Shown one piece after another: positions 1 to 64,000 of a DNA stretch of 64,000 nt. How positions within the stretch are numbered: position 1 is the stretch's first letter; each line of letters opens with the position of its first letter. The translations under genes and the position numbers were made by a program. Under the pieces are notes generated by a model that did not search any database, was not told the origin of the DNA, and saw nothing but the letters and a program-made list of their open reading frames with translations. Source of the stretch: Ectothiorhodospiraceae bacterium 2226. Its GTDB lineage: Bacteria; Pseudomonadota; Gammaproteobacteria; GCA-013348725. The stretch spans positions 1,166,501-1,230,500 of the forward strand of contig CP054689.1 of the NCBI GenBank assembly GCA_013348725.1, given 5' to 3'.

Positions 1-548
1 ACGGCACACCGCCGCCGCCCTCGAGCAAGGAGATGACGGCGTTGATGACCTACATGTATTGGATGTCCACCGGCGCGCCGACCGGCATTCCGCTCGAGGG
101 CCGCGGCTATCCGACGGTCGCCAAGCCCGCGCAGGAACCGGATATCCGGCGCGGCAAGGGCGTGTATGAAGCCAGTTGTGCGATCTGCCACGGGGCCGAC
201 GGCGAGGGCCAGAAGGTCGAGGGCAAGGTGGTGTTCCCGCCGCTGTGGGGTGAGAACTCCTACAATTTCGGCGCCGGCATGCACCGCATCAACACCGCCG
301 CGAGCTTCATCAAGCACAACATGCCGCTGGGCAAGCCGGGCACGCTGAGCGATCAGGAGGCCTGGGACGTGGCCGCCTACATCAACAGCCACGAGCGCCC
401 GCAGGACCCACGCTTCGACAAGACCCTGGCGCACACGCACGACGTGTTCCATGCCGACGAGCAGTGCTACTACGGCAAGGAAATTGACGGCCACGTGCTG
501 GGCACCAAGTCCTATCCCAACCCGCTGCGCGAGACCGCGGCGCGCTGA
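1..548 (+). CDS. tsdA: Thiosulfate dehydrogenase-like c-type cytochrome (C-terminal part, cut by window edge)
   Basis: The reading frame (codons from base 3) is open at the left edge, so only the last 181 residues are visible. They hold one c-type haem site, CAICH, followed by FPPLWG and a GAGMH segment. This arrangement is typical of the second haem domain of TsdA, the periplasmic dihaem enzyme that joins two thiosulfates into tetrathionate. The first haem domain would lie upstream of the window. The ATG at 33 is inside the domain and is unlikely to be the true start. The gene converges on mak with a 97-base gap holding a small hairpin. A related dihaem cytochrome of another substrate cannot be excluded without the missing half. 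Confidence 0.75.
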   Translation, partial: GTPPPPSSKEMTALMTYMYWMSTGAPTGIPLEGRGYPTVAKPAQEPDIRRGKGVYEASCAICHGADGEGQKVEGKVVFPPLWGENSYNFGAGMHRINTAASFIKHNMPLGKPGTLSDQEAWDVAAYINSHERPQDPRFDKTLAHTHDVFHADEQCYYGKEIDGHVLGTKSYPNPLRETAAR

Positions 549-571
549 GGAACCTCCGTACGGCGGTTGGT

Positions 572-591
572 GCGACACAGGGAGGTGTCGC
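572..591. other. Small hairpin between convergent genes
   Basis: A perfect 7-base inverted repeat, GCGACAC and GTGTCGC, flanks a 6-base loop between the ends of the cytochrome gene and mak. No T tract follows on either strand, so it is only a possible bidirectional transcript end. Confidence 0.3.
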
Positions 592-645
592 CACGCCTTG
601 CGTCGTGCGCAAGCGGAACCTGTCGACGTTCGGGATGGCCTTAAC

Positions 646-1566
646 TCAGGCCTCAACTCTCGCTGCGGATGACCACAACCATGCCGCGCCACGCACGCCG
701 CTGCTGTCGCCATGCCGGGGTGGCACCAGGCGGCTGGCGACGCGGTCGCTGAATACCCACTGCCCCCACAGCGCGGGCACGCGGCTATACAAGCGCTCGA
801 GTTGGGACAGCCCGCCCCCCAGCACGATGACTTCCGGATCGAAGACGTTGATGATGGCCGCCAGGCCGCGCGCGAGGCGCGACTCATAGCGTTCCAGGGC
901 GGCCTCGGCCTGCGCATCGCCCTGCGCGGCGCGGCGCGCGACCTCGGCGCCGGTGCATTCGACCCCGCTGGCGGCCGCGTAGTCCCGCGCCAGCCCCGGC
1001 CCCGACAGATACGTCTCGATACAGCCGTATTGCCCGCACCAACAGGCAGGGCCCGGAAACTCCTCCGGGGTCATCCAGGGCAGCGGGTTGTGGCCCCATT
1101 CACCGGCGATGCCGCCCGCCCCCGGCACCAACTCTCCATTGACCACCAAGCCGCCGCCCGTGCCGGTGCCGATGATCACGCCGAAGACGCTGCGCGCGCC
1201 GGCCGCCGCGCCGTCCACGGCCTCGGAGAGGGCGAAGCAGTTGGCGTCGTTGGCGAGGCGCACCGGGCGGCCGAGGCGCGCCTCCAGATCGGCCTGCAGG
1301 GGGCGCCCGTTCAGGCACTGGGAGTTGGCGTTGCGAATCAGGCCGCTGGCGGGCGAAGGCGAGCCGGGGATCGCGACCCCGACGCTGGCGGCGCCGAAGC
1401 GCCCGGCCATCCGGCGCACGAGGGCGCAGATCGCGTCGAGCGTCGCGTCGTAGTCATTCGCGGGCGTGGGCACGCGCTCGCGCGCCAACATCCTGCCGCG
1501 CGCATCCAGCGTCGCCGCCTCGATCTTGGTCCCGCCGAGGTCGATGCCGATGCGCACGCCGCTCAT
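646..1566 (-). CDS. mak: ROK-family fructokinase (Mak-like)
   Basis: 306-residue ROK sugar kinase. The ATP-binding DLGGTK lies at residues 9-14, a catalytic NDAN with Asp107 follows, then GTGTGGG. The zinc site is His159 with the cysteines of CWCGQYGC at 175-182. The GEWGHNPLPW stretch and overall order follow E. coli Mak, which phosphorylates fructose to fructose-6-phosphate in the cytosol. The start at 1566 was chosen because its ATG overlaps the cupin stop as ATGA; an upstream in-frame start would add 18 unmatched residues. It is the last gene of the long minus-strand operon. N-acetylglucosamine or glucose as substrate is possible, but the Mak-like context argues for fructose. Confidence 0.85.
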   Translation of the reverse strand: MSGVRIGIDLGGTKIEAATLDARGRMLARERVPTPANDYDATLDAICALVRRMAGRFGAASVGVAIPGSPSPASGLIRNANSQCLNGRPLQADLEARLGRPVRLANDANCFALSEAVDGAAAGARSVFGVIIGTGTGGGLVVNGELVPGAGGIAGEWGHNPLPWMTPEEFPGPACWCGQYGCIETYLSGPGLARDYAAASGVECTGAEVARRAAQGDAQAEAALERYESRLARGLAAIINVFDPEVIVLGGGLSQLERLYSRVPALWGQWVFSDRVASRLVPPRHGDSSGVRGAAWLWSSAARVEA

Positions 1567-1928
1567 GCGCTCTCCAGCAGTTCGGTGTCGCCGTGTGCGT
1601 AGGCCGGACTGCAGGCGCACAACACGCGCAGCGGCTCGCTGCCGGTATTGTGCAGCGCATGGGCGGTGCCGGGCGGGATGCAGACCGTGTCGCCGGCTTC
1701 GATGTCGAAGCGTTGGTCGCCGAGCGTCATACGCCCGCGGCCGGCCGCGACATGGTAGATCTCCTCGCTGAGATGATGGCGGTGCAGCAGGGTGCGTCCG
1801 CCCGGCGAGACGGTGGCTTCGGCCAGGCTCTGAGCGCGATTGCCGTGCTGGTCGGGGTGCATCAACTCGCGGATCTCGGAGCCGTCTTTGGTGCGGTAGG
1901 GAGGGATGTCGGTGTAGCGCGTCCTCAT
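1563..1928 (-). CDS. Cupin-domain protein
   Basis: 121-residue single cupin. The first cupin motif is seen as HRHHLSEEIYHV near residues 49-60 and the second as PPGTAHALHN near 86-95, giving the usual histidine/glutamate metal site. The protein is cytosolic with no signal peptide. Its start overlaps the stop of the PrcB-like gene and its stop overlaps the start of mak, each by ATGA, so translation is probably coupled. Small cupins of this kind range from sugar isomerases to dioxygenases or binding proteins. Proximity to a sugar kinase hints at carbohydrate handling, but the sequence does not show a substrate. Confidence 0.8.
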   Translation of the reverse strand: MRTRYTDIPPYRTKDGSEIRELMHPDQHGNRAQSLAEATVSPGGRTLLHRHHLSEEIYHVAAGRGRMTLGDQRFDIEAGDTVCIPPGTAHALHNTGSEPLRVLCACSPAYAHGDTELLESA

Positions 1929-2350
1929 GGGTCGGAGGCTACGCGAAACGCCACCCGCGCGTCCACGCGCGGCACGCGCACGAAGTGGAAGGGCTGGGTA
2001 AACGCTTGGCTGAGCATGGCGCCCGGCGGGGGCGCGAGTTCGCGCAGCGTGACCACCAGCGTGCCCTCCTCATCGAGCACGGCCCGCTCGATACGGATCC
2101 CGTAGCCACCGCTCGGGCGGGTGCCGAGCGCCGCGCCCACCACCATCTCGCGCTCGAAGTCGATCGCCGGTGGTGCACCGTGCAGGCGCTCTTCCCACAG
2201 GTCCCGCCAGCTCTGCGCATCGCGCACCACGATGTGGGCCGGCTCATGAAATTGGCTGTGCTGGCCGACGGCGATTTCATGCATGGGCAAGGCCTGGGCG
2301 GCGCAGGCGGCCAGCAGCAGCGCGAGGGCGAGCGCGAACCACCGGCGCAT
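1925..2350 (-). CDS. PrcB_C-type secreted protein
   Basis: 141 residues beginning MRRWFALALALLLAAC, an export signal that could also be a lipobox (LAAC at residues 13-16). The mature part has the pattern of the protease complex subunit PrcB C-terminal domain: a SWRDLW segment, FEREMVVGAALGTRPSGGYGI, and a later VPR strand. In spirochaetes PrcB assists a subtilisin-like protease; most bacterial homologues have no known role. The start at 2350 is preferred because it follows the Rof-like stop as TGATG and gives a clean signal peptide. An upstream in-frame ATG would add 71 arginine-rich residues that are a shadow of the Rof-like gene. Confidence 0.7.
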   Translation of the reverse strand: MRRWFALALALLLAACAAQALPMHEIAVGQHSQFHEPAHIVVRDAQSWRDLWEERLHGAPPAIDFEREMVVGAALGTRPSGGYGIRIERAVLDEEGTLVVTLRELAPPPGAMLSQAFTQPFHFVRVPRVDARVAFRVASDP

Positions 2351-2604
2351 CAGACCCGCTCGAAGCCGAGGATGTGATCCAGACGCAGGCGCACCGATTT
2401 CCCGTCGGGCAGCACGCCGAGCAGGAACTCCGCGCCGCTCTCGGTCTGCAGATCGCGCGGATCGAGCAGGCCCACGAAGCTGCTGCCGTCGTCGCCGCGC
2501 CACGCCACCCGCAGCCGCTCGCGGTGCATGATCGCCAACTCCAGCTCGGCGTACTGCTCGCACGGCATGGAGACGTAACCATCCACGTCCTGCTCAATCA
2601 TCAT
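2350..2604 (-). CDS. rof: Rho-binding antiterminator (Rof/YaeO family)
   Basis: 84-residue protein matching the Rof pattern: a MPCEQYAELELA segment near residues 13-24, as in E. coli YaeO, followed by a small beta barrel and ending RLRLDHILGF. Rof binds the RNA-binding site of Rho and reduces Rho-dependent termination. The start at 2604 is favoured because a GGAGGT lies 8 bases upstream; the next codon is also ATG. The start overlaps the end of the CPXCG gene, and the stop overlaps the PrcB-like start. Presence in a long operon of small overlapping genes is compatible with control of Rho, but no link to the neighbours is visible. Confidence 0.75.
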   Translation of the reverse strand: MMIEQDVDGYVSMPCEQYAELELAIMHRERLRVAWRGDDGSSFVGLLDPRDLQTESGAEFLLGVLPDGKSVRLRLDHILGFERV

Positions 2605-2782
2605 CGCGCCGCACCTCCACACCCTGTAGGCGACCCTCGGCATCCACCCGCAGGGCGAACTCGATCGGCCGGCAGCAGATCTGGCAGTCTTCGACATAGT
2701 CCTGCTCGCCCGCCGAGCTGTCGGCGGTGGTAATGAAGCGCGCCCCGCAATAAGGGCAATCGATTTCGATCTCCTCGATCAC
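2594..2782 (-). CDS. CPXCG-motif cysteine-rich small protein
   Basis: 62 residues starting with GTG. The visible motifs are CPYCG at residues 9-13 and a second pair, CQIC, in the middle, which would form a zinc ribbon. This is the pattern of the widespread CPXCG family of about 60 residues, whose role is unknown. The GTG start forms a GTGA overlap with the hemW stop and gives the expected family length. A longer frame with 34 extra N-terminal residues exists but is a shadow of hemW. Zinc binding is inferred from the cysteines. Confidence 0.8.
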   Translation of the reverse strand: MIEEIEIDCPYCGARFITTADSSAGEQDYVEDCQICCRPIEFALRVDAEGRLQGVEVRRDDD

Positions 2783-3963
2783 ACCTCTTCCTCCCCTTCG
2801 CCCTGCGCCGGAACGAACAAGCCGAGCAGATCGTTCAGAAACAGGCGGCCGCGTTCCGTGGGGCGGATGTCCGTAAGAGCCCACTCAATGAGGCCGCGTT
2901 CCTCGGCGGCGCGCAAGGGCGCTTCCACTACGGTGATCGGCAGCCCGACCCGCTCACTGAAGAGCGCCGTCTCGAAGCCGCCGTTCAGGCGCAGGGCGTT
3001 CATCATGAACTCCAGAGGCGCCTCCTCGCGGCCGAGGCGCCGCTCCTGCGTCACGTGCGTGCCCTCGGCGACGCGGGCGAGATAATCGTCCGGGCCGCGC
3101 GCCTTGCAGAGGCGCACGATCGCCTGCTCGCGCGCATCGGTGATCTTGCCGTGGGCGCCGGCGCCTATGCCAAGGTAGTCCCCGAAGCGCCAATAGTTGA
3201 GGTTGTGTTGGCACTGACGCCCGGCCTGGGCATAGGCCGAGACCTCATACTGAGCATAGCCGCGCTCCGCGAGCCGCTCGACACCCTGGCTGTGCATCGC
3301 CCACAGGGCCTCGTCCTCGGGCAGCGGGGGCGGGTGCCGGTAGAACCAGGTGTTGGGCTCCAGCGTGAGCTGGTAATAGGACAGGTGCGTGGGCTCGAGG
3401 TCGAGCGCCGTGCGCAGGTCCGCCTCGGCTTGCGCGGGACTCTGGTTCGGCAGGCCGTACATCAGGTCGAGGTTGAAGTTCTCATAGCCCGCCGCGTGCG
3501 CCATCTCGGCGGCGCGCACCGCCTCGCGCCGGCCGTGAATGCGCCCGATGCGCTGCAGGGACCCGTCGTCGAAGCTCTGCGCGCCGATCGACAGGCGGTT
3601 CACGCCCGCGGCGCGAAACTCACTGAACTTGGCTTGCTCGGCGGTGCCCGGATTGGCCTCCAGCGTCACTTCCACGTCCGGCGCGAGTTTGAGCAGCGCG
3701 CGCAGGCCCGACAGCAGACGGTCGAGCGCCTCGGCCGACAGCAGCGACGGCGTGCCGCCGCCGATGAACACACTGACGATGGGCCGGCCCCAGATGCGCG
3801 GCAGGTCCTGTTCCAGGTCGCGCAACAAGGCGTCGACGTACTCGCGCTCGGGCAGTGGGCCGCGCGCCTCGTGGGAGTTGAAGTCGCAGTAGGGACACTT
3901 GCGCACGCACCAAGGCACGTGCAGGTACAGGCTGAGGGGCGGCAGCGCCGAGAAGCGGAACAT
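2779..3963 (-). CDS. hemW: Radical SAM haem chaperone HemW
   Basis: 394 residues, the normal HemW length. The radical SAM cluster site CVRKCPYC is at residues 19-26, with SVFIGGGTPS and SIGAQSFDD downstream, then YYQLTLEPNT and GIGAGAHGKI. These are HemW signatures. HemW binds haem and delivers it to membrane proteins such as respiratory enzymes, and is not a coproporphyrinogen oxidase. A second ATG 10 codons upstream exists; MFRFSALPPLSLYLH fits the family start better. The stop overlaps the CPXCG gene. A 76-base gap separates it from the HIT gene upstream in the same operon. Confidence 0.92.
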   Translation of the reverse strand: MFRFSALPPLSLYLHVPWCVRKCPYCDFNSHEARGPLPEREYVDALLRDLEQDLPRIWGRPIVSVFIGGGTPSLLSAEALDRLLSGLRALLKLAPDVEVTLEANPGTAEQAKFSEFRAAGVNRLSIGAQSFDDGSLQRIGRIHGRREAVRAAEMAHAAGYENFNLDLMYGLPNQSPAQAEADLRTALDLEPTHLSYYQLTLEPNTWFYRHPPPLPEDEALWAMHSQGVERLAERGYAQYEVSAYAQAGRQCQHNLNYWRFGDYLGIGAGAHGKITDAREQAIVRLCKARGPDDYLARVAEGTHVTQERRLGREEAPLEFMMNALRLNGGFETALFSERVGLPITVVEAPLRAAEERGLIEWALTDIRPTERGRLFLNDLLGLFVPAQGEGEEEV

Positions 3964-4039
3964 GATGGGGCGGACTCTCGCTGGTCTGTTCACATACTAC
4001 CGTATCCCGCATACGCGGGCGCGCGGGCACTGGGTTCGG

Positions 4040-4474
4040 TCAGCCGGCTTTGTAGTGCGGCGCGAGCGCCGGCGCGAGGCGCGCGCGCAAGGCGGACAAT
4101 GCGTCGGCCGAATAAGCTTGCGCCGGCCCCTGCCCCCACACCGGCCCCGGCCAGGCGGGGTCGCCCTCGAAGCGCGCGATGTGATGGATATGCAGTTGCG
4201 GGACCAGGTTGCCGAGCTTGGCGACGTTGAGGGCGGTGGGCTGGAAAAGCTGGCTGAGCACGCCCGCGAGCGCGGTCGATTCGCGCAGCAGCATGTGCTG
4301 ATCCGCGGGCGCGAGTTCGTGCAGCTCGCGCACGTCCGCCCGCTCGGGGACCAGGATGAACCAGGGATAGCGCGCGTCGTTCATGAGCAGCAGCAGAGAC
4401 AGCTCGCCGCGGCCGAGCGGGACGGTGTCGCGCGCGAGGCGCGGGTCCAGCGCGAAGCCCTCAGCGCTTTTCAA
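4040..4474 (-). CDS. HIT-family protein, probable nucleotide hydrolase
   Basis: 144 residues with the HIT signature QLHIHHIARF near residues 94-103, then DPAWPGPVWG, which marks the small HIT family common in gammaproteobacteria. HIT proteins hydrolyse or transfer nucleotide phosphates. No ATG is placed correctly: the best start is TTG at 4474, which overlaps the trmB end by 14 bases and gives KSAEGFALDPRL at the N-terminus as in homologues. Reading further upstream only follows trmB out of frame. The motif has histidines at the expected alternating places with an extra His, a common variant. Substrate unknown. Confidence 0.82.
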   Translation of the reverse strand: MKSAEGFALDPRLARDTVPLGRGELSLLLLMNDARYPWFILVPERADVRELHELAPADQHMLLRESTALAGVLSQLFQPTALNVAKLGNLVPQLHIHHIARFEGDPAWPGPVWGQGPAQAYSADALSALRARLAPALAPHYKAG

Positions 4475-5174
4475 AGGCGAGGTCCCACACGCCGTGCCCG
4501 AGGCGCTGCCCACGGCGCTCGAATTTGGTGACCGGCCGCTCCTCGGGACGCGGAATATAGCCCCCGTCCGGCGCCACATTACGCAGCGTGGGCTCGGCGC
4601 CGAGCACCGCCAGCATGTGCTCGGCGTAGGGCGCCCAGTCGGTGGCCAGCTGCAGGCGCCCGCCCGCCGCGAGCCGCGAGGCGGCCAGCGCCACGAACGG
4701 CGGCTGCACGATGCGCCGCTTGTGGTGGCGCTTCTTGGGCCAGGGGTCGGGGAACAGGATGAGGATCTGGTCGAGGCTCGCGGGCGGGATGCGCCGCTCC
4801 AGGAAGGCCACCGCATCGTCGCCCCATACGCGCACATTGGTGAGTCCCTGCTCGGCGACCTGCATCAACAGGCTGCCGACGCCGGGGCGGTGCACCTCGA
4901 TGCCGAGATAATCGCGCTCGGGATGGCGCGCGGCCAGCTCCGCGAGCGTCGCGCCCATGCCGAAGCCGATCTCCAGCACACGCGGCGCGCGCCGCCCGAA
5001 CAGCGCGTCGAGGTCGAGCGGCGCGTCGCCGGCCGGCACGCCGTAGCGCGGCAGCAGCGCCTCGAGCGCGCGCTGCTGGCCCACGGTCATGCGGCCCTCC
5101 CGGCGCACAAAGCTGCGCACCGGACGGGCGCCGCGCGCCGTGGCGTCGGGGCCGCTCTCGGTAGCCAAGGCCAC
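4461..5174 (-). CDS. trmB: tRNA (guanine46-N7)-methyltransferase TrmB
   Basis: 237 residues. The SAM-binding motif is LEIGFGMGATLAELA near residue 67, followed by YLGIEVHRPGVGSLL, and the TrmB signature FPDPWPKKRHHKRR is near 141-154. It methylates N7 of G46 in tRNA. The chosen start is GTG at 5174, because the stretch RPVRSFVRREGRMT before the internal ATG at 5090 is conserved in the family. It lies 8 bases after thiG on the same strand, in the thiS-thiG-trmB order often found in gammaproteobacteria. Confidence 0.93.
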   Translation of the reverse strand: MALATESGPDATARGARPVRSFVRREGRMTVGQQRALEALLPRYGVPAGDAPLDLDALFGRRAPRVLEIGFGMGATLAELAARHPERDYLGIEVHRPGVGSLLMQVAEQGLTNVRVWGDDAVAFLERRIPPASLDQILILFPDPWPKKRHHKRRIVQPPFVALAASRLAAGGRLQLATDWAPYAEHMLAVLGAEPTLRNVAPDGGYIPRPEERPVTKFERRGQRLGHGVWDLAFEKR

Positions 5175-5182
5175 GGCCCTAG

Positions 5183-6001
5183 TTAAAAGAACGTTCCGTC
5201 GATGGGCGAGGACGCGCTGGCGTACAGCTTGCGCGGCATGCGGCCCGCCAGATAGGCCTCGCGCCCGGCCTCCACCGCCTTCTTCATGGCCGAGGCCATC
5301 AGCACCGGATCCTGCGCGGCGGCGATGGCGGTGTTCATCAGCACGCCGTCGCAGCCGAGCTCCATCGCGATGGCGGCGTCGGAGGCGGTGCCCACGCCCG
5401 CATCGACCAGGATCGGCACGTTCGCGTTCTCGATGATGAGGCGGATGTTGTAGGGATTGCGGATGCCCAGCCCCGAGCCGATCGGCGCGGCCAGCGGCAT
5501 CACCGCCACGCAGCCCATCTCCTCCAGGCGCTTGGCGATGAGCGGGTCGTCGGTGGTGTAAACCATGACCTTGAAGCCGTCCTTGATCAGCGTATCGGCG
5601 GCGGCCAGGGTCTGGGTCACGTCGGGGTACAGAGTCTTCTGGTCGCCCAGCACCTCGAGCTTCACCAGGTCGTGCCCGTCCAGCAGTTCGCGCGCCAGGC
5701 GACAGGTGCGCACCGCGTCCTCGGCGGTGTAGCAGCCGGCGGTGTTGGGCAGGATGGTGTAACGCTCGGGCGGGATCACCTCGAGCAGATTGGGCTCGTC
5801 CGGGTTCTGGCCGATGTTGGTGCGCCGGATGGCGACGGTCACGATCTCCGCGCCGCTCGCCTCGATGGCGGCGCGCGTCTGCTCGAGGTCGCGGTACTTG
5901 CCGGTGCCGACCAGCAGGCGCGAGGTGTAGCGGCGGCCGCCGACCACCAGTTCGTCGGCGCCGGCGCCGGCTGCCAGCGCGGCGGTGTTCTGTACGCTCA
6001 T
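5183..6001 (-). CDS. thiG: Thiazole synthase ThiG
   Basis: 272 residues, a single TIM-barrel protein. The LVGTGKYRD opening, the Schiff-base lysine in [10 protein letters not shown] (Lys114), and the phosphate loop [12 protein letters not shown] with [14 protein letters not shown] are all present. ThiG condenses deoxyxylulose phosphate, dehydroglycine or iminoacetate and ThiS thiocarboxylate sulfur into the thiazole of thiamine. The start at 6001 gives the family N-terminus; a longer in-frame extension of 127 residues upstream overlaps thiS and is not conserved. thiS lies 17 bases upstream. Confidence 0.95.
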
Positions 6002-6018
6002 TAGGGGCTCCCGGGCGG

Positions 6019-6219
6019 CTAACCGCCGCCGATGGCGTGTACGATTTCTACGCTGTCGCCGGCCGCCAGCCGGCGCGTCTCGAAGGTGCTGCGGGGCACG
6101 ATCTCGCGGTTGATCTCCAGGGCCAGGCGCTTCTGCGCAAGGCCCATGTCGCCGAGCAGCTGGGCCACGCTGGTGCCCTCCGCGACATCGCGCGGCTCGC
6201 CGTTCAACACGATTTCCAT
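6019..6219 (-). CDS. thiS: Sulfur carrier protein ThiS
   Basis: 66-residue ubiquitin-like protein starting [12 protein letters not shown] and ending in a diglycine tail (HAIGGG) that is adenylated and thiocarboxylated. The family usually ends in GG; one extra glycine is present here. It donates sulfur to ThiG, its immediate downstream neighbour. It is the first gene of the minus-strand operon and is divergent from the acyl-CoA synthetase, with an 80-base gap for both promoters. Confidence 0.93.
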
Positions 6220-6299
6220 GACTTACTCGCCCACCAAACGGAACCCGCAATTGTACACCAGCTTGCTTTTGGAGTCGGGCTCCGCCTAAATAGCCGACC

Positions 6300-8111
6300 G
6301 TGGACGACCCAAGCCTGGACACCATTGCGCTGGACGAGGCCGGCACCCTGGACGGGCTGCTGCGCGCGCGCCTGCGCCGCACGCCGGAGGCCGTGGCCTA
6401 CCGCAGCTACGACAAAGCGCAGGGCACTTGGCAGGACACGCGCTGGCTGGACGTGGGGCGCGCGGTCGAGCGCTGGGCCGCGGCACTCGCGGCCGAGGGC
6501 CTGCAGCCCGGGCAGCGCGTGGCACTCGCGCTGCGCAACTGCACGGAGTGGGTCTGTTTCGACCAGGCCGCCATGCGGCTCGGCCTGGTGGTGGTGCCGC
6601 TGTACCCCAACGACCGCCCCGAGAATGTGGACTACATCCTGCGCGACGCCGCCGCGCGGGTGCTGCTGGTGCAGGACCTGCCGCAGTGGCGACGCCTCGC
6701 GCCCGCGCTGCACGAGCATCCCAGCCTCGCGCGGGTGCTGCTGCTGAACACCGCCGCCGACAGCGAATTGCCCGACCCGCGCCTGCGCAGCGTCGCGAGC
6801 TGGCTACCGGAGCAGGCCACCGCGCCGGAGGCGCACGCGGGCGACCCCCACGCGCTCGCCACCATCGTATACACCTCGGGCACCACCGGGCGACCCAAGG
6901 GGGTGATGCTGAGTCACCACAACATCCTCAGCGTCACGCGCGCCTCGCTGCAGCGCTTTCACTGCTACACCAGCGACCTGTTTCTCTCGTTCCTGCCGCT
7001 GTCGCACACCCTGGAGCGCACCGCCGGCTACTACCTGCCCATGATGGCGGGCAGCACGGTGGCCTACGCCCGCTCGGTGCCGCAGCTCGCGGAGGACATC
7101 AAGCAGCTCGGCCCCACCGTGCTGGTGGCGGTGCCGCGCATCTTCGAGCGCGTGTACCTGCGCATCCGCGAGCGCGCCGCGCGCGAGGGGCGGCTCACGC
7201 GGGCGGCGCTGGATATCGCGGTGCGTGCGGGCTGGCGCCGCTTCCTGGTCGAGCAAGGGCGCGCGCGGCGCGATCCCTCGCTGATGATCTGGAAGTTCGC
7301 GGGCCATAAGGTCGCCGCGCCGGTGAAGGAGGCGCTCGGCGGGCGCCTGCGCGTGGCGGTCAGCGGCGGCGCCCCGCTGCCGCTGCCGGTGTCGCAGTTC
7401 TTCCTCGGCCTCGACATCCCCCTGCTGCAGGGCTACGGGCTCACCGAGACCAGCCCGGTAATCAGCGTCAACGCCCTGGAGGACAACGACCCGGCCAGCG
7501 TGGGGCGACCGTTGGACGGCATCGAGGTGCGCATCGGCGCGAATCAGGAACTGCTGGTGCGCGGCCCCGGCGTGATGATGGGCTACTGGAACAACCACTC
7601 GGCCACCGCCGAGATGATCGACGCCGAGGGTTGGCTGCACACCGGCGATCAGGCATGCCTCGCCGACGGGCGCATCTACATCACCGGCCGCATCAAGGAG
7701 ATCCTGGTGCTGTCCAACGGCGAGAAGGTCCCCGCCGCCGAGGCCGAGGCGGCGCTGTCCATGGACAGCCTGATCGAACGCGCCGTGGTGCTGGGCGAGG
7801 GACACGCGTATCTGGCCGCGATCGTGGAACTGAATCCGGAGGCCTGGGAGCAACAGGCCGCCGCCTGGGGCCTCGACTCCGCCGACCCCGCCAGTCTGGA
7901 CGACAAGCGCCTGCACGACGAACTGCTCAAGCGGGCCAGGACGGCCCTCAGCGGCTTCCCGCGCTGGGCGCGTGTGCGCCGCGTCGCCGTCAGCCCCGAG
8001 CCGTGGACGGTGGACAACGGGCTCATCACGCCGACGCTGAAGGTACGCCGCGCGCAAATCGAGGCCCGCTACCGCGAGCGCATCGCGCCGCTGTTCGACG
8101 GGCGGGAGTGA
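6300..8111 (+). CDS. Long-chain acyl-CoA synthetase (AMP-forming)
   Basis: 603 residues with GTG start. The AMP-binding motif [16 protein letters not shown] lies near 196-211, then [10 protein letters not shown] near 379-388, the WLHTGDQA motif, and the C-terminal lysine region [15 protein letters not shown]. This is the FAA1/FadD15 type that activates long-chain fatty acids to acyl-CoA through acyl-AMP. It is usually peripheral to the inner membrane and feeds beta-oxidation or lipid remodelling. It stands alone between the divergent thi operon and a tRNA gene. Chain-length preference cannot be read from the sequence. Confidence 0.88.
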
Positions 8112-8124
8112 AACCTACGGGGCT

Positions 8125-8153
8125 TTGACAGCGCTCCCCGCGGCGCCAATAAT
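8125..8153 (+). promoter_or_regulatory. Sigma-70 promoter of tRNA-Gly
   Basis: TTGACA at 8125-8130 and AATAAT at 8148-8153 are separated by 17 bases, and a GC-rich discriminator follows. The mature tRNA starts 13 bases after the -10 box, as expected for a short-leader stable RNA promoter. Confidence 0.8.
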
Positions 8154-8165
8154 AGGCGGCCGCAC

Positions 8166-8239
8166 GCGGGTGTAGTTCAATGGTAGAACCTCAGCTTCCC
8201 AAGCTGATGACGTGGGTTCGATTCCCATCACCCGCTCCA
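8166..8239 (+). tRNA. tRNA-Gly(CCC)
   Basis: A 74-base cloverleaf with encoded CCA. The acceptor stem GCGGGTG pairs with CACCCGC, the anticodon stem is TCAGC/GCTGA, the loop TTCCCAA gives anticodon CCC, and the T arm contains GGTTCGATTCC. It closely resembles E. coli glyU and reads GGG codons. Confidence 0.96.
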
Positions 8240-8268
8240 ACTTTCACCCGCTCCACCGCCGCGCCGGT

Positions 8269-10266
8269 TCAGGTTTCTGGCGCGCCGGCGTCGTAGGCGG
8301 CCAGCACTTGCTGCAGGTCTTCCAGGCGCGGTGGCTTGAGCAGGTGGCGGTCCACGGCGGCTTCGCGCGCCGCGCCGCTTGCGTTGTAGCCGGTCAGGGC
8401 CGCGCAAACCATGCGGCGATCCGGGTGGGCGGCGCGCAGCCGCCTCGCCACTTCGTAGCCGTCCATACCCGGCAGCCCCACATCGAGCAATACCACCTGC
8501 GGACGGAACTCCTCCGCGACCTGCAGCGCCTGCTCGCCGTCTGCCGCCACACGCACGCGGTGCCCCATCGTTTCCAGCAGCACCGCCAGGGACTCGGCGA
8601 CGTCCGCGTTGTCCTCGACCACCAGCACGCGTTTGCCGCTGACCGTCGCGACGAGTGCGGGCCGTGCCTTCGCCACCGGCGCGTGCGTGCCTTCGGCCAG
8701 CGGCAGCCGCACGCGAAACTCGCTGCCGCAGCCGGGCCCAGAACTTTGCGCACTGACGCTACCGCCGTGCTTTTCCACCAGCCGCCGCACCAGGGTGAGG
8801 CCGAGGCCCAGGCCGCCCTGGGAACGATCGAGCGCGCGTTCCTCCTGCGCGAACAGGTCGAAGATGTGGGGCAGGATGTCCGGGGCGATGCCCTGGCCGT
8901 CGTCGCGCACGCTGACCACCGCGCAGTCGCCTTCGCGCTCCAGCTTCACGTGTAGGTGCCCGCCTGGCGCGGTGTATTTCGCGGCGTTGTGCAGCAGATT
9001 GGCAAACACCTGACTGATGCGGGCAGGATCGGCATCGACCATCAAGCGCTCGCGGGGCGGTTCAACCTCGAGCCGGTGTTGGGCTTCGTGAATCAGGGGC
9101 GCGACCGTCTCCAGCGCCGCATTCACGAGTTCGGCGAGATCCGCGCGCTCCACCTTCAGGCGTATGCGCCCCTGCGTGATGCGCGCCACGTCCAGCAGGT
9201 CGTCGACCAGACGGACCAGGTGCCGCCCCTGGCGTCCGATCACCTCGGTGGCCCAGCGCAGCTGGTCGTCCAGCCCATCGGCGTGCAAGTGCAGGAGCTC
9301 GGCCGCGTTCTGCACCGGCGTGAGGGGGTTGCGCAACTCGTGCGCCAGCATGGCCAGAAACTCGTTCTTGCGCCGGTCCGCGCGCGCCAGGGCATCGGCC
9401 TGTTCACGCAGCTGCGTCTCGAGGGCCTTGCGTTCGGTGAGATCGATGCCCGACGCGACGATGTTGGTCACCCGCCCCTGCGCATCGAACAGCGGCGCGA
9501 CGTGGAACTCGATGATGCGTTGGCCGCGTGGCAATACCGCGCACGCTTCGACGGTTTGGCGCGCGCCGCCGGCGGCGGTCTGCACCGCCTCACGCAAGCG
9601 GTCGAGGTCCGGAGAGTGGCGCCACCAGGGACTCGCGTAAAGCAGGCGCCCGACCACGTCCTCCTTCCGGTAGCCCATCGCATCGAGCAGGGTTTGGTTG
9701 GCCTCCAGCACGACACCGTCGGTGCTCAGCAGGCCCACGAAGACGTTCAGGCTGTCGAGCAGGCGCCGCAGCTGGCCGGCATGCTCGCGCTGCGCCTGCT
9801 GGGCGCGGCGCTGCTCCGTGACGTTGCGTAGCGTGTGCATGGCGAACTGAACTTGCCCGTCCGGCCCGCGTACGGCCGCTCCGCCGCAATTGGCGATCCA
9901 GCCTTCGCGGCAATCCGTGCGGTGCACGATCAGCTCGAAGTCCACGAACCGTTCGCCGCGCAACGCCCGCGCAAGCGGCCACTCCTCCAGCGCAAGCTCG
10001 CGCCCGTCCAGTGCGTACAGCCGGAAGATCTGTGTAAATTCGCTGATGTGACGGCGCGCGTCCGCCAGGTCCTCGAAGCCGAGGAGGTCCAGCGCCGCGC
10101 GGTTCATGCTCACCAGCCTGCCGTCGGCGTCCGCGATCACCAGACCTTCGGTGAGGTTGTCGAGCAAGGTCAGCCACTGGCGCAAACCCAGCTCGGACGG
10201 CGCCGAGGACCGGGGCTCGCCGGGTACGGCGTCGGACACGGTGTCGGTGGGGCTTCCGGCTGCCAT
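8269..10266 (-). CDS. PAS-PAS hybrid histidine kinase with C-terminal receiver
   Basis: 665 residues, no transmembrane segment seen. Two PAS domains (roughly residues 30-160 and 165-290) are followed by a HisKA domain with the phospho-acceptor in LAMLAHELRNPLTP, an HATPase with NLLHNAAKYT, DDGQGI and GGLGLGLTLV, then a receiver with the aspartate in VLLDVGLPGMDGYE. It is probably a cytosolic sensor that passes phosphate to its own receiver. The start at 10266 has an AGGAGG close upstream; an in-frame ATG 12 codons earlier is the alternative. No adjacent output gene shares its operon. The signal sensed is not evident. Confidence 0.9.
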   Translation of the reverse strand: MAAGSPTDTVSDAVPGEPRSSAPSELGLRQWLTLLDNLTEGLVIADADGRLVSMNRAALDLLGFEDLADARRHISEFTQIFRLYALDGRELALEEWPLARALRGERFVDFELIVHRTDCREGWIANCGGAAVRGPDGQVQFAMHTLRNVTEQRRAQQAQREHAGQLRRLLDSLNVFVGLLSTDGVVLEANQTLLDAMGYRKEDVVGRLLYASPWWRHSPDLDRLREAVQTAAGGARQTVEACAVLPRGQRIIEFHVAPLFDAQGRVTNIVASGIDLTERKALETQLREQADALARADRRKNEFLAMLAHELRNPLTPVQNAAELLHLHADGLDDQLRWATEVIGRQGRHLVRLVDDLLDVARITQGRIRLKVERADLAELVNAALETVAPLIHEAQHRLEVEPPRERLMVDADPARISQVFANLLHNAAKYTAPGGHLHVKLEREGDCAVVSVRDDGQGIAPDILPHIFDLFAQEERALDRSQGGLGLGLTLVRRLVEKHGGSVSAQSSGPGCGSEFRVRLPLAEGTHAPVAKARPALVATVSGKRVLVVEDNADVAESLAVLLETMGHRVRVAADGEQALQVAEEFRPQVVLLDVGLPGMDGYEVARRLRAAHPDRRMVCAALTGYNASGAAREAAVDRHLLKPPRLEDLQQVLAAYDAGAPET

Positions 10267-10362
10267 ACATCCTCCTGTGGGTCCGTGCACGAGCGGACTC
10301 AAGATTCACTATCCCATGATGCACGGATCACCGAAAGCCTCCCGCGGGGAAACTTCGCGCCG

Positions 10363-11439
10363 TTATAGATCCGCCAGCGCGACGCTCTTGATTTGGGCGT
10401 AAACGCGGCGTCCGGGCGCGATGTCGAGGGTCTCGCAGGCGCGGCGCGTGATGCGCGCGAGCAGCGTCTCGCCGCCTGCCGCCAGGCGCACCATGACCTG
10501 GGCGGGCTCGCTGTCCGGCGCCACCTCCACCACCTCGGCGGCGACGATATTCTGGATGGTCGTGTCGGTCGCGTGGCCGAGCGCGAGGCTGACGTCGCGC
10601 GCGTGGATCGCCAGGCGCACCACCTGTCCCGGCGCGAGCGGGCGGCGCGGCACGGTGAAGCGCCCGGCGCCGGTGTCGAGGTAGGTCAGATGAAAGCGCT
10701 CGTCGTGGCCCGCCACCCGGGCGCGCAGCACGGTCGTGGCATCGGGCGCGTGGGCCAGCGTGAGGTCCAGGCGGGCGAGGATCTCCAGAGCGGGGCCCGC
10801 CGCCTGTACCCGCCCGCGCTCCAGCACCACCATGTGGTCGGCGAGGCGCGCCACCTCCTCGGGGGCGTGGCTGACGTACACCATCGGGATCGACAGTTCG
10901 TCGTGCAGGCGCTCGAGATAGGGCAGGATCTCGTGCTTACTCTTGAGGTCCAGCGCCGCCAGCGGCTCGTCCATCAGCAACAGCTTGGGGCTGGTGAGGA
11001 GGGCGCGGGCGATGGCGACGCGCTGGCGCTCGCCGCCCGACAGCCGGTCCGGCGCGCGCGCGAGCAGCGGCCCCACGCCGAGCAGATCCACCGCCTCCTC
11101 CAAGCGCACCCGCCGCTGGGCCGCCGGCACGCGCCGCAGGCCGTAGTCGAGGTTCCCGCGCACCGACAAATGGGGGAACAGGCTGGCCTCCTGAAACACG
11201 TAGCCCAGCGGGCGTTGGTGAGTCGGCATGAACCGCTCGTCGCCCTGCCAAAGCTCGCCGTTGACGCGGAAGCGCCCCGCCGGGGCCCGCTCCAGCCCGG
11301 CCATGCAGCGCAGCACGGTGGTCTTGCCCGAGCCCGAATGGCCGAACAGGGCGGTCACCCCCCGCCCCGGGGCGGTCAGGGCGACATCCAGATCGAACTC
11401 GCCGAGGCGCAGCGCGAAGGCCGCTTCGATGCCGCTCAC
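10363..11439 (-). CDS. modC: Molybdate ABC transporter ATPase ModC
   Basis: 358 residues. Walker A GHSGSGKTT is near residues 33-41, the ABC signature LSGGERQRVAIARAL is in the middle, LLMDEPLAALD is Walker B, and a C-terminal molybdate-binding TOBE/Mop-like region begins after about residue 290. It energises import of molybdate through ModB. The ATG overlaps the modB stop by ATGA. It is the last gene of modABC. The presence of all three transporter genes and a ModE-type regulator makes the assignment firm; tungstate is an alternative substrate. Confidence 0.94.
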   Translation of the reverse strand: MSGIEAAFALRLGEFDLDVALTAPGRGVTALFGHSGSGKTTVLRCMAGLERAPAGRFRVNGELWQGDERFMPTHQRPLGYVFQEASLFPHLSVRGNLDYGLRRVPAAQRRVRLEEAVDLLGVGPLLARAPDRLSGGERQRVAIARALLTSPKLLLMDEPLAALDLKSKHEILPYLERLHDELSIPMVYVSHAPEEVARLADHMVVLERGRVQAAGPALEILARLDLTLAHAPDATTVLRARVAGHDERFHLTYLDTGAGRFTVPRRPLAPGQVVRLAIHARDVSLALGHATDTTIQNIVAAEVVEVAPDSEPAQVMVRLAAGGETLLARITRRACETLDIAPGRRVYAQIKSVALADL

Positions 11440-12116
11440 AAACGCACCACGTGAAAGCGCCGGTTCATGAAGTAGACCGCGAACAGAATGAGGAACGAGA
11501 ACACCAGCAGCAGGGCCGACAGGGCGTGGGCGCTGCCGTAATCCATCGCCTCGACGTGGTCGTAGATGGCGATGGAGGCGACCTGGGTCTGGCCCGGGAT
11601 GTTGCCACCGATCATCAGGATCACGCCGAACTCACCCAAGGTGTGGGCGAAGGACAGCACCGCGGCGGTCAGGAATCCTCGTCGCGCGAGCGGCGCCGCG
11701 ACGGTGAAGAAGCGATCCAACGGCGAGGCGCGCAGCGTGGCGGCAACCTCCATCGAGCGGCGCCCGAGACTGGTGAACGCGTCCTGCAGGGGCTGTACCG
11801 CGAAGGGCATGGAGTACAGCACCGAGCCGATGACCAGGCCGGTGAAGGTGAACGCGAGGTGCGTGGCGCCCAGCGCCTCCAAGCTACCGCCGACGAAGCC
11901 CTGCGGCCCCAGCGCGATGAGCAGATAGAAGCCGAGCACCGTGGGCGGCAGCACCAGCGGCAGCGCGACCACCGCCTCGATGGCGGTCTTGAAGCGGCTG
12001 CGCGTGTGCGCCAACCACCACGCCAGCGGCGTGGCGAGCACCAGCAGGATGAGCATGGTGATGAGCGCGAGGCGCAGGGTGATGCCGAGCGCCACCCAGT
12101 CCTGATCGGAAATCAT
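11436..12116 (-). CDS. modB: Molybdate ABC transporter permease ModB
   Basis: 226 residues with five hydrophobic segments and the binding-protein-dependent permease loop: EVAATLRASPLDRFFTVAAPLARRG, with the EAA-like core near residues 126-150. PLVLPPTVLGFYLL is typical of ModB. The start at 12116 follows the modA stop by a single base; a longer frame with an extra 9 residues would overlap modA. It forms the membrane channel for molybdate with ModC. Confidence 0.94.
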   Translation of the reverse strand: MISDQDWVALGITLRLALITMLILLVLATPLAWWLAHTRSRFKTAIEAVVALPLVLPPTVLGFYLLIALGPQGFVGGSLEALGATHLAFTFTGLVIGSVLYSMPFAVQPLQDAFTSLGRRSMEVAATLRASPLDRFFTVAAPLARRGFLTAAVLSFAHTLGEFGVILMIGGNIPGQTQVASIAIYDHVEAMDYGSAHALSALLLVFSFLILFAVYFMNRRFHVVRL

Positions 12117-12117
12117 C

Positions 12118-12879
12118 TCAGGCGTCCGGCGCCATAAAGCCATAGCGCGCCATGATCGCGCGCGCCGGCGGCTCGCTCAGGAAGGCGGCAAACGCGAATG
12201 CCAGAGGGTTGTCGGCGGCGCGGCGGGTGACGATGAAGCCCTGCTCCAGAGGCCCGTGCAGATCGTCGTCGATGAGCCGGTAGGCGCCCTGCTCGCGCAG
12301 ATGGGGGTTGATCGCCAACGCCAGCGCGATGATGCCCACCTCCGCCGCACCGCTCTCGACGAACTGGGCGGCGTGCGCGATGTTCTCGCCGAACACCAGC
12401 TTGGGCCGCACCGCGTCCCATACCCCCGCCGCCTCCAGGGCCTCCTGTGCGCGCTTGCCATAGGGCGCATGCCGCGGGTTGGCGATGGCCACCCGCCGGA
12501 TCTCGGGTTTGGCGAGATCCGCCAGCGCGAGGCCGGCGGCGTCCAGCCGCGTGCTCCATAGCACGATGCGCCCCACGGCGTAGGGGATCACTTCGGAGGC
12601 CGCATGGCCGTCGCGCGCCAGCGAGCGCGGGTATTCGATGTCCGCCGAAAAGTAGAGGTCAAAGGGCGCGCCGTGCGCCACCTGGGCGCGGAAGCGACCG
12701 GAGGAGCCGTAGATCACCTCCACCTTGGCTTCAGGGTGCGCCTCGGCGAAACGCGCCACGATCTCGTCCATGGCGTACTTGAGGTCGGCGGCCGCCGCGA
12801 TGCGCAGATCGGCGGCGGCGGCCGTTATGGGTGCGCAGAGCAGGAAGAGCAGCGCCAGCGGCACCAGGGATCGTCGCAT
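12118..12879 (-). CDS. modA: Molybdate-binding periplasmic protein ModA
   Basis: 253 residues. A signal peptide ends near AAAA at residues 20-23, and the mature protein starts DLRIAAAADLKYAMDE. GSSGRF and GAPFDLYFSAD form the oxyanion-binding loops, and GAAEVGIIALA lies near the C-terminal lobe, all typical of ModA. It captures molybdate or tungstate in the periplasm for ModBC. A ModE-like operator lies 18 bases upstream of the start, so expression is probably shut down when molybdate is plentiful. Confidence 0.94.
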   Translation of the reverse strand: MRRSLVPLALLFLLCAPITAAAADLRIAAAADLKYAMDEIVARFAEAHPEAKVEVIYGSSGRFRAQVAHGAPFDLYFSADIEYPRSLARDGHAASEVIPYAVGRIVLWSTRLDAAGLALADLAKPEIRRVAIANPRHAPYGKRAQEALEAAGVWDAVRPKLVFGENIAHAAQFVESGAAEVGIIALALAINPHLREQGAYRLIDDDLHGPLEQGFIVTRRAADNPLAFAFAAFLSEPPARAIMARYGFMAPDA

Positions 12880-12896
12880 CGTTTGATTCTCGTTAG

Positions 12897-12920
12897 CGTT
12901 ATATACGGCCGGATATAGCG
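12897..12920 (-). promoter_or_regulatory. ModE-type operator upstream of modA
   Basis: The inverted repeat CGTTATAT (12897-12904) and ATATAGCG (12913-12920), separated by 8 bases, matches the CGTTATAT / ATATAACG form of ModE operators with one mismatch between arms. It sits directly upstream of modA and downstream of the modE-like gene. Confidence 0.75.
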
Positions 12921-12951
12921 AGGTCGATTGTGTGGACGCGGCGCGCCGCTG

Positions 12952-13317
12952 TCAAGGCGCCGCGCCGGGGGGCGGGCCGAGCATCGCCTCGAAGTCGGCC
13001 AGTTCGTCGGCGATCGCCGCGCCGGCCTTGCGCTCCATGTCGCGGTAGCGACGCAGCACCTCCTCACCCAAGCGGGTGACGCGCGCGCCGCCGCCTCCTT
13101 CCCCGCCCACGACCTTCTCCACCAAGGGGCCCGGGAAGCACTGGTTCATGGTGTCCACCAGCAGCCAGGCGCGCCGATAGGACATCCCCAGGCTGCGCGC
13201 CGCCGCCGAGATGGAACCGGTGCGACCCAGCGCCTCCAGCAGATCCGCCTTACCGGGGCCCATGGCGGTGTCCTGGCCGACCAGGATGCGCAGTCGCAAA
13301 CTGTGGCTGCCGCCCAT
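12952..13317 (-). CDS. ModE-like winged-helix regulator, DNA-binding domain only
   Basis: 121 residues corresponding to the N-terminal LysR-like winged helix of ModE: KADLLEALGRTGSISAAARSLGMSYRRAWLLVDTMN, then a basic GGEGGGGARVT wing and a helical tail. E. coli ModE carries two C-terminal molybdate-binding domains, which are absent here, so either molybdate sensing is done elsewhere or the wing domain alone represses. The start at 13317 has AGGAGG 8 bases upstream; an ATG 7 codons earlier lacks one. It is upstream of modA on the same strand with the operator between them. Confidence 0.82.
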   Translation of the reverse strand: MGGSHSLRLRILVGQDTAMGPGKADLLEALGRTGSISAAARSLGMSYRRAWLLVDTMNQCFPGPLVEKVVGGEGGGGARVTRLGEEVLRRYRDMERKAGAAIADELADFEAMLGPPPGAAP

Positions 13318-13441
13318 CGTCGTCTCCTCCTCGCTCATGCGCCGATGGTACCGTCTCGCGGCCCCTTATGTAGCGGCGGTCCACGCTTTGCAGTAACGTA
13401 ACTGCGCACTTTCCTAGAGCCTGCGCAGAGACCCCGACGCC

Positions 13442-15862
13442 GTGAAGAAGGCCTTCATCATCATCGCCGCCGTACTCGGCGGCCTAGTCCTACTATTGGT
13501 CGCCGCGGCGGTCGCGATCGCCGTGTTCGTGGACCCCAACGACTACAAGGACCAGATCAGCGAAGCGGTCGAGAAGCAGACCGGCCGCGAGTTGCAGATC
13601 GAGGGCGACCTCGCGCTGACCTTCTTTCCCTGGCTGGGCGTAGAGACCGGCACGGTGGTGCTCGGCAACGCCGCCGGCTTCGGTCCCGAGCCCTTCGCGC
13701 GCGTGGAGCGCAGCGTGGTGCGCGTGCGTCTGTTGCCGCTGCTGCGCGGCGAGGTACAGGTCGGGACGGTGGTGCTGCATGGGGTACAGGCCCACTTGGC
13801 GCGCCGCGCGGACGGCACCACCAATTGGGACGATCTGGTGCAGACACAGCCCGACGAGGAGCCGGACGAGACCACCGAGCCGCGCGCGTTGGCGGCGCTG
13901 GCGGTGGGCGGGCTGGATCTGCGCGACGGGCGCGTGGTGTGGGACGACGCCATGGAGGGCGTGCGCTACGAGCTCAGCGAGCTGCGCCTGACCACCGGCG
14001 AAGTGGTGATGGGACGGCCGGTGCCGCTGTCGGCCTCCGGGCGGGTGGCCGCCAGCGAGCCGGCGCTGGATGCGACCTTCTTCCTACAGGGCAGCGCCAC
14101 CCTGGAGCCCGACCGCGGCCGCTACGCGGCACACGCGCTCGCCCTGGCGGTGGAGGCCGAGGGCGAGGCCCTTCCCGGTGAGCGCTTCAACGGGCGCATC
14201 ACCCTTGATGCCGCCGTGGACGTGGAGCAGCAGACCCTCGAGGTGAGCCGCTTGGACGTGGACGCGGCGGGCATCAGCCTGGCCGTGCAGGCGCGCGGCG
14301 CGAACATCGTCGACGCCCCCCGATTCAGCGGCAGCGCCGGGGCGCGCGTGACCGACGGCGCCCAGTTGGTGCGCACCTTGGGCCTCACCGAGGAGGACCT
14401 CGACGGCAACGCCCTGCGCGGCAGCACCCTGGAGAGCGAGTTCGAAATGGACCTCGACGCGCAGACGGCCAGCGTCCCCCGTCTGGTGCTGAACCTGGCG
14501 GGCGTGCGCGGCGAGGGCCGGGCTCATGTCACCCAACTGCTCGAGCAGCCCAATATCACGGGCGAGCTCGCCATCGCCGAGTTTGCCCCCCGCGCGGTGC
14601 TGGAGCGCCTCGGCGTGGAACTGCCCGAGATGCAGGATGCCGAGGCCCTGGGACGCGCCGCCCTGCGCCTCGCGTTCTCCGCCTCACCGGCGCACCTTGA
14701 TGTCGAGGGGCTGCAGGCCAGCCTCGACGACACCACGCTGCGCGGCGAGGCGAGCGTGCGTGACTTCGAGGCGCCGGTGGTGCGCTTCAACTTCGCCGCC
14801 GACCGCATCGACATGGACCGCTACCTGGGGCCCGAGACCGAACACGCCGCGCCCTCGCCCACGGGCGCCGCCGCGGCCGGTGCCACCGAGCTGCCGTTGG
14901 ACCTGCTGCGCGCCCTGGACGTGGAGGGCCGCGTGACGCTGGGCGAGGTGAAGGTGATGGAGCTGCGCGCCAGCGACCTGCAGGCGACACTCACGGGGCG
15001 CGGCGGTGAGTTGCGCCTGCACCCGGTCAACGCCGCACTCTATGGCGGCCGCTACCAAGGCGACCTGCGCCTGGACGTGCGCGGCGAGGAACCGCGCATC
15101 GCGGTCAACGACCGCCTGCAGGATGTGCAGATCGGCGCCCTGCTGGAGGACTTCATGGGCGATGACCTGGTGCGCGGCACCGCCAACCTCGCGGTGAACG
15201 TGGGCGGCGTGGGGCTGGAGCCCGAGGCCATCATGCAGACCCTGACCGGCGAGGCGCGGGTGCAAGTGCGCGACGGGGCGATCAAAAACCTCAACATCGC
15301 CGGCGCGATCCGCGAGGGCTACGCACGCTATCAGGGCCAGCGCCTGTCCGCCGAGGAACGCGAGCGCAGCACCGACTTCGCCGAGCTGAGCGCCAGCGCG
15401 CAGATCGAGGCGGGGCTGGTGAGCAGCCAGGACCTGCAGATCAACTCGCCCCTGCTGCGCGTGCGCGGTGCCGGTACGCTGGACCTGAACACCGAGGAGA
15501 TCGACTACCGCCTGAACACCATCGTCGTCGCGACCCTGGAGGGTCAGGACGCCGCGGAGGCAGAGGTGCTGCGCGGGCTCACGCTGCCGGTGCGCGTGAG
15601 CGGCACCTACACCGACCCCAGCGTGTCGGTGGAGCTGCGCGCCCTGCTCGAGGGCCGGGTCCGCGAGGAGGCGGACAAGCTGCGCCGGGAGGCCGAGCAA
15701 CGCGCGCGCGAGGAACTGAAGCAACGCGAGCAGCAGATCGAGCAAGAGCTCAAGAAGCGCGAAGAGCAAGTCGAGCAGGAACTGAAGCAGCGCGAGGAAG
15801 AGCTCAAGCAGAAGCTCGAGGAAGGCACGCGCGACCGTCTGCGCGACCTGCTGCGGCGCTGA
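13442..15862 (+). CDS. AsmA-family envelope protein
   Basis: 806 residues with GTG start. One N-terminal membrane anchor (about residues 5-28) is followed by VDPNDYKDQISEAVEKQTGRELQIEGDL, the AsmA opening. Long beta-rich repeats follow, including the AsmA_2-type segment with a TGEARVQVRDGAIKNLNIAGAI stretch around 599-620. The last 65 residues are a charged coiled coil rich in Lys-Gln-Arg-Glu. AsmA-like proteins bridge the periplasm and are implicated in lipid transport to the outer membrane. The stop overlaps the next start as TGATG. The coiled-coil tail is longer than in E. coli AsmA. Confidence 0.87.
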   Translation: MKKAFIIIAAVLGGLVLLLVAAAVAIAVFVDPNDYKDQISEAVEKQTGRELQIEGDLALTFFPWLGVETGTVVLGNAAGFGPEPFARVERSVVRVRLLPLLRGEVQVGTVVLHGVQAHLARRADGTTNWDDLVQTQPDEEPDETTEPRALAALAVGGLDLRDGRVVWDDAMEGVRYELSELRLTTGEVVMGRPVPLSASGRVAASEPALDATFFLQGSATLEPDRGRYAAHALALAVEAEGEALPGERFNGRITLDAAVDVEQQTLEVSRLDVDAAGISLAVQARGANIVDAPRFSGSAGARVTDGAQLVRTLGLTEEDLDGNALRGSTLESEFEMDLDAQTASVPRLVLNLAGVRGEGRAHVTQLLEQPNITGELAIAEFAPRAVLERLGVELPEMQDAEALGRAALRLAFSASPAHLDVEGLQASLDDTTLRGEASVRDFEAPVVRFNFAADRIDMDRYLGPETEHAAPSPTGAAAAGATELPLDLLRALDVEGRVTLGEVKVMELRASDLQATLTGRGGELRLHPVNAALYGGRYQGDLRLDVRGEEPRIAVNDRLQDVQIGALLEDFMGDDLVRGTANLAVNVGGVGLEPEAIMQTLTGEARVQVRDGAIKNLNIAGAIREGYARYQGQRLSAEERERSTDFAELSASAQIEAGLVSSQDLQINSPLLRVRGAGTLDLNTEEIDYRLNTIVVATLEGQDAAEAEVLRGLTLPVRVSGTYTDPSVSVELRALLEGRVREEADKLRREAEQRAREELKQREQQIEQELKKREEQVEQELKQREEELKQKLEEGTRDRLRDLLRR

Positions 15863-16407
15863 TGCGAGCCGCGGCCGCGGCGCTGGTCGGGCTGCTGGCA
15901 CTGCCGGGGGCGCAGGCCGGCGAGGTACTGCGCGCCGAGGCGCAGCGTAGCAGCGACGGCTACACGCTGACGCTCGCGCTGCGCGTGGAGGCGCCGCTCG
16001 AGCAGGTGCGCGCCCGGCTCACCGACTACGCCAATCTGCACCGCCTGAACGACACCCTGCGCGCCAGCACCCTGCTCGAGGCACGCCCGCCCGTGTTCCG
16101 GGTGCGCTTGGTCAGTCACGCCTGCGTGCTGGCCTTCTGCGCCACGCTGGTGCAGGAGCAGGAGGTCACCGAGCTGTCGAGCGGCGACATCGCCGCCCGT
16201 CTGGTGCCGGGCGCGGGCGACTTCCGCGGCGGCACCCTGCTCTGGCGCTTCACGCCCGTCGAGGCGGGCACCGAAGTGGCGATGCACGCCCACCTCCAGC
16301 CCGACTTCTGGGTGCCGCCGGTAATCGGAGCCTGGCTGCTGACGCGCAAGCTGCGTCAGGAGGCGCGCCAGACGCTGGTCGCGCTCGAACAAGGCCGCGC
16401 GCCATGA
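15862..16407 (+). CDS. Secreted SRPBCC (START-like) protein
   Basis: 181 residues. A signal peptide ([16 protein letters not shown]) precedes a polyketide cyclase/START-type fold: [28 protein letters not shown], a middle pair of cysteines (CVLAFC, perhaps a disulfide), then [20 protein letters not shown] and a C-terminal helix. Such folds bind hydrophobic ligands. The gene overlaps asmA by one base and mutY by four, so the three are likely co-transcribed. A lipid-handling role alongside AsmA is inference. Confidence 0.72.
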
Positions 16408-17489
16408 GCCCCCCGTCCGTCGCGGCGGCCTTGCTTGCCTGGCACGCCCGCCACGGGCGCCACGGCCTGCCCTGGCAGCAGCCGCGCGACCCGTACCGGG
16501 TATGGGTCTCGGAGGTCATGCTGCAACAGACCCAGGTGGCGACGGTGATTCCTTACTTCGCGCGCTTCATGGCGCGCTTCCCCGATGTTCAGACCTTGGC
16601 CGCGGCCCCGCTGGATGAGGTGTTGCACCTGTGGACCGGGCTTGGCTACTACGCCCGGGCGCGCAATCTGCACCGCGCGGCGCAGGAGGTTTGCGCCGCG
16701 CACGGCGGCGCGTTCCCCAGGAGCCTGGAAGGACTGGCGGCGCTGCCGGGCATCGGGCGCTCCACGGCCGCCGCCATCCTCGCCCAGGCGCACGACCTGC
16801 CGCATGCCATCCTGGACGGCAACGCCAAGCGCGTGCTGGCGCGCTACCACGCCGTGGAAGGCTGGCCGGGCAGCGGCCCGGTACAGAAACGGCTGTGGGC
16901 CCTCGCCGAGCAGCACACCCCGCGCACGCGCTGCGCCGACTACACCCAGGCGATCATGGATCTCGGCGCCACGGTGTGCACCCGCAGCCGCCCGCGCTGC
17001 GCGGCCTGCCCGCTGCAAGCCGGCTGCGCCGCGTGGCGCGCGGGCGAACCCACCGCCTACCCGGGCGCCCGGCCGCGCAAGACGCTACCGGTGCGCCGCA
17101 CGCGCATGCTGCTGCTGGTCGATCCGCGCGGCGCGGTGCTGCTGGAGCAGCGGCCCCCTGCGGGGCTGTGGGGCGGGCTGTGGTCGCTGCCCGAATGCCC
17201 GCCCGAGGCCGAACTCGCCCACTGGTGCCGCGAACGCTACGGCGTACAACCCGGCCGCGCGGTGGCGCTGCCGCCGCTGCGTCACACCTTCAGTCACTTT
17301 CATCTGGATATCGACCCGTGGCGCCTGCCGGTCGACACCGGCCATGCGGCCCCGGCCGCCGCTGGTATAATGGACGGCTGTCGCCTCGCCTGGTGCGACC
17401 CGGCCGACCCGCGACGCGGGCTGCCCGCGCCGGTGGTGCGTTTGTTGGGCGCCCTGACCACTGCGGGCGAGGCCGTTACAAAGAGCTAA
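16404..17489 (+). CDS. mutY: Adenine DNA glycosylase MutY
   Basis: 361 residues. The catalytic Glu37 in SEVMLQQTQ, the helix-hairpin-helix [13 protein letters not shown], catalytic Asp138 in [10 protein letters not shown], and the 4Fe-4S cysteines at 192, 199, 202 and 208 all fall at the E. coli positions. The C-terminal NUDIX-like domain that reads 8-oxoguanine starts near 228 with a FSHFHL motif. It removes adenine mispaired with 8-oxoG. It overlaps the preceding gene by ATGA and is followed by yggX 11 bases later, the usual gammaproteobacterial pairing. Confidence 0.95.
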
Positions 17490-17500
17490 GGAGATTCACG

Positions 17501-17788
17501 ATGGCGCGTATGGTGCAGTGTGTAAAACTCGGCAAAGAGGCCGAAGGGCTCGACTTCCCGCCCTACCCGGGCGAGTTGGGCAAGCGCCTATATGAGAATG
17601 TCTCCAAAGAGGCCTGGCAGGCCTGGCTGCGTCAGCAGACCATGCTCATCAATGAGTACCGCCTCACTCCCATCGACCCGAAGCACCGCAAGTTCCTCGA
17701 GGACGAGATGGAGAAGTTCTTCTTCACCGGCGGAGCGCAGACGCCCGAGGGTTATGTGCCCCCGAGCGCGGGCGGCAGCAGCGACTGA
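17501..17788 (+). CDS. yggX: YggX-family Fe(II)-trafficking protein
   Basis: 95 residues starting [24 protein letters not shown], the family signature, with the single conserved Cys7. [16 protein letters not shown] and the [12 protein letters not shown] segment follow. YggX protects iron-sulfur proteins from oxidation and is thought to move ferrous iron. An AAGGAG lies 8 bases upstream of the ATG. Its position after mutY, itself an Fe-S enzyme, is conserved. Confidence 0.95.
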
Positions 17789-17817
17789 ACCGCGGCCGCG
17801 GCGATGCCGCGCACGGC

Positions 17818-17846
17818 TTGACGCCCCGCGCCCGCGCAGGTCTAAT
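17818..17846 (+). promoter_or_regulatory. Probable sigma-70 promoter of tRNA-Phe
   Basis: TTGACG at 17818-17823 and TCTAAT at 17841-17846 with a 17-base spacer. A GC-rich discriminator follows. The leader to the tRNA is long (about 105 bases), so processing or a second promoter nearer the tRNA is possible. Confidence 0.6.
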
Positions 17847-17957
17847 AGCGGGCCTTGCCGCAGCCACGCGCGCGCCCGCTTGTAAGGCGCAGCGTTCACA
17901 GGAGGTGAACGCGCTCGCGACGCAAGACCAGGGAAGGTGTCTTCCGCATTGCCTCAT

Positions 17958-18033
17958 GGCCAGGTAGCTCAGTTGGTAGAGCAGGGGATTGAAAATCCCC
18001 GTGTCGGCGGTTCGATTCCGTCCCTGGCCACCA
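17958..18033 (+). tRNA. tRNA-Phe(GAA)
   Basis: A 76-base cloverleaf with encoded CCA. Acceptor stem GGCCAGG/CCTGGCC, anticodon stem GGGGA/TCCCC, loop TTGAAAA with anticodon GAA, and a T arm with GGTTCGATTCC. Confidence 0.96.
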
Positions 18034-18191
18034 TCTCCCTGCAACGACAAGCCCACGCGCGGTCTATGCTGCCCATACGGCCGGCGCCGCCATGCCCCAT
18101 CGCTTGACGGTGCGCTCCGCCCGCAAGCGGTGCGTTCTGTTGTACCTCTTGCAGCGGCCGGCCACGCGAACGTCTAGCGATAGGAACCGGC

Positions 18192-19928
18192 ATGCTTAAC
18201 ACCCCAACACGCGGGACCCCCGCCACTGCGCAGGAGGCCCCGGCCCTCCTCGGGCTCACCAAGGTCCCTTCGGGGATCCCCGGCTTCGACGACATCACCG
18301 AAGGCGGTCTGCCACGCGGGCGCACCAGCCTGGTATGTGGTGCCGCCGGCTGTGGCAAGACGCTGTTCGGCATGCAGTTCCTGGTGCGCGGGGCGCTGGA
18401 TCATGACGAACCGGGGGTGTTCATCGCCTTCGAGGAGACCGAACAGGATCTGGTGCAGAACGTCGCCTCCTTGGGCTTCGACCTCAACGCCCTAGTGGAC
18501 GCGGGCAAGCTCGCGATGGACCACATCCGGGTGGAGCGCAACGAGATCGAGGAAAACGGCGAGTACAACCTGGAGGGGCTGTTCCTGCGCCTGGAACTGG
18601 CCATCCAGTCGGTGGGCGCCAAGCGGGTGGTGATCGATACGCTGGAGACGTTGTTCGGCGGTCTGGACAATTACGCCATCTTGCGCTCGGAGCTACGACG
18701 CCTGTTCCAGTGGCTGAAAGATCGCGGCGTGAGCGCCGTCATCACCGCCGAGCGGGGCGAGGGTACGCTTACCCGCCACGGGCTGGAGGAGTACGTCTCG
18801 GACTGCGTGATCCTGCTCGATCATCGCGTCTCGGAGCAGATCTCGACCCGGCGCCTGCGTGTGGTGAAGTACCGCGGCACCACCCACGGCACCAACGAAT
18901 ACCCCTTCCTGATCGACGAGGCCGGCATCACGGTGATGCCCATCACCGCCGCCGGCCTGCACCACGACGTGAGCGACGAGCGCGTCAGCAGCGGCGTGCC
19001 GCGCCTGGACACCATGTTGGGCGGCGAGGGCTATTACCGCGGCAGCACCGTGCTGGTGTCGGGGACGGCGGGCGCCGGCAAGAGCAGCCTGGCGGCGCAC
19101 TTCGCCGACGCCACCTGCGCCCGCGGCGAGCGCTGCATCTACTTCGCCTTCGAAGAATCCCCGCAGCAGATCAAGCGCAACATGCGCTCCATCGGCGTGG
19201 ACCTCGGCGCCCACGAGCAGGCCGGGTTGCTGCGCTTCGTGGCCGCCCGCCCGACCATGCACGGCTTGGAGACCCACCTCGCCGTCATGCACAAGCAAAT
19301 CCGCGACTTCCAGCCTACGGCGGTGGTGGTCGACCCGGTCGGCAACCTGATCGCGGCGGCGAATCAGGAGGAGGCGCACCTGATGGTGGTACGCCTGGTG
19401 GACTTTCTGAAGCTGCACGGCATCACGTCCGTGATGACCAGCCTGACCTCGGGCGGGGCGGCGGCCGAGGCCACCGAGATCGCCATCTCGTCCATCGTCG
19501 ACACCTGGCTGCTGGTCAAAAGCATCGAGGCGAGCGGTGAGCGCAATCGCGGCCTGTACATCCTCAAGTCGCGCGGCATGGCGCACTCGCACCAGGTACG
19601 TGAGTTCGTCATCACCTCGGAGGGTATCGATCTGGTCGATGTCTATATTGGTGCGGAGGGGGTGCTCACCGGCTCGGCGCGCGTACAGCAGGAGAATCGC
19701 GAGCGGGCGGCCGCGGTCCGACGAGCGCAGGAGATCGAGCGCAAGCAGCGCGAGCTCGAGCGTCAGCGCCATGCCATGGAGCACCAGATCGCGGCACTGC
19801 GTGCCGAGTTCGAGGCCCAGGAGGCCGAGATGGCGCGCATCATCGAACAGGAACAAGCGGTCGAAGAGCAGCTGCTTCAGGATCGCAGCGGCATCGCCAG
19901 CCGCCGCGGCGCGGATACTTCTGATTAA
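18192..19928 (+). CDS. kaiC: KaiC-family double-domain ATPase
   Basis: 578 residues with two RecA-like domains. Walker A motifs are CGAAGCGKT (49-57) and SGTAGAGKS (290-298), each followed by the paired catalytic glutamates FAFEE (81-82 and 321-322). In the second domain the stretch TEIAISSIVDT aligns with the phosphorylation loop of cyanobacterial KaiC: Ser431 is kept as Ser433 and Thr432 is replaced by Ser434, while Thr426 is kept as Thr428. A coiled-coil tail (about 500-565) replaces the short cyanobacterial C-terminus. It heads an operon with kaiB, a kaiB-like gene and a kinase; there is no kaiA. It is likely a phosphorylation-state switch or timer. Confidence 0.92.
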   Translation: MLNTPTRGTPATAQEAPALLGLTKVPSGIPGFDDITEGGLPRGRTSLVCGAAGCGKTLFGMQFLVRGALDHDEPGVFIAFEETEQDLVQNVASLGFDLNALVDAGKLAMDHIRVERNEIEENGEYNLEGLFLRLELAIQSVGAKRVVIDTLETLFGGLDNYAILRSELRRLFQWLKDRGVSAVITAERGEGTLTRHGLEEYVSDCVILLDHRVSEQISTRRLRVVKYRGTTHGTNEYPFLIDEAGITVMPITAAGLHHDVSDERVSSGVPRLDTMLGGEGYYRGSTVLVSGTAGAGKSSLAAHFADATCARGERCIYFAFEESPQQIKRNMRSIGVDLGAHEQAGLLRFVAARPTMHGLETHLAVMHKQIRDFQPTAVVVDPVGNLIAAANQEEAHLMVVRLVDFLKLHGITSVMTSLTSGGAAAEATEIAISSIVDTWLLVKSIEASGERNRGLYILKSRGMAHSHQVREFVITSEGIDLVDVYIGAEGVLTGSARVQQENRERAAAVRRAQEIERKQRELERQRHAMEHQIAALRAEFEAQEAEMARIIEQEQAVEEQLLQDRSGIASRRGADTSD

Positions 19929-19961
19929 CCGCCGGAACCGGCGCGAGGAGCAAGTACTCTC

Positions 19962-20279
19962 ATGACGGACGATCGGTCACCGCATAACGGCAGCGACGAT
20001 GTCTGGACCCTTCGATTGTACGTGGCGGGCGAGAACCAGAAGTCGCGCGCGGCGTTCACCAATCTTACGCGGCTGTGCGAGAAGCACCTGGGCACAGGCC
20101 GCTACGAGATCGAGGTCATCGATCTCATGAAGAACCCGCAGTTGGCCAAGGCGGACCAGATCCTGGCCATCCCCACCCTGGTGCGGCGTATCCCCGAACC
20201 CATGAAGCGCGTGATCGGCGACCTGTCCGATGCCGACCGCGCACTGATCGCCCTCGATCTTAGCGCGATCGAGGGGTGA
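19962..20279 (+). CDS. kaiB: KaiB-family protein
   Basis: 105 residues. LRLYVAGENQKSRAAFTNL at the start, IEVIDLMKNPQLAKADQILAIPTLVRR in the middle and KRVIGDLSDADRALIALDL at the end follow cyanobacterial KaiB closely, including the conserved GDLSD turn. KaiB is a thioredoxin-like fold that can switch fold and dock onto the CI ring of KaiC. A short extra N-terminal tail of about 14 residues is present. A GAGGAG lies upstream of the ATG, 33 bases after kaiC. Confidence 0.92.
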   Translation: MTDDRSPHNGSDDVWTLRLYVAGENQKSRAAFTNLTRLCEKHLGTGRYEIEVIDLMKNPQLAKADQILAIPTLVRRIPEPMKRVIGDLSDADRALIALDLSAIEG

Positions 20280-20282
20280 GCG

Positions 20283-20561
20283 ATGAAGGCGACGCAGGCC
20301 CCGGTAGCGCTCGAACTGTTCGTACGCGGCCAGTCTCCTCATTCGCGTGAGGCGATCCAGTTGGTGCGCCGGGTGTGCGAGACGCACATGCCGTTCGGCT
20401 ATTCGTTGGAGGTCATCGACATCGCCACGCAGCCGGAGCGGGTGCGCGCGGCCGGGGTGATGGCGGTGCCGACGCTGGTGCGCCGCCGTCCGGAACCGGT
20501 GCTCAGTACCGTGGGCCGGTTGGATGAGGCACGGGTTCTGGCCGGGCTCGGCCTGCAATGA
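20283..20561 (+). CDS. Second, divergent KaiB-like protein
   Basis: 92 residues. VALELFVRGQSPHSREAI, LEVIDIATQPERVRAAGVMAVPTLVRRRPEPV and a shortened C-terminus STVGRLDEARVLAGLGL show the KaiB thioredoxin-like half. The GDLSD turn and the basic docking residues seen in the first KaiB are lost, so it probably stays in one fold or binds another partner, such as the kinase that follows. It begins 3 bases after kaiB, and its last bases overlap the kinase gene as ATGA, so the two proteins are likely made together. Confidence 0.85.
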   Translation: MKATQAPVALELFVRGQSPHSREAIQLVRRVCETHMPFGYSLEVIDIATQPERVRAAGVMAVPTLVRRRPEPVLSTVGRLDEARVLAGLGLQ

Positions 20562-22207
20562 GGGCACCGGACGGGACAGCGAGCGTGGAGGAGCTGCGCC
20601 GCCGGTTGCGTGAGGCGGACGACACGCTGGATGCGCTTCGGCGCGGGGCGGTGGACGCGGTGGTGGTGGACGGCCCGCACGGCCAGCAGATCTACACCCT
20701 GGAAAGCGCGGACCAGCCGTTTCGCATATTCGTCGAGCGCATGCAGGAAGGCGCCATCACCCTGGACGCCGAGGGCACCCTTCTGTACTGCAACCCCTAC
20801 TTCGCACAACTGCTGCAGCGACCCGCCTCGCAGGTGATGGGCGCGCGGCTCGAGGCGTTCCTCACGGCCGACTCCCACGCGCCGTGTCGCGAAGCGATGC
20901 GGGCAGCCCCCACGCAGCCGAGCCGCGTCGAGTGCCGACTCGCGCCGCGTGCGGGCAAGGCGGTGCTGGTGGAGTTCGCCTTCAGTGTCCTGCCCTCGTC
21001 GGTGACCCTTATCGGGGCCGTGGTCACCGACCTCACGGCGCGCGAGGAGGCCAAGCGCCTCGAGGTGGAACGCAAGGCCGCCGAGGAGGCCAACACCGCA
21101 CGTGACCGCTTCCTCGCCATGATCAGCCACGAACTGCGCACGCCCTTGAATGCCATCACCGGCTGGGTGCAGGTGCTCGGTCTGCGCAAGGATCTGCCCG
21201 AGGCGGCCATGCGGGGGCTGGAGATCATCGAGCGCAGCGGCTGGGCGCAGGCCCAGCTGATCGACGACCTGCTCGACGTGTCGCGCATCCTTGCGGGCAA
21301 GCTACGCCTGGAGACGGCCCCGGTCGACCTGGCCGCGGTTGCCACCGCCGCCATCGCCTCGGCGCAGCCGCAGGCCGACGCCAAGGACATTCGCCTGGTG
21401 CCGCGCCTCGGCGACCACTCGGTAGTGGTGCAGGGCGACGTGGCGCGCCTGCGTCAGATCATCAGCAATCTGGTCGTGAACGCCATCAAATACACGCCCG
21501 AGGGCGGCGAGGTGAGCGTCGAGCTGCGCGAGGACGCGGACGCCGTCGAGGTCGAAGTGGCCGACAACGGCGTCGGCATCGCGCCGAACGACCTTCCGCG
21601 GATGTTCGGCCTGTTCGAGCAGGTCGAGACGGGGACGCGCCGCCGCGGCGGCGGCCTGGGGCTGGGGCTGGCCATCGTCAAGCAACTCGTGGAACTGCAC
21701 GGCGGCGAGGTGCGCCTGCTCAGCGACGGCGAGGGCCGCGGCACCACGGCGCGGGTGCGGCTACCACGGCCCGACAGCGAGGCACCAACGCGCGCTGAGC
21801 GGGAACGCGCTGCCACGGCGCATCTCGACGGCCTAAGGATACTGCTGGTCGAGGACGAGGATCAGGCCCGCGAGACGCTGGCGGAGTGGCTGCGCGGCGC
21901 GCACGCGCGGGTCACGACCGCGGCCACCGCCGACGAGGCGCTACGGGCGGTACAGGGCGACACCTTCGACGTGCTGGTGAGCGACCTCGGCCTGCCCGAT
22001 GTGGACGGCCTGGTGCTCATCGAGCGCATTCGAGCCGCGGGGGTGGACGCGCGTGCGCTACCGGCGCTTGCCCTCACCGCCTATGCGGGCGCGGACTACC
22101 GGCGGCAGGTGCTGGAAGCGGGTTATCAGGCCCATCTGCCCAAGCCGGCGCGCTACGACGCGTTGTGCGGCGCGATTCTCGAACTGGGGAGAAAGGGGGC
22201 CGGATGA
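20558..22207 (+). CDS. PAS hybrid histidine kinase of the kai operon
   Basis: 549 residues, cytosolic. A short coiled coil (10-30) and PAS domain (about 50-165) precede HisKA with His191 in MISHELRTPLNAI, HATPase motifs NLVVNAIKYT, DNGVGIAP and GGGLGLGLAIVKQL, and a C-terminal receiver with DEDQ and the aspartate in VLVSDLGLPDVDG. The N-terminal EELRRRL...DALRRGAVDAVVV segment is a known lead-in of such kinases. Being the last gene of kaiC-kaiB-kaiB2, with an ATGA overlap, it is the likely output: KaiC or a KaiB form may set its activity, as KaiB does for SasA/CikA in cyanobacteria. Confidence 0.9.
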   Translation: MRAPDGTASVEELRRRLREADDTLDALRRGAVDAVVVDGPHGQQIYTLESADQPFRIFVERMQEGAITLDAEGTLLYCNPYFAQLLQRPASQVMGARLEAFLTADSHAPCREAMRAAPTQPSRVECRLAPRAGKAVLVEFAFSVLPSSVTLIGAVVTDLTAREEAKRLEVERKAAEEANTARDRFLAMISHELRTPLNAITGWVQVLGLRKDLPEAAMRGLEIIERSGWAQAQLIDDLLDVSRILAGKLRLETAPVDLAAVATAAIASAQPQADAKDIRLVPRLGDHSVVVQGDVARLRQIISNLVVNAIKYTPEGGEVSVELREDADAVEVEVADNGVGIAPNDLPRMFGLFEQVETGTRRRGGGLGLGLAIVKQLVELHGGEVRLLSDGEGRGTTARVRLPRPDSEAPTRAERERAATAHLDGLRILLVEDEDQARETLAEWLRGAHARVTTAATADEALRAVQGDTFDVLVSDLGLPDVDGLVLIERIRAAGVDARALPALALTAYAGADYRRQVLEAGYQAHLPKPARYDALCGAILELGRKGAG

Positions 22208-22290
22208 GCGGCGTCGGCCCCGCCGATGAACCGGCGCCGCGCGCGGCGCAACGGGCGACGCGCCCGGCCCTCTAGCGACGCCCTGCGGCG

Positions 22291-22737
22291 TCAATGGTGG
22301 TGCGGCAACTGATTCTCGATCAGCCAGTAGAAGCCGGCACGACCGACCACCTCGGCGAACGCGCCGAACTCCACCGGCTTGACGAGATAGCTGTTGGCGC
22401 CGAGCCGATAGGCCTCCTCCAGATCCCGATCCTCGGCCGACGAGGTCAGCACAACCGTCGGCACGCATTTGGTTCGCTCGTCCGCCTTCAGTCGCGCCAG
22501 CAGCTCCAGCCCGGTCACCTTCGGCAGCTTGAGGTCGAGCAACACCAGCACCAGCTTGCCGCGCGGCTTGTGCGCGTAGGGGCCCGTGCCGAACACATAA
22601 TCCAGGGCCTCGGCACCGTCGCGCATCCACACGATGTCGTTGGCGAGGTTGTGCTTGCGCAGCGCGCGCAGCGTCAACTCGCCGTCGTTCGGGTTGTCTT
22701 CCACCAGCAGTACTTCGATACGGCCGCTATCGGGCAT
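22291..22737 (-). CDS. Single-domain response regulator (Rcp1-like)
   Basis: 148 residues, receiver only. VLLVEDNPNDGELTLRAL, the aspartate in VLVLLDLKLPKVTG, TSSAED and a conserved lysine in YLVKPVEF are visible. The C-terminus ends in a run of histidines. This Rcp1-like type pairs with phytochrome-type kinases whose HisKA resembles the one encoded just upstream. The start lies inside the kinase end (11-base overlap). With no output domain it probably acts by protein binding or as a phosphate shuttle. It ends in a small hairpin shared with the converging kai kinase. Confidence 0.88.
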   Translation of the reverse strand: MPDSGRIEVLLVEDNPNDGELTLRALRKHNLANDIVWMRDGAEALDYVFGTGPYAHKPRGKLVLVLLDLKLPKVTGLELLARLKADERTKCVPTVVLTSSAEDRDLEEAYRLGANSYLVKPVEFGAFAEVVGRAGFYWLIENQLPHHH

Positions 22738-24268
22738 CGTCCTCGGCTCCCGTCGGTAAGGCGAAATAGAAGGTCGCGCCCTCGTCGAGCGCTGCTTGGG
22801 CCCAGACGCGACCGCCGTGGCGCACGACGATGCGCTTCACCATGGCGAGCCCCACGCCGGTCCCCGCGAACTCGTCGGGGCGGTGCAGGCGCTGGAACAC
22901 GCCGAACAGCTTGTTCGCATATTGCATATCGAACCCCACCCCATTATCGCTCACAGCGTAGACGGTCTCCCCCTCGGCCTCCTCGGCCCAGATCCGCACC
23001 CGCGGCCGGGGGTTGTGGCCGCTGAACTTCACCGCGTTGCTGATCAGGTTGACCCAGACCTGGCGCAGCAACGCGCGATCGCAGCGCACCGGTGGCAGGT
23101 CGCCCACCTCGATCGGCGGCAGAGTCTCGCCCGGCACGTTGGCCATTTCCTCGATCACCTCGGCCACCAGATCCTGCATGTCCGTCAAACTGGTGCTGAC
23201 CGCGGCGCGGCCGAGGCGCGAGAAGGCCAGCAGATCGTCGATCAGCTGCCCCATGTTACGACAGTTGTCGCGCACCACCTTGATCAGCCGCCCCGCCTCC
23301 GCGTCGAGCTGCGGGCCGTATTCGTCGGCCAGGATGCGCGAGAAGCCATCGATGGCGCGCAGCGGCGAGCGCAGGTCGTGCGACACCGAGTAACTGAAAC
23401 CTTCGAGCTCCGCGTTGGCTGCCTCCAGCTGCGCCGTGCGCGCCGCCACGCGCTGCTCGAGCTCGGCATTCAGGGCACGCACCGCGGCCTCGGCGCGGCG
23501 ACGTTCGGCGATCTCGCGCTCGAGTTCCTGGTGGCGCTGTTCGAGCTCGCCGTAGGCGCGGCGCAGGGCATCGTCCTGATCGTGGATCTGCGCGAGCATC
23601 TGATTGAGCGCGTCGGTCAGCAGCCCGATCTCGTCCGAGGCGTGCTTGCGCGCCCGTAGGGTGTAGTCCTGGCGCTCGGTCACCGCACGGGCGACGCCCG
23701 CGAGGTCCAATACCGGCCGCGAAATGGCGCGCTGGAACACCATCGCCAGGAGAAGGCTCAGCAGCAGCACGCTGGCGAACAGACCCGCGACGATCAGGGC
23801 GTAACGGCGCAGCAGTTCGTCCAGCGGCGAGACGTCGGCGCGCAGGTACACCGTGCCGACGCGCTCGGTGCCGTGACCGATGTCGTGATAAAGCTCGAGC
23901 GCACCATCGACGAAGCGCTGGCGGGGACCGTCCGGATTGGCCGGGATCGGCGACTCTCGACGGCGCTGGTAGGTGGCGAACAGTTCACCGTCGGCGGTGT
24001 ACAGCGCGCCGCTGATGACGATGGAACGCGCCGACAGCGCCTGCAGATTCTCGGTGGCGGCGTCGGCGTCGGCGAACTGCAGCGCCGCGCGCGAGTTCAC
24101 GCCGATCAGCTGTGCGATCCCGCGCAGGTCGGCGGCCATACGATCGCGCGCGGTGCTCGCCTCGTAGCCGATGATGGTCATCGCCGCAGCGACCAAGGTG
24201 AGGCTGCTCACCAGCAGGATGATGCCGGTGAGTTTGAGGCGGATGGGCAGGTCCCGGAGTCTCGGCAT
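22727..24268 (-). CDS. Membrane histidine kinase with CHASE8-like periplasmic domain
   Basis: 513 residues. Transmembrane helices at about 8-30 and 155-178 enclose a periplasmic CHASE8-type domain with ARDRMAADLRGIAQLIGVNSRAALQF, the domain also found in the cyclase YfiN. A HAMP domain and coiled coil follow (180-285). HisKA has FSYSVSHDLRSPLRAIDGF, and the HATPase has DNGVGFDMQYANKLFGVFQRLH and GTGVGLAMVKRIV, the phytochrome-kinase type. The ATG overlaps the upstream yfiR stop as TGATG. In known systems YfiR represses a CHASE8 diguanylate cyclase; here the same input domain drives a kinase and the adjacent receiver. Confidence 0.9.
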   Translation of the reverse strand: MPRLRDLPIRLKLTGIILLVSSLTLVAAAMTIIGYEASTARDRMAADLRGIAQLIGVNSRAALQFADADAATENLQALSARSIVISGALYTADGELFATYQRRRESPIPANPDGPRQRFVDGALELYHDIGHGTERVGTVYLRADVSPLDELLRRYALIVAGLFASVLLLSLLLAMVFQRAISRPVLDLAGVARAVTERQDYTLRARKHASDEIGLLTDALNQMLAQIHDQDDALRRAYGELEQRHQELEREIAERRRAEAAVRALNAELEQRVAARTAQLEAANAELEGFSYSVSHDLRSPLRAIDGFSRILADEYGPQLDAEAGRLIKVVRDNCRNMGQLIDDLLAFSRLGRAAVSTSLTDMQDLVAEVIEEMANVPGETLPPIEVGDLPPVRCDRALLRQVWVNLISNAVKFSGHNPRPRVRIWAEEAEGETVYAVSDNGVGFDMQYANKLFGVFQRLHRPDEFAGTGVGLAMVKRIVVRHGGRVWAQAALDEGATFYFALPTGAEDDAR

Positions 24269-24816
24269 CACTGCACCACCCTGGCCAAGTCAAGCAGCCG
24301 CGAGCTGATGCGCAGTCCCGCGCGCTCGGCCGCGGTCTGATTGATGGTCAAGCGCACGCGGTCGTTCTCGACCCGGAAGGCAACCACGCCGCCCTCGGCC
24401 GCAAACGCCTCGTGGTCGCCCACCGTCAGCACCGGCCAGTCCTGCAGGCGCGCGAGATCGCGCTGCTCCGCCGCGCGCTGCGCATGGCGCACGAACACGA
24501 TGTGGCAGCTACGGGCCGCGTCGGCACTGCCGATCCGCTGCACCCGCACCGGACGCCCGTTGGCGCGGCGCACGGCGACCAGCTCATCCAGCATGGCGCC
24601 GAACGGATCTTCACCGAGCAGGCAAATACCCACGACCGGCGCGGACTCGGCGCGCGCATCGTGCGGCCACTCGACGTAATCGGTGAAATGCAGCAGGAAG
24701 GCGGCCTTGATCTCGTACTCCGAGGCTACCGACTGTGCCTGCGCGGCGCCGCTCACGCCCAGGGTCGCCAGCAGCATCACCCACGCGCACCCCGTGAGCC
24801 CGACGAACAAGCGCAT
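24268..24816 (-). CDS. YfiR-family periplasmic protein (DUF4154), copy 1
   Basis: 182 residues. A signal peptide ends near AAQAQS, then YEIKAAFLLHFTDYVEWP, the YfiR family opening. GICLLGEDPFG, SCHIVFVRHAQ, and the C-terminal GGVVAFRVENDRVRLTINQTAAERAGLRISSRLLDLARV are also typical. In Pseudomonas YfiR is a periplasmic inhibitor of a CHASE8 cyclase. Overlap with the CHASE8 kinase gene downstream makes that kinase the likely partner. A GTG three codons upstream (24825) is an alternative start. The TonB receptor gene ends 9-18 bases upstream. Confidence 0.88.
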   Translation of the reverse strand: MRLFVGLTGCAWVMLLATLGVSGAAQAQSVASEYEIKAAFLLHFTDYVEWPHDARAESAPVVGICLLGEDPFGAMLDELVAVRRANGRPVRVQRIGSADAARSCHIVFVRHAQRAAEQRDLARLQDWPVLTVGDHEAFAAEGGVVAFRVENDRVRLTINQTAAERAGLRISSRLLDLARVVQ

Positions 24817-24834
24817 TGCCCGCACCCCGCCCCC

Positions 24835-26829
24835 TCAGAACCGCTGCTCGAGGCGCAGGTAGCCAGCGCGCTCGAACTCGATCTCGGGATCGAACTCGCT
24901 ATGCGGCGACCCGAGCAGGTTGCGTCCGACCAGGCTGAGGGAGAGGTCCGGCCGCGCCTGCCAGTTGATGCGCAGGTCGGCGGTGGTGTAGCTAGGCACG
25001 CCGCGCCCCGGCAGGGCATCGACATAGCGCAGTGCGCCGGCCAACTGCAGCCGCGGGCTGAGGTCAAAGCGCGGGCGCAGGCTGAGCTGGTGACGCGGGC
25101 TTGCGCCCTCGGCCGCCTCCGCCGTTGCGACCGTGCCGGGCTCGGCCTCGAGCTGCAGACGGAAGTAGGTATAGGCGAGATCGAACCCCAGGCGCGGGCT
25201 CGCCTGCCAGCGCGTCGCCAGCTCGAGCCCGTAGGACTCGCCTGCCATCGCGTTGTCGAGGCGCGAGGGCAGTACCGCGTGCGGCGGCGCGGGGTCGGTC
25301 TCGACGTAGGGCGCCTCGGCGCGCCAGGTAACGAGCTCGCGGTAGTCGTGATAGAAGACGGTCGCGTCCACGTGCAGGCTGCGCGTGGGCGAGACCCGGT
25401 AGCCGAGCTCGTAGGCCGTCAGGCGCTCGGCGTCCAGCGCGCGACTGCCGAGCAGCCGCGCCACCGTCGGCTCGTCGGGATCGCCCGGTTGGGTGAGGTT
25501 GATGATGACGTCGCGCTCACCGCGGCTCGGCACGCGCGACGCGCGCGACACGGCGCCCCACAGCGTCTGGTGCGGGGCCGGCGACCAAGCCAGGCGCACT
25601 GAGGGCTGCGGCTCGGCGCCCGTGTAATCGTGGTACTCGAGCTTGGCGCCCAGCGTCAGACTCAGCGTCTCGCGCAGCGCGATGGTGTCCTGTACGAACG
25701 CGCTGTAGACGTTGGTGCTGTCACGCGTGGGCTGGAAGTCGACCAGGTAGGTCGACTCGAAGCGGTCGCGGATATGGCGGTAACCCAGCCCCCACACCAG
25801 ATCGTGGCGATCGTCGAGGCGGTAGTGGTGCTGAAAATCGAGGTCGTAGGTGGCGACCTGCTCGCGGGTGAACAGCGGATGGGCCTCGTACCAATCGGCG
25901 TAGGCCTGCACCGTCACGTCGCCCCGCTCTCCCTGCGGACGGCTCCAGCGCCCGAGCAGGTGGCCGCCGCGGGTGGTCATATCGTGGCGGCGCGGGATCG
26001 GATCGGCGGGCGACTCGGGCGGAAAGATGCGGCTCACCTCACCGTCGTACGCCTCGCCCTGCAGGGTGTAGCGGTGCCGCTCCGGGGTGGTCCAGTCCGC
26101 GCGCGCGCCGACACGCCCCTGCGACCAGTCGTCCTCGGCGCTGCCGCCGGCCGCCAGACGGGCCGCGTCGGCGTCGCGGAACTTGGCGAACGCGCGATAG
26201 CTGCCGCGCTCGCCGAGCGCGTCGCCCCAGCGGGCGCCCGCGACCCGCTCCTCCGTGCCGCCGATCAGGCCCACGAAGCCGCCCTCGGTCTCCCGCGCGT
26301 CCTTGGTGATGATGTTGATGACGCCGTTCACGGCATTGGCGCCCCACTGCGTGGCGCCCGGCCCGCGGATGACCTCGATACGCTCGATGTCCTCCAACAG
26401 GGTGTCCTGGGCGCTCCAGTTCACGCCTCCGTGCACGGGCGTGTAGACGCTGCGGCCGTCGATCAGGACCAGCAGCTTGTTCGAGTACTCACCGGCAAAG
26501 CCACGCGCGCTGATGGACCAGCGGTTGCTGCCGATGCGCGCGACATGCAGCCCCGGGATGTCGCGCAGGAGTTCGGGAATGCTGGTCGCACCCGAGCGGC
26601 GGATGTCCTCCGCAGTCAACACGATGGCAGCGGCAGCACTGGTCGCCAGCGGCTCGGCACGGCGCGAGGCGGTGGTGACCTGCACCTCCGCGAGCTGCTC
26701 GATGCTCAGGTCGAGCAGGCGCGGGGCGGCAGCGACGCTCATCGGCATCAGCGACATCATCACGAGCGCCCGGGAGAGCGCCCGTGGCGATGGGGGCGCC
26801 GAGCGGCGGGCATGCTGGTGCATCATCAT
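24835..26829 (-). CDS. TonB-dependent outer-membrane receptor, copy 1
   Basis: 664 residues. A signal region is followed by LLDLSIEQLAEVQVTTASRRAEPL, a plug domain with RRSGATSIPELLRDIPGLHVARIGSNRWSISARGF and VIRGPGATQWGANAVNGVINIITK, then a long beta barrel ending in LEQRF, the C-terminal phenylalanine used for outer-membrane insertion. Three ATG codons in a row begin the gene; the first forms an ATGA overlap with the upstream yfiR stop. The plug type is the one that repeatedly neighbours yfiR-like genes. The ligand is unknown, and nothing points to a siderophore. Confidence 0.88.
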   Translation of the reverse strand: MMMHQHARRSAPPSPRALSRALVMMSLMPMSVAAAPRLLDLSIEQLAEVQVTTASRRAEPLATSAAAAIVLTAEDIRRSGATSIPELLRDIPGLHVARIGSNRWSISARGFAGEYSNKLLVLIDGRSVYTPVHGGVNWSAQDTLLEDIERIEVIRGPGATQWGANAVNGVINIITKDARETEGGFVGLIGGTEERVAGARWGDALGERGSYRAFAKFRDADAARLAAGGSAEDDWSQGRVGARADWTTPERHRYTLQGEAYDGEVSRIFPPESPADPIPRRHDMTTRGGHLLGRWSRPQGERGDVTVQAYADWYEAHPLFTREQVATYDLDFQHHYRLDDRHDLVWGLGYRHIRDRFESTYLVDFQPTRDSTNVYSAFVQDTIALRETLSLTLGAKLEYHDYTGAEPQPSVRLAWSPAPHQTLWGAVSRASRVPSRGERDVIINLTQPGDPDEPTVARLLGSRALDAERLTAYELGYRVSPTRSLHVDATVFYHDYRELVTWRAEAPYVETDPAPPHAVLPSRLDNAMAGESYGLELATRWQASPRLGFDLAYTYFRLQLEAEPGTVATAEAAEGASPRHQLSLRPRFDLSPRLQLAGALRYVDALPGRGVPSYTTADLRINWQARPDLSLSLVGRNLLGSPHSEFDPEIEFERAGYLRLEQRF

Positions 26830-27563
26830 CCTATTTGGCGAATACCGTCCTTGATCCCGCAGCGGGTGCCGCGGCGGCCGCCTACCATAGCGTCCGCGCC
26901 GCCCGGTTGCCAACTCGGCAGCGCCGGCCGCCGTGCGATGCAGTTCCCGGTGGCGGCGGCGAGACGCCCGCCCTCCTCATAGCCACAGGGCCCGCGGCCG
27001 CTCTCGCCCACCACGCGCGCGATCCCGAGCAGACGCGAGCTGATGCGCAGTTCGCGCTGCTGGGCCGCGCCCACGTTCACCGTCAGGCGGACGCGCTCGT
27101 GCTCGACGCGGAAGGCGATCACGCCCCCGTCGAGCGCGAACGGTTCGCCCTCGCCCACGGTCAGCACCGGACCGGAGCCCAAACGCTGCAGATCGCGCCG
27201 GAGCGCCTTCTCATCGCGGTGTCCGAGGTACACGATCTGACAGCCGCGCGCTTGTTCGGCCGAACGCGGACGCTCGATTACCACCGCGCGGCTGCCCGCG
27301 GCGGCGAGCTCATCCAGCACGCCGCCGAAGGGATCGTGGCCCAGCACACACACGCGCATCGGCACAGGGACCGGCGCCGGCCATTCGACGTAGTCGGCGA
27401 ACTGCAGCAGGAAGGCCGCCTTCAGCTCGTACTCGCTCGCGCCGGAGCGCGCCACGGCACTGCCCGCCACGGCCGCCAGCAGCAACGCAAGCAGGCCGCG
27501 CGCGCACCAGCGGCGCCCAAGGGCGAGCATGGCCATCCGGCGGCTGCGTGTGACGCCGCGCAT
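26826..27563 (-). CDS. YfiR-family periplasmic protein, copy 2, with C-terminal extension
   Basis: 245 residues. Signal peptide with the segment LLALLLAAVAGSAVA, then YELKAAFLLQFADYVEWP, RVCVLGHDPFG, CQIVYLGHRDE and GVIAFRVEHERVRLTVN, ending the family core at SSRLLGIARVV (about residue 187). Some 58 extra residues, rich in Gly, Arg and Cys, follow and have no counterpart in copy 1. The extension runs to an ATGA overlap with the next receptor gene, so it may be a real coupling device or the result of a lost stop codon. The start overlaps the upstream receptor stop as TGATG. Confidence 0.83.
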   Translation of the reverse strand: MRGVTRSRRMAMLALGRRWCARGLLALLLAAVAGSAVARSGASEYELKAAFLLQFADYVEWPAPVPVPMRVCVLGHDPFGGVLDELAAAGSRAVVIERPRSAEQARGCQIVYLGHRDEKALRRDLQRLGSGPVLTVGEGEPFALDGGVIAFRVEHERVRLTVNVGAAQQRELRISSRLLGIARVVGESGRGPCGYEEGGRLAAATGNCIARRPALPSWQPGGADAMVGGRRGTRCGIKDGIRQIG

Positions 27564-29497
27564 CAGAAGCGCCGCTCCGCGGTGAGGTAGACCGAACGCT
27601 CGACGCGATTGGCCTCGGTGAATTCGGCGTGGTCGCCGTTCAGGAGGTTCTGGCCGACCAGGTCGATGGACAACAGCGGGCGCGGCCGCCAGCCGACGCG
27701 CAGGTCGAGCTCGGTGTAGCTGGCCACCGCGCGTGGCGCGGTATGCCCCGGCACGTTATCCACGTAGCGCAGCCAGGCATCGAGCTGCACGCGCTCGGTG
27801 AGGTCGTAGCGCGAGAACAGGCTGATAGTCTGCTCGGGATAGTTGTCCCCGTGCCCCGCCGAGCGGGGTTCCATATCGGGCGCCGCCGTTGCCCGCAGGT
27901 CGAGGTAGGCGTAGGCGAGGTCCAGGCGCCAGTCGGGACGCGCCTGCCAGCGGAGCGCGAGTTCCAGGCCGTTGGCGGTCGCCTCCACACCGTTGGTGTA
28001 TTCGAACTGTTCCGGTGCGAACGCGCGGTCGCCGATGATGCGGTCGTACTCGTTGTGGAACACCGTGGCGTCCAGAAACAGTCCCGGTACCGGTGCCACG
28101 CGATAGCCCAGCTCGTAGGCCCAGAGCCGCTCGGCCCGCAGCGCGTCGCCACCGCCGCGAAGTGTGCCCAGCCCCTGGACGACGGCATGGATGTCGCGCT
28201 CGCCGCGGCTGGGGATGCGCACCGCACGCGAAACCGCAGCCCACACCGTATGGCGGGTGTTCGGGACCCAGGCGACGCGCGTCGAGGGCTGGAACTCCCA
28301 GCCGGTGTAATCGTTGTGCTCCAGCTTGCTGCCGAGCGTCCACTCCAGCGCGTCGGTGAGCCGCACCGTGTCCTGCAGGAAGCCGCTGTAGGTGTCCACG
28401 TCGCGGCGATCGGGCACCATGTCGATGCCCGGGCTGCCGTCGAAGCGGTCGCGGATGTGGCGGTAACCCAGCCCCCACACCAGGTGGTGGCGCTCGGCGA
28501 GCCGATAGGTTTGATGGAAGTCGAGGTCGACGGTCAGCACCTGCTCGCGCATCAACAGCGGGTCGGCCTCGTACCAGTCGACGTAGGTCTGCAACTCGTA
28601 GCGACTGTCGTCGCTCTGCTCGCGGGTCCAGCGGCCGAGTAGGTTGGCGCCGCGGTTCTCCACCTCGTGCTGGGGCTGCAACGGCTCGGGGATGAGGGCG
28701 CGCGTGGGCTGACTGCGGTCCTCGGCGGTCTGGTACACGTCGCCCTGCAGGGTGAAGCCGTCGCGCGCGTCGGGACCCCAGTCGGCGCGGAAGCCGGCAC
28801 GCCCCTGCCACCAGTCGTCGCCCCGGCCGGCGCCGGTGCGGTCCACCAGTTCGTCGTAGTCGCGATACTTACCGTAGGCGCGGTAATGGCCGTGCTCGCC
28901 GAGTTCCCCGCCCCAGCGCGCCACGGCGGTGTCATGCGCGGTGCCGACGATACCCTTGGCCAGCCCGCCCTGAGTGGCCGCGGCGGGTTTGGTGATGATG
29001 TTGATGATGCCGTTCACCGCGTTGGCGCCCCATTGCGTGGCGCCGGGGCCGCGGATCACCTCGATGCGGTCGATGTCCGCCAGCACGGTATCCACCGCCT
29101 CCCAGTTCACGCCCGAGTGCACCGGGGTGTAGACGCTGCGCCCGTCGATCTGCACCAGCATCTTGTTGGAGAACTGACCTTGGAAGCCGCGCGCGCTGAT
29201 CGCCCAGGTGCGGCTGTTGATGCGCGCGACCTGCAGCCCCGGTACCAGCCGCAGTGCCTCGGGAATGCTGGTGGCGCCGGAGCGGCGAATGTCCTCGGCA
29301 TTGAGCACGAATACCGCCGCCGCACTGCCCGCCAGCGGCTCGGGGCGGCGCGACACGGTGGTAATCGGGATGTCGGACAACTCTTCGATACTGAGCTCGA
29401 GCAGGCGCGCGCTCTGCGCGCTGACCGCCAAAGGGCTCAGCGCGAACAGCAGGACGGCACCGCGCGTTGCGCCGCGCTGGATTAGGGCGTGGGTCAT
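27563..29497 (-). CDS. TonB-dependent outer-membrane receptor, copy 2
   Basis: 644 residues, colinear with copy 1. A signal peptide ends near AVSAQS, then LLELSIEELSDIPITTVSRRPEPL, plug motifs RRSGATSIPEALRLVPGLQVARINSRTWAISARGF and the same GPGATQWGANAVNGIINIITK. A barrel follows, ending TAERRF. The start at 29497 gives a clean signal peptide; an ATG 10 codons earlier adds charged residues. It is the first gene of the six-gene overlapping block, 113 bases after the receiver-PAS-kinase gene. The two copies have diverged across the barrel, so they may bind different ligands while feeding one kinase. Confidence 0.88.
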   Translation of the reverse strand: MTHALIQRGATRGAVLLFALSPLAVSAQSARLLELSIEELSDIPITTVSRRPEPLAGSAAAVFVLNAEDIRRSGATSIPEALRLVPGLQVARINSRTWAISARGFQGQFSNKMLVQIDGRSVYTPVHSGVNWEAVDTVLADIDRIEVIRGPGATQWGANAVNGIINIITKPAAATQGGLAKGIVGTAHDTAVARWGGELGEHGHYRAYGKYRDYDELVDRTGAGRGDDWWQGRAGFRADWGPDARDGFTLQGDVYQTAEDRSQPTRALIPEPLQPQHEVENRGANLLGRWTREQSDDSRYELQTYVDWYEADPLLMREQVLTVDLDFHQTYRLAERHHLVWGLGYRHIRDRFDGSPGIDMVPDRRDVDTYSGFLQDTVRLTDALEWTLGSKLEHNDYTGWEFQPSTRVAWVPNTRHTVWAAVSRAVRIPSRGERDIHAVVQGLGTLRGGGDALRAERLWAYELGYRVAPVPGLFLDATVFHNEYDRIIGDRAFAPEQFEYTNGVEATANGLELALRWQARPDWRLDLAYAYLDLRATAAPDMEPRSAGHGDNYPEQTISLFSRYDLTERVQLDAWLRYVDNVPGHTAPRAVASYTELDLRVGWRPRPLLSIDLVGQNLLNGDHAEFTEANRVERSVYLTAERRF

Positions 29498-29610
29498 GCG
29501 ATTCTCTTTCTTCTTGCGGCCCATCACGGCGATGCCCGTGACGGCGAGGCTGCGCCGCTAGGGCGCGGATACCGTAGCGTCCGCCGGCCGGAAATGCCAG
29601 TGCGCGGTCG

Positions 29611-31617
29611 TCAGTCGCCCGTGCGCGCCACGCGCGTACCGCCGTGGTGCCGCCCGCCCGGCTGCAGGTCGCGCGCATCGCGCGGCAGGGTGACCGTAAA
29701 GGTGGTGCCACGGCCCGGGGCGCTGTCCACCGTCACGTAGCCGCCATGCGACTCGGTAGCACCGCGCACCAGGGTCAGGCCGATGCCCCAGCCGCGTTTC
29801 TCGTGCGAGCGGGCCGGCTCGCGCCGGAAAGGCTCGAACAGCACCGCCTGGATCTCGGGGTCGATGGGCTCGCCCTCGTTGTGTACGTGCAGGCGCACCT
29901 CTTCGTAACCACCCTCGGCCGTCACCACCACCGGCGCAACGGGGTCGCCGTACTTAACGGCGTTGTTGAGCAGATTCTCGATGATGCGGCGTAGCAGGTG
30001 CGGATCCCAGAAACCCTCCAACTCATCGGTGGTCTCCAGGCGGTAACGGTCGCCGTGCACCGTGGTGAGGTCGTCGATGACCTCGCGCACGATGCGCCGC
30101 AGGGCGCACGGCTGCACCTGCAGCGGCAACCGCTCGCCGGCGCGCACCAGGTTGGCGTCCAGCAGGGTCTGCAGCATGCCGTCCAAGCGGTCGATGTTCT
30201 CGATGATACGCCCCTGGAGCATGGGCACGGTGCTGTGGGTGGGTGCACGGCGCGCCAGCAGCTCGGCGCTCATGCGCGCCGCCATCAGCGGCGTGCGCAG
30301 GTCGTGCGAGAGCGTGGAGACGAACATCTCGCGCAGTTCCCGCTCGCGCTTGAGCAGCTCGATGGACTCGCGCAGCGAGCTCTCGATGCCCTTGAGATGT
30401 CCGATGTCCTGACAGAGCAGCACCGCCACCGGCGCGTGGCCGTAGGTAGCGGGAAGCATCTCGGAATAGAAGTTCATGTGGAAGGTGCCGGCGCGCGTGT
30501 GCCACACGGCTTCCTCGCCGCCGAGGCGCTCGCCCCGCGCCGCGCGGGCGAGGGGTATGTTCTCGGCCGGCACCGGCTTGCCCGCGGTGTCGGTGAAGGT
30601 GAACACCTGCGTCGCCACCGCATCCACCGGCTCTTTGGGAATCGGCGCGCCGTACACGCGATCGGCCGCCTTGTTGGAGAACAGCATGCGCCCGGCGCCC
30701 GGCTCCACCATGATGATGGGCAGCGGCAGCAAGTCGAGCACCATCTCCAGCCAACGCTGCTGGCGCTCCACCGCCTCGCGCGCGTTGCGCAGCAGGTCCT
30801 CGGTCTCCTTGCGGGCGGTGATGTCGCGCGAGGTGCCCGCCACCGCGACGACCTGGCCGTGGGGGTCGAACACCGGCGCGAGGTAATACTCGTAGTGGCT
30901 GCTGCGCCCCGCCGTGTTGGTGTAGCCGAGCTCGCTGCGCACGACGCTGCCCTTGAGGGCGTCATCGATCTCCGCGGTCAGCTTGCGCACCAGCTCGTCC
31001 GGCTGTCCGAGCTCCGCGTAGGTCTTGCCCACCGCCTCGTCCAGGGATTTACCCCACAGTTCGAGCAGCGCGCGGTTGGCGTAGGTCAGGCGGTGATCGG
31101 TGTCGAACAGGTAGAGGAGATCGGGCACCGACGAGAGCAGCGTGTCGAACATGGTCGCCTGGCGCTCCATGCGCTGGGCGAGTTCGCGATAGCTCGCCTC
31201 GCGTTCGCGCAGGGCCTGCTCGGCGCGCGCCTTCTCCTCGTGGTCGCGCTTCTGCTCCAGAGCGCGTACCACCGCCTGGCCGAGGCGCGCCATGCGGTCC
31301 TTCTGCAGATAGTCGGTGACGCCCTGCTTCATCAGCGACACGGCGAGTTCCTCGCCGATCGCGCCCGACACGATGATGAAGGGGATCTGCAGCCCCCGCT
31401 CCTGCACGATCTGCAAGGCACGAGCGCCATCGAATTGCGGGAGCTGGTAATCGGCGAGGATCAGGTCGAAATCGGGCGAGAGCGCCGCGACGAAGTCCTC
31501 CTCCGACCAGACGCGCGTCCAATCGGGCTCGAAGCCCGCACGTTTGAGCGCGTAGACCTCCAGCTCCGCATCCGTGGGCGTGTCCTCGAGTATCAGCACT
31601 CGCAGCGGTATACCCAT
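29611..31617 (-). CDS. Receiver-PAS-PAS histidine kinase
   Basis: 668 residues, cytosolic. An N-terminal receiver (LRVLILEDTPTDAE, aspartate in LILADYQLPQFDG) is followed by a coiled coil, PAS domains at about 165-290 and 300-420, HisKA with STLSHDLRTPLMAARMS, and an HATPase with NLLNNAVKYG and GWGIGLTLVRGA. A receiver at the front lets another kinase control this one. It sits upstream of the receptor-YfiR operon on the same strand, so the membrane kinase could phosphorylate it, or the reverse. The start at 31617 gives a standard receiver opening. Confidence 0.88.
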   Translation of the reverse strand: MGIPLRVLILEDTPTDAELEVYALKRAGFEPDWTRVWSEEDFVAALSPDFDLILADYQLPQFDGARALQIVQERGLQIPFIIVSGAIGEELAVSLMKQGVTDYLQKDRMARLGQAVVRALEQKRDHEEKARAEQALREREASYRELAQRMERQATMFDTLLSSVPDLLYLFDTDHRLTYANRALLELWGKSLDEAVGKTYAELGQPDELVRKLTAEIDDALKGSVVRSELGYTNTAGRSSHYEYYLAPVFDPHGQVVAVAGTSRDITARKETEDLLRNAREAVERQQRWLEMVLDLLPLPIIMVEPGAGRMLFSNKAADRVYGAPIPKEPVDAVATQVFTFTDTAGKPVPAENIPLARAARGERLGGEEAVWHTRAGTFHMNFYSEMLPATYGHAPVAVLLCQDIGHLKGIESSLRESIELLKRERELREMFVSTLSHDLRTPLMAARMSAELLARRAPTHSTVPMLQGRIIENIDRLDGMLQTLLDANLVRAGERLPLQVQPCALRRIVREVIDDLTTVHGDRYRLETTDELEGFWDPHLLRRIIENLLNNAVKYGDPVAPVVVTAEGGYEEVRLHVHNEGEPIDPEIQAVLFEPFRREPARSHEKRGWGIGLTLVRGATESHGGYVTVDSAPGRGTTFTVTLPRDARDLQPGGRHHGGTRVARTGD

Positions 31618-32031
31618 CGTGGGTCGGCTCTCTCCCGTAGCTGGACCACTTGTCGCCGCCCGACGCGGTCGACAATCCGACAAACAACGGTATCTGTTCC
31701 GCGGAAACGGCTCAAGCGTGCAGAAGCGGGCGCGTAATCAAGTTCACAGTTCCGGGACAGAACAGCCCGGATGGCAATACCTTAGCGAGGCCCCGGGGGC
31801 AATCCGCCGCCCCGCCCGCCGCGTCGGCGCGGCGCCGCAGGGCGTAGCCGGCGGGGCGCGTGTGCACGGCACCGCGGTGCCAAGATGCATGACACCGCGC
31901 TCGCAGGTTGTTGAAAAAATGACGCCTAACGTTAGACAGGGAGGCTTCGCCCGCTGAAAAAGGGCAGGACAGGCCATTTTCTACATTCGGCGCGGCATGG
32001 CCGGGAACCCACGTCCGAAAGCAGAGGCTGC
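31618..32031. other. Intergenic stretch of 414 bases with a palindrome
   Basis: No convincing gene. It holds the perfect 10-base palindrome CTAACGTTAG at 31926-31935 (flanks nearly symmetric) and a 5-base GC repeat with a 9-base spacer near 31750. It must contain the promoter of the receiver-PAS-kinase gene and the end of nirK transcription; no T-tailed terminator was seen. Confidence 0.5.
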
Positions 32032-33390
32032 TCAGTCGACCGATTCGCGGAAGATCTCGGGGCGCTCCTCACCCTCGGCGTACAGGAAACCCACCAGGCC
32101 GCGCTCGAGGCGCGACAGCGAGTGATCGACCAGGATGTAGCGTCCCGGCACGTCCAGGGTGAACTCCACCACGGATGAACCGCCCGCCGGCACCAGCGTG
32201 GTCTGCACGTCGGTAAGCGGCGGCGCGGTCAGCGAGCCCTGATCGTACACGCGCTCGAAGATCTCGCCGATCACGTGGAAGGAGGACACGAGGTTCGGGC
32301 CGCCCACGCCGAAATAGATGCGCACCCGCTCGCCCACCCTGGCGCGCATCGGGAACTGGTCCGTCAGGGCATCGACCGCGCCGTTGAAGACCACGTACTC
32401 CGGGCGCTCGTCGAGCAGCTTTTGCACGCTGAACTCCTGCGCGCCGCGCTGACCATAAGGGCGCTCGGTATAGAGCTCGCCCTGCATGACGTAAAACTCG
32501 CGATCCACCGGCTCCAGGCCCTCCTCGGGCTCGACCAGGATCAGGCCGTACATCCCGTTGGTAATGTGGTGCGCGACCATGGGCGTGGCGCAGTGGTAGA
32601 CGTACAGGCCGGGGCGCAGGGCCTTGAAGGTGAAGCCCTTGGTCTCCCCGGGCAGCGCCTGGGTGGCCTCGGCCCCGCCGCCGGGACCGGTCACCGAGTG
32701 CAGGTCGATGGAGTGGATGTGCATACTGTCCGCGGCGTTCTTCATCACCACCTCGACGGTATCGCCCTGGCGCACGCGCACGAACGGCCCCGGCACCTTG
32801 CCGTCGAAGGTCCAAAAGCGGTAGCTGGTGCCGTCGGCGAGATGGCCCTCGAGCTCCACCGTCTCGAGTTCCACGCGCACGGTCTCGGGCGCGCGCCGGG
32901 TGAGCGGCGGCGGCACGTTGGCCGGATCTTGCGAGATACTGGGCGCGGCGGCCTCGGCCTCGGCGGCGTCCCCCACTACCAGCAGCCCTTCCATGCCGGC
33001 CGCCTGGTGGCCCGGCAGGGTGCAGATATAGGTGAAACTGCCCTCGTCGCGCGCGCGAAACGACACCGCCGTGCTCGAGCCGCGCGCCGTGATGATCTCG
33101 GACTGGACCTTCAGTTCCGGCACTGCGATGTCGTGCTGCACGCCGTCGCTGTTGACCAGCGTGATCTGCACCACCGCCCCCGGCTGCACGCGCAGCTCGG
33201 GATTCACCACTCCGTCGATCGCGCCGCCGATGCCGCGAAACACCATGCGACCCTCGGCCAGCGTGGTCTCGAGGGTGAAGCGCACGTCGGGGGTGTACTC
33301 CGCCGGCCTTCGTTCCTCCGCCTGCGCGAAGCCGCTGGCGAGGAGAACGAGAACGGCGAATAGCCGCGTGTACAGGCCGACGTGTTGCAT
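32032..33390 (-). CDS. nirK: Copper nitrite reductase NirK with extra N-terminal cupredoxin domain
   Basis: 452 residues. After a signal peptide, an added cupredoxin (about 35-140) carries its own type 1 copper set: His86, Cys123, His128 and Met133. The NirK core follows, of the AniA class. Type 1 ligands are His226, Cys267, His275 and Met280; type 2 ligands are His231, His266 and His423; catalytic Asp229 and His372 (SFHVIGEIF) are present. It reduces nitrite to nitric oxide in the periplasm as a trimer. The extra domain probably takes electrons from the donor, as in the Hyphomicrobium enzyme. No nor or other denitrification gene is nearby. Confidence 0.9.
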   Translation of the reverse strand: MQHVGLYTRLFAVLVLLASGFAQAEERRPAEYTPDVRFTLETTLAEGRMVFRGIGGAIDGVVNPELRVQPGAVVQITLVNSDGVQHDIAVPELKVQSEIITARGSSTAVSFRARDEGSFTYICTLPGHQAAGMEGLLVVGDAAEAEAAAPSISQDPANVPPPLTRRAPETVRVELETVELEGHLADGTSYRFWTFDGKVPGPFVRVRQGDTVEVVMKNAADSMHIHSIDLHSVTGPGGGAEATQALPGETKGFTFKALRPGLYVYHCATPMVAHHITNGMYGLILVEPEEGLEPVDREFYVMQGELYTERPYGQRGAQEFSVQKLLDERPEYVVFNGAVDALTDQFPMRARVGERVRIYFGVGGPNLVSSFHVIGEIFERVYDQGSLTAPPLTDVQTTLVPAGGSSVVEFTLDVPGRYILVDHSLSRLERGLVGFLYAEGEERPEIFRESVD

Positions 33391-33448
33391 GATGCGCTCC
33401 TACTGCAGCCAATCACGCGCCCATCCAGTGGGGACCGCCGTCACCGCA

Positions 33449-33478
33449 CCCGGGCGTTACATATAGTTATAGCCCGGG
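33449..33478. promoter_or_regulatory. GC-rich inverted repeat around an AT-rich core upstream of nirK
   Basis: CCCGGGC (33449-33455) and GCCCGGG (33472-33478) are perfect inverted arms around 16 AT-rich bases that, on the minus strand, contain TATAAC-like -10 sequences. It lies about 60-88 bases before the nirK start and just after the upstream gene. It may be an operator over the nirK promoter or the end of the upstream transcript. Confidence 0.4.
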
Positions 33479-33493
33479 ACCGGTGCCGCTACA

Positions 33494-34543
33494 TCAGAGG
33501 CCGGTGGCCCGCGGACCGCGGAGCTTCGGCAACGGCACCTGGCGCGCTGGCTGTAACACCCGTTGCGCGCGCATCAACGACTCCTCCACCAGCTGATCGA
33601 ACGATGCCGCCATCTGCAGCATAGTCTTGCGGTCCACCTCGCTAAGCGAGGGGCCAGGTCGCGCCTTGATCAGCTCGCCCGACTGAGCGCGCGGGCCGAC
33701 CGGCACGTTGTTCACGTCCACGATGTAGATACGCCCGTCCGTACGGTCGCGCAGCACGTCGAGTTCGCCGAACTCCAGCCCGAAGTCGCGCGCGAAGGCG
33801 ACGATCTTCGCCAGTTCTTCCCGATCGAACACCTGATGCGGGGCACGCACGTCCACCCGCGAATAGCAGGACTGGAACTGTGCCCCCGGCATGACGTGCT
33901 TGCAAAACACCAGCGGCACGGAATAGCCATGGACCGGCACGCGGTAGTCCAGGAAACCGCCGTCGGGCAGCGTGTTGTCCACTGCCTTTTGGTACGTGTA
34001 GCAGGCGCGCACCGCCTCCGGCGGCAACGGGCAATCCACCACGCGCGCATCGTGTACGCCGTTGTCCTCCGCCTTCTCCACGGCTTTACCTTCATAGCGG
34101 GTCGGGTCGACCTTCAAGGCGTAGCCGAAGCTGCGCTCGAAGGCCGCGGCGACGGCGGTCTTGCTGGTATCGCGCAAGCGCCCGTTGATCAGCGGACCGC
34201 CCTTGGGCAGACGTAGCACGTCGCCCGGCTCGGCGCGCGTGCTCGAAAAAAGGTGCACCGCCACGTCGTGGCGCCGACGCGGGTCGTTGACGAGCTTGTA
34301 GCCCAGGATGCCGCACAGCTTGTAGATCACGTAATTGTCGATCGGCAGCTGCGGATAGAACAGTACGGTGCGTTTCGGCGCAAACTGGATCCGCAGGCGC
34401 CGCAGGAACAGCCCTGTGGCGGTGGGAAAGCGGGCGCGAAACGCCTGTTGGGCGCGCGCGAGTCCGCGCGTGGCGCGATAGTCCTCCCGGACCTTGGGTG
34501 GCAACAGCTGGGTGATGGCCGAGCGTAACGCCGTGGTCTTCAT
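33494..34543 (-). CDS. Protein of unknown function, possible ATP-grasp-like C-terminus
   Basis: 349 residues, no signal peptide. I do not recognise a named family. The middle holds DPRRRHDVAVHLFSS and VLRLPKGGPLINGRLRDTSK. The end has FARDFGLEFGELDVLRDRTDGRIYIVDVNNVPVGP, which resembles the acidic metal-binding strand of ATP-grasp enzymes (E-x-D and D-x-N-N). The N-terminus is basic and helical. The start at 34543 follows a strong G-rich ribosome site. A decayed FkbM methyltransferase lies directly upstream on the same strand, and such pairings are common in surface-glycan loci. A role in modifying a surface polymer is a guess. Confidence 0.7.
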   Translation of the reverse strand: MKTTALRSAITQLLPPKVREDYRATRGLARAQQAFRARFPTATGLFLRRLRIQFAPKRTVLFYPQLPIDNYVIYKLCGILGYKLVNDPRRRHDVAVHLFSSTRAEPGDVLRLPKGGPLINGRLRDTSKTAVAAAFERSFGYALKVDPTRYEGKAVEKAEDNGVHDARVVDCPLPPEAVRACYTYQKAVDNTLPDGGFLDYRVPVHGYSVPLVFCKHVMPGAQFQSCYSRVDVRAPHQVFDREELAKIVAFARDFGLEFGELDVLRDRTDGRIYIVDVNNVPVGPRAQSGELIKARPGPSLSEVDRKTMLQMAASFDQLVEESLMRAQRVLQPARQVPLPKLRGPRATGL

Positions 34544-34660
34544 GATCTCCCCCCCTTGACCTTCCAAACGGCGGGACTCGGGCTCCCGCGCGTTCGGCCT
34601 CCTACCTTGGAGTTCGGGCGCCGCCGGGCTTCCGCCGGCTCCTTCTAGCGCCCTTGAATT

Positions 34661-35121
34661 TCAAGATAGGTCACCGGGTCGGAACTTCAACTCGGACCAA
34701 TGCGGCGAAGGGCTGGTGGATCTTAGGTATGGCGCCGGCCCGTCGCCGAATGCGGCGAAACGTGCCCTGGCGCGGTTCTTGATGACGCGTTTCTCGGTGC
34801 TGCCCCACACCGCAGCCTTCAGCGCCGTGACGTTCGGCAGGTGCCGGGTGTTCGTTTCCAGCAGCGCGAAGTTGCCGTCTTCGGGTTCGACCGCAAGCCG
34901 TGCCCTGGGGTAGCGCTGCGCGAAGTAGAGCGCCGAGGTGCCGATGTTGGCGCCGGTATCCAGAATCACCTTCGGGTCGCGGCAGCGTATGCCGGCGCAC
35001 TCTTTACGGTACAGGCTGCTGATGGCGACGTTGAGATCCGGCGGTGCGCAAGTAGACCTCCGTGCCGTTGATCGGGAGCTTGCGTATCACCTCCCTGCCA
35101 AGGAAACTGCGGCGGTACGCT
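34661..35121 (-). pseudogene. Remnant of an FkbM-family methyltransferase
   Basis: Two pieces in different frames rebuild part of an FkbM methyltransferase. From 35118 one frame reads REVIRKLPINGTEVYLR. Near 35037-35047 the match shifts frame to PDLNVAISSLYRKEC and continues to VILDTGANIGTSALYFAQRYP and AVEPEDGNFALLETNTRHLPN, the SAM-binding core. The rest of the domain is missing after a stop at 34661. At about 110-150 residues versus the usual 230-280, and with a frameshift, it cannot be functional. It was probably part of a glycan-modification locus with the adjacent gene. Confidence 0.78.
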
Positions 35122-35320
35122 CATCCACCGCCGGCGGTGATACCCGGCAACGCCCGCGCGGCCAGGCTCACCGACCTGCTGCCGCCGAGGGCTGCAGCGC
35201 GATTACATCCTCGGGCCTGAGGCAGCGGCTCAGGTCACCGCCATTCGAGACAGCGCCCGGCCCAGGCCTCGTCGACTGAACCCGGCCGCGCGACGGTCGG
35301 AGAACGTCGGGGCGCTGCTC

Positions 35321-36619
35321 TTAGAACAGGCGCTCCAGCCCGAGCATGGTCTCGTGGCGGGAATAGTCGAACTCGGGGTCGTTCGACTGGTTGTGGGTGT
35401 AGAGGTGGCGGCCGAACAGGTACCAGTGTCTGGTCAGGATACGATCGAGGCGCAACTCCATCTCGTACTCTTCGTCCACGCGGCGGCGGTTGGTGCTGAT
35501 GCCTAGGCGCGGCGGGCCGATCGTTTCCTGTTCGAAGCGGCTGTAGCGGTAGCGCCCCGCCACGGTCAGGTCCCACGCGCGCGACAGCGGGTAGCCGAGC
35601 TGCGCCGAGAGGGCATTGCGCTGCGGCGAGCGGCTGGCGAAGGGCTCATCCTGCGGCAAGTCGTCCCGATCGTTCAGCTCCAACTCATACCCCAGTGTGA
35701 GGGAAGCCTCCGCCAGCGGTGAGCGCAGTTGAACACCGGCGCGGTGGCGCCAGCCGGTGAGGTACTCATAGGGCGCCTCGGCAACGATTCGGCTCGGCCG
35801 GTAGCGCAGGCGCAGCTCCGCGCCATCTTGAAAAGGCCGGGCCGCCTCCAGGGTGAGCGTGCCGGCGGACTGGAACACCTCCCCGCCGAGAAACAGGCGC
35901 TCGGCGTGCGCGCCGATCCCGCTACGCCACACCTCGCCCGTGGTGCGGTGCATCATGCCGAGGCGCAGCGAGGACTGATCGAACGCATCCACGTCCGCGT
36001 AATGCCGCAAGTAGAACGCCGCGTCCAACTCCCACGACTCACCCAAAGGGTGGCGCACGCCGGCCAGCACTTCGCCGAAGGCGTCGCCCTCATCGCGCGT
36101 GCCGATCTGATCCGCGTCGCGCACCAGCGCCACGTTGGAGTCGTATCCCGCACCCAGCGACAGCACGCCGGCGGTGCGGCGACTAGCCACGGCGCGCGGC
36201 TGCGCCTGAACCAGCGCGCGCGCCGCCAGTGCCCGCAAGGCCTCCGAATCGGTGGTGTCGTGCGCCTGCTGAAAATGTTCGCGCGCCGCGCGCGTATCGT
36301 TCAGCTTCAGCGCGATCAGGCCGAGGTTGTAATGGGCGTTCGCCGCCTGCTCGGCATCGCCCAGCAGGCCCTCGAACTCCTGGCGCGCCTCGTGATAGCG
36401 CCCCAAGCGGTAGTAGGTGACGCCGAGGTTGTAACTGAGCTGCGGCGAATCGAGGCCGGCGCGCCGCGCATCGATGAAGTGTTGCAGGGCACCGCTGTAA
36501 TCGCCCTGCGCAAAGGCCTCGCGGCCGGCCGCCGACGCCGCCTCTGCTGGCGCATCGGCCGCGACCGCGGCCGCGGCGAAGAACCCGATGGAAATACAAA
36601 GGTACTGCCACGCCCTCAT
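35321..36619 (-). CDS. TPR-containing outer-membrane barrel protein (DUF560/SLAM-like)
   Basis: 432 residues. A signal peptide is followed by about three TPR units (35-150: AGREAFAQGDYSGALQHF, LSYNLGVTYYRLGRYHEA, AHYNLGLIALKLNDTRAA), then a beta barrel from about 165 starting LSLGAGYDSNVAL and ending in GLERLF, a C-terminal phenylalanine. This layout is that of surface lipoprotein assembly modifier and related exporters, where the periplasmic TPRs guide a client through the barrel. The start at 36619 gives the signal peptide. A strong terminator separates it from the sigma operon upstream, so it has its own promoter. The client is unknown. Confidence 0.78.
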   Translation of the reverse strand: MRAWQYLCISIGFFAAAAVAADAPAEAASAAGREAFAQGDYSGALQHFIDARRAGLDSPQLSYNLGVTYYRLGRYHEARQEFEGLLGDAEQAANAHYNLGLIALKLNDTRAAREHFQQAHDTTDSEALRALAARALVQAQPRAVASRRTAGVLSLGAGYDSNVALVRDADQIGTRDEGDAFGEVLAGVRHPLGESWELDAAFYLRHYADVDAFDQSSLRLGMMHRTTGEVWRSGIGAHAERLFLGGEVFQSAGTLTLEAARPFQDGAELRLRYRPSRIVAEAPYEYLTGWRHRAGVQLRSPLAEASLTLGYELELNDRDDLPQDEPFASRSPQRNALSAQLGYPLSRAWDLTVAGRYRYSRFEQETIGPPRLGISTNRRRVDEEYEMELRLDRILTRHWYLFGRHLYTHNQSNDPEFDYSRHETMLGLERLF

Positions 36620-36662
36620 GGCCGACTCCCCTGGGAAATGGACATCCACCGATGGAACAAAC

Positions 36663-36700
36663 AAAAACGCGGCCGGCGGCAGAGCTCTGCCGTCGGCCGC
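36663..36700 (-). terminator. Rho-independent terminator of the ECF sigma operon
   Basis: A long GC-rich hairpin (36669-36700, near-perfect arms meeting at GAGCTC) is followed on the minus strand by TTTTTGTTTG. It lies between the stop of the 11-residue-repeat gene and the start of the TPR/barrel gene. Confidence 0.88.
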
Positions 36701-36737
36701 TACGGGTAGCCCGCTTACGCGGTGATGGATTGCGCCA

Positions 36738-37214
36738 TCACCGGGTGCGGACCTCCGCCCCCACGTCGGTGCGCAACTCGTTGCGCATCACGCGCGCCTC
36801 CGCCGAGACCTCGGCCCCAAACCCGGCACGCGCCTCCTCCCTCAGCTGACGGGCCTCTTCGGATACCTCCTCACGCGCCTCGCGGCCGACGGACTTGGCG
36901 TTCTGCGCCATGCTCTCGGCGTGCTCGCGGGCGTGCGCGGCCGCCCCTCGGGCATGCTCCTGCGCGTGGCTGCCGGCGCTCTGGGCGTGCTCGCGGACGT
37001 GGTTCGCGTTGTCCAGGCCGCGCTGCGCGCGCTCCTTGGCCATCTCGGCGGCCTGCGGCGGCAGCTCGATCACGCGATCCACTGCCGCGGGCACGCTGCC
37101 TTCGTCCGAGATCACGCTCATGGTGACGTCGAGGTCTGCCTCGGCGCCCGCGGCCAACACCGGACCGGCGCTCAGGGCCATCGTGAAAGCCAGCATCTTC
37201 GGTACCATCTTCAT
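36738..37214 (-). CDS. Secreted protein with 11-residue alpha-helical repeats
   Basis: 158 residues. Signal peptide MKMVPKMLAFTMALSAGPVLAA, then a short acidic linker, then about eight 11-residue units from residue 57 to near the end, for example DNANHVREHAQ, SAGSHAQEHAR and GAAAHAREHAE. Such hendecads form long helices or right-handed coiled coils as in LEA and apolipoprotein-like proteins. I recognise no named family. A GAGGAG precedes the start at 37214. It is the last gene of the sigma/anti-sigma operon and probably an effector of that stress response in the periplasm. Compositional bias toward Ala, Glu, Arg and His is marked. Confidence 0.78.
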   Translation of the reverse strand: MKMVPKMLAFTMALSAGPVLAAGAEADLDVTMSVISDEGSVPAAVDRVIELPPQAAEMAKERAQRGLDNANHVREHAQSAGSHAQEHARGAAAHAREHAESMAQNAKSVGREAREEVSEEARQLREEARAGFGAEVSAEARVMRNELRTDVGAEVRTR

Positions 37215-37237
37215 GTTGTCTCTCCTCATTGTGATCT

Positions 37238-37900
37238 TCAAATGGCTACACCAGGGGCGGTGGCCGCTGTGCCCGCAGGTTCCTGTGCCCGCACCTGCAG
37301 GTTGAACAGCCGGCGCTGTCCGCCGTACTCCATCTCGGCCACCACCTCGCCGCCCGCGCCGCTGCGTACCACCAGCGGCAGGGTCAGCTGATTGGTGCCG
37401 CGCTCGAGGTCGGTTACCCAACTCAGCGTGCGCTGTTCCGGGTAGCCGTGCAGTTCGACCCCTTCCGGCAGGCGCACCGTCAGCGTCACCGCCTGCAGAG
37501 CCTGCCCGGCTTCGAACATCAGCTTGACGTTGCGCGGCTCGGCCGCCGTGACGGTGACGCCCGCCAGGGCCGCCGGCCCGACCTCGGCCTGCTGCGGGAG
37601 GGTCAACAAGGCACCGACCGCGACACCGATCATCAGGCTCGCCGCCAGCGCCAAGCCGCCCAGCGGGCGCCGCCGCGGCTGGGCCGCGACCGCCCGCGCC
37701 AGCGTGCGGTCGGCAAAGCCTGGCGGGGGCGGCGGTACCGGCATCGCCCGCAGCGCCGCATCCAGCGCCTGGCGATCGGCCAACGCCCCCGCACAGGCCG
37801 TACAACGCTTCAGGTGCGCCGAAACCCGTTGCCGCCGCGCTGGCGGCAGATAGCCGTCCAGCCAGTCGTCGAGTTCCGATTTGATGTCACGGCAGTTCAT
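37238..37900 (-). CDS. Membrane anti-sigma factor with zinc-finger domain
   Basis: 220 residues. The N-terminus MNCRDIKSELDDWLDGYLPPARRQRVSAHLKRCTACAGAL is a zf-HC2 anti-sigma domain with the H-x3-C-x2-C pattern (His29, Cys33, Cys36). A transmembrane helix lies at about 80-100 (LGGLALAASLMIGVAVGALL). The periplasmic C-terminal half is beta-rich. It should hold the sigma factor inactive at the membrane until released. It lies 9 bases downstream of the sigma gene. Confidence 0.88.
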   Translation of the reverse strand: MNCRDIKSELDDWLDGYLPPARRQRVSAHLKRCTACAGALADRQALDAALRAMPVPPPPPGFADRTLARAVAAQPRRRPLGGLALAASLMIGVAVGALLTLPQQAEVGPAALAGVTVTAAEPRNVKLMFEAGQALQAVTLTVRLPEGVELHGYPEQRTLSWVTDLERGTNQLTLPLVVRSGAGGEVVAEMEYGGQRRLFNLQVRAQEPAGTAATAPGVAI

Positions 37901-37909
37901 GTGCCCTCC

Positions 37910-38494
37910 TCACGCACTAACACGCTCACGCCGCGCAAAAGGTTCCCTTTCCAGATGCCGGCGCAGCTGCGCACGCGCACGGTGCAGGCGGGACTTGAGA
38001 GTACCGAGCGGCGTCTCCAGCAGGTCCACCAGTTCGGTCAGCGTGTAGCCTTCCACATCGTGCAGCACCAGCAGCGCGCGGTGGTCGTCGCTCAGCGCCG
38101 CCAAGCCCGCCTGCAGGCGTTGGCCGGTCAGCCACAGCTCCGTCTCCGCCTCGGGCGAGGCCGTCTCGCCAACCAAGGCATCGAGACCATCGTCCGACTC
38201 ACTCGGCTCGACCAAGTAGCCGTGCGGCGAGCGCGCCACACGCCGCCGCGCGTCGACGAACAGGCGGTAGAGGGCGCGCGTGAGCCACGGGCGCAACTGC
38301 TCCACGGCGCGCAGTTCGTCCACGCGCTGAAACAGCTTGATGGTGAGTTCCTGCAACAAGTCCTCGGCATCCTCGGCATTGCCGCTGAAGCGGTAGGCCA
38401 TGCGGTACAGGTAATCGAGGTGAGGACGCATCAGCGTTACGAAGGTGTGATCGTGCGCGTTACGCTTCCATACGTTGTGTGCCAACCAGCCCAT
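37910..38494 (-). CDS. ECF-type sigma factor
   Basis: 194 residues. Region 2 is seen in LDYLYRMAYRFSGNAEDAEDLLQELTIKLFQ, and region 4 in LAALSDDHRALLVLHDVEGYTLTELVDLLETPLGTLKSRLHRARAQLRRHL. It directs RNA polymerase to a small regulon under control of the adjacent zinc-finger anti-sigma factor. A GGAACC-N16-CGTGT promoter 45 bases upstream suggests it transcribes its own operon. The operon's other products are the anti-sigma factor and a secreted helical-repeat protein. Confidence 0.92.
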   Translation of the reverse strand: MGWLAHNVWKRNAHDHTFVTLMRPHLDYLYRMAYRFSGNAEDAEDLLQELTIKLFQRVDELRAVEQLRPWLTRALYRLFVDARRRVARSPHGYLVEPSESDDGLDALVGETASPEAETELWLTGQRLQAGLAALSDDHRALLVLHDVEGYTLTELVDLLETPLGTLKSRLHRARAQLRRHLEREPFARRERVSA

Positions 38495-38538
38495 CGTTCC
38501 CTGTTCTTTTTGCGGCGACTAGCGACCGTTGCTCCCTG

Positions 38539-38565
38539 ACACGAACGGCGCCTGGAAAAGGTTCC
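38539..38565 (-). promoter_or_regulatory. Probable autoregulated ECF promoter
   Basis: On the minus strand GGAACC (38565-38560) and CGTGT (38543-38539) are 16 bases apart, the classic ECF -35/-10 form. It lies 45 bases upstream of the sigma factor start. The 311-base gap 38495-38805 holds otherwise only the terminator listed next. Confidence 0.65.
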
Positions 38566-38742
38566 ATTGCGATGCAGCATAGGTGCGCCGCGAACGCAGA
38601 TTAGGGACTTGGTTCACGTTTTCGGATCGTGCGGATGACGCCGGGCGCACAAGCGTGAAGGGGCCCGCACGGCGGCACGCGCGCCGGGGCTCGCTGTCGT
38701 CGAGCGGCAACAGCTTCGGGAGGAAGGAAGGAGCAGGTAATA

Positions 38743-38770
38743 GGTCCCGGCGACGGCGCCCGCCGGGACC
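38743..38770 (-). terminator. Terminator-like hairpin after the DUF5602-type gene
   Basis: GGTCCCGGCG (38743-38752) and CGCCGGGACC (38761-38770) form a perfect 10-base stem with an 8-base loop, 35 bases after the stop of the lipoprotein gene. The following minus-strand sequence TATTACC is only weakly T-rich. Confidence 0.6.
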
Positions 38771-38805
38771 ATCTGCGCAACGGCTAGGCCGGTGAGATAG
38801 CCGGG

Positions 38806-39594
38806 CTAGTGCCGAACGAGGCCTTCGAGCACCACGACATGCGCTTCGGTCTCCGCGTCATAGCCGACGCGGTACTCGGTCGGGTAGTACGCGGTGCGGT
38901 GATACCGCTCGGGCAGCGGGATCGCCTCGCGCACGTCGGCGCGCGTCTCGAGAAATGCCTTGGTCACCATCGGCTCCACGAACACCATCTCGCCATCGTA
39001 GAAGCCGTAGATGAAGGTCTTGGTGAACGGCTGCTGGTTGAACTCGGGCGCACCGGGGTGGATGGCGTGCGCGCCCATGCGCGGCTCATCGGTGCCCTCG
39101 GGCAGCACATACCCCGCGGGCATGAATTCCGTCGCCGGCGCTTTGCTCGCCCGCGCGCGGTCCTCGCCTTCGCCGGTGATGCGGTTCCGCGCCTCGTCAT
39201 CGATGAGGTAGAAATGAAAATCGAAATGCGCCACGTCGTACACGCCCGGCGGAAAATGCCCGTGCGGATTCCAGTCCACGGTCACGTGGTCATAGCCGGT
39301 CGCGGCGGCCTCCGGTGGCAGGTCCAGACGATACTCCACCGCCGGACCGGCGTGGCCCACATCGGAGGGCAGGCCCGTCAATGCTGCGGGGGACAGCCGC
39401 ACGCCGAGCGCGATGGGCTCGCCCTGCGCGTCCAGGGTCACGAAGCTGCGCGCCTCGCCCTCGCCCACCGCGGTCGGGGGACCCTCGTAGGTACCCGCCC
39501 GCGATGCCTGGTCATAGCCGCCGGCGCAACCGGACAGCGCCAGCGCGCCGGTCAACACCGAGACGACCCCCGCTTGCAGTGCAATACGCTTCAT
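38806..39594 (-). CDS. Lipoprotein of the DUF5602 type
   Basis: 262 residues. The signal peptide ends in the lipobox LSGC (Cys22). The mature part contains VDWNPHGHFPPGVYDVAHFDFHFYLI, EFMPAGYVLPEG, RMGAHAIHP and FIYGFYDGEMVFVEPMVTKAFL, the pattern of a family of secreted proteins also seen with the TTHB210 structure. The cluster of His and Asp (HFDFHF) suggests metal binding. It stands alone with its own hairpin terminator. Function unknown; I place the family with moderate certainty. Confidence 0.72.
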   Translation of the reverse strand: MKRIALQAGVVSVLTGALALSGCAGGYDQASRAGTYEGPPTAVGEGEARSFVTLDAQGEPIALGVRLSPAALTGLPSDVGHAGPAVEYRLDLPPEAAATGYDHVTVDWNPHGHFPPGVYDVAHFDFHFYLIDDEARNRITGEGEDRARASKAPATEFMPAGYVLPEGTDEPRMGAHAIHPGAPEFNQQPFTKTFIYGFYDGEMVFVEPMVTKAFLETRADVREAIPLPERYHRTAYYPTEYRVGYDAETEAHVVVLEGLVRH

Positions 39595-40063
39595 AGCCTC
39601 CTCCTGCGGCCGCGCGCGGCGGCCCGTGTCGGCCGTCGATCACCGGATCGGCAGGTGCCCGCGCCCGCGCGACGGCCTGACAGCGGGCACGCGCGAGGTC
39701 GTCCGGCCAGCGCCGGGCGCGCCTCTGCGCCTGGATCATCGTGCAGTATGGCGCGCGGCGCGCGTCGCGCAAAGAAAGCTCACGGCGCGCGCCACGAAAC
39801 CGGAACCGCAACACGCCGGCGCGTCAAGGGGCCACGCAGCCGAGCTGCACGCGCGGGACGCACGCACGGTGCCCGAGAGCCGAAGATCGGCGATACAGGA
39901 TAGCCTCCGCCAGCCCCGGCTGGTGTCCCTCAGCTTCGCCGCAGCGTCATCGCTCACGATCGAGAGCAGTCAGTGGCGAGCACTGCGAGCAGCGGCAGGT
40001 TCAGGTCCAATCCCGACTAGACTTGGGCGTAGCGTCAGACGGCACCCGTGATGGGCCCATGAG
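39595..40063. other. Intergenic stretch of 469 bases, no gene seen
   Basis: This divergent gap separates the lipoprotein gene from the AraC-type regulator and must hold both promoters. Open frames here have arginine- and alanine-rich shadow composition and no ribosome site. No repeat or strong hairpin was noticed. Confidence 0.5.
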
Positions 40064-40930
40064 GTGATCCAGCCACACCCTGTCCTTACACCGCCGAGCG
40101 GCACCGCGGCCTCCTGCATGCAGGCGCCGGCGGTCGCGCTGCGCGACCGGGTAGTGCAATACCGCAGTTACAGCGAGACCTTCGCGCCGCCTTACCGGCA
40201 CCTGGAACTCGCGCGCGGGCAGGTCGTCATGGTCATCGGGTCCGGGGCCCCGCTGCGGTTGCAGAGCGAAGGTGCCGTGCAAGGCCACCACTCCTTCGTG
40301 GTCGGTCCCGACCACCGGCCGCTATTCGCCGAGTTCACCGGCCCGCGGGCCTGCATCGAGATCATCCTCCCACCCTGGGCGGCGCGCGAGCTTCTGGGGG
40401 AGCCGGTGCTGGAGCTTGGCGGGCGCCCCGCCCCGCTGGATGAGTTGCTTGGCGCGGAGGCGCAGCGCCTCGGCCTACAACTCGCCGCCACCCGCAGCGG
40501 GAGCGAGCGCTTCGCCCTGCTCGACAGCTTTTTCCGGCGCCGGGCGGCGCGTGCCGGCCGTGAGGCCCGCGCCGAAATCCGGTGGGCCTGGGCGCGGCTG
40601 GCGGCCGCGGGCGGCGCGCTGCCGGTGGCGGATCTATCGCGGACGCTCGGCTGGAGCCATCGCCACTTCGTTGCCCGCTTTCGAGAACACACCGGGCTCA
40701 CGCCGAAAGCCGCCGCGCGTTGGTTGCGTCTCGGGCGCGCCGCCGAACTGCTGCGTCAGGACCCGCGGGTTGCCCTTGGCGGCGTCGCCGCTGCGTGCGG
40801 CTATGCCGACCAGAGTCACTTCACGCGCGAATTCCGGGCGCTAGGGGGCTGCACACCGCGGGCGTACCGGCACCACCTGGAGCACGCGGCAAGGCGGGTA
40901 ACATTTGTTCAAGACGCACACCCTCCCTAG
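40064..40930 (+). CDS. AraC-family transcriptional regulator
   Basis: 288 residues from a GTG start; an ATG at 40118 is an alternative. The N-terminal half is a beta-rich sensor-like domain (YRSYSETFAPPYRHLELARGQ, HHSFVVGPDHRP). The C-terminal AraC domain has LPVADLSRTLGWSHRHFVARFREHTGLTPKAAARWLRLGRAAELL and GGVAAACGYADQSHFTREFRALGGCTPRAYRHH, both helix-turn-helix units. It lies 121 bases before the DUF302 gene on the same strand, so it may control the downstream arsenic and redox genes, but no operator was identified. Confidence 0.88.
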   Translation: MIQPHPVLTPPSGTAASCMQAPAVALRDRVVQYRSYSETFAPPYRHLELARGQVVMVIGSGAPLRLQSEGAVQGHHSFVVGPDHRPLFAEFTGPRACIEIILPPWAARELLGEPVLELGGRPAPLDELLGAEAQRLGLQLAATRSGSERFALLDSFFRRRAARAGREARAEIRWAWARLAAAGGALPVADLSRTLGWSHRHFVARFREHTGLTPKAAARWLRLGRAAELLRQDPRVALGGVAAACGYADQSHFTREFRALGGCTPRAYRHHLEHAARRVTFVQDAHPP

Positions 40931-41051
40931 CACTATGTTCACCGAGTCGGTTCGCCGGTCCGGCTGAACACTCCGCCCCCGCGACCGCGGCAGCGGACCG
41001 GCACCCGAGGCACACGCCCCGGCCGCGGCGCGGCATAGGGAGGCATACGCC

Positions 41052-41495
41052 ATGAAGAAACTCGTCACCTGCCTATCGTTCACGGTCCTGCTCCTGGGCT
41101 TCGCGCAGCACAGCGTCGCCGAGTCGGACGAGTTGTTCATCGTGCACGAAGTCGCCGGCTCGCCGGCCGAGCTCGCGGCCCGCATCCAGCAGTACGCCAC
41201 CGCACAAGAAGACTGGATCTTCCTCGCCGAGTTTCCGCTGAAGGGCGGCGAACTGACCGCGGTGAAAATCTGCTACCTGCCCATCGGCGAGGACATTTTC
41301 GCCGCCGGACTGCACGTCGGTGCGATGATGCCCTGTGGGCACATCGCGGTGTACGAAGAGGACGGCACGACCCGCATGTCCATGCTGCATCCCCGCTTCA
41401 TGACCGTGCTGCACCCCGACCCCAACCTCGCACGCGCGGTCGAGCGCGCCGAGCCGGCCTTCGAGGCGATGCTCGACGAACTGGGCATTCAATGA
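41052..41495 (+). CDS. Secreted DUF302-family protein
   Basis: 147 residues. A signal peptide ends at AQHSVAES. The core has AVKICYLPIGEDIFAAGLHVGAMMPCGHIAVYEEDGTTRMSMLHPRFMTVLHPDPNL, the DUF302 pattern with the conserved MPC and the C-terminal M-x-P-x-F region. DUF302 proteins occur with redox and metal genes, but their role is unknown; the CG-H and the two conserved cysteines suggest metal or redox activity. It is followed by the methyltransferase gene after 49 bases. Confidence 0.8.
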   Translation: MKKLVTCLSFTVLLLGFAQHSVAESDELFIVHEVAGSPAELAARIQQYATAQEDWIFLAEFPLKGGELTAVKICYLPIGEDIFAAGLHVGAMMPCGHIAVYEEDGTTRMSMLHPRFMTVLHPDPNLARAVERAEPAFEAMLDELGIQ

Positions 41496-41544
41496 GACCC
41501 ACGCCGCAGGTTCCATCTCGGCGCATGACAAGGAGGTACACCCT

Positions 41545-42336
41545 ATGGCAACCACCGCAGCAACCGCCGGCGCGGCGGTCGATCGACAGGCCCTTGAGCA
41601 TAAGGTCAAGGATATGTACCGCCGCGTGGCGGAAGAACCCGAGGGCGATTTCCACTTCGAAATGGGACGCGGGCTCGCCGAGCGCCTGGGCTATCCGCCC
41701 GAGGACCTGGACCGCATTCCCACACCGGCCGTGGCCTCGTTCGCGGGGGTCGGCTATCACATGGACCTCGCGGACATACGCGCGGGCGATGTGGTGCTGG
41801 ACCTCGGCAGCGGCTCCGGCATGGACACCTTCATCGCGGCACTGAAAGTCGGCGCCGACGGTCGGGTGCTGGGGCTCGACATGACCGAGGCACAGCGCGC
41901 CAAGGCCCGGCACCTCGCCGAGGAGGCCGGCATCGACATGGTCTCCTTCCACGAGGGCTACATCGAGGCGCCGCCGTTCGAGGATGCGAGCGTGGACGTG
42001 GTGATCAGCAACGGCGTGATCAACCTGTCCGCCGACAAGGCACAGGTGTTCGCCGAAGCGGCCCGGGTGTTGAAGCCCGGCGGGCGCTTGGCGATTTCCG
42101 ACATCGTGACCGAACAGCCGCTGCCGGAAGGGGTGACCTGCGACGCCACCCTGTGGGCGGCGTGCATCGGCGGCGCCATGCAGGAGGACGCCTATCAGAC
42201 GGCCATTGCCGCGGGCGGGTTGCGCATCCAACAGGTGCGCCAGAACCCGCAGTACCGCTTCCTGACCGAAGCGGCGCAGGGCGCCAGCGCCACCTATGGC
42301 GTGAAGAGCATCTCGCTGCTGGCGCTCAAGGAGTGA
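41545..42336 (+). CDS. ArsM-like SAM methyltransferase
   Basis: 263 residues. The SAM-binding motif VLDLGSGSGMDTFIAA is near residues 90-105, then GLDMTEAQ, VISNGVINLSADKAQVFAEAARVLKPGGRLAISDIV, and a C-terminal cysteine pair C-D-A-T-L-W-A-A-C followed by IGGAMQEDAYQTAI, which resembles arsenite methyltransferases (cysteine then GAL-x-E-E-x-Y). A strong AAGGAGG precedes the start. It may add methyl groups to arsenite; location in a group with ACR3 supports this. Methylation of another thiol-binding substrate is possible because the third ArsM cysteine is not evident. Confidence 0.75.
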   Translation: MATTAATAGAAVDRQALEHKVKDMYRRVAEEPEGDFHFEMGRGLAERLGYPPEDLDRIPTPAVASFAGVGYHMDLADIRAGDVVLDLGSGSGMDTFIAALKVGADGRVLGLDMTEAQRAKARHLAEEAGIDMVSFHEGYIEAPPFEDASVDVVISNGVINLSADKAQVFAEAARVLKPGGRLAISDIVTEQPLPEGVTCDATLWAACIGGAMQEDAYQTAIAAGGLRIQQVRQNPQYRFLTEAAQGASATYGVKSISLLALKE

Positions 42337-42695
42337 CGAGCAAAGCCACGCGTGAGGCCGGCTAAACCCGCGCCAGACCGCAGCGCGGGCGGGGCGACAA
42401 CTCGCGCGCCGTACGCGGCGCGTGAGCGGAACGCGCGGCTCGGCGTTCCGCTCGCCCCGCTCGTCCGCGGGTGGCGATCGGCGTCGCGCGCAGGATGACG
42501 GTGCAGGCGTGGGCACGGGCGCGCGCACCTACACTGTGAGACGTCGTGCGGCCCGCTTGCGGCCGCGTCCGCACATGCCGTGGAGCGCGATGCCTTGACG
42601 CTGCCGGACCTGGAACCCGGGCCCGAGAGGGTGCTGTTCTGCCGAACGGACGGCGCGCCACCCTGCCACGCGGTCGGCGCGCCGGCCCGGGCGCC
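42337..42695. other. Intergenic stretch of 359 bases with two strong overlapping hairpins
   Basis: Hairpin one, 42401-42426: arms CTCGCGCGCCG and CGGCGCGTGAG with a TACG loop and one G-T pair. Hairpin two, 42424-42453: GAGCGGAACGC and GCGTTCCGCTC around 8 bases. They share the GAG at 42424-42426. They lie 65-117 bases after the methyltransferase stop and may end its transcript, although there is no T tract. Confidence 0.55.
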
Positions 42696-43790
42696 ATGCT
42701 AGTGCCGGTGTCCCGCCGGCGCCGCCACGCCCGTGCCGCGGCAATCGCCGCCGTGGCGACGCTCGCCGGGGTCCAGCCGCTGTCCGCCGCCGCGCGCGAC
42801 ACCGAATGGATCTTTGTGCCGTTCCCCATCTATGCGCCCGAGACGTGCTGGGCCCTCACCGTGTCCGCCATCGGCAGCACGCGCTTCGGCGCGGCGCCCG
42901 CCTCGAGCCTGGTCGCCAGCGCGGCCTGGTCGGAACGCGAACAGCGAAGCCTGAGCCTGGATCCGCGCATTTACCTCGAAGAGGGCTGGCTGCTGCAGGG
43001 GCGCCTCGCCGCGGCGGACTGGCCCACCGACTACTTCGGGTTGGGCGCCGACACGCGCCAGGCGGACGAGGAGACCTACGAGTCCCGCAATCTGGAAGCG
43101 GACCTCAATCTGCAGCGGCGCACCGGCGCGCGTTTCTGGATCGGGCCGCGGCTCGCGGCACGGCATTACCGCTTGCAGGAGGTCGTCCGCGGCGGCCTGC
43201 TCGATCGCACGCGCCCGCCCGGCTTCGACGGCGGTCTCGTCGCCGGTGCGGGGCTGGTGACGAGCTACGACAGCCGCGACGACGTGTTCGCACCCGAACA
43301 GGGTCTGTATCTGAACCTGGGTATCACCGCGTACGGATCGGCGTTCGGTAGCGACTACCGCTTCCGCGAGTGGGTGCTCGACACGCGCCAGTTCGTGCCG
43401 CTGCGCCCCGGCTGGGTGCTCGCCCTGCATCAGCACGCGCGTCTGACGCGCGGGGACGTGCCGTTCCAGGAGCTCTCGCTGCTCGCCAACACCGCGCCTC
43501 CGGCCCGCTTGCGCGGCTACCTGACGGGGCGCTTCCGCGACCGCGACGGCTTAACGCTCCAAAGCGAGCTGCGCTTTCCGATCTGGCGTCGCATCAGCGC
43601 GGTGGCATTCCTGGCCACCGGGGATGTCGCGCCGCGGCTGACCGAGCTGTCACCCTCGGACTTCAAATGGACCGGCGGTGCCGGACTTCGCTACCGCGTG
43701 AGCGCTACCGAGCGCATCAATCTGCGCCTCGACGTCGCGGTGAGCGAAGAGGATACCGCCGTCTACTTCGCGCTCACCGAAGCGTTCTGA
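42696..43790 (+). CDS. Outer-membrane beta-barrel protein (BamA/surface-antigen type)
   Basis: 364 residues. A signal peptide (RAAAIAAVATLAGVQPLSAAA) precedes a barrel with TDYFGLGADTRQ, VTSYDSRDDVFAPEQGLYLNLG, and the C-terminal ALTEAF with final phenylalanine. The DSRDDVFAP-x-x-G turn is the family signature of the 16-strand Omp85 barrel, but no POTRA domains precede it. The start at 42696 gives the signal peptide. It lies upstream of the ACR3 gene with 212 bases between. Role in export or adhesion is not known. Confidence 0.78.
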   Translation: MLVPVSRRRRHARAAAIAAVATLAGVQPLSAAARDTEWIFVPFPIYAPETCWALTVSAIGSTRFGAAPASSLVASAAWSEREQRSLSLDPRIYLEEGWLLQGRLAAADWPTDYFGLGADTRQADEETYESRNLEADLNLQRRTGARFWIGPRLAARHYRLQEVVRGGLLDRTRPPGFDGGLVAGAGLVTSYDSRDDVFAPEQGLYLNLGITAYGSAFGSDYRFREWVLDTRQFVPLRPGWVLALHQHARLTRGDVPFQELSLLANTAPPARLRGYLTGRFRDRDGLTLQSELRFPIWRRISAVAFLATGDVAPRLTELSPSDFKWTGGAGLRYRVSATERINLRLDVAVSEEDTAVYFALTEAF

Positions 43791-44002
43791 AACATCCGTC
43801 GGGACGGGTGACACGGGCGTGCGCCGCCCCTACTCTTTCATCCCGTAGCGCTTTACCATGGCCGGCCGCGCCGGCGCCGGGCCGCACTGGAAGCCCGGCC
43901 GCCGCTGCGCAGGAACGAACGGCTTCCCGCGTGCGGAGAGCTGTACAGGGCGAGTTCGCCCTGCGCAACGTCGACAACCCACGGGATGCAAGGACCCTCA
44001 CC

Positions 44003-45094
44003 ATGAGCGAGTCGATGTCCGGCGAGGCCCTGGTCTCCACCCGCGAGGCGATGGGTCCTTTCGCGCGCAATCTGAGCGTGTGGGTGGCGCTGTGCATCGT
44101 CGCGGGCGTCGCGCTGGGGCAGCTTCTGCCCATCGTGCCGGAGACCCTCGCGCGCATGGAGTACGCCTCGGTGTCCATCCCGGTGGCCCTCCTGATCTGG
44201 GCCATGATCTTCCCGATGATGGTGCAGATCGACTTCGCGGCCATCCTCGGCGTGCGCCGCGAGCCCAAGGGGCTCGGCATCACCACCAGCGTGAACTGGC
44301 TCATCAAGCCCTTCACCATGTTCGCCATCGCGTGGTTCTTCCTGCTGGTCGTGTTCGAACCGTTCATCCCACCCGACATCGGGCGCGAGTACCTGGCCGG
44401 CGCGATCCTGCTGGGGGCGGCGCCCTGCACCGCGATGGTGTTCGTATGGAGCTATCTCACGCGCGGGGATGCGGCCTACACCCTGGTCCAGGTGGCGGTG
44501 AACGACATCATCATGCTGTTCGCCTTCGCGCCCATCGTGATGCTGTTGCTCGGGATCTCCGACATCCTCGTCCCGTGGGAGACCATCGCGCTGTCCGTGC
44601 TGCTCTACCTCGTCATCCCGTTCGCGGCGGGGTACCTCACCCGCACCGCGCTGATCAGGCGCAACGGAATCGCGTGGTTCGACAACGTGTTCATGAAGCG
44701 TCTGGGGCCGGTCACGCCCACGGGACTGCTGATCACCCTGCTATTGCTGTTTGCCTTCCAAGGCGAGCGCATCCTCGCCAACCCCTTCCACATCGGCCTC
44801 ATCGCGGTGCCGCTGATCATCCAGACCTTTCTCATCTTCTTCATCGCCTATTACTGGGCGCGCGCCTGGCGGGTGCGCCATGCGGTGGCCGCCCCCGGGG
44901 CGATGATCGGCGCGAGCAACTTTTTCGAGCTGGCCGTGGCCACCGCCATTGCGATGTTCGGCCTGCAATCGGGCGCCGCGCTCGCCACCGTGGTGGGGGT
45001 GCTGGTGGAGGTGCCCTTGATGCTCGCGCTGGTGCGCATCGCCAATCGCACCCGGCACTGGTTTCCCGCACGTGAGGCGCCGCATCGCCGATGA
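44003..45094 (+). CDS. acr3: ACR3-family arsenite efflux permease
   Basis: 363 residues with about ten membrane helices. The critical cysteine is Cys142 in LLGAAPCTAMVFVWSYL, and Glu309 is in ASNFFELAVATAIAMFG. Both are the ACR3 transport residues. It exports arsenite in exchange for protons. The ATG at 44003 follows the aligned N-terminus; a longer upstream frame is not conserved. The stop overlaps the next gene as ATGA. No arsR or arsC is next to it; the AraC-type gene 3 kb upstream is the nearest regulator. Confidence 0.93.
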   Translation: MSESMSGEALVSTREAMGPFARNLSVWVALCIVAGVALGQLLPIVPETLARMEYASVSIPVALLIWAMIFPMMVQIDFAAILGVRREPKGLGITTSVNWLIKPFTMFAIAWFFLLVVFEPFIPPDIGREYLAGAILLGAAPCTAMVFVWSYLTRGDAAYTLVQVAVNDIIMLFAFAPIVMLLLGISDILVPWETIALSVLLYLVIPFAAGYLTRTALIRRNGIAWFDNVFMKRLGPVTPTGLLITLLLLFAFQGERILANPFHIGLIAVPLIIQTFLIFFIAYYWARAWRVRHAVAAPGAMIGASNFFELAVATAIAMFGLQSGAALATVVGVLVEVPLMLALVRIANRTRHWFPAREAPHRR

Positions 45095-45387
45095 CGCACA
45101 TCACCCTGAGCGCCGAGGCGCGGGAGTGGATCCTGGCCAACCGAGGGAGCGTCACGCTGCGGGCCTCGCCGCGCCACGGCTGCGCCGGCGGCCATGCGGC
45201 GGTGCCGGTGGCCACGCTCGGTGCACCGGAGGCGAGCGAAGACTATGCGCGTACGAACATCGACGGGGTAGACGTCTTCGTCGCACGCGCGCTGGAGGGA
45301 GAGCCCTACCGGATCACGCTGGAGGGCCTCTGGGGCTGGCAGCGCCTGGGGGTGGAGGGCGCCCTAAGCACGTGGCGCCGGGAGTGA
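45091..45387 (+). CDS. CC/Se-motif-like small protein
   Basis: 98 residues. ITLSAEAREWILANRGSVTLRASPRHGCAGGHAAVPV is followed by IDGVDVFVARAL and a C-terminal GLWGWQRLGVEG. This looks like the family named for a Cys-Cys or selenocysteine motif in HG-[CU]-C-G-G; here the second position is alanine (HGCAGG), leaving one cysteine. ATGA overlap with ACR3 implies co-translation and a role in arsenite or thiol chemistry. The function of the family is not established. No in-frame TGA or SECIS-like structure was seen. Confidence 0.65.
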   Translation: MTHITLSAEAREWILANRGSVTLRASPRHGCAGGHAAVPVATLGAPEASEDYARTNIDGVDVFVARALEGEPYRITLEGLWGWQRLGVEGALSTWRRE

Positions 45388-45442
45388 GACGCGCCCACGC
45401 GGATCCGCACACCCCGGGCGTTGGATGATGCGGGAGTAAGAC

Positions 45443-46264
45443 ATGCTCGAGCATATTCTGGTGGCGGCCGATTTCTCCCCTGCCTGGCCACGACTTCAGG
45501 CCCAGGTGCATCGGCTGCGGGTACTCGGATGCCGCGCGGTGACCCTCGTCCACGTGATGCCCACCGGCTACGCCCGTGCGCCGGGTGTGGGCCATCGCGC
45601 GCATTACGAAGCACAACTCCAGCAGGCGACCGCGACACTGCGCCCGCTCGGGTTGACGGTGGACACCGAGGTACGCGTCGGCGCCGTCGCCCAGGAGCTC
45701 CTCAGCGCGGCGCGCGCGCACGGCTGCGGCGTCATCATGGTCGGCACGCGCGGCCACAGCACCCTGCGCGATCTGTTGCTCGGCAGCACCGTGCTGGATC
45801 TCGCCCGCCTCACCGACCGCCCGCTGCTGCTGGCACCGACCGACGCCGACGCGCACCTGCCGCCCGAACCGGTGTGCCGGCCGCTGCTCGCCACCGACGC
45901 CTCCCTCGCTGCCGCGGCCGCCGAAGCGGCGTTTCTGCACCTTGCGCCGCAGTGCAGCAGGGGCATGGTGGTGTCCGTCGGCCGCTGGGACGAGCGCGAG
46001 GAAAAGGGCGAACGCTTGCGGGTCGAGCAGCACTTGGCTGCCTTGGGGCGGCGGGCGGGAGCGCCGGGATTCGACATCCGACTCCCCGGGCAAGGCAGGC
46101 CGGCCGCGGAGATCGCCCGCGCCGCCGAGGAGAGCGGCGCCGACATCGTCATCGTAGGCAAACGCGGCGCCAATCCCATGAAGGAACTGCTGCTCGGCAG
46201 CACGGCCGAAGAAGTGTGCCGCACCGCGCGCCGGCTGGTGCTATTGGTGCCGGGCGGGGCTTGA
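45443..46264 (+). CDS. Tandem universal stress protein
   Basis: 273 residues made of two UspA domains (about 1-132 and 145-270). Each carries the ATP-binding G-x2-G-x9-G-S/T loop: VGTRGHSTLRDLLLGST and VGKRGANPMKELLLGST. The opening MLEHILVAADFSP is typical. It probably senses adenine nucleotides or assists stress survival in the cytosol. It is 55 bases after the CC/Se-like gene, possibly in the same transcript, and converges on the DUF389 gene. Confidence 0.9.
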   Translation: MLEHILVAADFSPAWPRLQAQVHRLRVLGCRAVTLVHVMPTGYARAPGVGHRAHYEAQLQQATATLRPLGLTVDTEVRVGAVAQELLSAARAHGCGVIMVGTRGHSTLRDLLLGSTVLDLARLTDRPLLLAPTDADAHLPPEPVCRPLLATDASLAAAAAEAAFLHLAPQCSRGMVVSVGRWDEREEKGERLRVEQHLAALGRRAGAPGFDIRLPGQGRPAAEIARAAEESGADIVIVGKRGANPMKELLLGSTAEEVCRTARRLVLLVPGGA

Positions 46265-46386
46265 CCCCGCACCTCGCCGAGTGGACGGCATCGACACGGC
46301 GGAACACCACTGCTCGATCCGACCGAGTATTGCCAGTGGGCGCGGCCCGGCCGCTGATGGGCGGTTAACGTGCGGGCGCGCCGCCT

Positions 46387-47376
46387 TCACCAGGCCCCCG
46401 TGTTCACGCCGAAGCGATGGCGCAGCACGATGGCCCCAAGCAGCACCAGCAGGCTGATGAGCCAGAACGCGCCGTAGATCAGCATCGATTGGCGCGCCTT
46501 GCGCTGCGCGAGCCAAGTGCGCGGGCGCACGCCCTTGAACAGGAACACCACCTTCGCGGCCAGGTTCACGCACACGATGTTGACCGCCAGCAGCAGCCCC
46601 GCGCTCAGCGCGAAGTCCCAGCGCCCCGCGCCCAGCATCATGCCCAAGGTCGCGGCCGGCGGCATCAGTGCCACGGCGACCATCACGCCCACCAGCGCGG
46701 TGGACAGGCCGGTGGTGAGCGACAACACCGCGGCGGCCCCCGAGGCCAGGGCGAGGATGATGCTGTCCAGGCCCACCACGGTGCGCGCCATCAACTCGGC
46801 GGAGGTGTAATCGAGTTCCCAGAACAGGCCGATCAGCACCGACAAGCCCACCGCGAGCCCGAGGCCCGCGAAGTTGGTCCGCAAGGAGCGCACCACCAGT
46901 TGCGTATCACCCAGCGAGGTACCGAGGGCGAGGCCGAGGTTCGGCCCGAGGAGCGGCGCGATCACCATGGCGCCCACCACAATCGCCACGCTGTCCTCCA
47001 GCAGTCCGACGCTGGCCACGATGGTGGAGAGGAACACCAACAGCAGAAAGTTGAGGTCCAGCCGCGCGCCGCGCTCGATGTCGCTATAGAGCTCTTCGCG
47101 CGTGGTGCCCGCCGGCGCCGGCTTCTCGCCCGCCTTGGGGGCCGGCAGCGTCGCCTCCACCGGCAGGATCACGATGCGCGCATCGGCCGCGCCCAGGATG
47201 CTCTGCAGGGCATCGATCACGTTCTGACGCGCGTCGGGGGCCACCAGCATGCGCACCGCCACACGACCGTCCTCTCCCGCGGGCCCCGCCCACGCATCCA
47301 CCGCCTCGTGCTGCTGCGCGATGCCGAGCAGCGTGTCGACATGTCCCGCGTCCGCCACCACCTCGATGATCTTCAC
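46387..47376 (-). CDS. DUF389 (TIGR00341) membrane protein
   Basis: 329 residues. The N-terminal soluble part of about 110 residues (MKIIEVVADAGHVDTLLGIAQ) precedes five or six helices. IVVGAMVIAPLLGPNLGLALGTSLGD and LTTGLSTALVGVMVAVALMPPAATLG are family motifs. No biochemical role is known for the family; the repeated GAM-x-IAPLLGP suggests a channel or transporter. The gene stands alone between two plus-strand genes. Confidence 0.88.
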   Translation of the reverse strand: MKIIEVVADAGHVDTLLGIAQQHEAVDAWAGPAGEDGRVAVRMLVAPDARQNVIDALQSILGAADARIVILPVEATLPAPKAGEKPAPAGTTREELYSDIERGARLDLNFLLLVFLSTIVASVGLLEDSVAIVVGAMVIAPLLGPNLGLALGTSLGDTQLVVRSLRTNFAGLGLAVGLSVLIGLFWELDYTSAELMARTVVGLDSIILALASGAAAVLSLTTGLSTALVGVMVAVALMPPAATLGMMLGAGRWDFALSAGLLLAVNIVCVNLAAKVVFLFKGVRPRTWLAQRKARQSMLIYGAFWLISLLVLLGAIVLRHRFGVNTGAW

Positions 47377-47653
47377 CGGCGCCTCTTCTTGTTATGTCTC
47401 CCGTGCACGCATCCTGGCGGCCGCGGCCACACGGCGCAAGCGGGGCGGGCGCGGCCGCGCGGGCCAACTCGCTCCCAGGCTCACGCGCCGGACACGCGGG
47501 CGGGCCCTGACACCGGCCGCCGCGGCTTGCTAAGCTAGCGCGCTTTGGCAGGCGCCGGCCCATTCGGCGCGCCCTGCCGCACAGGATGTGCCGCAGTCTG
47601 AGCGATCCAGGATGGACGCGGCCAGACCTACCTTGAAACCAACCAGGTCCGCC

Positions 47654-48082
47654 ATGAGAACCCTGATTCGATTCTTCTTCCGGGGCGTACGCCTCGCGCT
47701 CGCGCCCGTGATGGTGCTGTACGACCTCGTCAAGGCGCCCACGCCCATCGAGCGGCCCGCGGCCGAGCAGCAGCGCGTGGACGAGGCGACGCGCGCCCTG
47801 AAGCTGTACCAGTTCCGCACCTGCCCTTTCTGCATCAAGACGCGCCACGCCATCCGGCGTCTGGCGCTGAACATCGAGCTGCGCGACGCACAGCACGACC
47901 CGGTCAGTCGCGAGGAGTTGCTGCGCGGCGGCGGTCAGGTGAAGGTGCCCTGCCTGCGCATCGCCGAGGCGGACGGCGCCGTGCGCTGGATGTACGAGTC
48001 GTCCGAAATCAATGCCTATCTCGAGCGCCGTTTCGGCCCCGAGTCCGCGCACGCAGCGCCATCCAGAAACGCGGCGCCATGA
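47654..48082 (+). CDS. Membrane-anchored glutaredoxin-domain protein
   Basis: 142 residues. An N-terminal hydrophobic stretch (LIRFFFRGVRLALAPVMVLYDLV) suggests membrane attachment. The glutaredoxin fold follows with active site CPFC (residues 53-56) in LYQFRTCPFCIKTRHAIRRL, then VKVPCLRIAE and a WMYESSEINAYLERRF end. It likely reduces disulfides or mixed glutathione disulfides at the membrane face. The start at 47654 was preferred over one 22 codons upstream because it gives the hydrophobic N-terminus. Confidence 0.85.
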   Translation: MRTLIRFFFRGVRLALAPVMVLYDLVKAPTPIERPAAEQQRVDEATRALKLYQFRTCPFCIKTRHAIRRLALNIELRDAQHDPVSREELLRGGGQVKVPCLRIAEADGAVRWMYESSEINAYLERRFGPESAHAAPSRNAAP

Positions 48083-48143
48083 TCGCGGCCGCAGGCCGCT
48101 AATCATGTCCAGGCTGGATTGATCCGACCTCCCAACGCACCGG

Positions 48144-48755
48144 CTACGCCCGCCGCAGGCGGTACCACTGCTCGTCCGGCCGCATGATCGACTGCAGCAG
48201 GCGCGGTAGTCGGAAGTGCGAGGGCTCCACGTGGGTGATCCGCCAGCCCGGGAAGGCGGCCAGGATCTCGCTGCGGTCGGCACCGCGGATCAAGGGCCGG
48301 CGCCGGCGCGGCCATACCAGCAACAGCACCGAGGCGTCGGGCGCGGCCACTGCGCTCACCTCACGCCCCATCGCCCGGCGCGCGGCATCGGGCAGGTCGT
48401 GGAAGGTGCCGGTGTCGAGCACCAGCCGGTAGTGGCTGCCCACGCCCGCCTGCCGCAGCGCCGTGACGTCGCCCTGGATCAGCCGCATGGGCACACCGGC
48501 CTGTTCCACCCGCACGTGGGCGCGGCGCAAGGCCTTCTCCACGATGTCCACGCCGGTCACGTCCCAGCCCCGGCGGGCGAGCTCGATCCCCCAGATCCCG
48601 CTGCCGGTGCCAAGATCCAGCGCGCGTCCAAAAGGCGGGCGGCGACCCTGCTCCTCGCGCGCGAACAGCGCCTGGGCGGTGTGCACGAAGGGTTCATCTT
48701 CGACGGCGTCCTCCCAAGGATGGAAGCCGACAGCGTAGGCGAAGGTCCAGTTCAT
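48144..48755 (-). CDS. SAM-dependent methyltransferase
   Basis: 203 residues. The SAM motif LDLGTGSGIWGIELARRGWDVTGVDIVEKAL lies near 46-76, with RLIQGDVTALRQ and LVLDTGTFHDLP downstream. This is a class I methyltransferase related to thiopurine or TehB-like enzymes. The substrate cannot be read from the sequence. It is convergent with the glutaredoxin gene and 140 bases from the transglycosylase end. Confidence 0.82.
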   Translation of the reverse strand: MNWTFAYAVGFHPWEDAVEDEPFVHTAQALFAREEQGRRPPFGRALDLGTGSGIWGIELARRGWDVTGVDIVEKALRRAHVRVEQAGVPMRLIQGDVTALRQAGVGSHYRLVLDTGTFHDLPDAARRAMGREVSAVAAPDASVLLLVWPRRRRPLIRGADRSEILAAFPGWRITHVEPSHFRLPRLLQSIMRPDEQWYRLRRA

Positions 48756-48895
48756 GGCAGCGTCCTCGCGTACAAGAAACTCACGCCCGGGCGATACCGC
48801 GAGCGCCCTGGGATAACATCGGAAAGTTTAGGCAAGTGGCGGGGTTGAAGCGGCTGCGGCGGGCGCCGCCACGCGCCCGCCGACAGTCGCAGCGA

Positions 48896-50983
48896 CTACT
48901 GCTCGGTGAGGCGCGCGTAGGCCTCGAAGCGATCGCGGATGTGGCGCACGTAGTTGACCGGTTCCTGGCCGCGCACGTAGCCGTGCGCCGCGTGGCGGTG
49001 ATACTCGCGTTGCGCGAGCAGCAGCATGGCGTGCTCGACGTTGTCGAACCACTGGTCCGAGGCCCAGCCCTTTTGCGCGGCCAGCCGACGCGCGTCGCGC
49101 ACGTGACCGATACCGGCGTTGTAGGCCGCCAGCGCGAACCAGGTACGGTCGGCCATGTTCAGTTCCGGCTCGAAGCGGCGCATCAGCCAGTCCATGTACT
49201 GCACGCCGGCGTGGATGCCGGAGTCCGGGTCGTGCAGATCGTCGAAGCCGAGTTCGCGGCCGGTGCGCGGCAGCACCTGCATCAGCCCCAGCGCGCCGGC
49301 CCAGGAACGGGCCGCCGGATCGAAGCGGCTCTCCTGATACATCTGCGCCACCACCAAACGCCAGTCGAAGCCGTAGCGCTCGGCGTAGCGGCGCACGAGC
49401 TCGTCGTACGGCGAGAGCGCGGCGGCCGAGGCGCCGTCCACCCGCTCGCCGACGTGCGCCTGGATGGTCCGGTCGTTGCCGAAGTACTTGGCGCGCGTCA
49501 GGTTGTAGAACACGCCGCGGTACTCGCGCCGCAAAAACCCGTTCACCGCCTCCACCAGTTGCGGGTTGTCGGCGCGCATCAGCCATCCGTGCGCGCCCTC
49601 CTCGGTCAACGCAAAGGCCGCGCGGATGTCGTCGCGGTAGGTCTGCTCGATCTCGACGATGTGGCTGTCGGCCACCGTCAGGTCGTATTCGCCGCGCCCG
49701 ACCCGATCGATGATCTGCTCGGTCTCCAGGTCCTCCGCCGCGGCCACCAGTTCGAAGGCGTAACCCGCCTCGCGCAGCGCGCTCAGGGTGCGCCAATAGC
49801 TGCTGTTGCGGCGCACCACGACCGTGCGCCCGGCGAGGTCGTCGGCGGACTGGATACCGAGGTCATCGGCGCGCGTCACCAGCAATTCGGTGACGCGATG
49901 GTAGGGGCGCGAGAACACCATGCCCTCGCCGCCCCCCTCGGCGCTGATGGTGAGCGAGGCCGCGGCGAGGTCGGCGTGGCCGTCGCGCACCCAATCGCGC
50001 AGCGCGGCATGGCTCGGCGGCACCACCACCGCCAGGCGCAGGCCGCGGCTGTCGGCGAAGCGCTTGGCCAGTTCGTATTCGAAACCCATCAACTCGCCGC
50101 GGAACAGAAAGTAGTTGGCGGCGTTGTTGCGCGTGGCTACGCGCAGCACCCCGCGCGCGGCGATGCCGTCGAGGTCGTCGGTATGGATCTCGTTCGGCGT
50201 GCTCAGCAATTGATGGCTGCTGAGGAAGCGGTTCACGCTCGCCAGCAGCTGCGGGGCGTCGCGCCGTACCGCCCAGCCCACCGGCCGCACGTCGGGCAGC
50301 GTGAGCGCGACGTGCAGGTCCTCGCGGCCCGGCAGCAGCGCCAGGGCGGTGTTGCTGTCCAGCACCGCGAGCTCGTAGCTGCCGTTGGCCACGCCGTCGA
50401 GCAGCGCCTCGTCCGAGCCACCCTCGGCGGTCACGATCTCGAACGGCTCCTGAAAGCGCTCGGCGTGGATGCGCTGCAGGGTCTCCTGGAAACTGCTGTC
50501 GCCGAACGCGGCCACACGCTGCCCGCGCAAATCGCGCGGCGACTCGAGCCGCACGTCCGTGCGCCCGATCACCACCTCGCGCACGAAGGCGATCGGCGCG
50601 GAGAACGCGAAGCGCGCCATGCGTGTCTCGGTGATGGTCAGGTTGGCCGCGGCGAGATCGCCTCGCCCCGCTTCGAGCGCCGCGAACAGCTCGGTGAGGG
50701 AGTCGACCAGCACCCACTCGATGGCGCGGCCCTCGCCGGCGGCGTACTCGCCCAACAGTTCGCGTTCCGCCGCATCCGGCAGACCGCTGCGCGGCAGAAA
50801 GTCCGGGCCGTCGAGCTGGCGCAGGGTGATGACGCGCAGCGGCGTCTGCTGCGCCGTTGCCCGCTCACGCTCCGCGGCGGACTCCTCCGAGCTGCAGCCG
50901 GTCTGCGACAAGGCCGCTACCGCCAACAGGGCCGCGGGTGTGCACAGGTAGGCCAGCCGCCGGAAAAAGTCGCGTGTTGTCAT
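48896..50983 (-). CDS. Lytic transglycosylase with two tandem solute-binding domains (MltF-like)
   Basis: 695 residues. A signal sequence with possible lipobox (TGC, Cys30) is followed by two type-3 solute-binding domains in tandem (about 47-270 and 278-505), then an SLT domain (about 525-660) with catalytic Glu in MYQESRFDPAARSWAGALGLMQVLP. Ordinary MltF is about 500 residues with one binding domain that regulates the enzyme after binding peptidoglycan peptide. The second copy is unusual. The start at 50983 lies next to a G-rich ribosome site; the long upstream frame is a shadow. It cuts glycan strands in the periplasm. Confidence 0.88.
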   Translation of the reverse strand: MTTRDFFRRLAYLCTPAALLAVAALSQTGCSSEESAAERERATAQQTPLRVITLRQLDGPDFLPRSGLPDAAERELLGEYAAGEGRAIEWVLVDSLTELFAALEAGRGDLAAANLTITETRMARFAFSAPIAFVREVVIGRTDVRLESPRDLRGQRVAAFGDSSFQETLQRIHAERFQEPFEIVTAEGGSDEALLDGVANGSYELAVLDSNTALALLPGREDLHVALTLPDVRPVGWAVRRDAPQLLASVNRFLSSHQLLSTPNEIHTDDLDGIAARGVLRVATRNNAANYFLFRGELMGFEYELAKRFADSRGLRLAVVVPPSHAALRDWVRDGHADLAAASLTISAEGGGEGMVFSRPYHRVTELLVTRADDLGIQSADDLAGRTVVVRRNSSYWRTLSALREAGYAFELVAAAEDLETEQIIDRVGRGEYDLTVADSHIVEIEQTYRDDIRAAFALTEEGAHGWLMRADNPQLVEAVNGFLRREYRGVFYNLTRAKYFGNDRTIQAHVGERVDGASAAALSPYDELVRRYAERYGFDWRLVVAQMYQESRFDPAARSWAGALGLMQVLPRTGRELGFDDLHDPDSGIHAGVQYMDWLMRRFEPELNMADRTWFALAAYNAGIGHVRDARRLAAQKGWASDQWFDNVEHAMLLLAQREYHRHAAHGYVRGQEPVNYVRHIRDRFEAYARLTEQ

Positions 50984-51056
50984 GTCCGCCCCCCCCGGGT
51001 ACTTGTTTGGGCGCACTATATCCGCTGCGCGGCGCCGGGGTACAGCCGGGCGCCGC

Positions 51057-51818
51057 TCAGGCGGTGGCGCCCTCGGCGCGCACCGGCACCGCGGTACGGC
51101 AGTCCGGGAATGCGGCGCAGGCCCAGAACTCGCGCCCCGCGTGTGGCCCCGACACCGCGCGCCGACGGCGCATCCCGCCGCCGCACTTGGGGCACGGCGG
51201 CGCTGCCTCGGCCGCGCCCGCGACCAGCGGCCCGATGGTCGGCTCCACGCGGCCCGGCGGCGGGTCCGGCTCCACCTCCCCCTCGTCGAACACCGGCTCG
51301 CGGCGAACCGCGGGCGGCGGCGCGACGGTGGTCGCCCGCAGCACCGCGTCGCGCAGCGCCTCGACGGAATAGCTGCGGGTGGCCGGGATGCGCAGCAGGG
51401 GAAGCGCGGCGTCGCGGCACGCGTGCTCGAGAAAGGCATCGCGTCGGCGCCGCGCCGCGCCCCGGTGGGAGCGGTCGTCGAGCTCGATGGCGCACAACGG
51501 CACGATCTCGTCGGGAGTGCAGAGCAGGAAGTCGAAATGCTTGGCCGAGATGCGATTGAAGGCGCGCAGGTGCGCGGCGCGATCGCGCGCCATCACCTCG
51601 AGCACGTCGGCCACGCGCACCTTGCCGAGGATGCGGTAGTCGCTGCCGACGGCCTGTTCCAGCACGCCGAGAAAGGAGCGTTCGGCGGGGCTGAACAGCG
51701 CGCCGCGGCGGATGTAATCCGACTGCCCCTCGCCGGACGGGCGCCAGCGCCGCGCGAGCAAGGCGTACAGAATGGCCGCAACGGCCAGGAAAGCCAGGAA
51801 CAAGATCGCGGCGTTCAT
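51057..51818 (-). CDS. Membrane-anchored DUF2726 protein with C4 zinc finger
   Basis: 253 residues. An N-terminal helix (AAILFLAFLAVAAILYALLA) anchors the protein. A DUF2726 nuclease-like domain follows: FSPAERSFLGVLEQAV, FDFLLCTPDEIVPLCAIELDDRSH. A C-terminal topoisomerase-type zinc finger (CPKCGG...CAAFPDC) at 212-243 could bind DNA. The E-L-D-D core resembles restriction-endonuclease folds. Function unknown; a membrane-tethered DNA-binding or nuclease role is inference. Confidence 0.8.
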   Translation of the reverse strand: MNAAILFLAFLAVAAILYALLARRWRPSGEGQSDYIRRGALFSPAERSFLGVLEQAVGSDYRILGKVRVADVLEVMARDRAAHLRAFNRISAKHFDFLLCTPDEIVPLCAIELDDRSHRGAARRRRDAFLEHACRDAALPLLRIPATRSYSVEALRDAVLRATTVAPPPAVRREPVFDEGEVEPDPPPGRVEPTIGPLVAGAAEAAPPCPKCGGGMRRRRAVSGPHAGREFWACAAFPDCRTAVPVRAEGATA

Positions 51819-51968
51819 CCGCCCTCCTGCAAACCACCGCGCGCGCCTCGGCCCGGCTGCCGCCGAACCGCGCCGCGGTGGAAGGTTCGGGCCCGTTTCG
51901 GGTCCCTTGTTCTTCTTCAGCCCTGATCGGGCTGTGGTATCAGAGGCGGCTCCGCAGACGCCGGAGGC

Positions 51969-52793
51969 CTATCGACGGGTTAACGGCACCTCGCCGTTCC
52001 AACTGTAGGGTACGACCACCTCCCCGGTGGGGCCGGGGATGCGCACGTTGCCGGCCACCGCCACCGGCAGGGCCCGCGCCTGACGCAACAGCTGCGTCAG
52101 CTCGCCGAGCTGGCTGTAGTCGAGCCACACGCGCAGCTGCACCATGCCCGCCTCGTTCTGCGCGATGTCGAGCGGCTGGCTACTCTCGCCGCGCGCGAGC
52201 GACGCGCCGGCCAACTGCAGATCGTAGTTGAAGCCGTTCAGGCGAAGTGGGAACTGGTTGGCGTTCTTCACCTGCACGCCGAGCGCGAGTTGCGCGCCCG
52301 CCAGACCCAGGGCCTCCACCTGCAGGCTGCGCACCGACACCTCCGGCAGGCGCGGCACGGGCAGCGTGCCCGATTGGCTGTAGGGCACCTTGAACGGGCC
52401 CAGCTGCGCCTCGCCGCTCAGCCGGTAACTCACCCGATCCTCCCGGCCCAGCGCGCGCAGCGAGTCGAGCATCTCCGCGTAGTTCAAGGTGATCGGCAGC
52501 GTCAGACGCGAGGTGTCGTTGGCACCGACGTGCAGGCGCTGGTCATGCGAGCCGCTGATAAAGGGCCGATCCTGCAGCTCGAGTTGGTAGCTGAGCGTCC
52601 GCAACGAGACCCCGAGCCGGTTGGGGTTGTGCACGTCGAAATCGAACGCAACCTGCGCCTGCGCCAGCGACATGGACACCACACGCACGTCGCGCAGTTC
52701 CACCTGCGGGTCTTGCACGTACTCCTGCACGGCCGCACAGCCGCCGAGCGCCAGCAGGCCCGCGGCCGCCGCCCATCGCATCCATCCGTTCAT
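51969..52793 (-). CDS. LEA type 2 (WHy-domain) lipoprotein
   Basis: 274 residues. A lipoprotein signal ends in LGGC (Cys19). Two WHy/LEA2 domains are seen: LRDVRVVSMSLAQAQVAFDFDVHNPNRLGVSLRTLSYQLELQD and VQVKNANQFPLRLNGFNYDLQLAG. These beta-sandwich domains bind ligands or protect surfaces. In gammaproteobacteria such lipoproteins are usually attached to the periplasmic face of a membrane. Role unknown. Confidence 0.85.
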   Translation of the reverse strand: MNGWMRWAAAAGLLALGGCAAVQEYVQDPQVELRDVRVVSMSLAQAQVAFDFDVHNPNRLGVSLRTLSYQLELQDRPFISGSHDQRLHVGANDTSRLTLPITLNYAEMLDSLRALGREDRVSYRLSGEAQLGPFKVPYSQSGTLPVPRLPEVSVRSLQVEALGLAGAQLALGVQVKNANQFPLRLNGFNYDLQLAGASLARGESSQPLDIAQNEAGMVQLRVWLDYSQLGELTQLLRQARALPVAVAGNVRIPGPTGEVVVPYSWNGEVPLTRR

Positions 52794-52854
52794 TGAGAAT
52801 CCTCGAAGTGCACAGCGCCGGATTATGGCACGGGCAGCGCCGCCGAGCGGCCGC

Positions 52855-54558
52855 CTAGTCGGCGGCGGCCTCCTGGCGCGCCAGCGGACCCGGCCCCGGC
52901 CCGCTCAGGTAGAACGGCAGATTCCCCGGCATCGTCTGCACGGCGCGCAGCATCGCCCGGTAGCGCCCGACCGCCGGCGGTGCCTCGACGTGCTCGTCGG
53001 ACCCCGCGGCGATCAGCACCCGCCCACGGGCGTCGCGCTGCGGGGTGCCGTCGGGGTGGCGCGCAATGCGGTACTCGCGCACATTGCCCCCCTCGCCCGC
53101 GAGCAGCGCGCGCCGCGCGCCGATCACCAACGCCGACAGCTCGCGCGACCACACCGCGGCGATCAATTCGCTGTTGAGCGCCATGCTGATCGGGTCGAGG
53201 TTGTAGGTACCCACCAGCAGCAGCTCGCCGTCGATCACCGCGAGCTTGCCGTGCACGTTGCGCCGGTCGCCCGCCACGTACAGGCGCAGCGTCGGCACCC
53301 GCGCGAGCAACTCCGGCCAGCGCTCCAGGAACAGCGCCTGCGTCAACGGCAGATCGGTGGAGGTCGGACCGTTGGTATAGAGCACGATGCGTACGCCCCG
53401 TTCCGCCGCCTCGGCCAGCACCTCCACGGCCCGATCCGGCAGGATCAGGTAGGGGCTTTGGATGAAGACATCCTGCTGCGCGGCGCCCACGAGACGCGCG
53501 AGGTCGCGGTTCACCGGGTCGTCGCCCTGTAGCAGGCGCGTCCCGCTGTCGAGCAGGCGCACCTCGGCGCGGGTCACGCCGGTCGGCGGCAGCGCCGCCG
53601 CCCCGCGCAGCGTGGGCATCGCCTCGAGTTCCTTCAGCCAGGGCAGGCCCAGGCGCTCGATCTCCGCCCGCACCGCCGCTGGCAGCGGCGCGTCGTGCAG
53701 CCAGGCGTCCATCGCCAGGTAGGCCAGCCGCAGCGCGGGGCCGTCGTCGTGATCGGCGAGCTGGCGGCGCACCACACCCCGCGACTCCGGGGCCTCGTAA
53801 CGCGCCTCGAACACGCGCCGCAGGGAAGCGGCGGTATCCCTGCCCGACAGGCGTACATCCGTGTCACGGAACGTCAGCGGGTTGTCCTGCGGCGGGGCGA
53901 AGTACTCGTCGGAGATGTTGCGCCCGCCGGTCAGCCCGTGCAGGTCGTCGGCGAGCAAGAGCTTGGCGTGCTCCCCCGCCGCCAGCGCCGCCGGATTCAG
54001 GGTCAGGAACATGTCCAGCATGCGGGTGCGCAGCGGGCGGTACATGCGCGCCTCGAGGTTGGGCGTGTCGGCCAGCGCATCCAAGTAGCCGTTGAAGCCG
54101 CGGATACCCGACATGCGTACGCCCATGCCATCGAGCATGACGCGCACCTGCACGCCCTGCTGCGCTTTGTGCTGCAAGTGGCCCAGGAACGCCGCGCCGA
54201 ACACGTCGGGCTTCAGAATGAAATAGTTGACGTCCAGGCGCCGCTCCGCCGAGGCGATCAGGCGCCAGCGCGCCACCCACGCCTCCACGTTGCCCTCCAG
54301 CAGCCGCAACTCGGGCGTGCCGTTGCCCGCCGCCTGCAGCGTCTCGTACACCTCGCGCAGCGTCGCACCGGGGGCCGGCTCCGGGCTGGCCGCCGGGGGT
54401 TGGTGGGGCGAAATCTGCACCTCCAAGAACGCGCGCCCCAGCGCCCAGCTCACCACCAACAGGCCAAGCATCACCGTCAAGCCGATCAGCAGGTAGCGAC
54501 CGACAGAGCTCCGGCGCCGCGCCGCGGCGTGGCGTGCAGTGGACGATGGCTGCGACAT
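52855..54558 (-). CDS. Phospholipase D-family protein (cardiolipin synthase-like)
   Basis: 567 residues. An N-terminal helix (YLLIGLTVMLGLLVVSWALG) anchors it. Two HKD active-site motifs are present: EHAKLLLADD with TGGRNISDEYF, and NVHGKLAVIDGELLLVGTYNLDP. Such proteins transfer or hydrolyse phosphatidyl groups. The start at 54558 (MSQPSS) or 54588 is not decided by a ribosome site. It is divergent from the peroxiredoxin-like gene. Both cardiolipin synthase and a phospholipase are possible. Confidence 0.85.
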   Translation of the reverse strand: MSQPSSTARHAAARRRSSVGRYLLIGLTVMLGLLVVSWALGRAFLEVQISPHQPPAASPEPAPGATLREVYETLQAAGNGTPELRLLEGNVEAWVARWRLIASAERRLDVNYFILKPDVFGAAFLGHLQHKAQQGVQVRVMLDGMGVRMSGIRGFNGYLDALADTPNLEARMYRPLRTRMLDMFLTLNPAALAAGEHAKLLLADDLHGLTGGRNISDEYFAPPQDNPLTFRDTDVRLSGRDTAASLRRVFEARYEAPESRGVVRRQLADHDDGPALRLAYLAMDAWLHDAPLPAAVRAEIERLGLPWLKELEAMPTLRGAAALPPTGVTRAEVRLLDSGTRLLQGDDPVNRDLARLVGAAQQDVFIQSPYLILPDRAVEVLAEAAERGVRIVLYTNGPTSTDLPLTQALFLERWPELLARVPTLRLYVAGDRRNVHGKLAVIDGELLLVGTYNLDPISMALNSELIAAVWSRELSALVIGARRALLAGEGGNVREYRIARHPDGTPQRDARGRVLIAAGSDEHVEAPPAVGRYRAMLRAVQTMPGNLPFYLSGPGPGPLARQEAAAD

Positions 54559-54830
54559 GGTGCTTAACGTGTAGCCCAGATTGAACATTTCGGCAGTGGG
54601 CGCGGGGTGGTTCGTCCGTTCGGCGCCGACGGTCTGTCCGGTAGCGGCGGCCCAAGTGACGGACTGGGGGGGGCCTGTTTGGCGAGCCGGCCGCATGCCC
54701 GTCGCGGCCATCGCTCCGTGGTTGGGAGCTTTGCCGCCGCGTTTGGAGCCGATCAGCCCTGCGCGCCACTCGCTACGCTTAATGGAACGCGGCCGCGCGC
54801 CGCCCTGTGATCGACATGGAGGTATGCGCC

Positions 54831-55286
54831 ATGAACCGCCCCGAGTTGGGTGCCATCGTGCCGAACTTCCGGCTGCTCCCCGCGATACGCGCCCAGCGAT
54901 CGTGCTCGCTGCTCGATTACCGCCAGATCAAACCCGTGGTGCTGGTGCTGTGCGGCCGGGAGTGCGGAGCGTTGCTGGACGGCTTCGCGCGGCATTACGC
55001 GGAGTACCGCGAGGCGGGCGCGGAGGTGCTCGCCGTGGTGCAGAAGCCGCCCCAGGGGATGCCGCCGCCGTTTCCGCTCGTGCGTGACGCGGACGGGCAG
55101 GTGACCGCGCGGCTGGCTGAGCGCACACCCACGGTCCTCCTGCTCGACAGCTACGGCGAGCTGCAGGCGCGCCACGAGGGGCCGTGGCCGGACGGGCCGA
55201 ACCACCGCGACTTGGTGCACCACATCATCCGCCTGGAGATGCAGTGCCCCGAGTGCGGCGCGCCGGCCTGGGCGCAGTTCCAGTAG
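54831..55286 (+). CDS. Peroxiredoxin/thioredoxin-fold protein
   Basis: 151 residues. GAIVPNFRLLPA, then IKPVVLVLCGRECGALLDGFARHYAEYREAGAEVLAVVQ follow the AhpC/TSA fold, with a C-x3-C (CGREC) in place of the usual peroxidatic T-x2-C. A C-terminal cysteine pair, CPEC, is extra. A GGAGG lies 8 bases before the start at 54831. It may reduce hydroperoxides or serve a redox signal. The altered active site makes catalysis uncertain. Confidence 0.75.
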   Translation: MNRPELGAIVPNFRLLPAIRAQRSCSLLDYRQIKPVVLVLCGRECGALLDGFARHYAEYREAGAEVLAVVQKPPQGMPPPFPLVRDADGQVTARLAERTPTVLLLDSYGELQARHEGPWPDGPNHRDLVHHIIRLEMQCPECGAPAWAQFQ

Positions 55287-55374
55287 GCGGGCCATCTCGG
55301 ACACCCCGTCGGCTGCGCATCCGCCGCGTCGCGCCGTCCCGCCCGCACCAACCGGTGCCGGCAAGGCAAGCCGG

Positions 55375-55782
55375 TCAGCGGCCGCCGCCCCCTTGACCAC
55401 CCGCGCCGCCACCGCCGCCCATGCCGCGACCGGGCCCCATGCCCCCGCCCGGTCCCATCCCGCCGCGCGGGCGATCCGCGGGCGGCGCATCGGGCAGCGT
55501 CTTGCCAAGCGCCTTGGCGCGCTCTTGCATTTGCTGGTGGTGCTCCTGGCGAATCGCCGCGCGCTCCTGCTCGGTGCGCGCGGCGCGCATGCGCTCCTGA
55601 TACGCGGCGCGCTCCCGGGGCGTCATCAACTCGGCGCCGTAGATACGATCCTGGGCCTGCACCTGCGTTTGCGCCCGCTCCGTGGCCTGCGCCAGCAGGT
55701 CGTCGGCGGCCGGGGGTGAGGCGTGCAGAGTCGCCGTGAGGCCAAGGCACATCACGCCGGTAAGTACGAAGAACTTTCTCAT
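55375..55782 (-). CDS. Small secreted protein with glycine-rich tail
   Basis: 135 residues. Signal peptide MRKFFVLTGVMCLGLTATLHA, then a charged helical stretch (LMTPRERAAYQERMRAARTEQERAAIRQEHHQQMQERA) and a tail of repeated GMGPGGG units ending GGGGR. No named family is recognised; the middle resembles short periplasmic helical proteins. The tail is low complexity. The start at 55782 gives the signal peptide. Confidence 0.68.
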   Translation of the reverse strand: MRKFFVLTGVMCLGLTATLHASPPAADDLLAQATERAQTQVQAQDRIYGAELMTPRERAAYQERMRAARTEQERAAIRQEHHQQMQERAKALGKTLPDAPPADRPRGGMGPGGGMGPGRGMGGGGGAGGQGGGGR

Positions 55783-55967
55783 TCTGATTTCCCTCCGGGG
55801 GAGGACTGGACGTGCCAACGACAGTCCCCGGAGCCGCACGGCACGCTTGGCGGGTTCTTCTTCAACTGTAGAAGGTGACGCGCACCCGCGCGCGACCGCG
55901 CCGCATGGGACCGGCATGGGACTGAACGTGCCGACGGGACGCGCCGCGCGCCCCGTCCGCCCCGGCG

Positions 55968-58058
<2,091 letters not shown>

Positions 58059-58174
58059 CGCGATCTCCTTATCTGCGAGGGGTGAGCATCGAGGGTCGAT
58101 GCGGGGTGCCGGGCGAGCCGGCACCCCACAGGTCTAGAACACGTCCAAGGCGGGCACAAGCTTGACCCGGCCAG

Positions 58175-59878
58175 TCAGGGCCCGTGCTCCACTGGCAGGC
58201 CCGCGCGCGGCGCCGCCCGATCCCCCAGTTCCCGCTGCGGCACGGCGGCCGCCGGCGCGTCACCCTCCTGACTCGCCAACGGATGGGCGACCGCGGCCAA
58301 GTGCCCGTTGATCCGCTTGAGGTCGCGGATGACGTCGAGATAGACGGCGCTGTTCTCGATCGACTCCGCCTCGCCGGCGCGCAGCCGCTCGAAGTGGGCC
58401 TGCACCGCCGCCTGCTCCAACGCACGCAACATGCCCTTCTCGTCGAGCAAGCGACGCGCGAGTAGCGGGTCGCGGGACAGCAGCACGTTGAGCGAGAGCT
58501 GCAGGTTCTCGCCGACCCGCGCGTGGATCGCCTTGAGTTGCGCGAGCCCCTCGGGCGAGAAGCGGTAGCCGTGGCGCGCCTTCTTGGCGGCGATCTCCAT
58601 CAGGTTCTTCTCGATGATGTCGCCCACGTGCTCCAGGTTCACCGTATAGCGGATGATCTCCATGCAACGCCGGCTCTCGTCCAGCGTCATGTGGGTACGC
58701 GAGAGTTGAATCAGATAGTGCTTGATCGCCTCGTGCAGACGGTCCACCTCGTCGTCGTCCGCGCCCACCTGCTTCAGCAGATCGGTGTCGTCGTGCTCGA
58801 GGACCTGAATGCTGCGCTGCAGCATGTGGTCGACCAGATCGCCGAGGCGCAGGCATTCGCGGGCGGCGCAGGCCAGCGCCTCCGAAGGCGTGTCCAGCGC
58901 CGCCGCATCGAGGTGCTGAGGTGCCGCCGGATCGGGCGTCACGGGCGCGTCGGGCAACAGCCGCGCGGTCGCCCGCGCGACCCGGTCCGTGAACGGCAGG
59001 AACAGCGCCGCCACCATCAGGTTGAAGGCCAAGTGCGCATGCACCGGCGCGCGCCCGGGCGAGGGATCCAGCGCCAGCAGCCACTCCGTCGCCGCCGGGA
59101 TCAGCGGCAACAGCGCGAGGGCGCCCGCGCCGCGCATGAGCAGGTTGCCGAGCGGCACCCGGCGCGCCGACGCCGGGGCGCCGGCCTGCAGCGTGTAGGG
59201 TGCAATCGCGCCCCCCACGTTCACGCCCAGCACCAACACCAGCGCGAGCGCGGGCGGCAACGCGCCCGACGCGGCCAAGGCCGCGACCAGCAACACCATC
59301 GCCAGACTCGAGTGGGCGAGCCAGGTCAGCATGGCCGCGAACAGCACTGCCAGCAGCGGTTCGCCCTCGAGGGCTGCGAGCAGCACGCCGAAGCCCTGGG
59401 CGTCGCGCAGCGGCGCGGACGCCGCGGTGATCGAGCCCAGCGCGAGCAGCATCAGCCCAACGCCGATGACGATGCGCCCGATGTTGCGCGCTCGGTCGGC
59501 GCGCGCGGTCATGAAGGTGATCACACCGACCGCGACCGCGAGCGGCGCCAACCCGCGCAGATCCAAGGCGAACACCTGCGCGACCAGCGCCGAGCCGATG
59601 TCCGCGCCCAGCATCACCGACAGCGCGACGCCGCCGCCGAGCATGCCGCGGGCAACCAGCGGCGAGACGATCAACGCCGTCGCCGCGCTGCTCTGCAGGG
59701 CCGCGGTCACACCCAGGCCGGTGCCCGCGGCCGCGAAGCGGTTTCCCGTGCACGCCGCGAGCACTTGGCGCAGCCGCGCCCCGAAGGCACGCATCATGCC
59801 GGTACGCACCATCCGCACGCCCCACACCAGCAGCGCGACGCCGCCGATGAAGTTCACCAACAATCCGGTACCGCTCAT
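58175..59878 (-). CDS. Na/Pi cotransporter-family protein with PhoU-like C-terminus
   Basis: 567 residues. Two inverted PNaS repeats (about 1-150 and 155-305): the first has GLGVTAALQSSAATALIVSPLV with the QSS motif, the second has WLAHSSLAMVLLVAAL, where the glutamine is replaced. The C-terminal 200 residues (ECLRLGDLVDHMLQRSIQVLEHD and LDESRRCMEIIRYTVNLEHVGDIIEKNL) form a PhoU-like helical domain. It likely moves phosphate with sodium across the inner membrane. A short start context is seen at 59878. Confidence 0.88.
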   Translation of the reverse strand: MSGTGLLVNFIGGVALLVWGVRMVRTGMMRAFGARLRQVLAACTGNRFAAAGTGLGVTAALQSSAATALIVSPLVARGMLGGGVALSVMLGADIGSALVAQVFALDLRGLAPLAVAVGVITFMTARADRARNIGRIVIGVGLMLLALGSITAASAPLRDAQGFGVLLAALEGEPLLAVLFAAMLTWLAHSSLAMVLLVAALAASGALPPALALVLVLGVNVGGAIAPYTLQAGAPASARRVPLGNLLMRGAGALALLPLIPAATEWLLALDPSPGRAPVHAHLAFNLMVAALFLPFTDRVARATARLLPDAPVTPDPAAPQHLDAAALDTPSEALACAARECLRLGDLVDHMLQRSIQVLEHDDTDLLKQVGADDDEVDRLHEAIKHYLIQLSRTHMTLDESRRCMEIIRYTVNLEHVGDIIEKNLMEIAAKKARHGYRFSPEGLAQLKAIHARVGENLQLSLNVLLSRDPLLARRLLDEKGMLRALEQAAVQAHFERLRAGEAESIENSAVYLDVIRDLKRINGHLAAVAHPLASQEGDAPAAAVPQRELGDRAAPRAGLPVEHGP

Positions 59879-59942
59879 TGATTCGACTCCTAGTCACGGC
59901 GTCTGGCGGACGCCTACGCCCTCGCCTCAGCGGCGCCGCCGG

Positions 59943-60461
59943 TCAAGCGGCGTCGCCGCCCGGGCCCGGCGGCGGCGCGAAGTACCCGAGCAACGTGGTC
60001 TGCGTCTTGGCGGTGCCGTCGGTCAGCAGGTCGAGCTGGTCGCGCAGGCCGATAATGCGCGCGGCGGGCGCGTCGCCGACAAAACGCCATTCGCGGCGCC
60101 CGCTGTCGTACACCCCGACGCTCACACCGCGCGCGCGCAGCAGCGCCTGCGCGCGGGTACCGAAGGCACTCGGCACCGTCACCACCACGTTCATCACCGG
60201 CTCCAGCGGCATGGGGTCCCATCGGTAGCGGGCGCGCACCTCGCCCACCTTCAGGTCATCGCCGTACACCCTCCACAGCTGCGCACCGGCCTCGGCAAGC
60301 ACATCCTCGTTATCGGCCAGCAGCTCCAATCCATGACCGTCGCAGAGCCAGTCCAGTGAAGCCGAGCGCTGCAAGTGACGCGCCGCGGCACGCGCGAAGC
60401 GCAACTGAAAGACCTCGGAGCGGCTCGCCATGCGTTGCGCAAAAGGCAAGTAACGTTCCAT
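59943..60461 (-). CDS. Orphan protein with EF-G domain V-like fold
   Basis: 172 residues. The N-terminal 70 residues are helical and basic. The second half (about 78-165) has VRARYRWDPMPLEPVMNVVVTVP, LLRARGVSVGVY, and AARIIGLRDQLDLLTDGTAKTQTTLLGYF. This resembles domain V of elongation factor G (LEP-x-M-x-V-x-V-x-x-P then L-T-x-G). No GTPase domain is present. GGAGG precedes the start. It may bind the ribosome or RNA; the function is unknown and the match is remote. Confidence 0.6.
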   Translation of the reverse strand: MERYLPFAQRMASRSEVFQLRFARAAARHLQRSASLDWLCDGHGLELLADNEDVLAEAGAQLWRVYGDDLKVGEVRARYRWDPMPLEPVMNVVVTVPSAFGTRAQALLRARGVSVGVYDSGRREWRFVGDAPAARIIGLRDQLDLLTDGTAKTQTTLLGYFAPPPGPGGDAA

Positions 60462-60940
60462 ACCCGAACCTCCTCTGAAGCGGGACCCGGTGAAACGAAC
60501 AACGTGAGGTTTGCAGAAGAACGGGATGCGCGCACCGCGCATCCCGTGACTAGCGGGTGGGAAGGCGGGGGCGAACAATGAAAAGGCGACGCTTGGCCAT
60601 GACGGATCGCGAACTCCAACGACGAACGGGCACCACCTCGGCGCCCGTTTCCAAGATTGAGACATACCGCGTTGGAAAAAGCAAACCAGCAGCTGCGCGC
60701 GTGCCAGGCCGGCTTGCCTTTTATTTTTTAACGGGTATGGTCTGAGGCGTACGCAGTTCCCATACGGCAGCCATAGCGAGCCCTATCGCCATGTTGCAGA
60801 TCCAATCCAGCCCCACGCCACGCAGCACCCTCACCTTTCCGGTTTAAGCCGGGCGGCGCGCCGTCGCCCCCGGCCTGCTCGCTGTTTCCAGCACCGTTTT
60901 TTTCCGAAGCACGTACTTCACCAGACATGGAGGCGTCGCA
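60462..60940. other. Intergenic stretch of 479 bases with a perfect 12-bp hairpin
   Basis: Holds the hairpin ACGGGATGCGCG (60521-60532) and CGCGCATCCCGT (60536-60547) with loop CAC, a second repeat AACGGGC/GCCCGTT near 60627-60651, and a short plus-strand hairpin (60706-60719) followed by TTTATTTTTTAA. An untranslated RNA or leader is possible; no convincing gene is seen. Confidence 0.5.
60706..60731 (+). terminator. Weak terminator-like hairpin
   Basis: AGGC/GCCT stem with a 6-base loop, then TTTATTTTTTAA on the plus strand. The stem is short and no plus-strand gene is seen just upstream, so this is tentative. Confidence 0.3.
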
Positions 60941-61342
60941 GTGGCACGCACGCATGTTGTGTCTCTGTTACACCCGGGGGGTGATTGCATTCCTGCACCG
61001 GCGCCGAAATCGGCGCGTACACCCAAGCGCGCCGAGGTCCGCCAGGCGCTCAACCAAGTGGAGCGAGCCTACCGCGCCAAGCGTGGATCGCTGCCCCGCC
61101 GCGTGCGCCTCGGCTGCCGCGTCACGCTCCTCGAGCGCGAGAGCATGGAGCAGATTGCGCTGGTGGTCACCCGGCCTGCCGACAGCGACCCCGAGCGGGG
61201 CCGCATCTCCTGCTTGTCGCCGCTCGGTCGCGGGCTGATCGGCGCCGAGCCGGGCGATGTGGTCGATGTCGCCCTGAATAACCTGAGCAGCCGGTTCTAC
61301 GTGCTCCACGTCGACCCGGCCCCGGACAAGGAGGCGCTATGA
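60941..61342 (+). CDS. GreA/GreB C-terminal-domain-like protein
   Basis: 133 residues from a GTG start with GGAGG 7 bases upstream. Residues about 38-130 match the FKBP-like C-terminal domain of Gre factors and Rnk: VRLGCRVTLLERESMEQIALVVTRPADSDPERGRISCLSPLGRGLIGAEPGDVVDV. The coiled coil that enters RNA polymerase in GreA is replaced by a short helix of some 20 residues. It may bind polymerase without cleavage activity, as Rnk does. No operon partner is clear. Confidence 0.72.
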   Translation: MARTHVVSLLHPGGDCIPAPAPKSARTPKRAEVRQALNQVERAYRAKRGSLPRRVRLGCRVTLLERESMEQIALVVTRPADSDPERGRISCLSPLGRGLIGAEPGDVVDVALNNLSSRFYVLHVDPAPDKEAL

Positions 61343-61428
61343 GCGAACGTCGCTGTTGACGGAAACCGTGAACGTACAGCCGGGAGCCGCCCGGCATCGG
61401 ACGAACGATCGAAATGGGAGTGCCCCGC

Positions 61429-61518
61429 ATGAGTAAGGAAAAGGCGAAGAAGGTGGCCCAGAAGTCGCTCAAGGAAAAGCGACGGGATAAAAAGGGCAAG
61501 CGGAGCAAGGACGCGTAA
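61429..61518 (+). CDS. 29-residue lysine-rich small protein
   Basis: ATG at 61429 to TAA at 61518. The product is almost half lysine and arginine (MSKEKAKKVAQ then KSLKEKRRDKK, then GKRSKDA), helical and soluble. A GGGAG lies about 8 bases upstream. Similar short basic proteins are found in many bacteria, but their function is unknown. It follows the GreA-like gene by 86 bases. Confidence 0.55.
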   Translation: MSKEKAKKVAQKSLKEKRRDKKGKRSKDA

Positions 61519-61607
61519 CTTCGGCGGGCGCGATGCGCCCCGCTTATCATTTCCGAGAGGCCGAGGGCGTCGGTCGGCGACGAGTCTCGCCGCCACCCGC
61601 CGCGGCG

Positions 61608-62063
61608 CTACCGATCCGCGCCGGGCACGCTCATGCCCAGCGCCCCACGGGGCAGCGTATAGGGATCGATCAGGTCGAACGCGCCGCTCGCATGCTCCAC
61701 CAACAGCGACGTCACGCCGACCGTCTGTGCATCGGTGCTCTGCACGACCAGCATACCGTTCGCCGCCAGTCCGAAGTCGGCAACCGGGCGCTGAACGACA
61801 CCGCGCGGCAACCCCCGCACCTCCACGCAGGCCCCCTCCCCGGGCCCCTGCAGGCTGCAGACCTCATAGTTTCCTTCGTCCGAGAGGGTCGAGATGATCA
61901 AGGTGCTGGCATAACCTTCCACTAGCACGGCAGGGTAGAAGTCGAAGCTGGCGTCCGTGATGACGCTGCGCTCGACCTGGCTCTCGGCTGGGGCTTGAGC
62001 CGGGACGCCGAGGGCGAGCGCTGCCAGCGTCAGCCCGACCAGTGTGCTCGACAACGCGCGCAT
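61608..62063 (-). CDS. Secreted protein of unknown function
   Basis: 151 residues with signal peptide MRALSSTLVGLTLAALALGVPAQA. The mature part, VITDASFDFYPAVLVEGYASTLIISTLSDEGNYEVCSLQGPGEGACVEVRGL, has two cysteines that may form a disulfide, and a C-terminal LLVEHASGAFDLIDPYTLPRGALGM. No named family is recognised. A GGAGG precedes the start. Probably periplasmic and monomeric. Confidence 0.7.
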   Translation of the reverse strand: MRALSSTLVGLTLAALALGVPAQAPAESQVERSVITDASFDFYPAVLVEGYASTLIISTLSDEGNYEVCSLQGPGEGACVEVRGLPRGVVQRPVADFGLAANGMLVVQSTDAQTVGVTSLLVEHASGAFDLIDPYTLPRGALGMSVPGADR

Positions 62064-62200
62064 GACGTTTCCTCCTTAGGAAGGGCCGTGGGCGACGCAC
62101 GTATCTAGCCGGAGCGGCCGCCCGCGGCGAGGGGGTGTGGTCCTACACGATGGCTGGTTCGGCCTTGGGATTGGGGCCCGCGGCGCAGCGAGCGATCCCG

Positions 62201-62347
62201 CTACACGCCTCCCCAGCGGCCTCCGAGACGGAGGACAACCGTCATCGTAAGGATGCCCATGAGAAAGCATAGCGACACGAGGTGCAGCAACCACGTCTCG
62301 CTCGCCGCCCGTGTAGCGGGTGAAGGGTTGGCGGGCCGAGCGACCAC
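62201..62347 (-). CDS. Possible 48-residue single-pass membrane protein
   Basis: Starts GTG with GGGAG 7 bases upstream. The N-terminal 15 residues are polar, followed by one hydrophobic helix (WLLHLVSLCFLMGILTMTVV) and a basic end (LRLGGRWGGV). Composition is less GC-driven than the shadow frames around it. It lies in the 380-base gap 62064-62443 that otherwise shows nothing. No family is recognised. Confidence 0.35.
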   Translation of the reverse strand: MVARPANPSPATRAASETWLLHLVSLCFLMGILTMTVVLRLGGRWGGV

Positions 62348-62443
62348 GCCGGTCTCTCCCGCACAAAGGGGCGCGCTGGCCGGTGTCGCGGATTAGTGCC
62401 TACACGCCAAGCCTGCCCCCGCTGCCACAGGGCTGCCTGCGCT

Positions 62444-62992
62444 TCAAGGCGGCTCGGTATCCGCCGCCCCAGGCGAGGACACGCCGTGCAGGCTCGAGCG
62501 TGCACGCACGGCGGTGGGCGCGCCGCGCACCACGCTGAACGAGCCGTCGGTTTCCAACACCACCGCCTCCACCTCGCCCAGATCCACCGCGCCCGCCGAA
62601 CGCACCGCCGCGCGCAATTCATCGACCGACACCCGCGCCGCCCGCAGCGCGGTCGGCAACAGCTCGCCGCGGTACAGCAACAGCGCCGGCTCCCCCGTGA
62701 CCACGCGGCGCACCCATCTCGCGCGGACACTCGCCCACGCCACCGCGTATTGCAGTCCGATGAGCAGCGCGAGAGCGAGCGTACCCTGCGCCAGGGTGAC
62801 GTCCTGGTTGAGCAGGATCGTGGCCAGGGTCGAACCGAGCGCCACCGTCACCACGAAGTCGAAGGCGTTCATCTTCGACAGCGTCCGGCGGCCCGATACG
62901 CGCAGCAAAGCGATCAGGGTCACGTAGGCCAGCACCCCGACCACCGCCGTGCGCAGCAGCTGCGTCCAGCCGTCGAAAACGAGCGCGTCCAT
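62444..62992 (-). CDS. DUF421 (YetF-like) membrane protein
   Basis: 182 residues. Three N-terminal helices (LLRTAVVGVLAYVTLIALL, DFVVTVALGSTLATILL, GTLALALLIGLQYAVAWASV) are followed by the soluble DUF421 domain with SGRRTLSKMNAFDFV and GEPALLLYRGELLPTALRAARVSVDELRAAVR. Cytosolic DUF421 domains form dimers; the function is unknown. The start at 62992 matches the family N-terminus. Confidence 0.85.
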   Translation of the reverse strand: MDALVFDGWTQLLRTAVVGVLAYVTLIALLRVSGRRTLSKMNAFDFVVTVALGSTLATILLNQDVTLAQGTLALALLIGLQYAVAWASVRARWVRRVVTGEPALLLYRGELLPTALRAARVSVDELRAAVRSAGAVDLGEVEAVVLETDGSFSVVRGAPTAVRARSSLHGVSSPGAADTEPP

Positions 62993-63193
62993 TAACTCCA
63001 ACCGCGCGTGCTGCCCGCGCTTGTGCCGTCGATCTCCCGCATGGCCAGCCCCCGGCCGCTGTGCTACCGGAAGCCTAGTCGAACGATGCCGGCGCCGTCT
63101 GCGCGCGAACACACCGCCAGCCTCGCCCGCCCGCTGAACCGCAATGGCGTGCGGGCGACAGGGTGCCCGCTCGGGGCTGAAACGCGTCTGGTG

Positions 63194-63679
63194 CTAGAGA
63201 AATCGCACGACCAAGAATACGCCGATCATCACGAAGCCCAGTGCGAGCTTCACGGCCGCGCCGATGGCCATGCCGAGCCAAGCGCCGACACCGGCGCGGC
63301 CGGCCGAGCCGATCGGCCGGCGCATGGACAGCTCGCCGATCACCGCGCCGACGAAGGGGCCGATCAGTACGCCCGGCAGTCCGAAGAACAGCCCAACCAG
63401 CGCGCCCACCGCCGCGCCCATCATGGCGCGCCCCGAGGCCCCGAAGTGGCGCGCGCCGTACGCCGTCGCGGCGAGATCCACCAGGTACATCAGTACCGCG
63501 AGGATCCCGAGGGCGATGAGCGTGCCCGCCCCCACGTGCGCGAAGTCCTCGGCCCATGCGGCGAACAACAAGCCGACGAACAACAGCGGCGGTCCGGGCA
63601 GCGCCGGCAAGATCAATCCCGCCAGGCCCGCGAAGACCAGCAGAACGGCGAACACCCACATCAAAACGGTCGCTTCCAT
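63194..63679 (-). CDS. DUF456 membrane protein
   Basis: 161 residues with four or five helices, GLILPALPGPPLLFVGLLFAAWAEDFAHVG, DLAATAYGARHFGASGRAMMGAAVGALVGLFFGLPGVLIGPFVGAVIGEL. This is the small hydrophobic DUF456 family of unknown function. An ATG with no strong ribosome site begins it. Confidence 0.85.
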   Translation of the reverse strand: MEATVLMWVFAVLLVFAGLAGLILPALPGPPLLFVGLLFAAWAEDFAHVGAGTLIALGILAVLMYLVDLAATAYGARHFGASGRAMMGAAVGALVGLFFGLPGVLIGPFVGAVIGELSMRRPIGSAGRAGVGAWLGMAIGAAVKLALGFVMIGVFLVVRFL

Positions 63680-63790
63680 GGAGGGGCATTCTAGCCGCAG
63701 GGGCTTGGTGGTGCGTCAGCAGCGAACAGCCGGGGCACGAACGCCGTCAGGATGGATGGCGACGAAGGGGCCACCGCGCCGCCGCCGGCG

Positions 63791-64000
63791 CTAGCCGCGC
63801 GCCAGACGCCGATTCAGCGCCCACAAGGAAAGCGGCGCGAACACCGCCATCACCGCGAGCGCCCACAGCAGCGACCAGAGGGCGGGCTCCAGGACCGACC
63901 CGCCCAGCAGCAGGCCGCGCGCGGCATCGGCGAGGTGCGAGACCGGGTTGTGCTCGACCACTACGCGCAGCCAGGGCGGCAGGGTCTCCACCGGCACAAA
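63791..64000 (-). CDS. ABC-2 type transporter permease, C-terminal end (cut by window edge)
   Basis: The frame is open at the right edge; the last 69 residues are visible. FVPVETLPPWLRVVVEHNPVSHLADAARGLLLGG then a hydrophobic helix LWSLLWALAVMAVFAPLSLWALNRRL are the end of the DrrB-like permease. It exports drugs or lipids with an ATPase encoded outside the window. Confidence 0.82.
   Translation of the reverse strand, partial: FVPVETLPPWLRVVVEHNPVSHLADAARGLLLGGSVLEPALWSLLWALAVMAVFAPLSLWALNRRLARG

Follow-up and report, generated by a model that had tools for sequence, protein, structure and literature searches.

The window analysed here, a stretch of 64,000 nucleotides from Ectothiorhodospiraceae bacterium 2226, holds six consecutive genes on the minus strand, whose position and domain assignments, as proposed in the first-pass annotation, were all recovered with high Pfam significance. 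The set begins with a TonB-dependent receptor of the TOL_0244 family (TBDR1, 27563..29497), recognized by its Pfam plug and barrel and by the NCBIfam model NF053590, and continues with a periplasmic YfiR-like protein (YfiR1, 26826..27563; DUF4154, E 6e-37) that has a hydrophobic N-terminal segment. A paralogous second receptor (TBDR2, 24835..26826; NF053590), counted here from an ATG at 26826 within a TTG-initiated reading frame extending to 26913, is followed by a periplasmic YfiR-like protein of the TOL_0243 family (YfiR2, 24268..24825; DUF4154, E 4e-43; NF053591). Next come a sensor histidine kinase with two transmembrane segments, CHASE8, HAMP, HisKA and HATPase domains (HK, 22727..24271; Pfam and NF053592) and a single-domain receiver of 148 amino acids (REC, 22291..22737), in which Pfam finds Response_reg only and no output domain; as had been claimed, neither of these two proteins carries a DNA-binding domain by Pfam. 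Directly upstream of the set, on the same strand and 113 bases from TBDR1, lies a gene for a REC-PAS-PAS-HisKA-HATPase protein (29611..31617; Pfam).

The genes are tightly packed. Read from the sequence, TBDR1 and YfiR1 overlap by one base, as do YfiR1 and TBDR2; TBDR2 and YfiR2 are separated by 9 bases (GTG start) or 18 (ATG start); YfiR2 and the kinase overlap by 4 bases (GTG start) or 1 (ATG start); and the kinase and receiver overlap by 11. The earlier description of the packing, the 11-base overlap and the 9-18 base gap thus stands, except that it counted six junctions where six genes have five. The genome encodes exactly two DUF4154 proteins, both in this set, and four TonB plug domains, so that half of its receptors reside here; TonB_C proteins were also found, which counts in favour of a receptor-YfiR-kinase relay.

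Both receptors exceed the NF053590 cut-off of 645 bits (TBDR1, 681; TBDR2, 652.6). They are 54% identical and form a sister pair in the receptor tree (SH-aLRT 100), just as YfiR1 and YfiR2 are each other's closest relatives in theirs (SH-aLRT 99), confirming the proposed duplication of receptor and yfiR. The AlphaFold model of TBDR1 (pLDDT 78.5, with low confidence for residues 1-40) matches the colicin I receptor Cir best among PDB structures (TM 0.80). Counting against the relay, Pfam detects only plug and barrel in the two receptors, with no STN or other recognized signalling domain. An N-terminal receptor motif, LSLEEL...VTSVSK, was considered as a YfiR-specific contact and ruled out, since receptors lacking a YfiR neighbour carry it too.

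Against the NF053591 cut-off of 125 bits, YfiR2 scores 154.5 and YfiR1, at 121.3, falls slightly below; the latter has a tail of about 57 residues past the conserved domain, reaching the start of TBDR2. The model of YfiR2 is of high confidence (pLDDT 93.1) and its 15 best PDB fold matches are all YfiR, an identity also found by sequence match to the PDB YfiR. Aligned with the known YfiR, both proteins have cysteine at the positions of Cys71 and Cys110, and both lack an equivalent of the Cys145-Cys152 pair.

The kinase matches NF053592, a model named for histidine kinases associated with YfiR-like proteins, at 213.9 bits (cut-off 194), and its CHASE8 domain (Pfam E 5e-16) carries AALQF, which resembles the YfiR-contact motif (AAxxF, or AAVVF-like). 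In YfiN, F70 of the CHASE8 domain is required for YfiR (PMC3375315). The equivalent Phe occurs in 86 of the 88 CHASE8 domains linked to a YfiR and in 5 of the 24 that lack such a link, an association that derives mostly from one clade and for which a kinship-independent test gave just one supported pair, a point against the relay. The residue is kept in all 72 aligned CHASE8 domains from receptor loci, and the genome itself offers a comparison: its other CHASE8 protein (L192), which is without a YfiR, has no such Phe. Searched against PDB sequences, the CHASE8 domain matched nothing significantly.

The survey suggested by the first-pass annotation, for a TonB plug followed by DUF4154 and then CHASE8, found this order widely. 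Among 80 receptor loci collected by sequence alone, 76 could be tested for a downstream YfiR, which lies directly after the receptor in 54; a CHASE8 protein, mostly a kinase, comes next in 48 of 53 receptor-YfiR loci. The cassette occurs in at least 11 named phyla and recurs in dozens of distant genomes, and therefore the arrangement is far beyond chance. The 55 sampled relatives share only the class with the source genome. The cascade had been said to fail if related genomes carried the receptor and yfiR genes without the kinase, and here the record is mixed. Counting against the relay, a YfiR is missing from 12 of the 80 receptor loci, each with 2 kb or more of sequence available downstream, and in several others a YfiR is present while the CHASE8 kinase is not adjacent. 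In 185 genomes of the same class, however, a family YfiR is found in 15 of 15 genomes with a strong family receptor versus 10 of 170 others (Fisher 8e-16); conversely, 10 of the 25 family-YfiR genomes are without a family receptor, a further adverse point, and therefore the receptor is not obligatory.

Variants of the cassette are informative as well. Two loci (L185 and L169) read TBDR-YfiR-CHASE8-GGDEF-EAL, the same input with a swapped output, and in a natural fusion (L173) YfiR, coiled coil, transmembrane segment, PAS, kinase and REC form one protein. According to the trees, receptor and YfiR were duplicated as a pair here and in L125, L123 and L135. Across 45 triads, the distance matrices correlate for YfiR and CHASE8 (r 0.47, Mantel p 0.001), for receptor and YfiR (r 0.35, p 0.001) and for receptor and CHASE8 (r 0.33, p 0.001), and kinase-core distances correlate with none of the three; operon-mates may, however, co-vary without contact. 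A conserved tie to the neighbouring Kai genes was also considered and rejected, neither KaiC nor KaiB being present in the related loci searched.

Downstream of the membrane, Pfam finds the two-component parts complete, with a HisKA phospho-acceptor, a HATPase and a receiver. The receiver is 49-58% identical to those immediately 3' of CHASE8 kinases in L106, L109, L153, L159 and L172, and this adjacency, together with the parallel homologues, fits a predicted phosphotransfer from the kinase to the receiver. The top match of the upstream REC-PAS-PAS-kinase is a REC-PAS-HK gene adjoining the kinase-receiver pair in L106, and L153 gives a match too; the kinase-receiver-REC-PAS-kinase neighbourhood is likewise found in both loci. 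It is plausible that this protein serves as a second phosphoryl acceptor or output partner.

We consider it probable, with a fair measure of doubt, that the six genes encode a trans-envelope two-component pathway running from receptor to YfiR to CHASE8 kinase to receiver. The parts, their order, their recurrence, the motif, the co-variation and the co-duplication are borne out by sequence; each physical contact, the regulatory sign, the ligand and the phosphotransfer are inferred. A ligand would bind the outer-membrane TonB-dependent receptor, whose state, together with TonB energy, would alter the availability or state of the partner YfiR in the periplasm. The C-terminal hydrophobic face of YfiR would dock on the CHASE8 domain at the exposed Phe of AALQF, and docked YfiR would hold the kinase in a single signalling state, most likely the off state, by analogy with YfiN. 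A change in docking would pass through the second transmembrane segment and HAMP to the kinase, which would phosphorylate the stand-alone receiver and probably also the upstream REC-PAS-PAS-kinase on its REC domain. With the receptor-YfiR pair copied as a unit, two inputs could feed one kinase, and these may be two ligands, as the first-pass annotation proposed. Gene order across 11 phyla, the Phe and the co-variation lend good support to the wiring originally put forward, from receptor to YfiR to CHASE8 kinase with the receiver and perhaps the upstream REC-PAS-kinase as outputs, as do the L173 fusion and the neighbouring receiver and REC-PAS-kinase homologues.

Other explanations deserve weight. 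The receptors might import a compound, with ligand-loaded YfiR signalling through CHASE8 and no receptor-YfiR contact. The receptors do resemble ordinary transporters without a signalling domain, Cir and BtuB being nearest, and the YfiR fold also matches a Rhodothermus marinus substrate-binding protein (5z6v, Foldseek E 7e-07). Pseudomonas aeruginosa YfiR weakly binds vitamin B6 or L-Trp in its YfiB-binding pocket, but the published affinities are in the tens of millimolar (PMC4887326). A search beside the triads, which covered signalling and receptor families only, identified no inner-membrane transporter gene; the unit duplication of receptor and YfiR fits specific pairing, although shared ligand specificity would account for it as well. 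On balance, we regard this import model as unlikely.

Considerably less credible is a redox sensor in which the Cys71-Cys110-type pair of YfiR would control the kinase and the receptors would be regulated cargo. The cysteines kept in both copies speak for it, as does the redox-responsive Cys71-Cys110 disulfide of YfiR (PMC4655355), but no more than 46 of the 86 family members retain both residues, neither copy has the structural Cys145-Cys152 pair, and the kinase and receiver bring no DNA-binding domain with which to regulate receptors. We give just as little credence to a redundant duplicate, with one pair decaying or serving dosage and a single input mattering. The extra tail and marginal score of YfiR1 and the long branches of the duplicate copies in the receptor tree would suit such an account; yet all four receptor and YfiR frames are intact, both receptors surpass the family cut-off, and unit duplication of receptor and YfiR recurs in other lineages.

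The relay from receptor through YfiR to kinase is not, as the first-pass annotation supposed, undescribed as a whole, since its YfiR-kinase half was predicted by Malone et al. 2012 (PMC3375315). That paper linked YfiR to histidine kinases, described a single kinase with two YfiRs in Thauera, and noted the conserved YfiR-YfiN[PAS] contact residues; the YfiR fold and the CHASE8 contact motif of this core are both present in the six-gene set. TonB is not mentioned there, and none of the papers covered by a literature search describes a TonB receptor coupled to YfiR; the receptor as YfiR's outer-membrane partner seems never to have been tested. In common with YfiBNR of Pseudomonas, the set has a periplasmic YfiR, a CHASE8 domain with AAxxF, HAMP and an outer-membrane input. 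It differs in having a TonB-dependent receptor and no YfiB-type gene in place of the PAL lipoprotein YfiB, a HisKA-HATPase kinase leading to a receiver rather than a GGDEF output, and YfiR proteins that keep the Cys71-Cys110 equivalents only, of two conserved cysteine pairs. The models NF053590, NF053591 and NF053592 match the six-gene parts, and therefore curators had already noticed the association of receptor, YfiR and kinase. The set examined here, however, has two receptor-YfiR pairs, a non-hybrid kinase and a separate receiver, and the family names give no mechanism.

To our knowledge, few routes lead from the occupancy of an outer-membrane receptor to an inner-membrane kinase. In FecA-FecR-FecI, the signal of a TonB receptor reaches an inner-membrane protein by way of an intermediary in the periplasm, as in the proposed relay; here, in contrast, the receptors have no STN domain, FecR and sigma factor are absent from the six genes by Pfam, and the target would be a kinase. 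We know of no TonB receptor in HmsCDE or in other YfiR-type c-di-GMP systems, whose output sets them apart from the six-gene set. HmsCDE of Yersinia likewise employs a periplasmic regulator of the YfiR/HmsC family acting on an inner-membrane signalling protein (PMC5550408).

The balance tips slightly towards the receptor-YfiR-CHASE8 cassette being a general outer-membrane-to-kinase route found across 11 or more phyla; in this route the receptor would replace YfiB as the controller of YfiR, the periplasmic part would evolve as a unit on interchangeable kinase or GGDEF-EAL outputs, and receptor-YfiR pairs would multiply the inputs per kinase. If so, it would represent a widespread route from receptor occupancy to a kinase, and YfiR, for which the YfiBNR field has so far found only envelope and redox inputs, would gain a ligand-gated one; the matched receptor-YfiR pairs would offer a genetically simple test system.

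Six genes follow one another on the minus strand from 29497 to 22291: a TonB-dependent receptor (TBDR1, 27563-29497), a periplasmic YfiR-like protein (YfiR1, 26826-27563), a second receptor (TBDR2, 24835-26826), a second YfiR-like protein (YfiR2, 24268-24825), a CHASE8 sensor histidine kinase (22727-24271) and a single-domain receiver (22291-22737). Pfam assigns a plug and barrel to both receptors, DUF4154 to both YfiRs, CHASE8-HAMP-HisKA-HATPase to the kinase and Response_reg, with no other domain, to the receiver. Of the five junctions, four are overlaps (1, 1, 1-4 and 11 bases) and the other is a gap of 9-18 bases; the overlaps and gap described in the first-pass annotation are borne out, except that one overlap too many had been counted. 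The six genes include every YfiR of the 2.96-Mb genome and two of its four TonB plug proteins. YfiR1 carries a C-terminal tail of approximately 57 residues (26826-26997, minus strand), missing from YfiR2, that runs on to the start of TBDR2 and may be a one-time intergenic region.

NCBIfam provides one dedicated model for each of three module parts. Both receptors score above the cut-off of NF053590 (TOL_0244 receptor) and the kinase above that of NF053592 (sensor histidine kinase, YfiR-like protein-associated), while YfiR2 exceeds that of NF053591 (TOL_0243 YfiR-like) and YfiR1, at 121.3 versus 125, falls slightly below it. Among 185 genomes sampled from the class, 15 have a family receptor scoring at least 400 bits, and every one of these has a family YfiR as well, versus 10 of the 170 others (Fisher 8e-16). 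Two genomes of one family (G031, G176) have expanded YfiR networks, with nine and five TOL_0243-type copies and three receptors each.

Scanning 84,980 species genomes with a 14-receptor alignment gave 80 loci, whose neighbours were typed with purpose-built HMMs. Among the 76 with enough downstream sequence, YfiR lies directly downstream of the receptor in 54 and within 4 kb in 64, frequencies that do not describe a random receptor sample: the receptors that seeded the search had originally been identified via the NCBI family, which NCBI may have defined using gene context, and the loci were selected for their resemblance to these. Where YfiR adjoins and the flank suffices, a CHASE8 protein comes next in 48 of 53. 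Of the 49 such CHASE8 neighbours over the 80 loci, 31 are hybrid and 14 plain kinases; the other four are ORFs without a kinase call, namely a GGDEF-EAL protein (L169) and contig-end or split frames. Receptor-YfiR-CHASE8 triads occur in 11 named phyla, as labelled in the records, many of which are MAGs. One locus (L139:2414-3775) has a single ORF with two YfiR-profile stretches, followed by separate CHASE8 and HK-REC ORFs, a candidate frameshift or set of split genes.

The receptor and YfiR were duplicated as one unit: TBDR1 and TBDR2 are sisters in a 108-row receptor tree (SH-aLRT 100), as are YfiR1 and YfiR2 in theirs (SH-aLRT 99). A separate duplication in Geobacteraceae (L125) gives the same order, receptor-YfiR-receptor-YfiR, ahead of a hybrid kinase. 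Further paired copies occur in L123 and L135, and one YfiR is common to two receptors in L116, L127 and L131.

The receptor model (pLDDT 78.5) places the plug inside the barrel, with the colicin I receptor Cir and BtuB nearest and no STN domain in the receptor; its predicted shape is transporter-like, and the model does not give the ligand. For YfiR2 (pLDDT 93.1) the first structural match is Pseudomonas aeruginosa YfiR (TM 0.75), followed by a substrate-binding protein. The aligned Cys71 and Cys110 are present in the window YfiRs, and Cys145 and Cys152 are absent.

In P. aeruginosa YfiN, an AAVVF motif is the proposed binding site for YfiR: A66, A67, V68 and F70 within it are among the positions of activating mutations, and compensating changes map to the C-terminus of YfiR (PMC3375315). 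At the position of this motif the window kinase has AALQF, and the Phe is kept in 72/72 CHASE8 domains of the receptor loci. It is found in 86 of 88 CHASE8 domains with a YfiR gene within 4 kb versus five of 24 without (Fisher 6e-15), an association that may reflect one clade because supported independent contrasts are few. The second CHASE8 protein of the genome (L192) has no adjoining YfiR and is missing the Phe.

Pairwise distances across 45 triads correlate for YfiR-CHASE8 (r 0.47), receptor-YfiR (0.35) and receptor-CHASE8 (0.33; all Mantel p 0.001, 999 permutations), and kinase core distances correlate with none of the three; given the kinase core, the YfiR-CHASE8 partial correlation is 0.46. 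Thus, receptor, YfiR and CHASE8 evolve together and the kinase core does not follow. A natural YfiR-kinase link occurs at L173:4412-7132 (minus strand), where one chain runs signal peptide, YfiR, coiled coil, TM, PAS, HisKA, HATPase and REC, with no CHASE8.

Two loci (L185:662-5520, genome G152; L169:1953-6866) encode receptor-YfiR-CHASE8-GGDEF-EAL, the same input with a c-di-GMP output; beside the kinase outputs, they indicate that the periplasmic input is kept and the output exchanged. REC-GGDEF neighbours of four triads (L098, L137, L138, L143) make c-di-GMP a common output elsewhere, and the window's genome has 28 GGDEF domains. Close matches to both kinase core and receiver come from Limisphaerales (L106), Verrucomicrobiales (L109), Bacteroidota (L153, L172) and Acidobacteriota (L159), in each of which a non-hybrid CHASE8 kinase precedes a receiver of 150-176 aa. 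The REC-PAS-PAS-kinase adjoining TBDR1 (29611-31617, minus strand), which the first-pass annotation had guessed to be a partner, gains support in that role: its best match is a REC-PAS-HK gene adjoining the kinase-receiver pair in L106, with another match in L153. A separate locus (L196:2-4630, minus strand) encodes a CHASE8 kinase without YfiR, together with a receiver closely related to the one in the window (57%) and a REC-GGDEF protein; the REC domain of the latter and that of this upstream kinase share 54% identity.

Convergent with the receiver 3' end is a compact run of KaiC, two consecutive KaiB and a PAS-HK-REC gene (18192-22207, plus strand); no Kai genes were found in the related loci searched. 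Upstream of the signalling genes lies a copper nitrite reductase-like multicopper protein with cupredoxin domains (32032-33390, minus strand).

According to Malone et al. 2012 (PMC3375315), distant Yfi systems carry GGDEF-EAL, HPT or sensor histidine kinases in place of the GGDEF output, YfiB is missing from almost all systems with swapped outputs, contact residues are conserved, and Thauera MZ1T pairs one hybrid kinase with two YfiRs. The YfiR-kinase half is already known in silico. The same paper makes no mention of TonB, and in the open literature, to which our search was confined, we found no description of a TonB receptor feeding YfiR; the receptor half is catalogued by NCBIfam, its function, as far as we found, being undescribed. 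The six genes are a real, conserved signalling module. Of the new results, the most useful are the Phe signature, a periplasmic half whose parts evolve together while the kinase core does not follow, the duplication of receptor and YfiR in pairs, and the naturally occurring YfiR-kinase fusion.

Follow-up and report, generated by a model that had tools for sequence, protein, structure and literature searches.

The window analyzed here, a stretch of 64,000 nucleotides of contig CP054689.1 from Ectothiorhodospiraceae bacterium 2226, carries on its minus strand a gene whose 695-residue product consists, in order, of an export signal, two solute-binding protein (SBP) domains (D1 and D2), and a catalytic SLT domain. 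A first-pass annotation had placed this gene at 48896-50983 and described its product as an MltF-like lytic transglycosylase with two SBP domains in series; the coordinates and product length are correct, with coding on the minus strand, and the two SBP folds in front of SLT are borne out by Pfam, NCBIfam, AlphaFold2 models, and the relatives. The features are given below, with residue counts for a 68-row set (67 loci plus the window; 67 rows are distinct), a 95-protein set (the 68 rows plus 27 proteins from a class survey), and, where noted, a thinned set of 58 proteins less than 70% identical; the pocket counts are approximate, since in divergent members the alignment can be off by one or two residues at the Arg column, and the 68- and 95-row alignments disagree, for instance, for locus L081.

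48896 to 50983, minus strand: whole gene, ATG at 50983-50981 and stop at 48898-48896, 695 amino acids, translated without an internal stop.
50894 to 50983, minus strand: export signal, residues 1-30, ending ...LSQTGC; read from the sequence, with a predicted helix at residues 3-29.
50198 to 50851, minus strand: D1, the outer SBP domain, residues 45-262, recognized from Phosphonate-bd (PF12974, also an SBP model; best stretch at 85-247), part of PF00497, the AlphaFold2 model, and MltF matches.
50621 to 50623, minus strand: R121, the D1 pocket Arg; R in 65/68, 80/95, and 45/58 thinned.
50357 to 50359, minus strand: D209, the D1 pocket Asp; D in 66/68, 85/95, and 49/58 thinned.
49475 to 50176, minus strand: D2, the inner SBP domain, residues 270-503, counterpart of the single SBP of MltF; PF00497 at 280-502 and the NCBIfam MltF model at 267-684.
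49934 to 49936, minus strand: G350, at the D2 column for the pocket Arg; Gly here, R in 42/68, 56/95, and 38/58 thinned.
49667 to 49669, minus strand: D439, the D2 pocket Asp; D in 63/68, 82/95, and 50/58 thinned.
48908 to 49432, minus strand: SLT catalytic domain, residues 518-692; PF01464 at 529-638, 87 bits; the best-conserved part.
49331 to 49333, minus strand: E551, the catalytic Glu in a QESRFDP motif; E in 68/68 and 95/95 members.

That the gene is a chance or frame artefact is ruled out by its 67 near-complete relatives and by the catalytic Glu in 95 of 95 proteins. A 907-residue open frame on the plus strand (48836-51559) lies antisense across the whole gene and is most likely a shadow of high-GC coding DNA. 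Upstream by 73 bases on the same strand is a gene (51057-51818) for a DUF2726 protein with a topoisomerase-type zinc ribbon. Neither it nor any other of six window neighbors has a match in 105 related loci (tblastn at 1e-6 and 1e-4), a weak negative given the short flanks of many of these loci; the positive control matched all 105. When flanking frames of 68 loci were clustered, the window was absent from the 15 largest groups, each of 7 to 16 loci. A scan for promoters and terminators returned no promoter-like and one terminator-like site, with 0.2 and 1.4, respectively, in shuffled sequence.

The export signal ends in QTGC, and C30 is possibly a lipoprotein signal cysteine through which the protein would be lipid-anchored; the Q at position -3 is off the usual lipobox and unusual against its consensus. 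A simple pattern, which misses the QTGC of the window protein itself, finds a lipobox-like Cys in 36 of the 68 members, and N-termini of other relatives in this set end in an AQA-like signal-peptidase site. The tandem family thus seems, from these N-terminal motifs, to include both anchored and soluble forms.

The D2-SLT part of the protein corresponds closely to MltF. The NCBIfam MltF equivalog model (PRK10859) fits residues 267-684 with 416.4 bits, well above its cut-off (354), leaving outside it a 266-residue N-terminal extension that comprises the export signal and the additional SBP domain. Pfam SBP_bac_3 (PF00497) scores 89.3 bits with two stretches in the protein, of which the one in D2 (280-502) is the best. 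Structurally, the stretch from 269 to 501 superposes on 5uh0, a fragment of MltF containing the SBP, with Z 28.4 and rmsd 2.2 over 230 aligned residues, and residues 269-690 match MltF 4p11 with Z 32.3, the rmsd of 10.9 over 406 residues going with domains that are placed differently. E551 aligns with the Glu of YQES in Pseudomonas aeruginosa MltF, and its counterpart there is presumably the catalytic E316 (described for that enzyme in PMC10746161). The full-length AlphaFold2 model, for which 52 of the 68 sequences were aligned, has pLDDT 90.2 and pTM 0.81, and in it open cannot be told from closed, nor active from inactive.

The refuting condition named in the first-pass annotation, a domain without an SBP fold, did not come about. 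When D1 is modeled alone (AlphaFold2 model mc58cdabadcc5, from an alignment of 38 of the 68 sequences; pLDDT 90.4, pTM 0.85), it is predicted to be a full two-lobed SBP, such that D1 and D2 are, by prediction, both SBP folds. D1 is also a separate SBP_bac_3 match in the genome scan (36.3 bits, cut-off 26.4), which spans part of the profile (positions 26-95 of 132). Ranked by Foldseek alone, D1 has arginine-binding proteins in its top three rows and MltF in the fourth; upon structural realignment of these matches the first ten rows are all P. aeruginosa MltF entries (Z 24.0-24.8), with 4p11 at Z 24.8 and rmsd 2.3 Å over 213 aligned residues. Amino-acid SBPs follow MltF, an arginine-binding protein being next (Z 23.6, rmsd 2.1, 201 aligned). 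A profile of 38 D1 sequences run against PDB sequences likewise places MltF first, at 4.6e-32.

Single-SBP MltFs have one SBP domain before SLT; the window protein has two, and we therefore class it in a tandem-SBP sister group rather than as MltF proper. The same genome also encodes a single-SBP MltF (G000:C1:459741-460988), which is 32% identical over residues 269-687, and there are four weaker SLT matches besides MltF. At E 0.001, SBP_bac_3 has three domain matches in this 2.96 Mb genome, two in the tandem protein and one in the single-SBP MltF; a stand-alone amino-acid SBP of the SBP_bac_3 family was not found in the genome scan at this threshold.

Six short peptide patterns, scanned against a collection of species genomes, yielded 76 related loci, 67 of them with near-complete relatives; nine were excluded, four because they run off the contig (L057, L059, L070, and L076) and five because they fall below 630 residues (L065, L072, L073, L077, and L078). 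By title, 64 of the 76 belong to gammaproteobacterial groups, four are named just 'bacterium' or Proteobacteria, and eight carry other names (Nitrospinota, Nitrospirales, Deltaproteobacteria three times, Acidobacteria, and Flavobacteriales twice). The tandem genes under these other titles reflect either transfer or mis-binning, between which we cannot tell. Four of these loci (L010, L012, L021, and L029, from MAGs titled Nitrospinota, Nitrospirales, Deltaproteobacteria, and Acidobacteria, respectively) group among gammaproteobacterial sequences in the tree.

A survey of the class covered 276 genomes, of which 146 have a match of any kind at 1e-30 (four candidates were scored in most), and loci were taken from the 30 best-matching genomes. 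Domain scanning finds D1, D2, and SLT in one frame in at least 28 of the 276 (27 of 29 loci, and the window's own), and the survey of tandem arrangements that the first-pass annotation had proposed thus finds this order conserved across many related bacteria. A further 1e-30 match is present in 18 of the 30 tandem-survey genomes, with none listed in 12; the listing for genome G216 shows a second tandem-like copy. In the first of the two exceptions (L102), D1 is separated from D2-SLT, the two occupying overlapping plus-strand frames (558-1520 and 1480-2715), a frameshift or split gene. In the second (L109, 1009-2937, minus strand) the N-terminal part is shortened and the traces of D1 amount to just two pieces of 8 bits, possibly a secondary loss of the outer sensor; genomes G270 and G062 have short frames resembling that at L109, judged by frame length alone. 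Two large proteins from class genomes (L149 and L151) have three or four SBP domains in a row by profile matches and are partly outgroups in the tree. In a survey of 299 genomes of the phylum (limit 1e-50), long tandem matches occur in five, including the window's, all of the same class, and matches outside the class start at query residue 258 or later. Plasmids gave matches in 36 records, none of them covering 80% of the query.

The descent of the two SBP domains was addressed with a larger tree (37 D1, 37 D2, and 22 MltF rows) and a smaller one (14, 14, and 12 rows, respectively, plus 18 other SBP domains). D1, D2, and the SBPs of single-SBP MltFs form three separate clades in both, with support of 98/95 for D1 (14 rows), 100/99 for D2 (14 rows), and 100/100 for MltF (12 rows). 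Together, the three form one clade relative to the 18 SBP domains of other proteins (99/99), which indicates that the duplication is old. D1 and D2 are sisters in the best trees (support 80, 72, and 93/73); a tree constrained to unite D2 with MltF has a likelihood above that of the free quick search and is not rejected (p-AU 0.908). The two domains are 31% identical to each other in the window protein and 16-40% over 37 proteins. The simplest account of these trees would be that an MltF-type SBP was duplicated once, ahead of the spread of the family. Recruitment of D1 from an ABC-transporter SBP is unsupported among the domains compared, given the common clade with D2 and MltF and a best PDB profile match to MltF.

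Canonical family-3 SBPs use an Arg, in the column of R121 and G350, to grip the ligand carboxylate, and an Asp, in the column of D209 and D439, to bind the ligand amino group. By this standard the two pockets of the window protein are unequal, D1 having the amino-acid-type Arg/Asp pair, and D2 having the Asp together with Gly in place of Arg. The Gly is unique to the window protein among the 68 rows, and its nearest relative (L007) retains the Arg. Single-SBP MltFs keep the Arg in 20 of 22 and the Asp in 20 of 22 (22 of 27 such loci were used; two of the five omitted are repeats), so a canonical Arg/Asp pocket is the likely starting state. When aligned to the profile without gaps, P. aeruginosa MltF has Asp rather than Arg at the column and an Arg two positions before it, and PDB titles list this protein with isoleucine, valine, leucine, cysteine, a tetrapeptide, and muropeptides; a missing Arg is therefore no proof that the D2 pocket is dead. 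The comparison does show that the pocket types of D1 and D2 differ in the window protein, at the level of residues, with D1 classic and D2 closer to P. aeruginosa MltF.

We recognized no description of a tandem-SBP lytic transglycosylase among the papers listed in searches of the open-access literature. The obvious comparison is with MltF itself (YfhD in Escherichia coli). P. aeruginosa MltF (PA3764), like the window protein, combines SBP_bac_3 with SLT and has the catalytic Glu aligned, whereas the window protein has an extra SBP in front and a D2 that groups separately from the SBPs of single-SBP MltFs. P. aeruginosa also has MltF2 (PA2865), so that, as here, one genome encodes two enzymes of MltF type (PMC10746161, PMC9712689). 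MltF2 presumably has a single SBP domain.

Tandem SBP domains are known from other settings. Vibrio cholerae CdgH (PDB 5gzs; fold match over 488 columns, rmsd 22.2) also has two PBPb/SBP domains in series, but there they drive a diguanylate cyclase across the membrane rather than a transglycosylase. As recounted in the cited passages, one CdgH domain binds Arg, Lys, and Orn and the other prefers Gln and His, ligand alters the shape of the dimer, and arginine side chains are named as holding the ligand in CdgH and homologs (PMC5431781). BvgS and EvgS share the serial arrangement of two SBP-type domains (fold matches 4q0c and 9ilw), although both are sensor kinases that span the membrane and work through a dimer mechanism; the excerpted account of BvgS has a mobile membrane-distal Venus flytrap domain and a closed proximal one (PMC4352136). 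CdgH and BvgS thus provide precedent for tandem SBPs with unequal roles. The SBD1-SBD2 unit of GlnPQ (6h30) is a fold match with tandem SBPs in one chain, but is part of an ABC transporter, according to the entry title. With pocket residues that differ here, and tandem CdgH domains that prefer different amino acids, it is plausible that D1 and D2 would bind different ligands.

For P. aeruginosa MltF, a muropeptide in the SBP domain is described as opening the active site of the catalytic domain (PMC10746161, in the portion cited). We suggest that the D2-SLT half of the exported, possibly lipid-anchored window protein would work in the same way, with a ligand-bound SBP opening the active site, and that the duplicated D1 would contribute a second binding site. 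D1, with its classic Arg/Asp pocket, would more probably do the sensing, its ligand being an amino acid or the terminus of a stem peptide; D2, lacking the Arg, could either relay closure of D1 to SLT or retain a muropeptide site like that of P. aeruginosa MltF. Our preferred reading, held tentatively and at somewhat less than even confidence, is thus of an MltF-related lytic transglycosylase with sensors in tandem that acts either through a primary sensor and a relay or as a graded two-input switch.

The first-pass annotation had instead proposed an AND gate, in which each SBP domain would recognize a different wall fragment and SLT would open only once both sites are filled. Two SBP folds with distinct pocket signatures in the window protein, and the different amino-acid preferences of the CdgH tandem domains (in the cited part of PMC5431781), are in keeping with this. 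Across the family, the Arg/Asp pair is kept in D1 in 78 of 95 proteins and in D2 in 54 of 95. Its presence in both domains in 49 proteins (33 of 58 thinned) also suits an AND gate, but as a family rule the fit is poor; 29 proteins have the pair in D1 only, five in D2 only, and 12 in neither, such that the pair is missing from one or both domains in 46 of 95, and from D1 in 17, whereas the catalytic Glu is present throughout. The window protein itself, moreover, is without the D2 Arg. We regard the AND gate as unlikely, and a sensor and relay or a graded two-input switch is more probably correct than a strict AND gate.

The pocket counts also temper the preferred sensor-relay or graded-switch reading. 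The 95-protein set contains near-copies (L053/L060, L013/L088, and L022/L090 are identical, and L062/L064 are 99.5% identical), and in the thinned set the pair is present in both domains in 33 proteins, in D1 only in 10, in D2 only in 4, and in neither in 11. The case for a strong family-wide asymmetry between D1 and D2 pockets is weakened accordingly, as 78 versus 54 of 95 shrinks to 43 versus 37 of 58, and the recount lowers the weight of that reading. A single group of near relatives, which have Gln in the D2 column, accounts for most of the asymmetry. In favor of the reading, minimum numbers of changes on the SLT tree, counted on one FastTree of that domain with gaps scored as 'not Arg', are 12 for the D2 Arg column and 4 for the D1 Arg; the D1 Asp needs 4 and the D2 Asp 7. 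Loci L101, L103-L108, and L111 are among the 12 without the pair in either SBP domain, and retain the catalytic Glu; judging by their pocket residues, members of this kind may bind other ligands or none.

Those members also bear on a mainly structural role for D1, in membrane reach, docking on a partner protein or on peptidoglycan, or dimer formation, with the pocket as a leftover. Proteins with neither pair (12 of 95, 11 of 58 thinned) are what such a role would allow, and D1 is the least conserved domain, with mean pairwise identities of 34% for D1, 42% for D2, and 59% for SLT; at L109, mere traces of it persist. Moreover, the cited section on P. aeruginosa MltF has the isolated catalytic domain active, so that activity needs no extra regulator (PMC10746161). 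However, in the 68-row set R121 is conserved in 65 proteins and D209 in 66 despite the low identity of D1, and both are among 13 positions of residues 45-262 that are kept in at least 64 of 68. Retention of the pocket pair in a domain that otherwise varies is the pattern expected of a working pocket, and we consider a mainly structural D1 unlikely as well.

It is improbable that the ligands of D1 are free amino acids instead of wall fragments, coupling wall cutting to the nutrient or envelope amino-acid state, as suggested by its canonical Arg/Asp signature, by the arginine-, ornithine-, and glutamine-binding proteins that are its fold neighbors after MltF, and by a genome with no SBP_bac_3 proteins (E 0.001) beyond the tandem protein and MltF, since D1 is nearest to MltF SBPs by tree, profile, and structure, the trigger reported for MltF in the cited passage is wall fragments (PMC10746161), and fold neighbors do not fix the ligand.

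SBP-regulated SLT enzymes were already known, and the tandem-SBP form adds a variation on MltF. A broader proposal, which at present we find doubtful, is that these proteins represent an old and widespread gammaproteobacterial tandem-sensor class, in which the duplicated outer domain senses something other than the wall fragment that MltF reads, for example a free amino acid or one particular terminus of a stem peptide, and two chemically different inputs gate cutting within one periplasmic enzyme. The unequal pockets offer simple mutants, at R121, D209, and D439. A transporter-type binding domain that turns on a wall-cutting enzyme is described, in the part cited, for P. aeruginosa MltF (PMC10746161), and a second, separately evolving sensor provides a natural experiment on the tuning of wall turnover. 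The tandem enzyme often coexists with an ordinary MltF-type match in the same genome, and in these bacteria wall cutting may respond to a second chemical signal.
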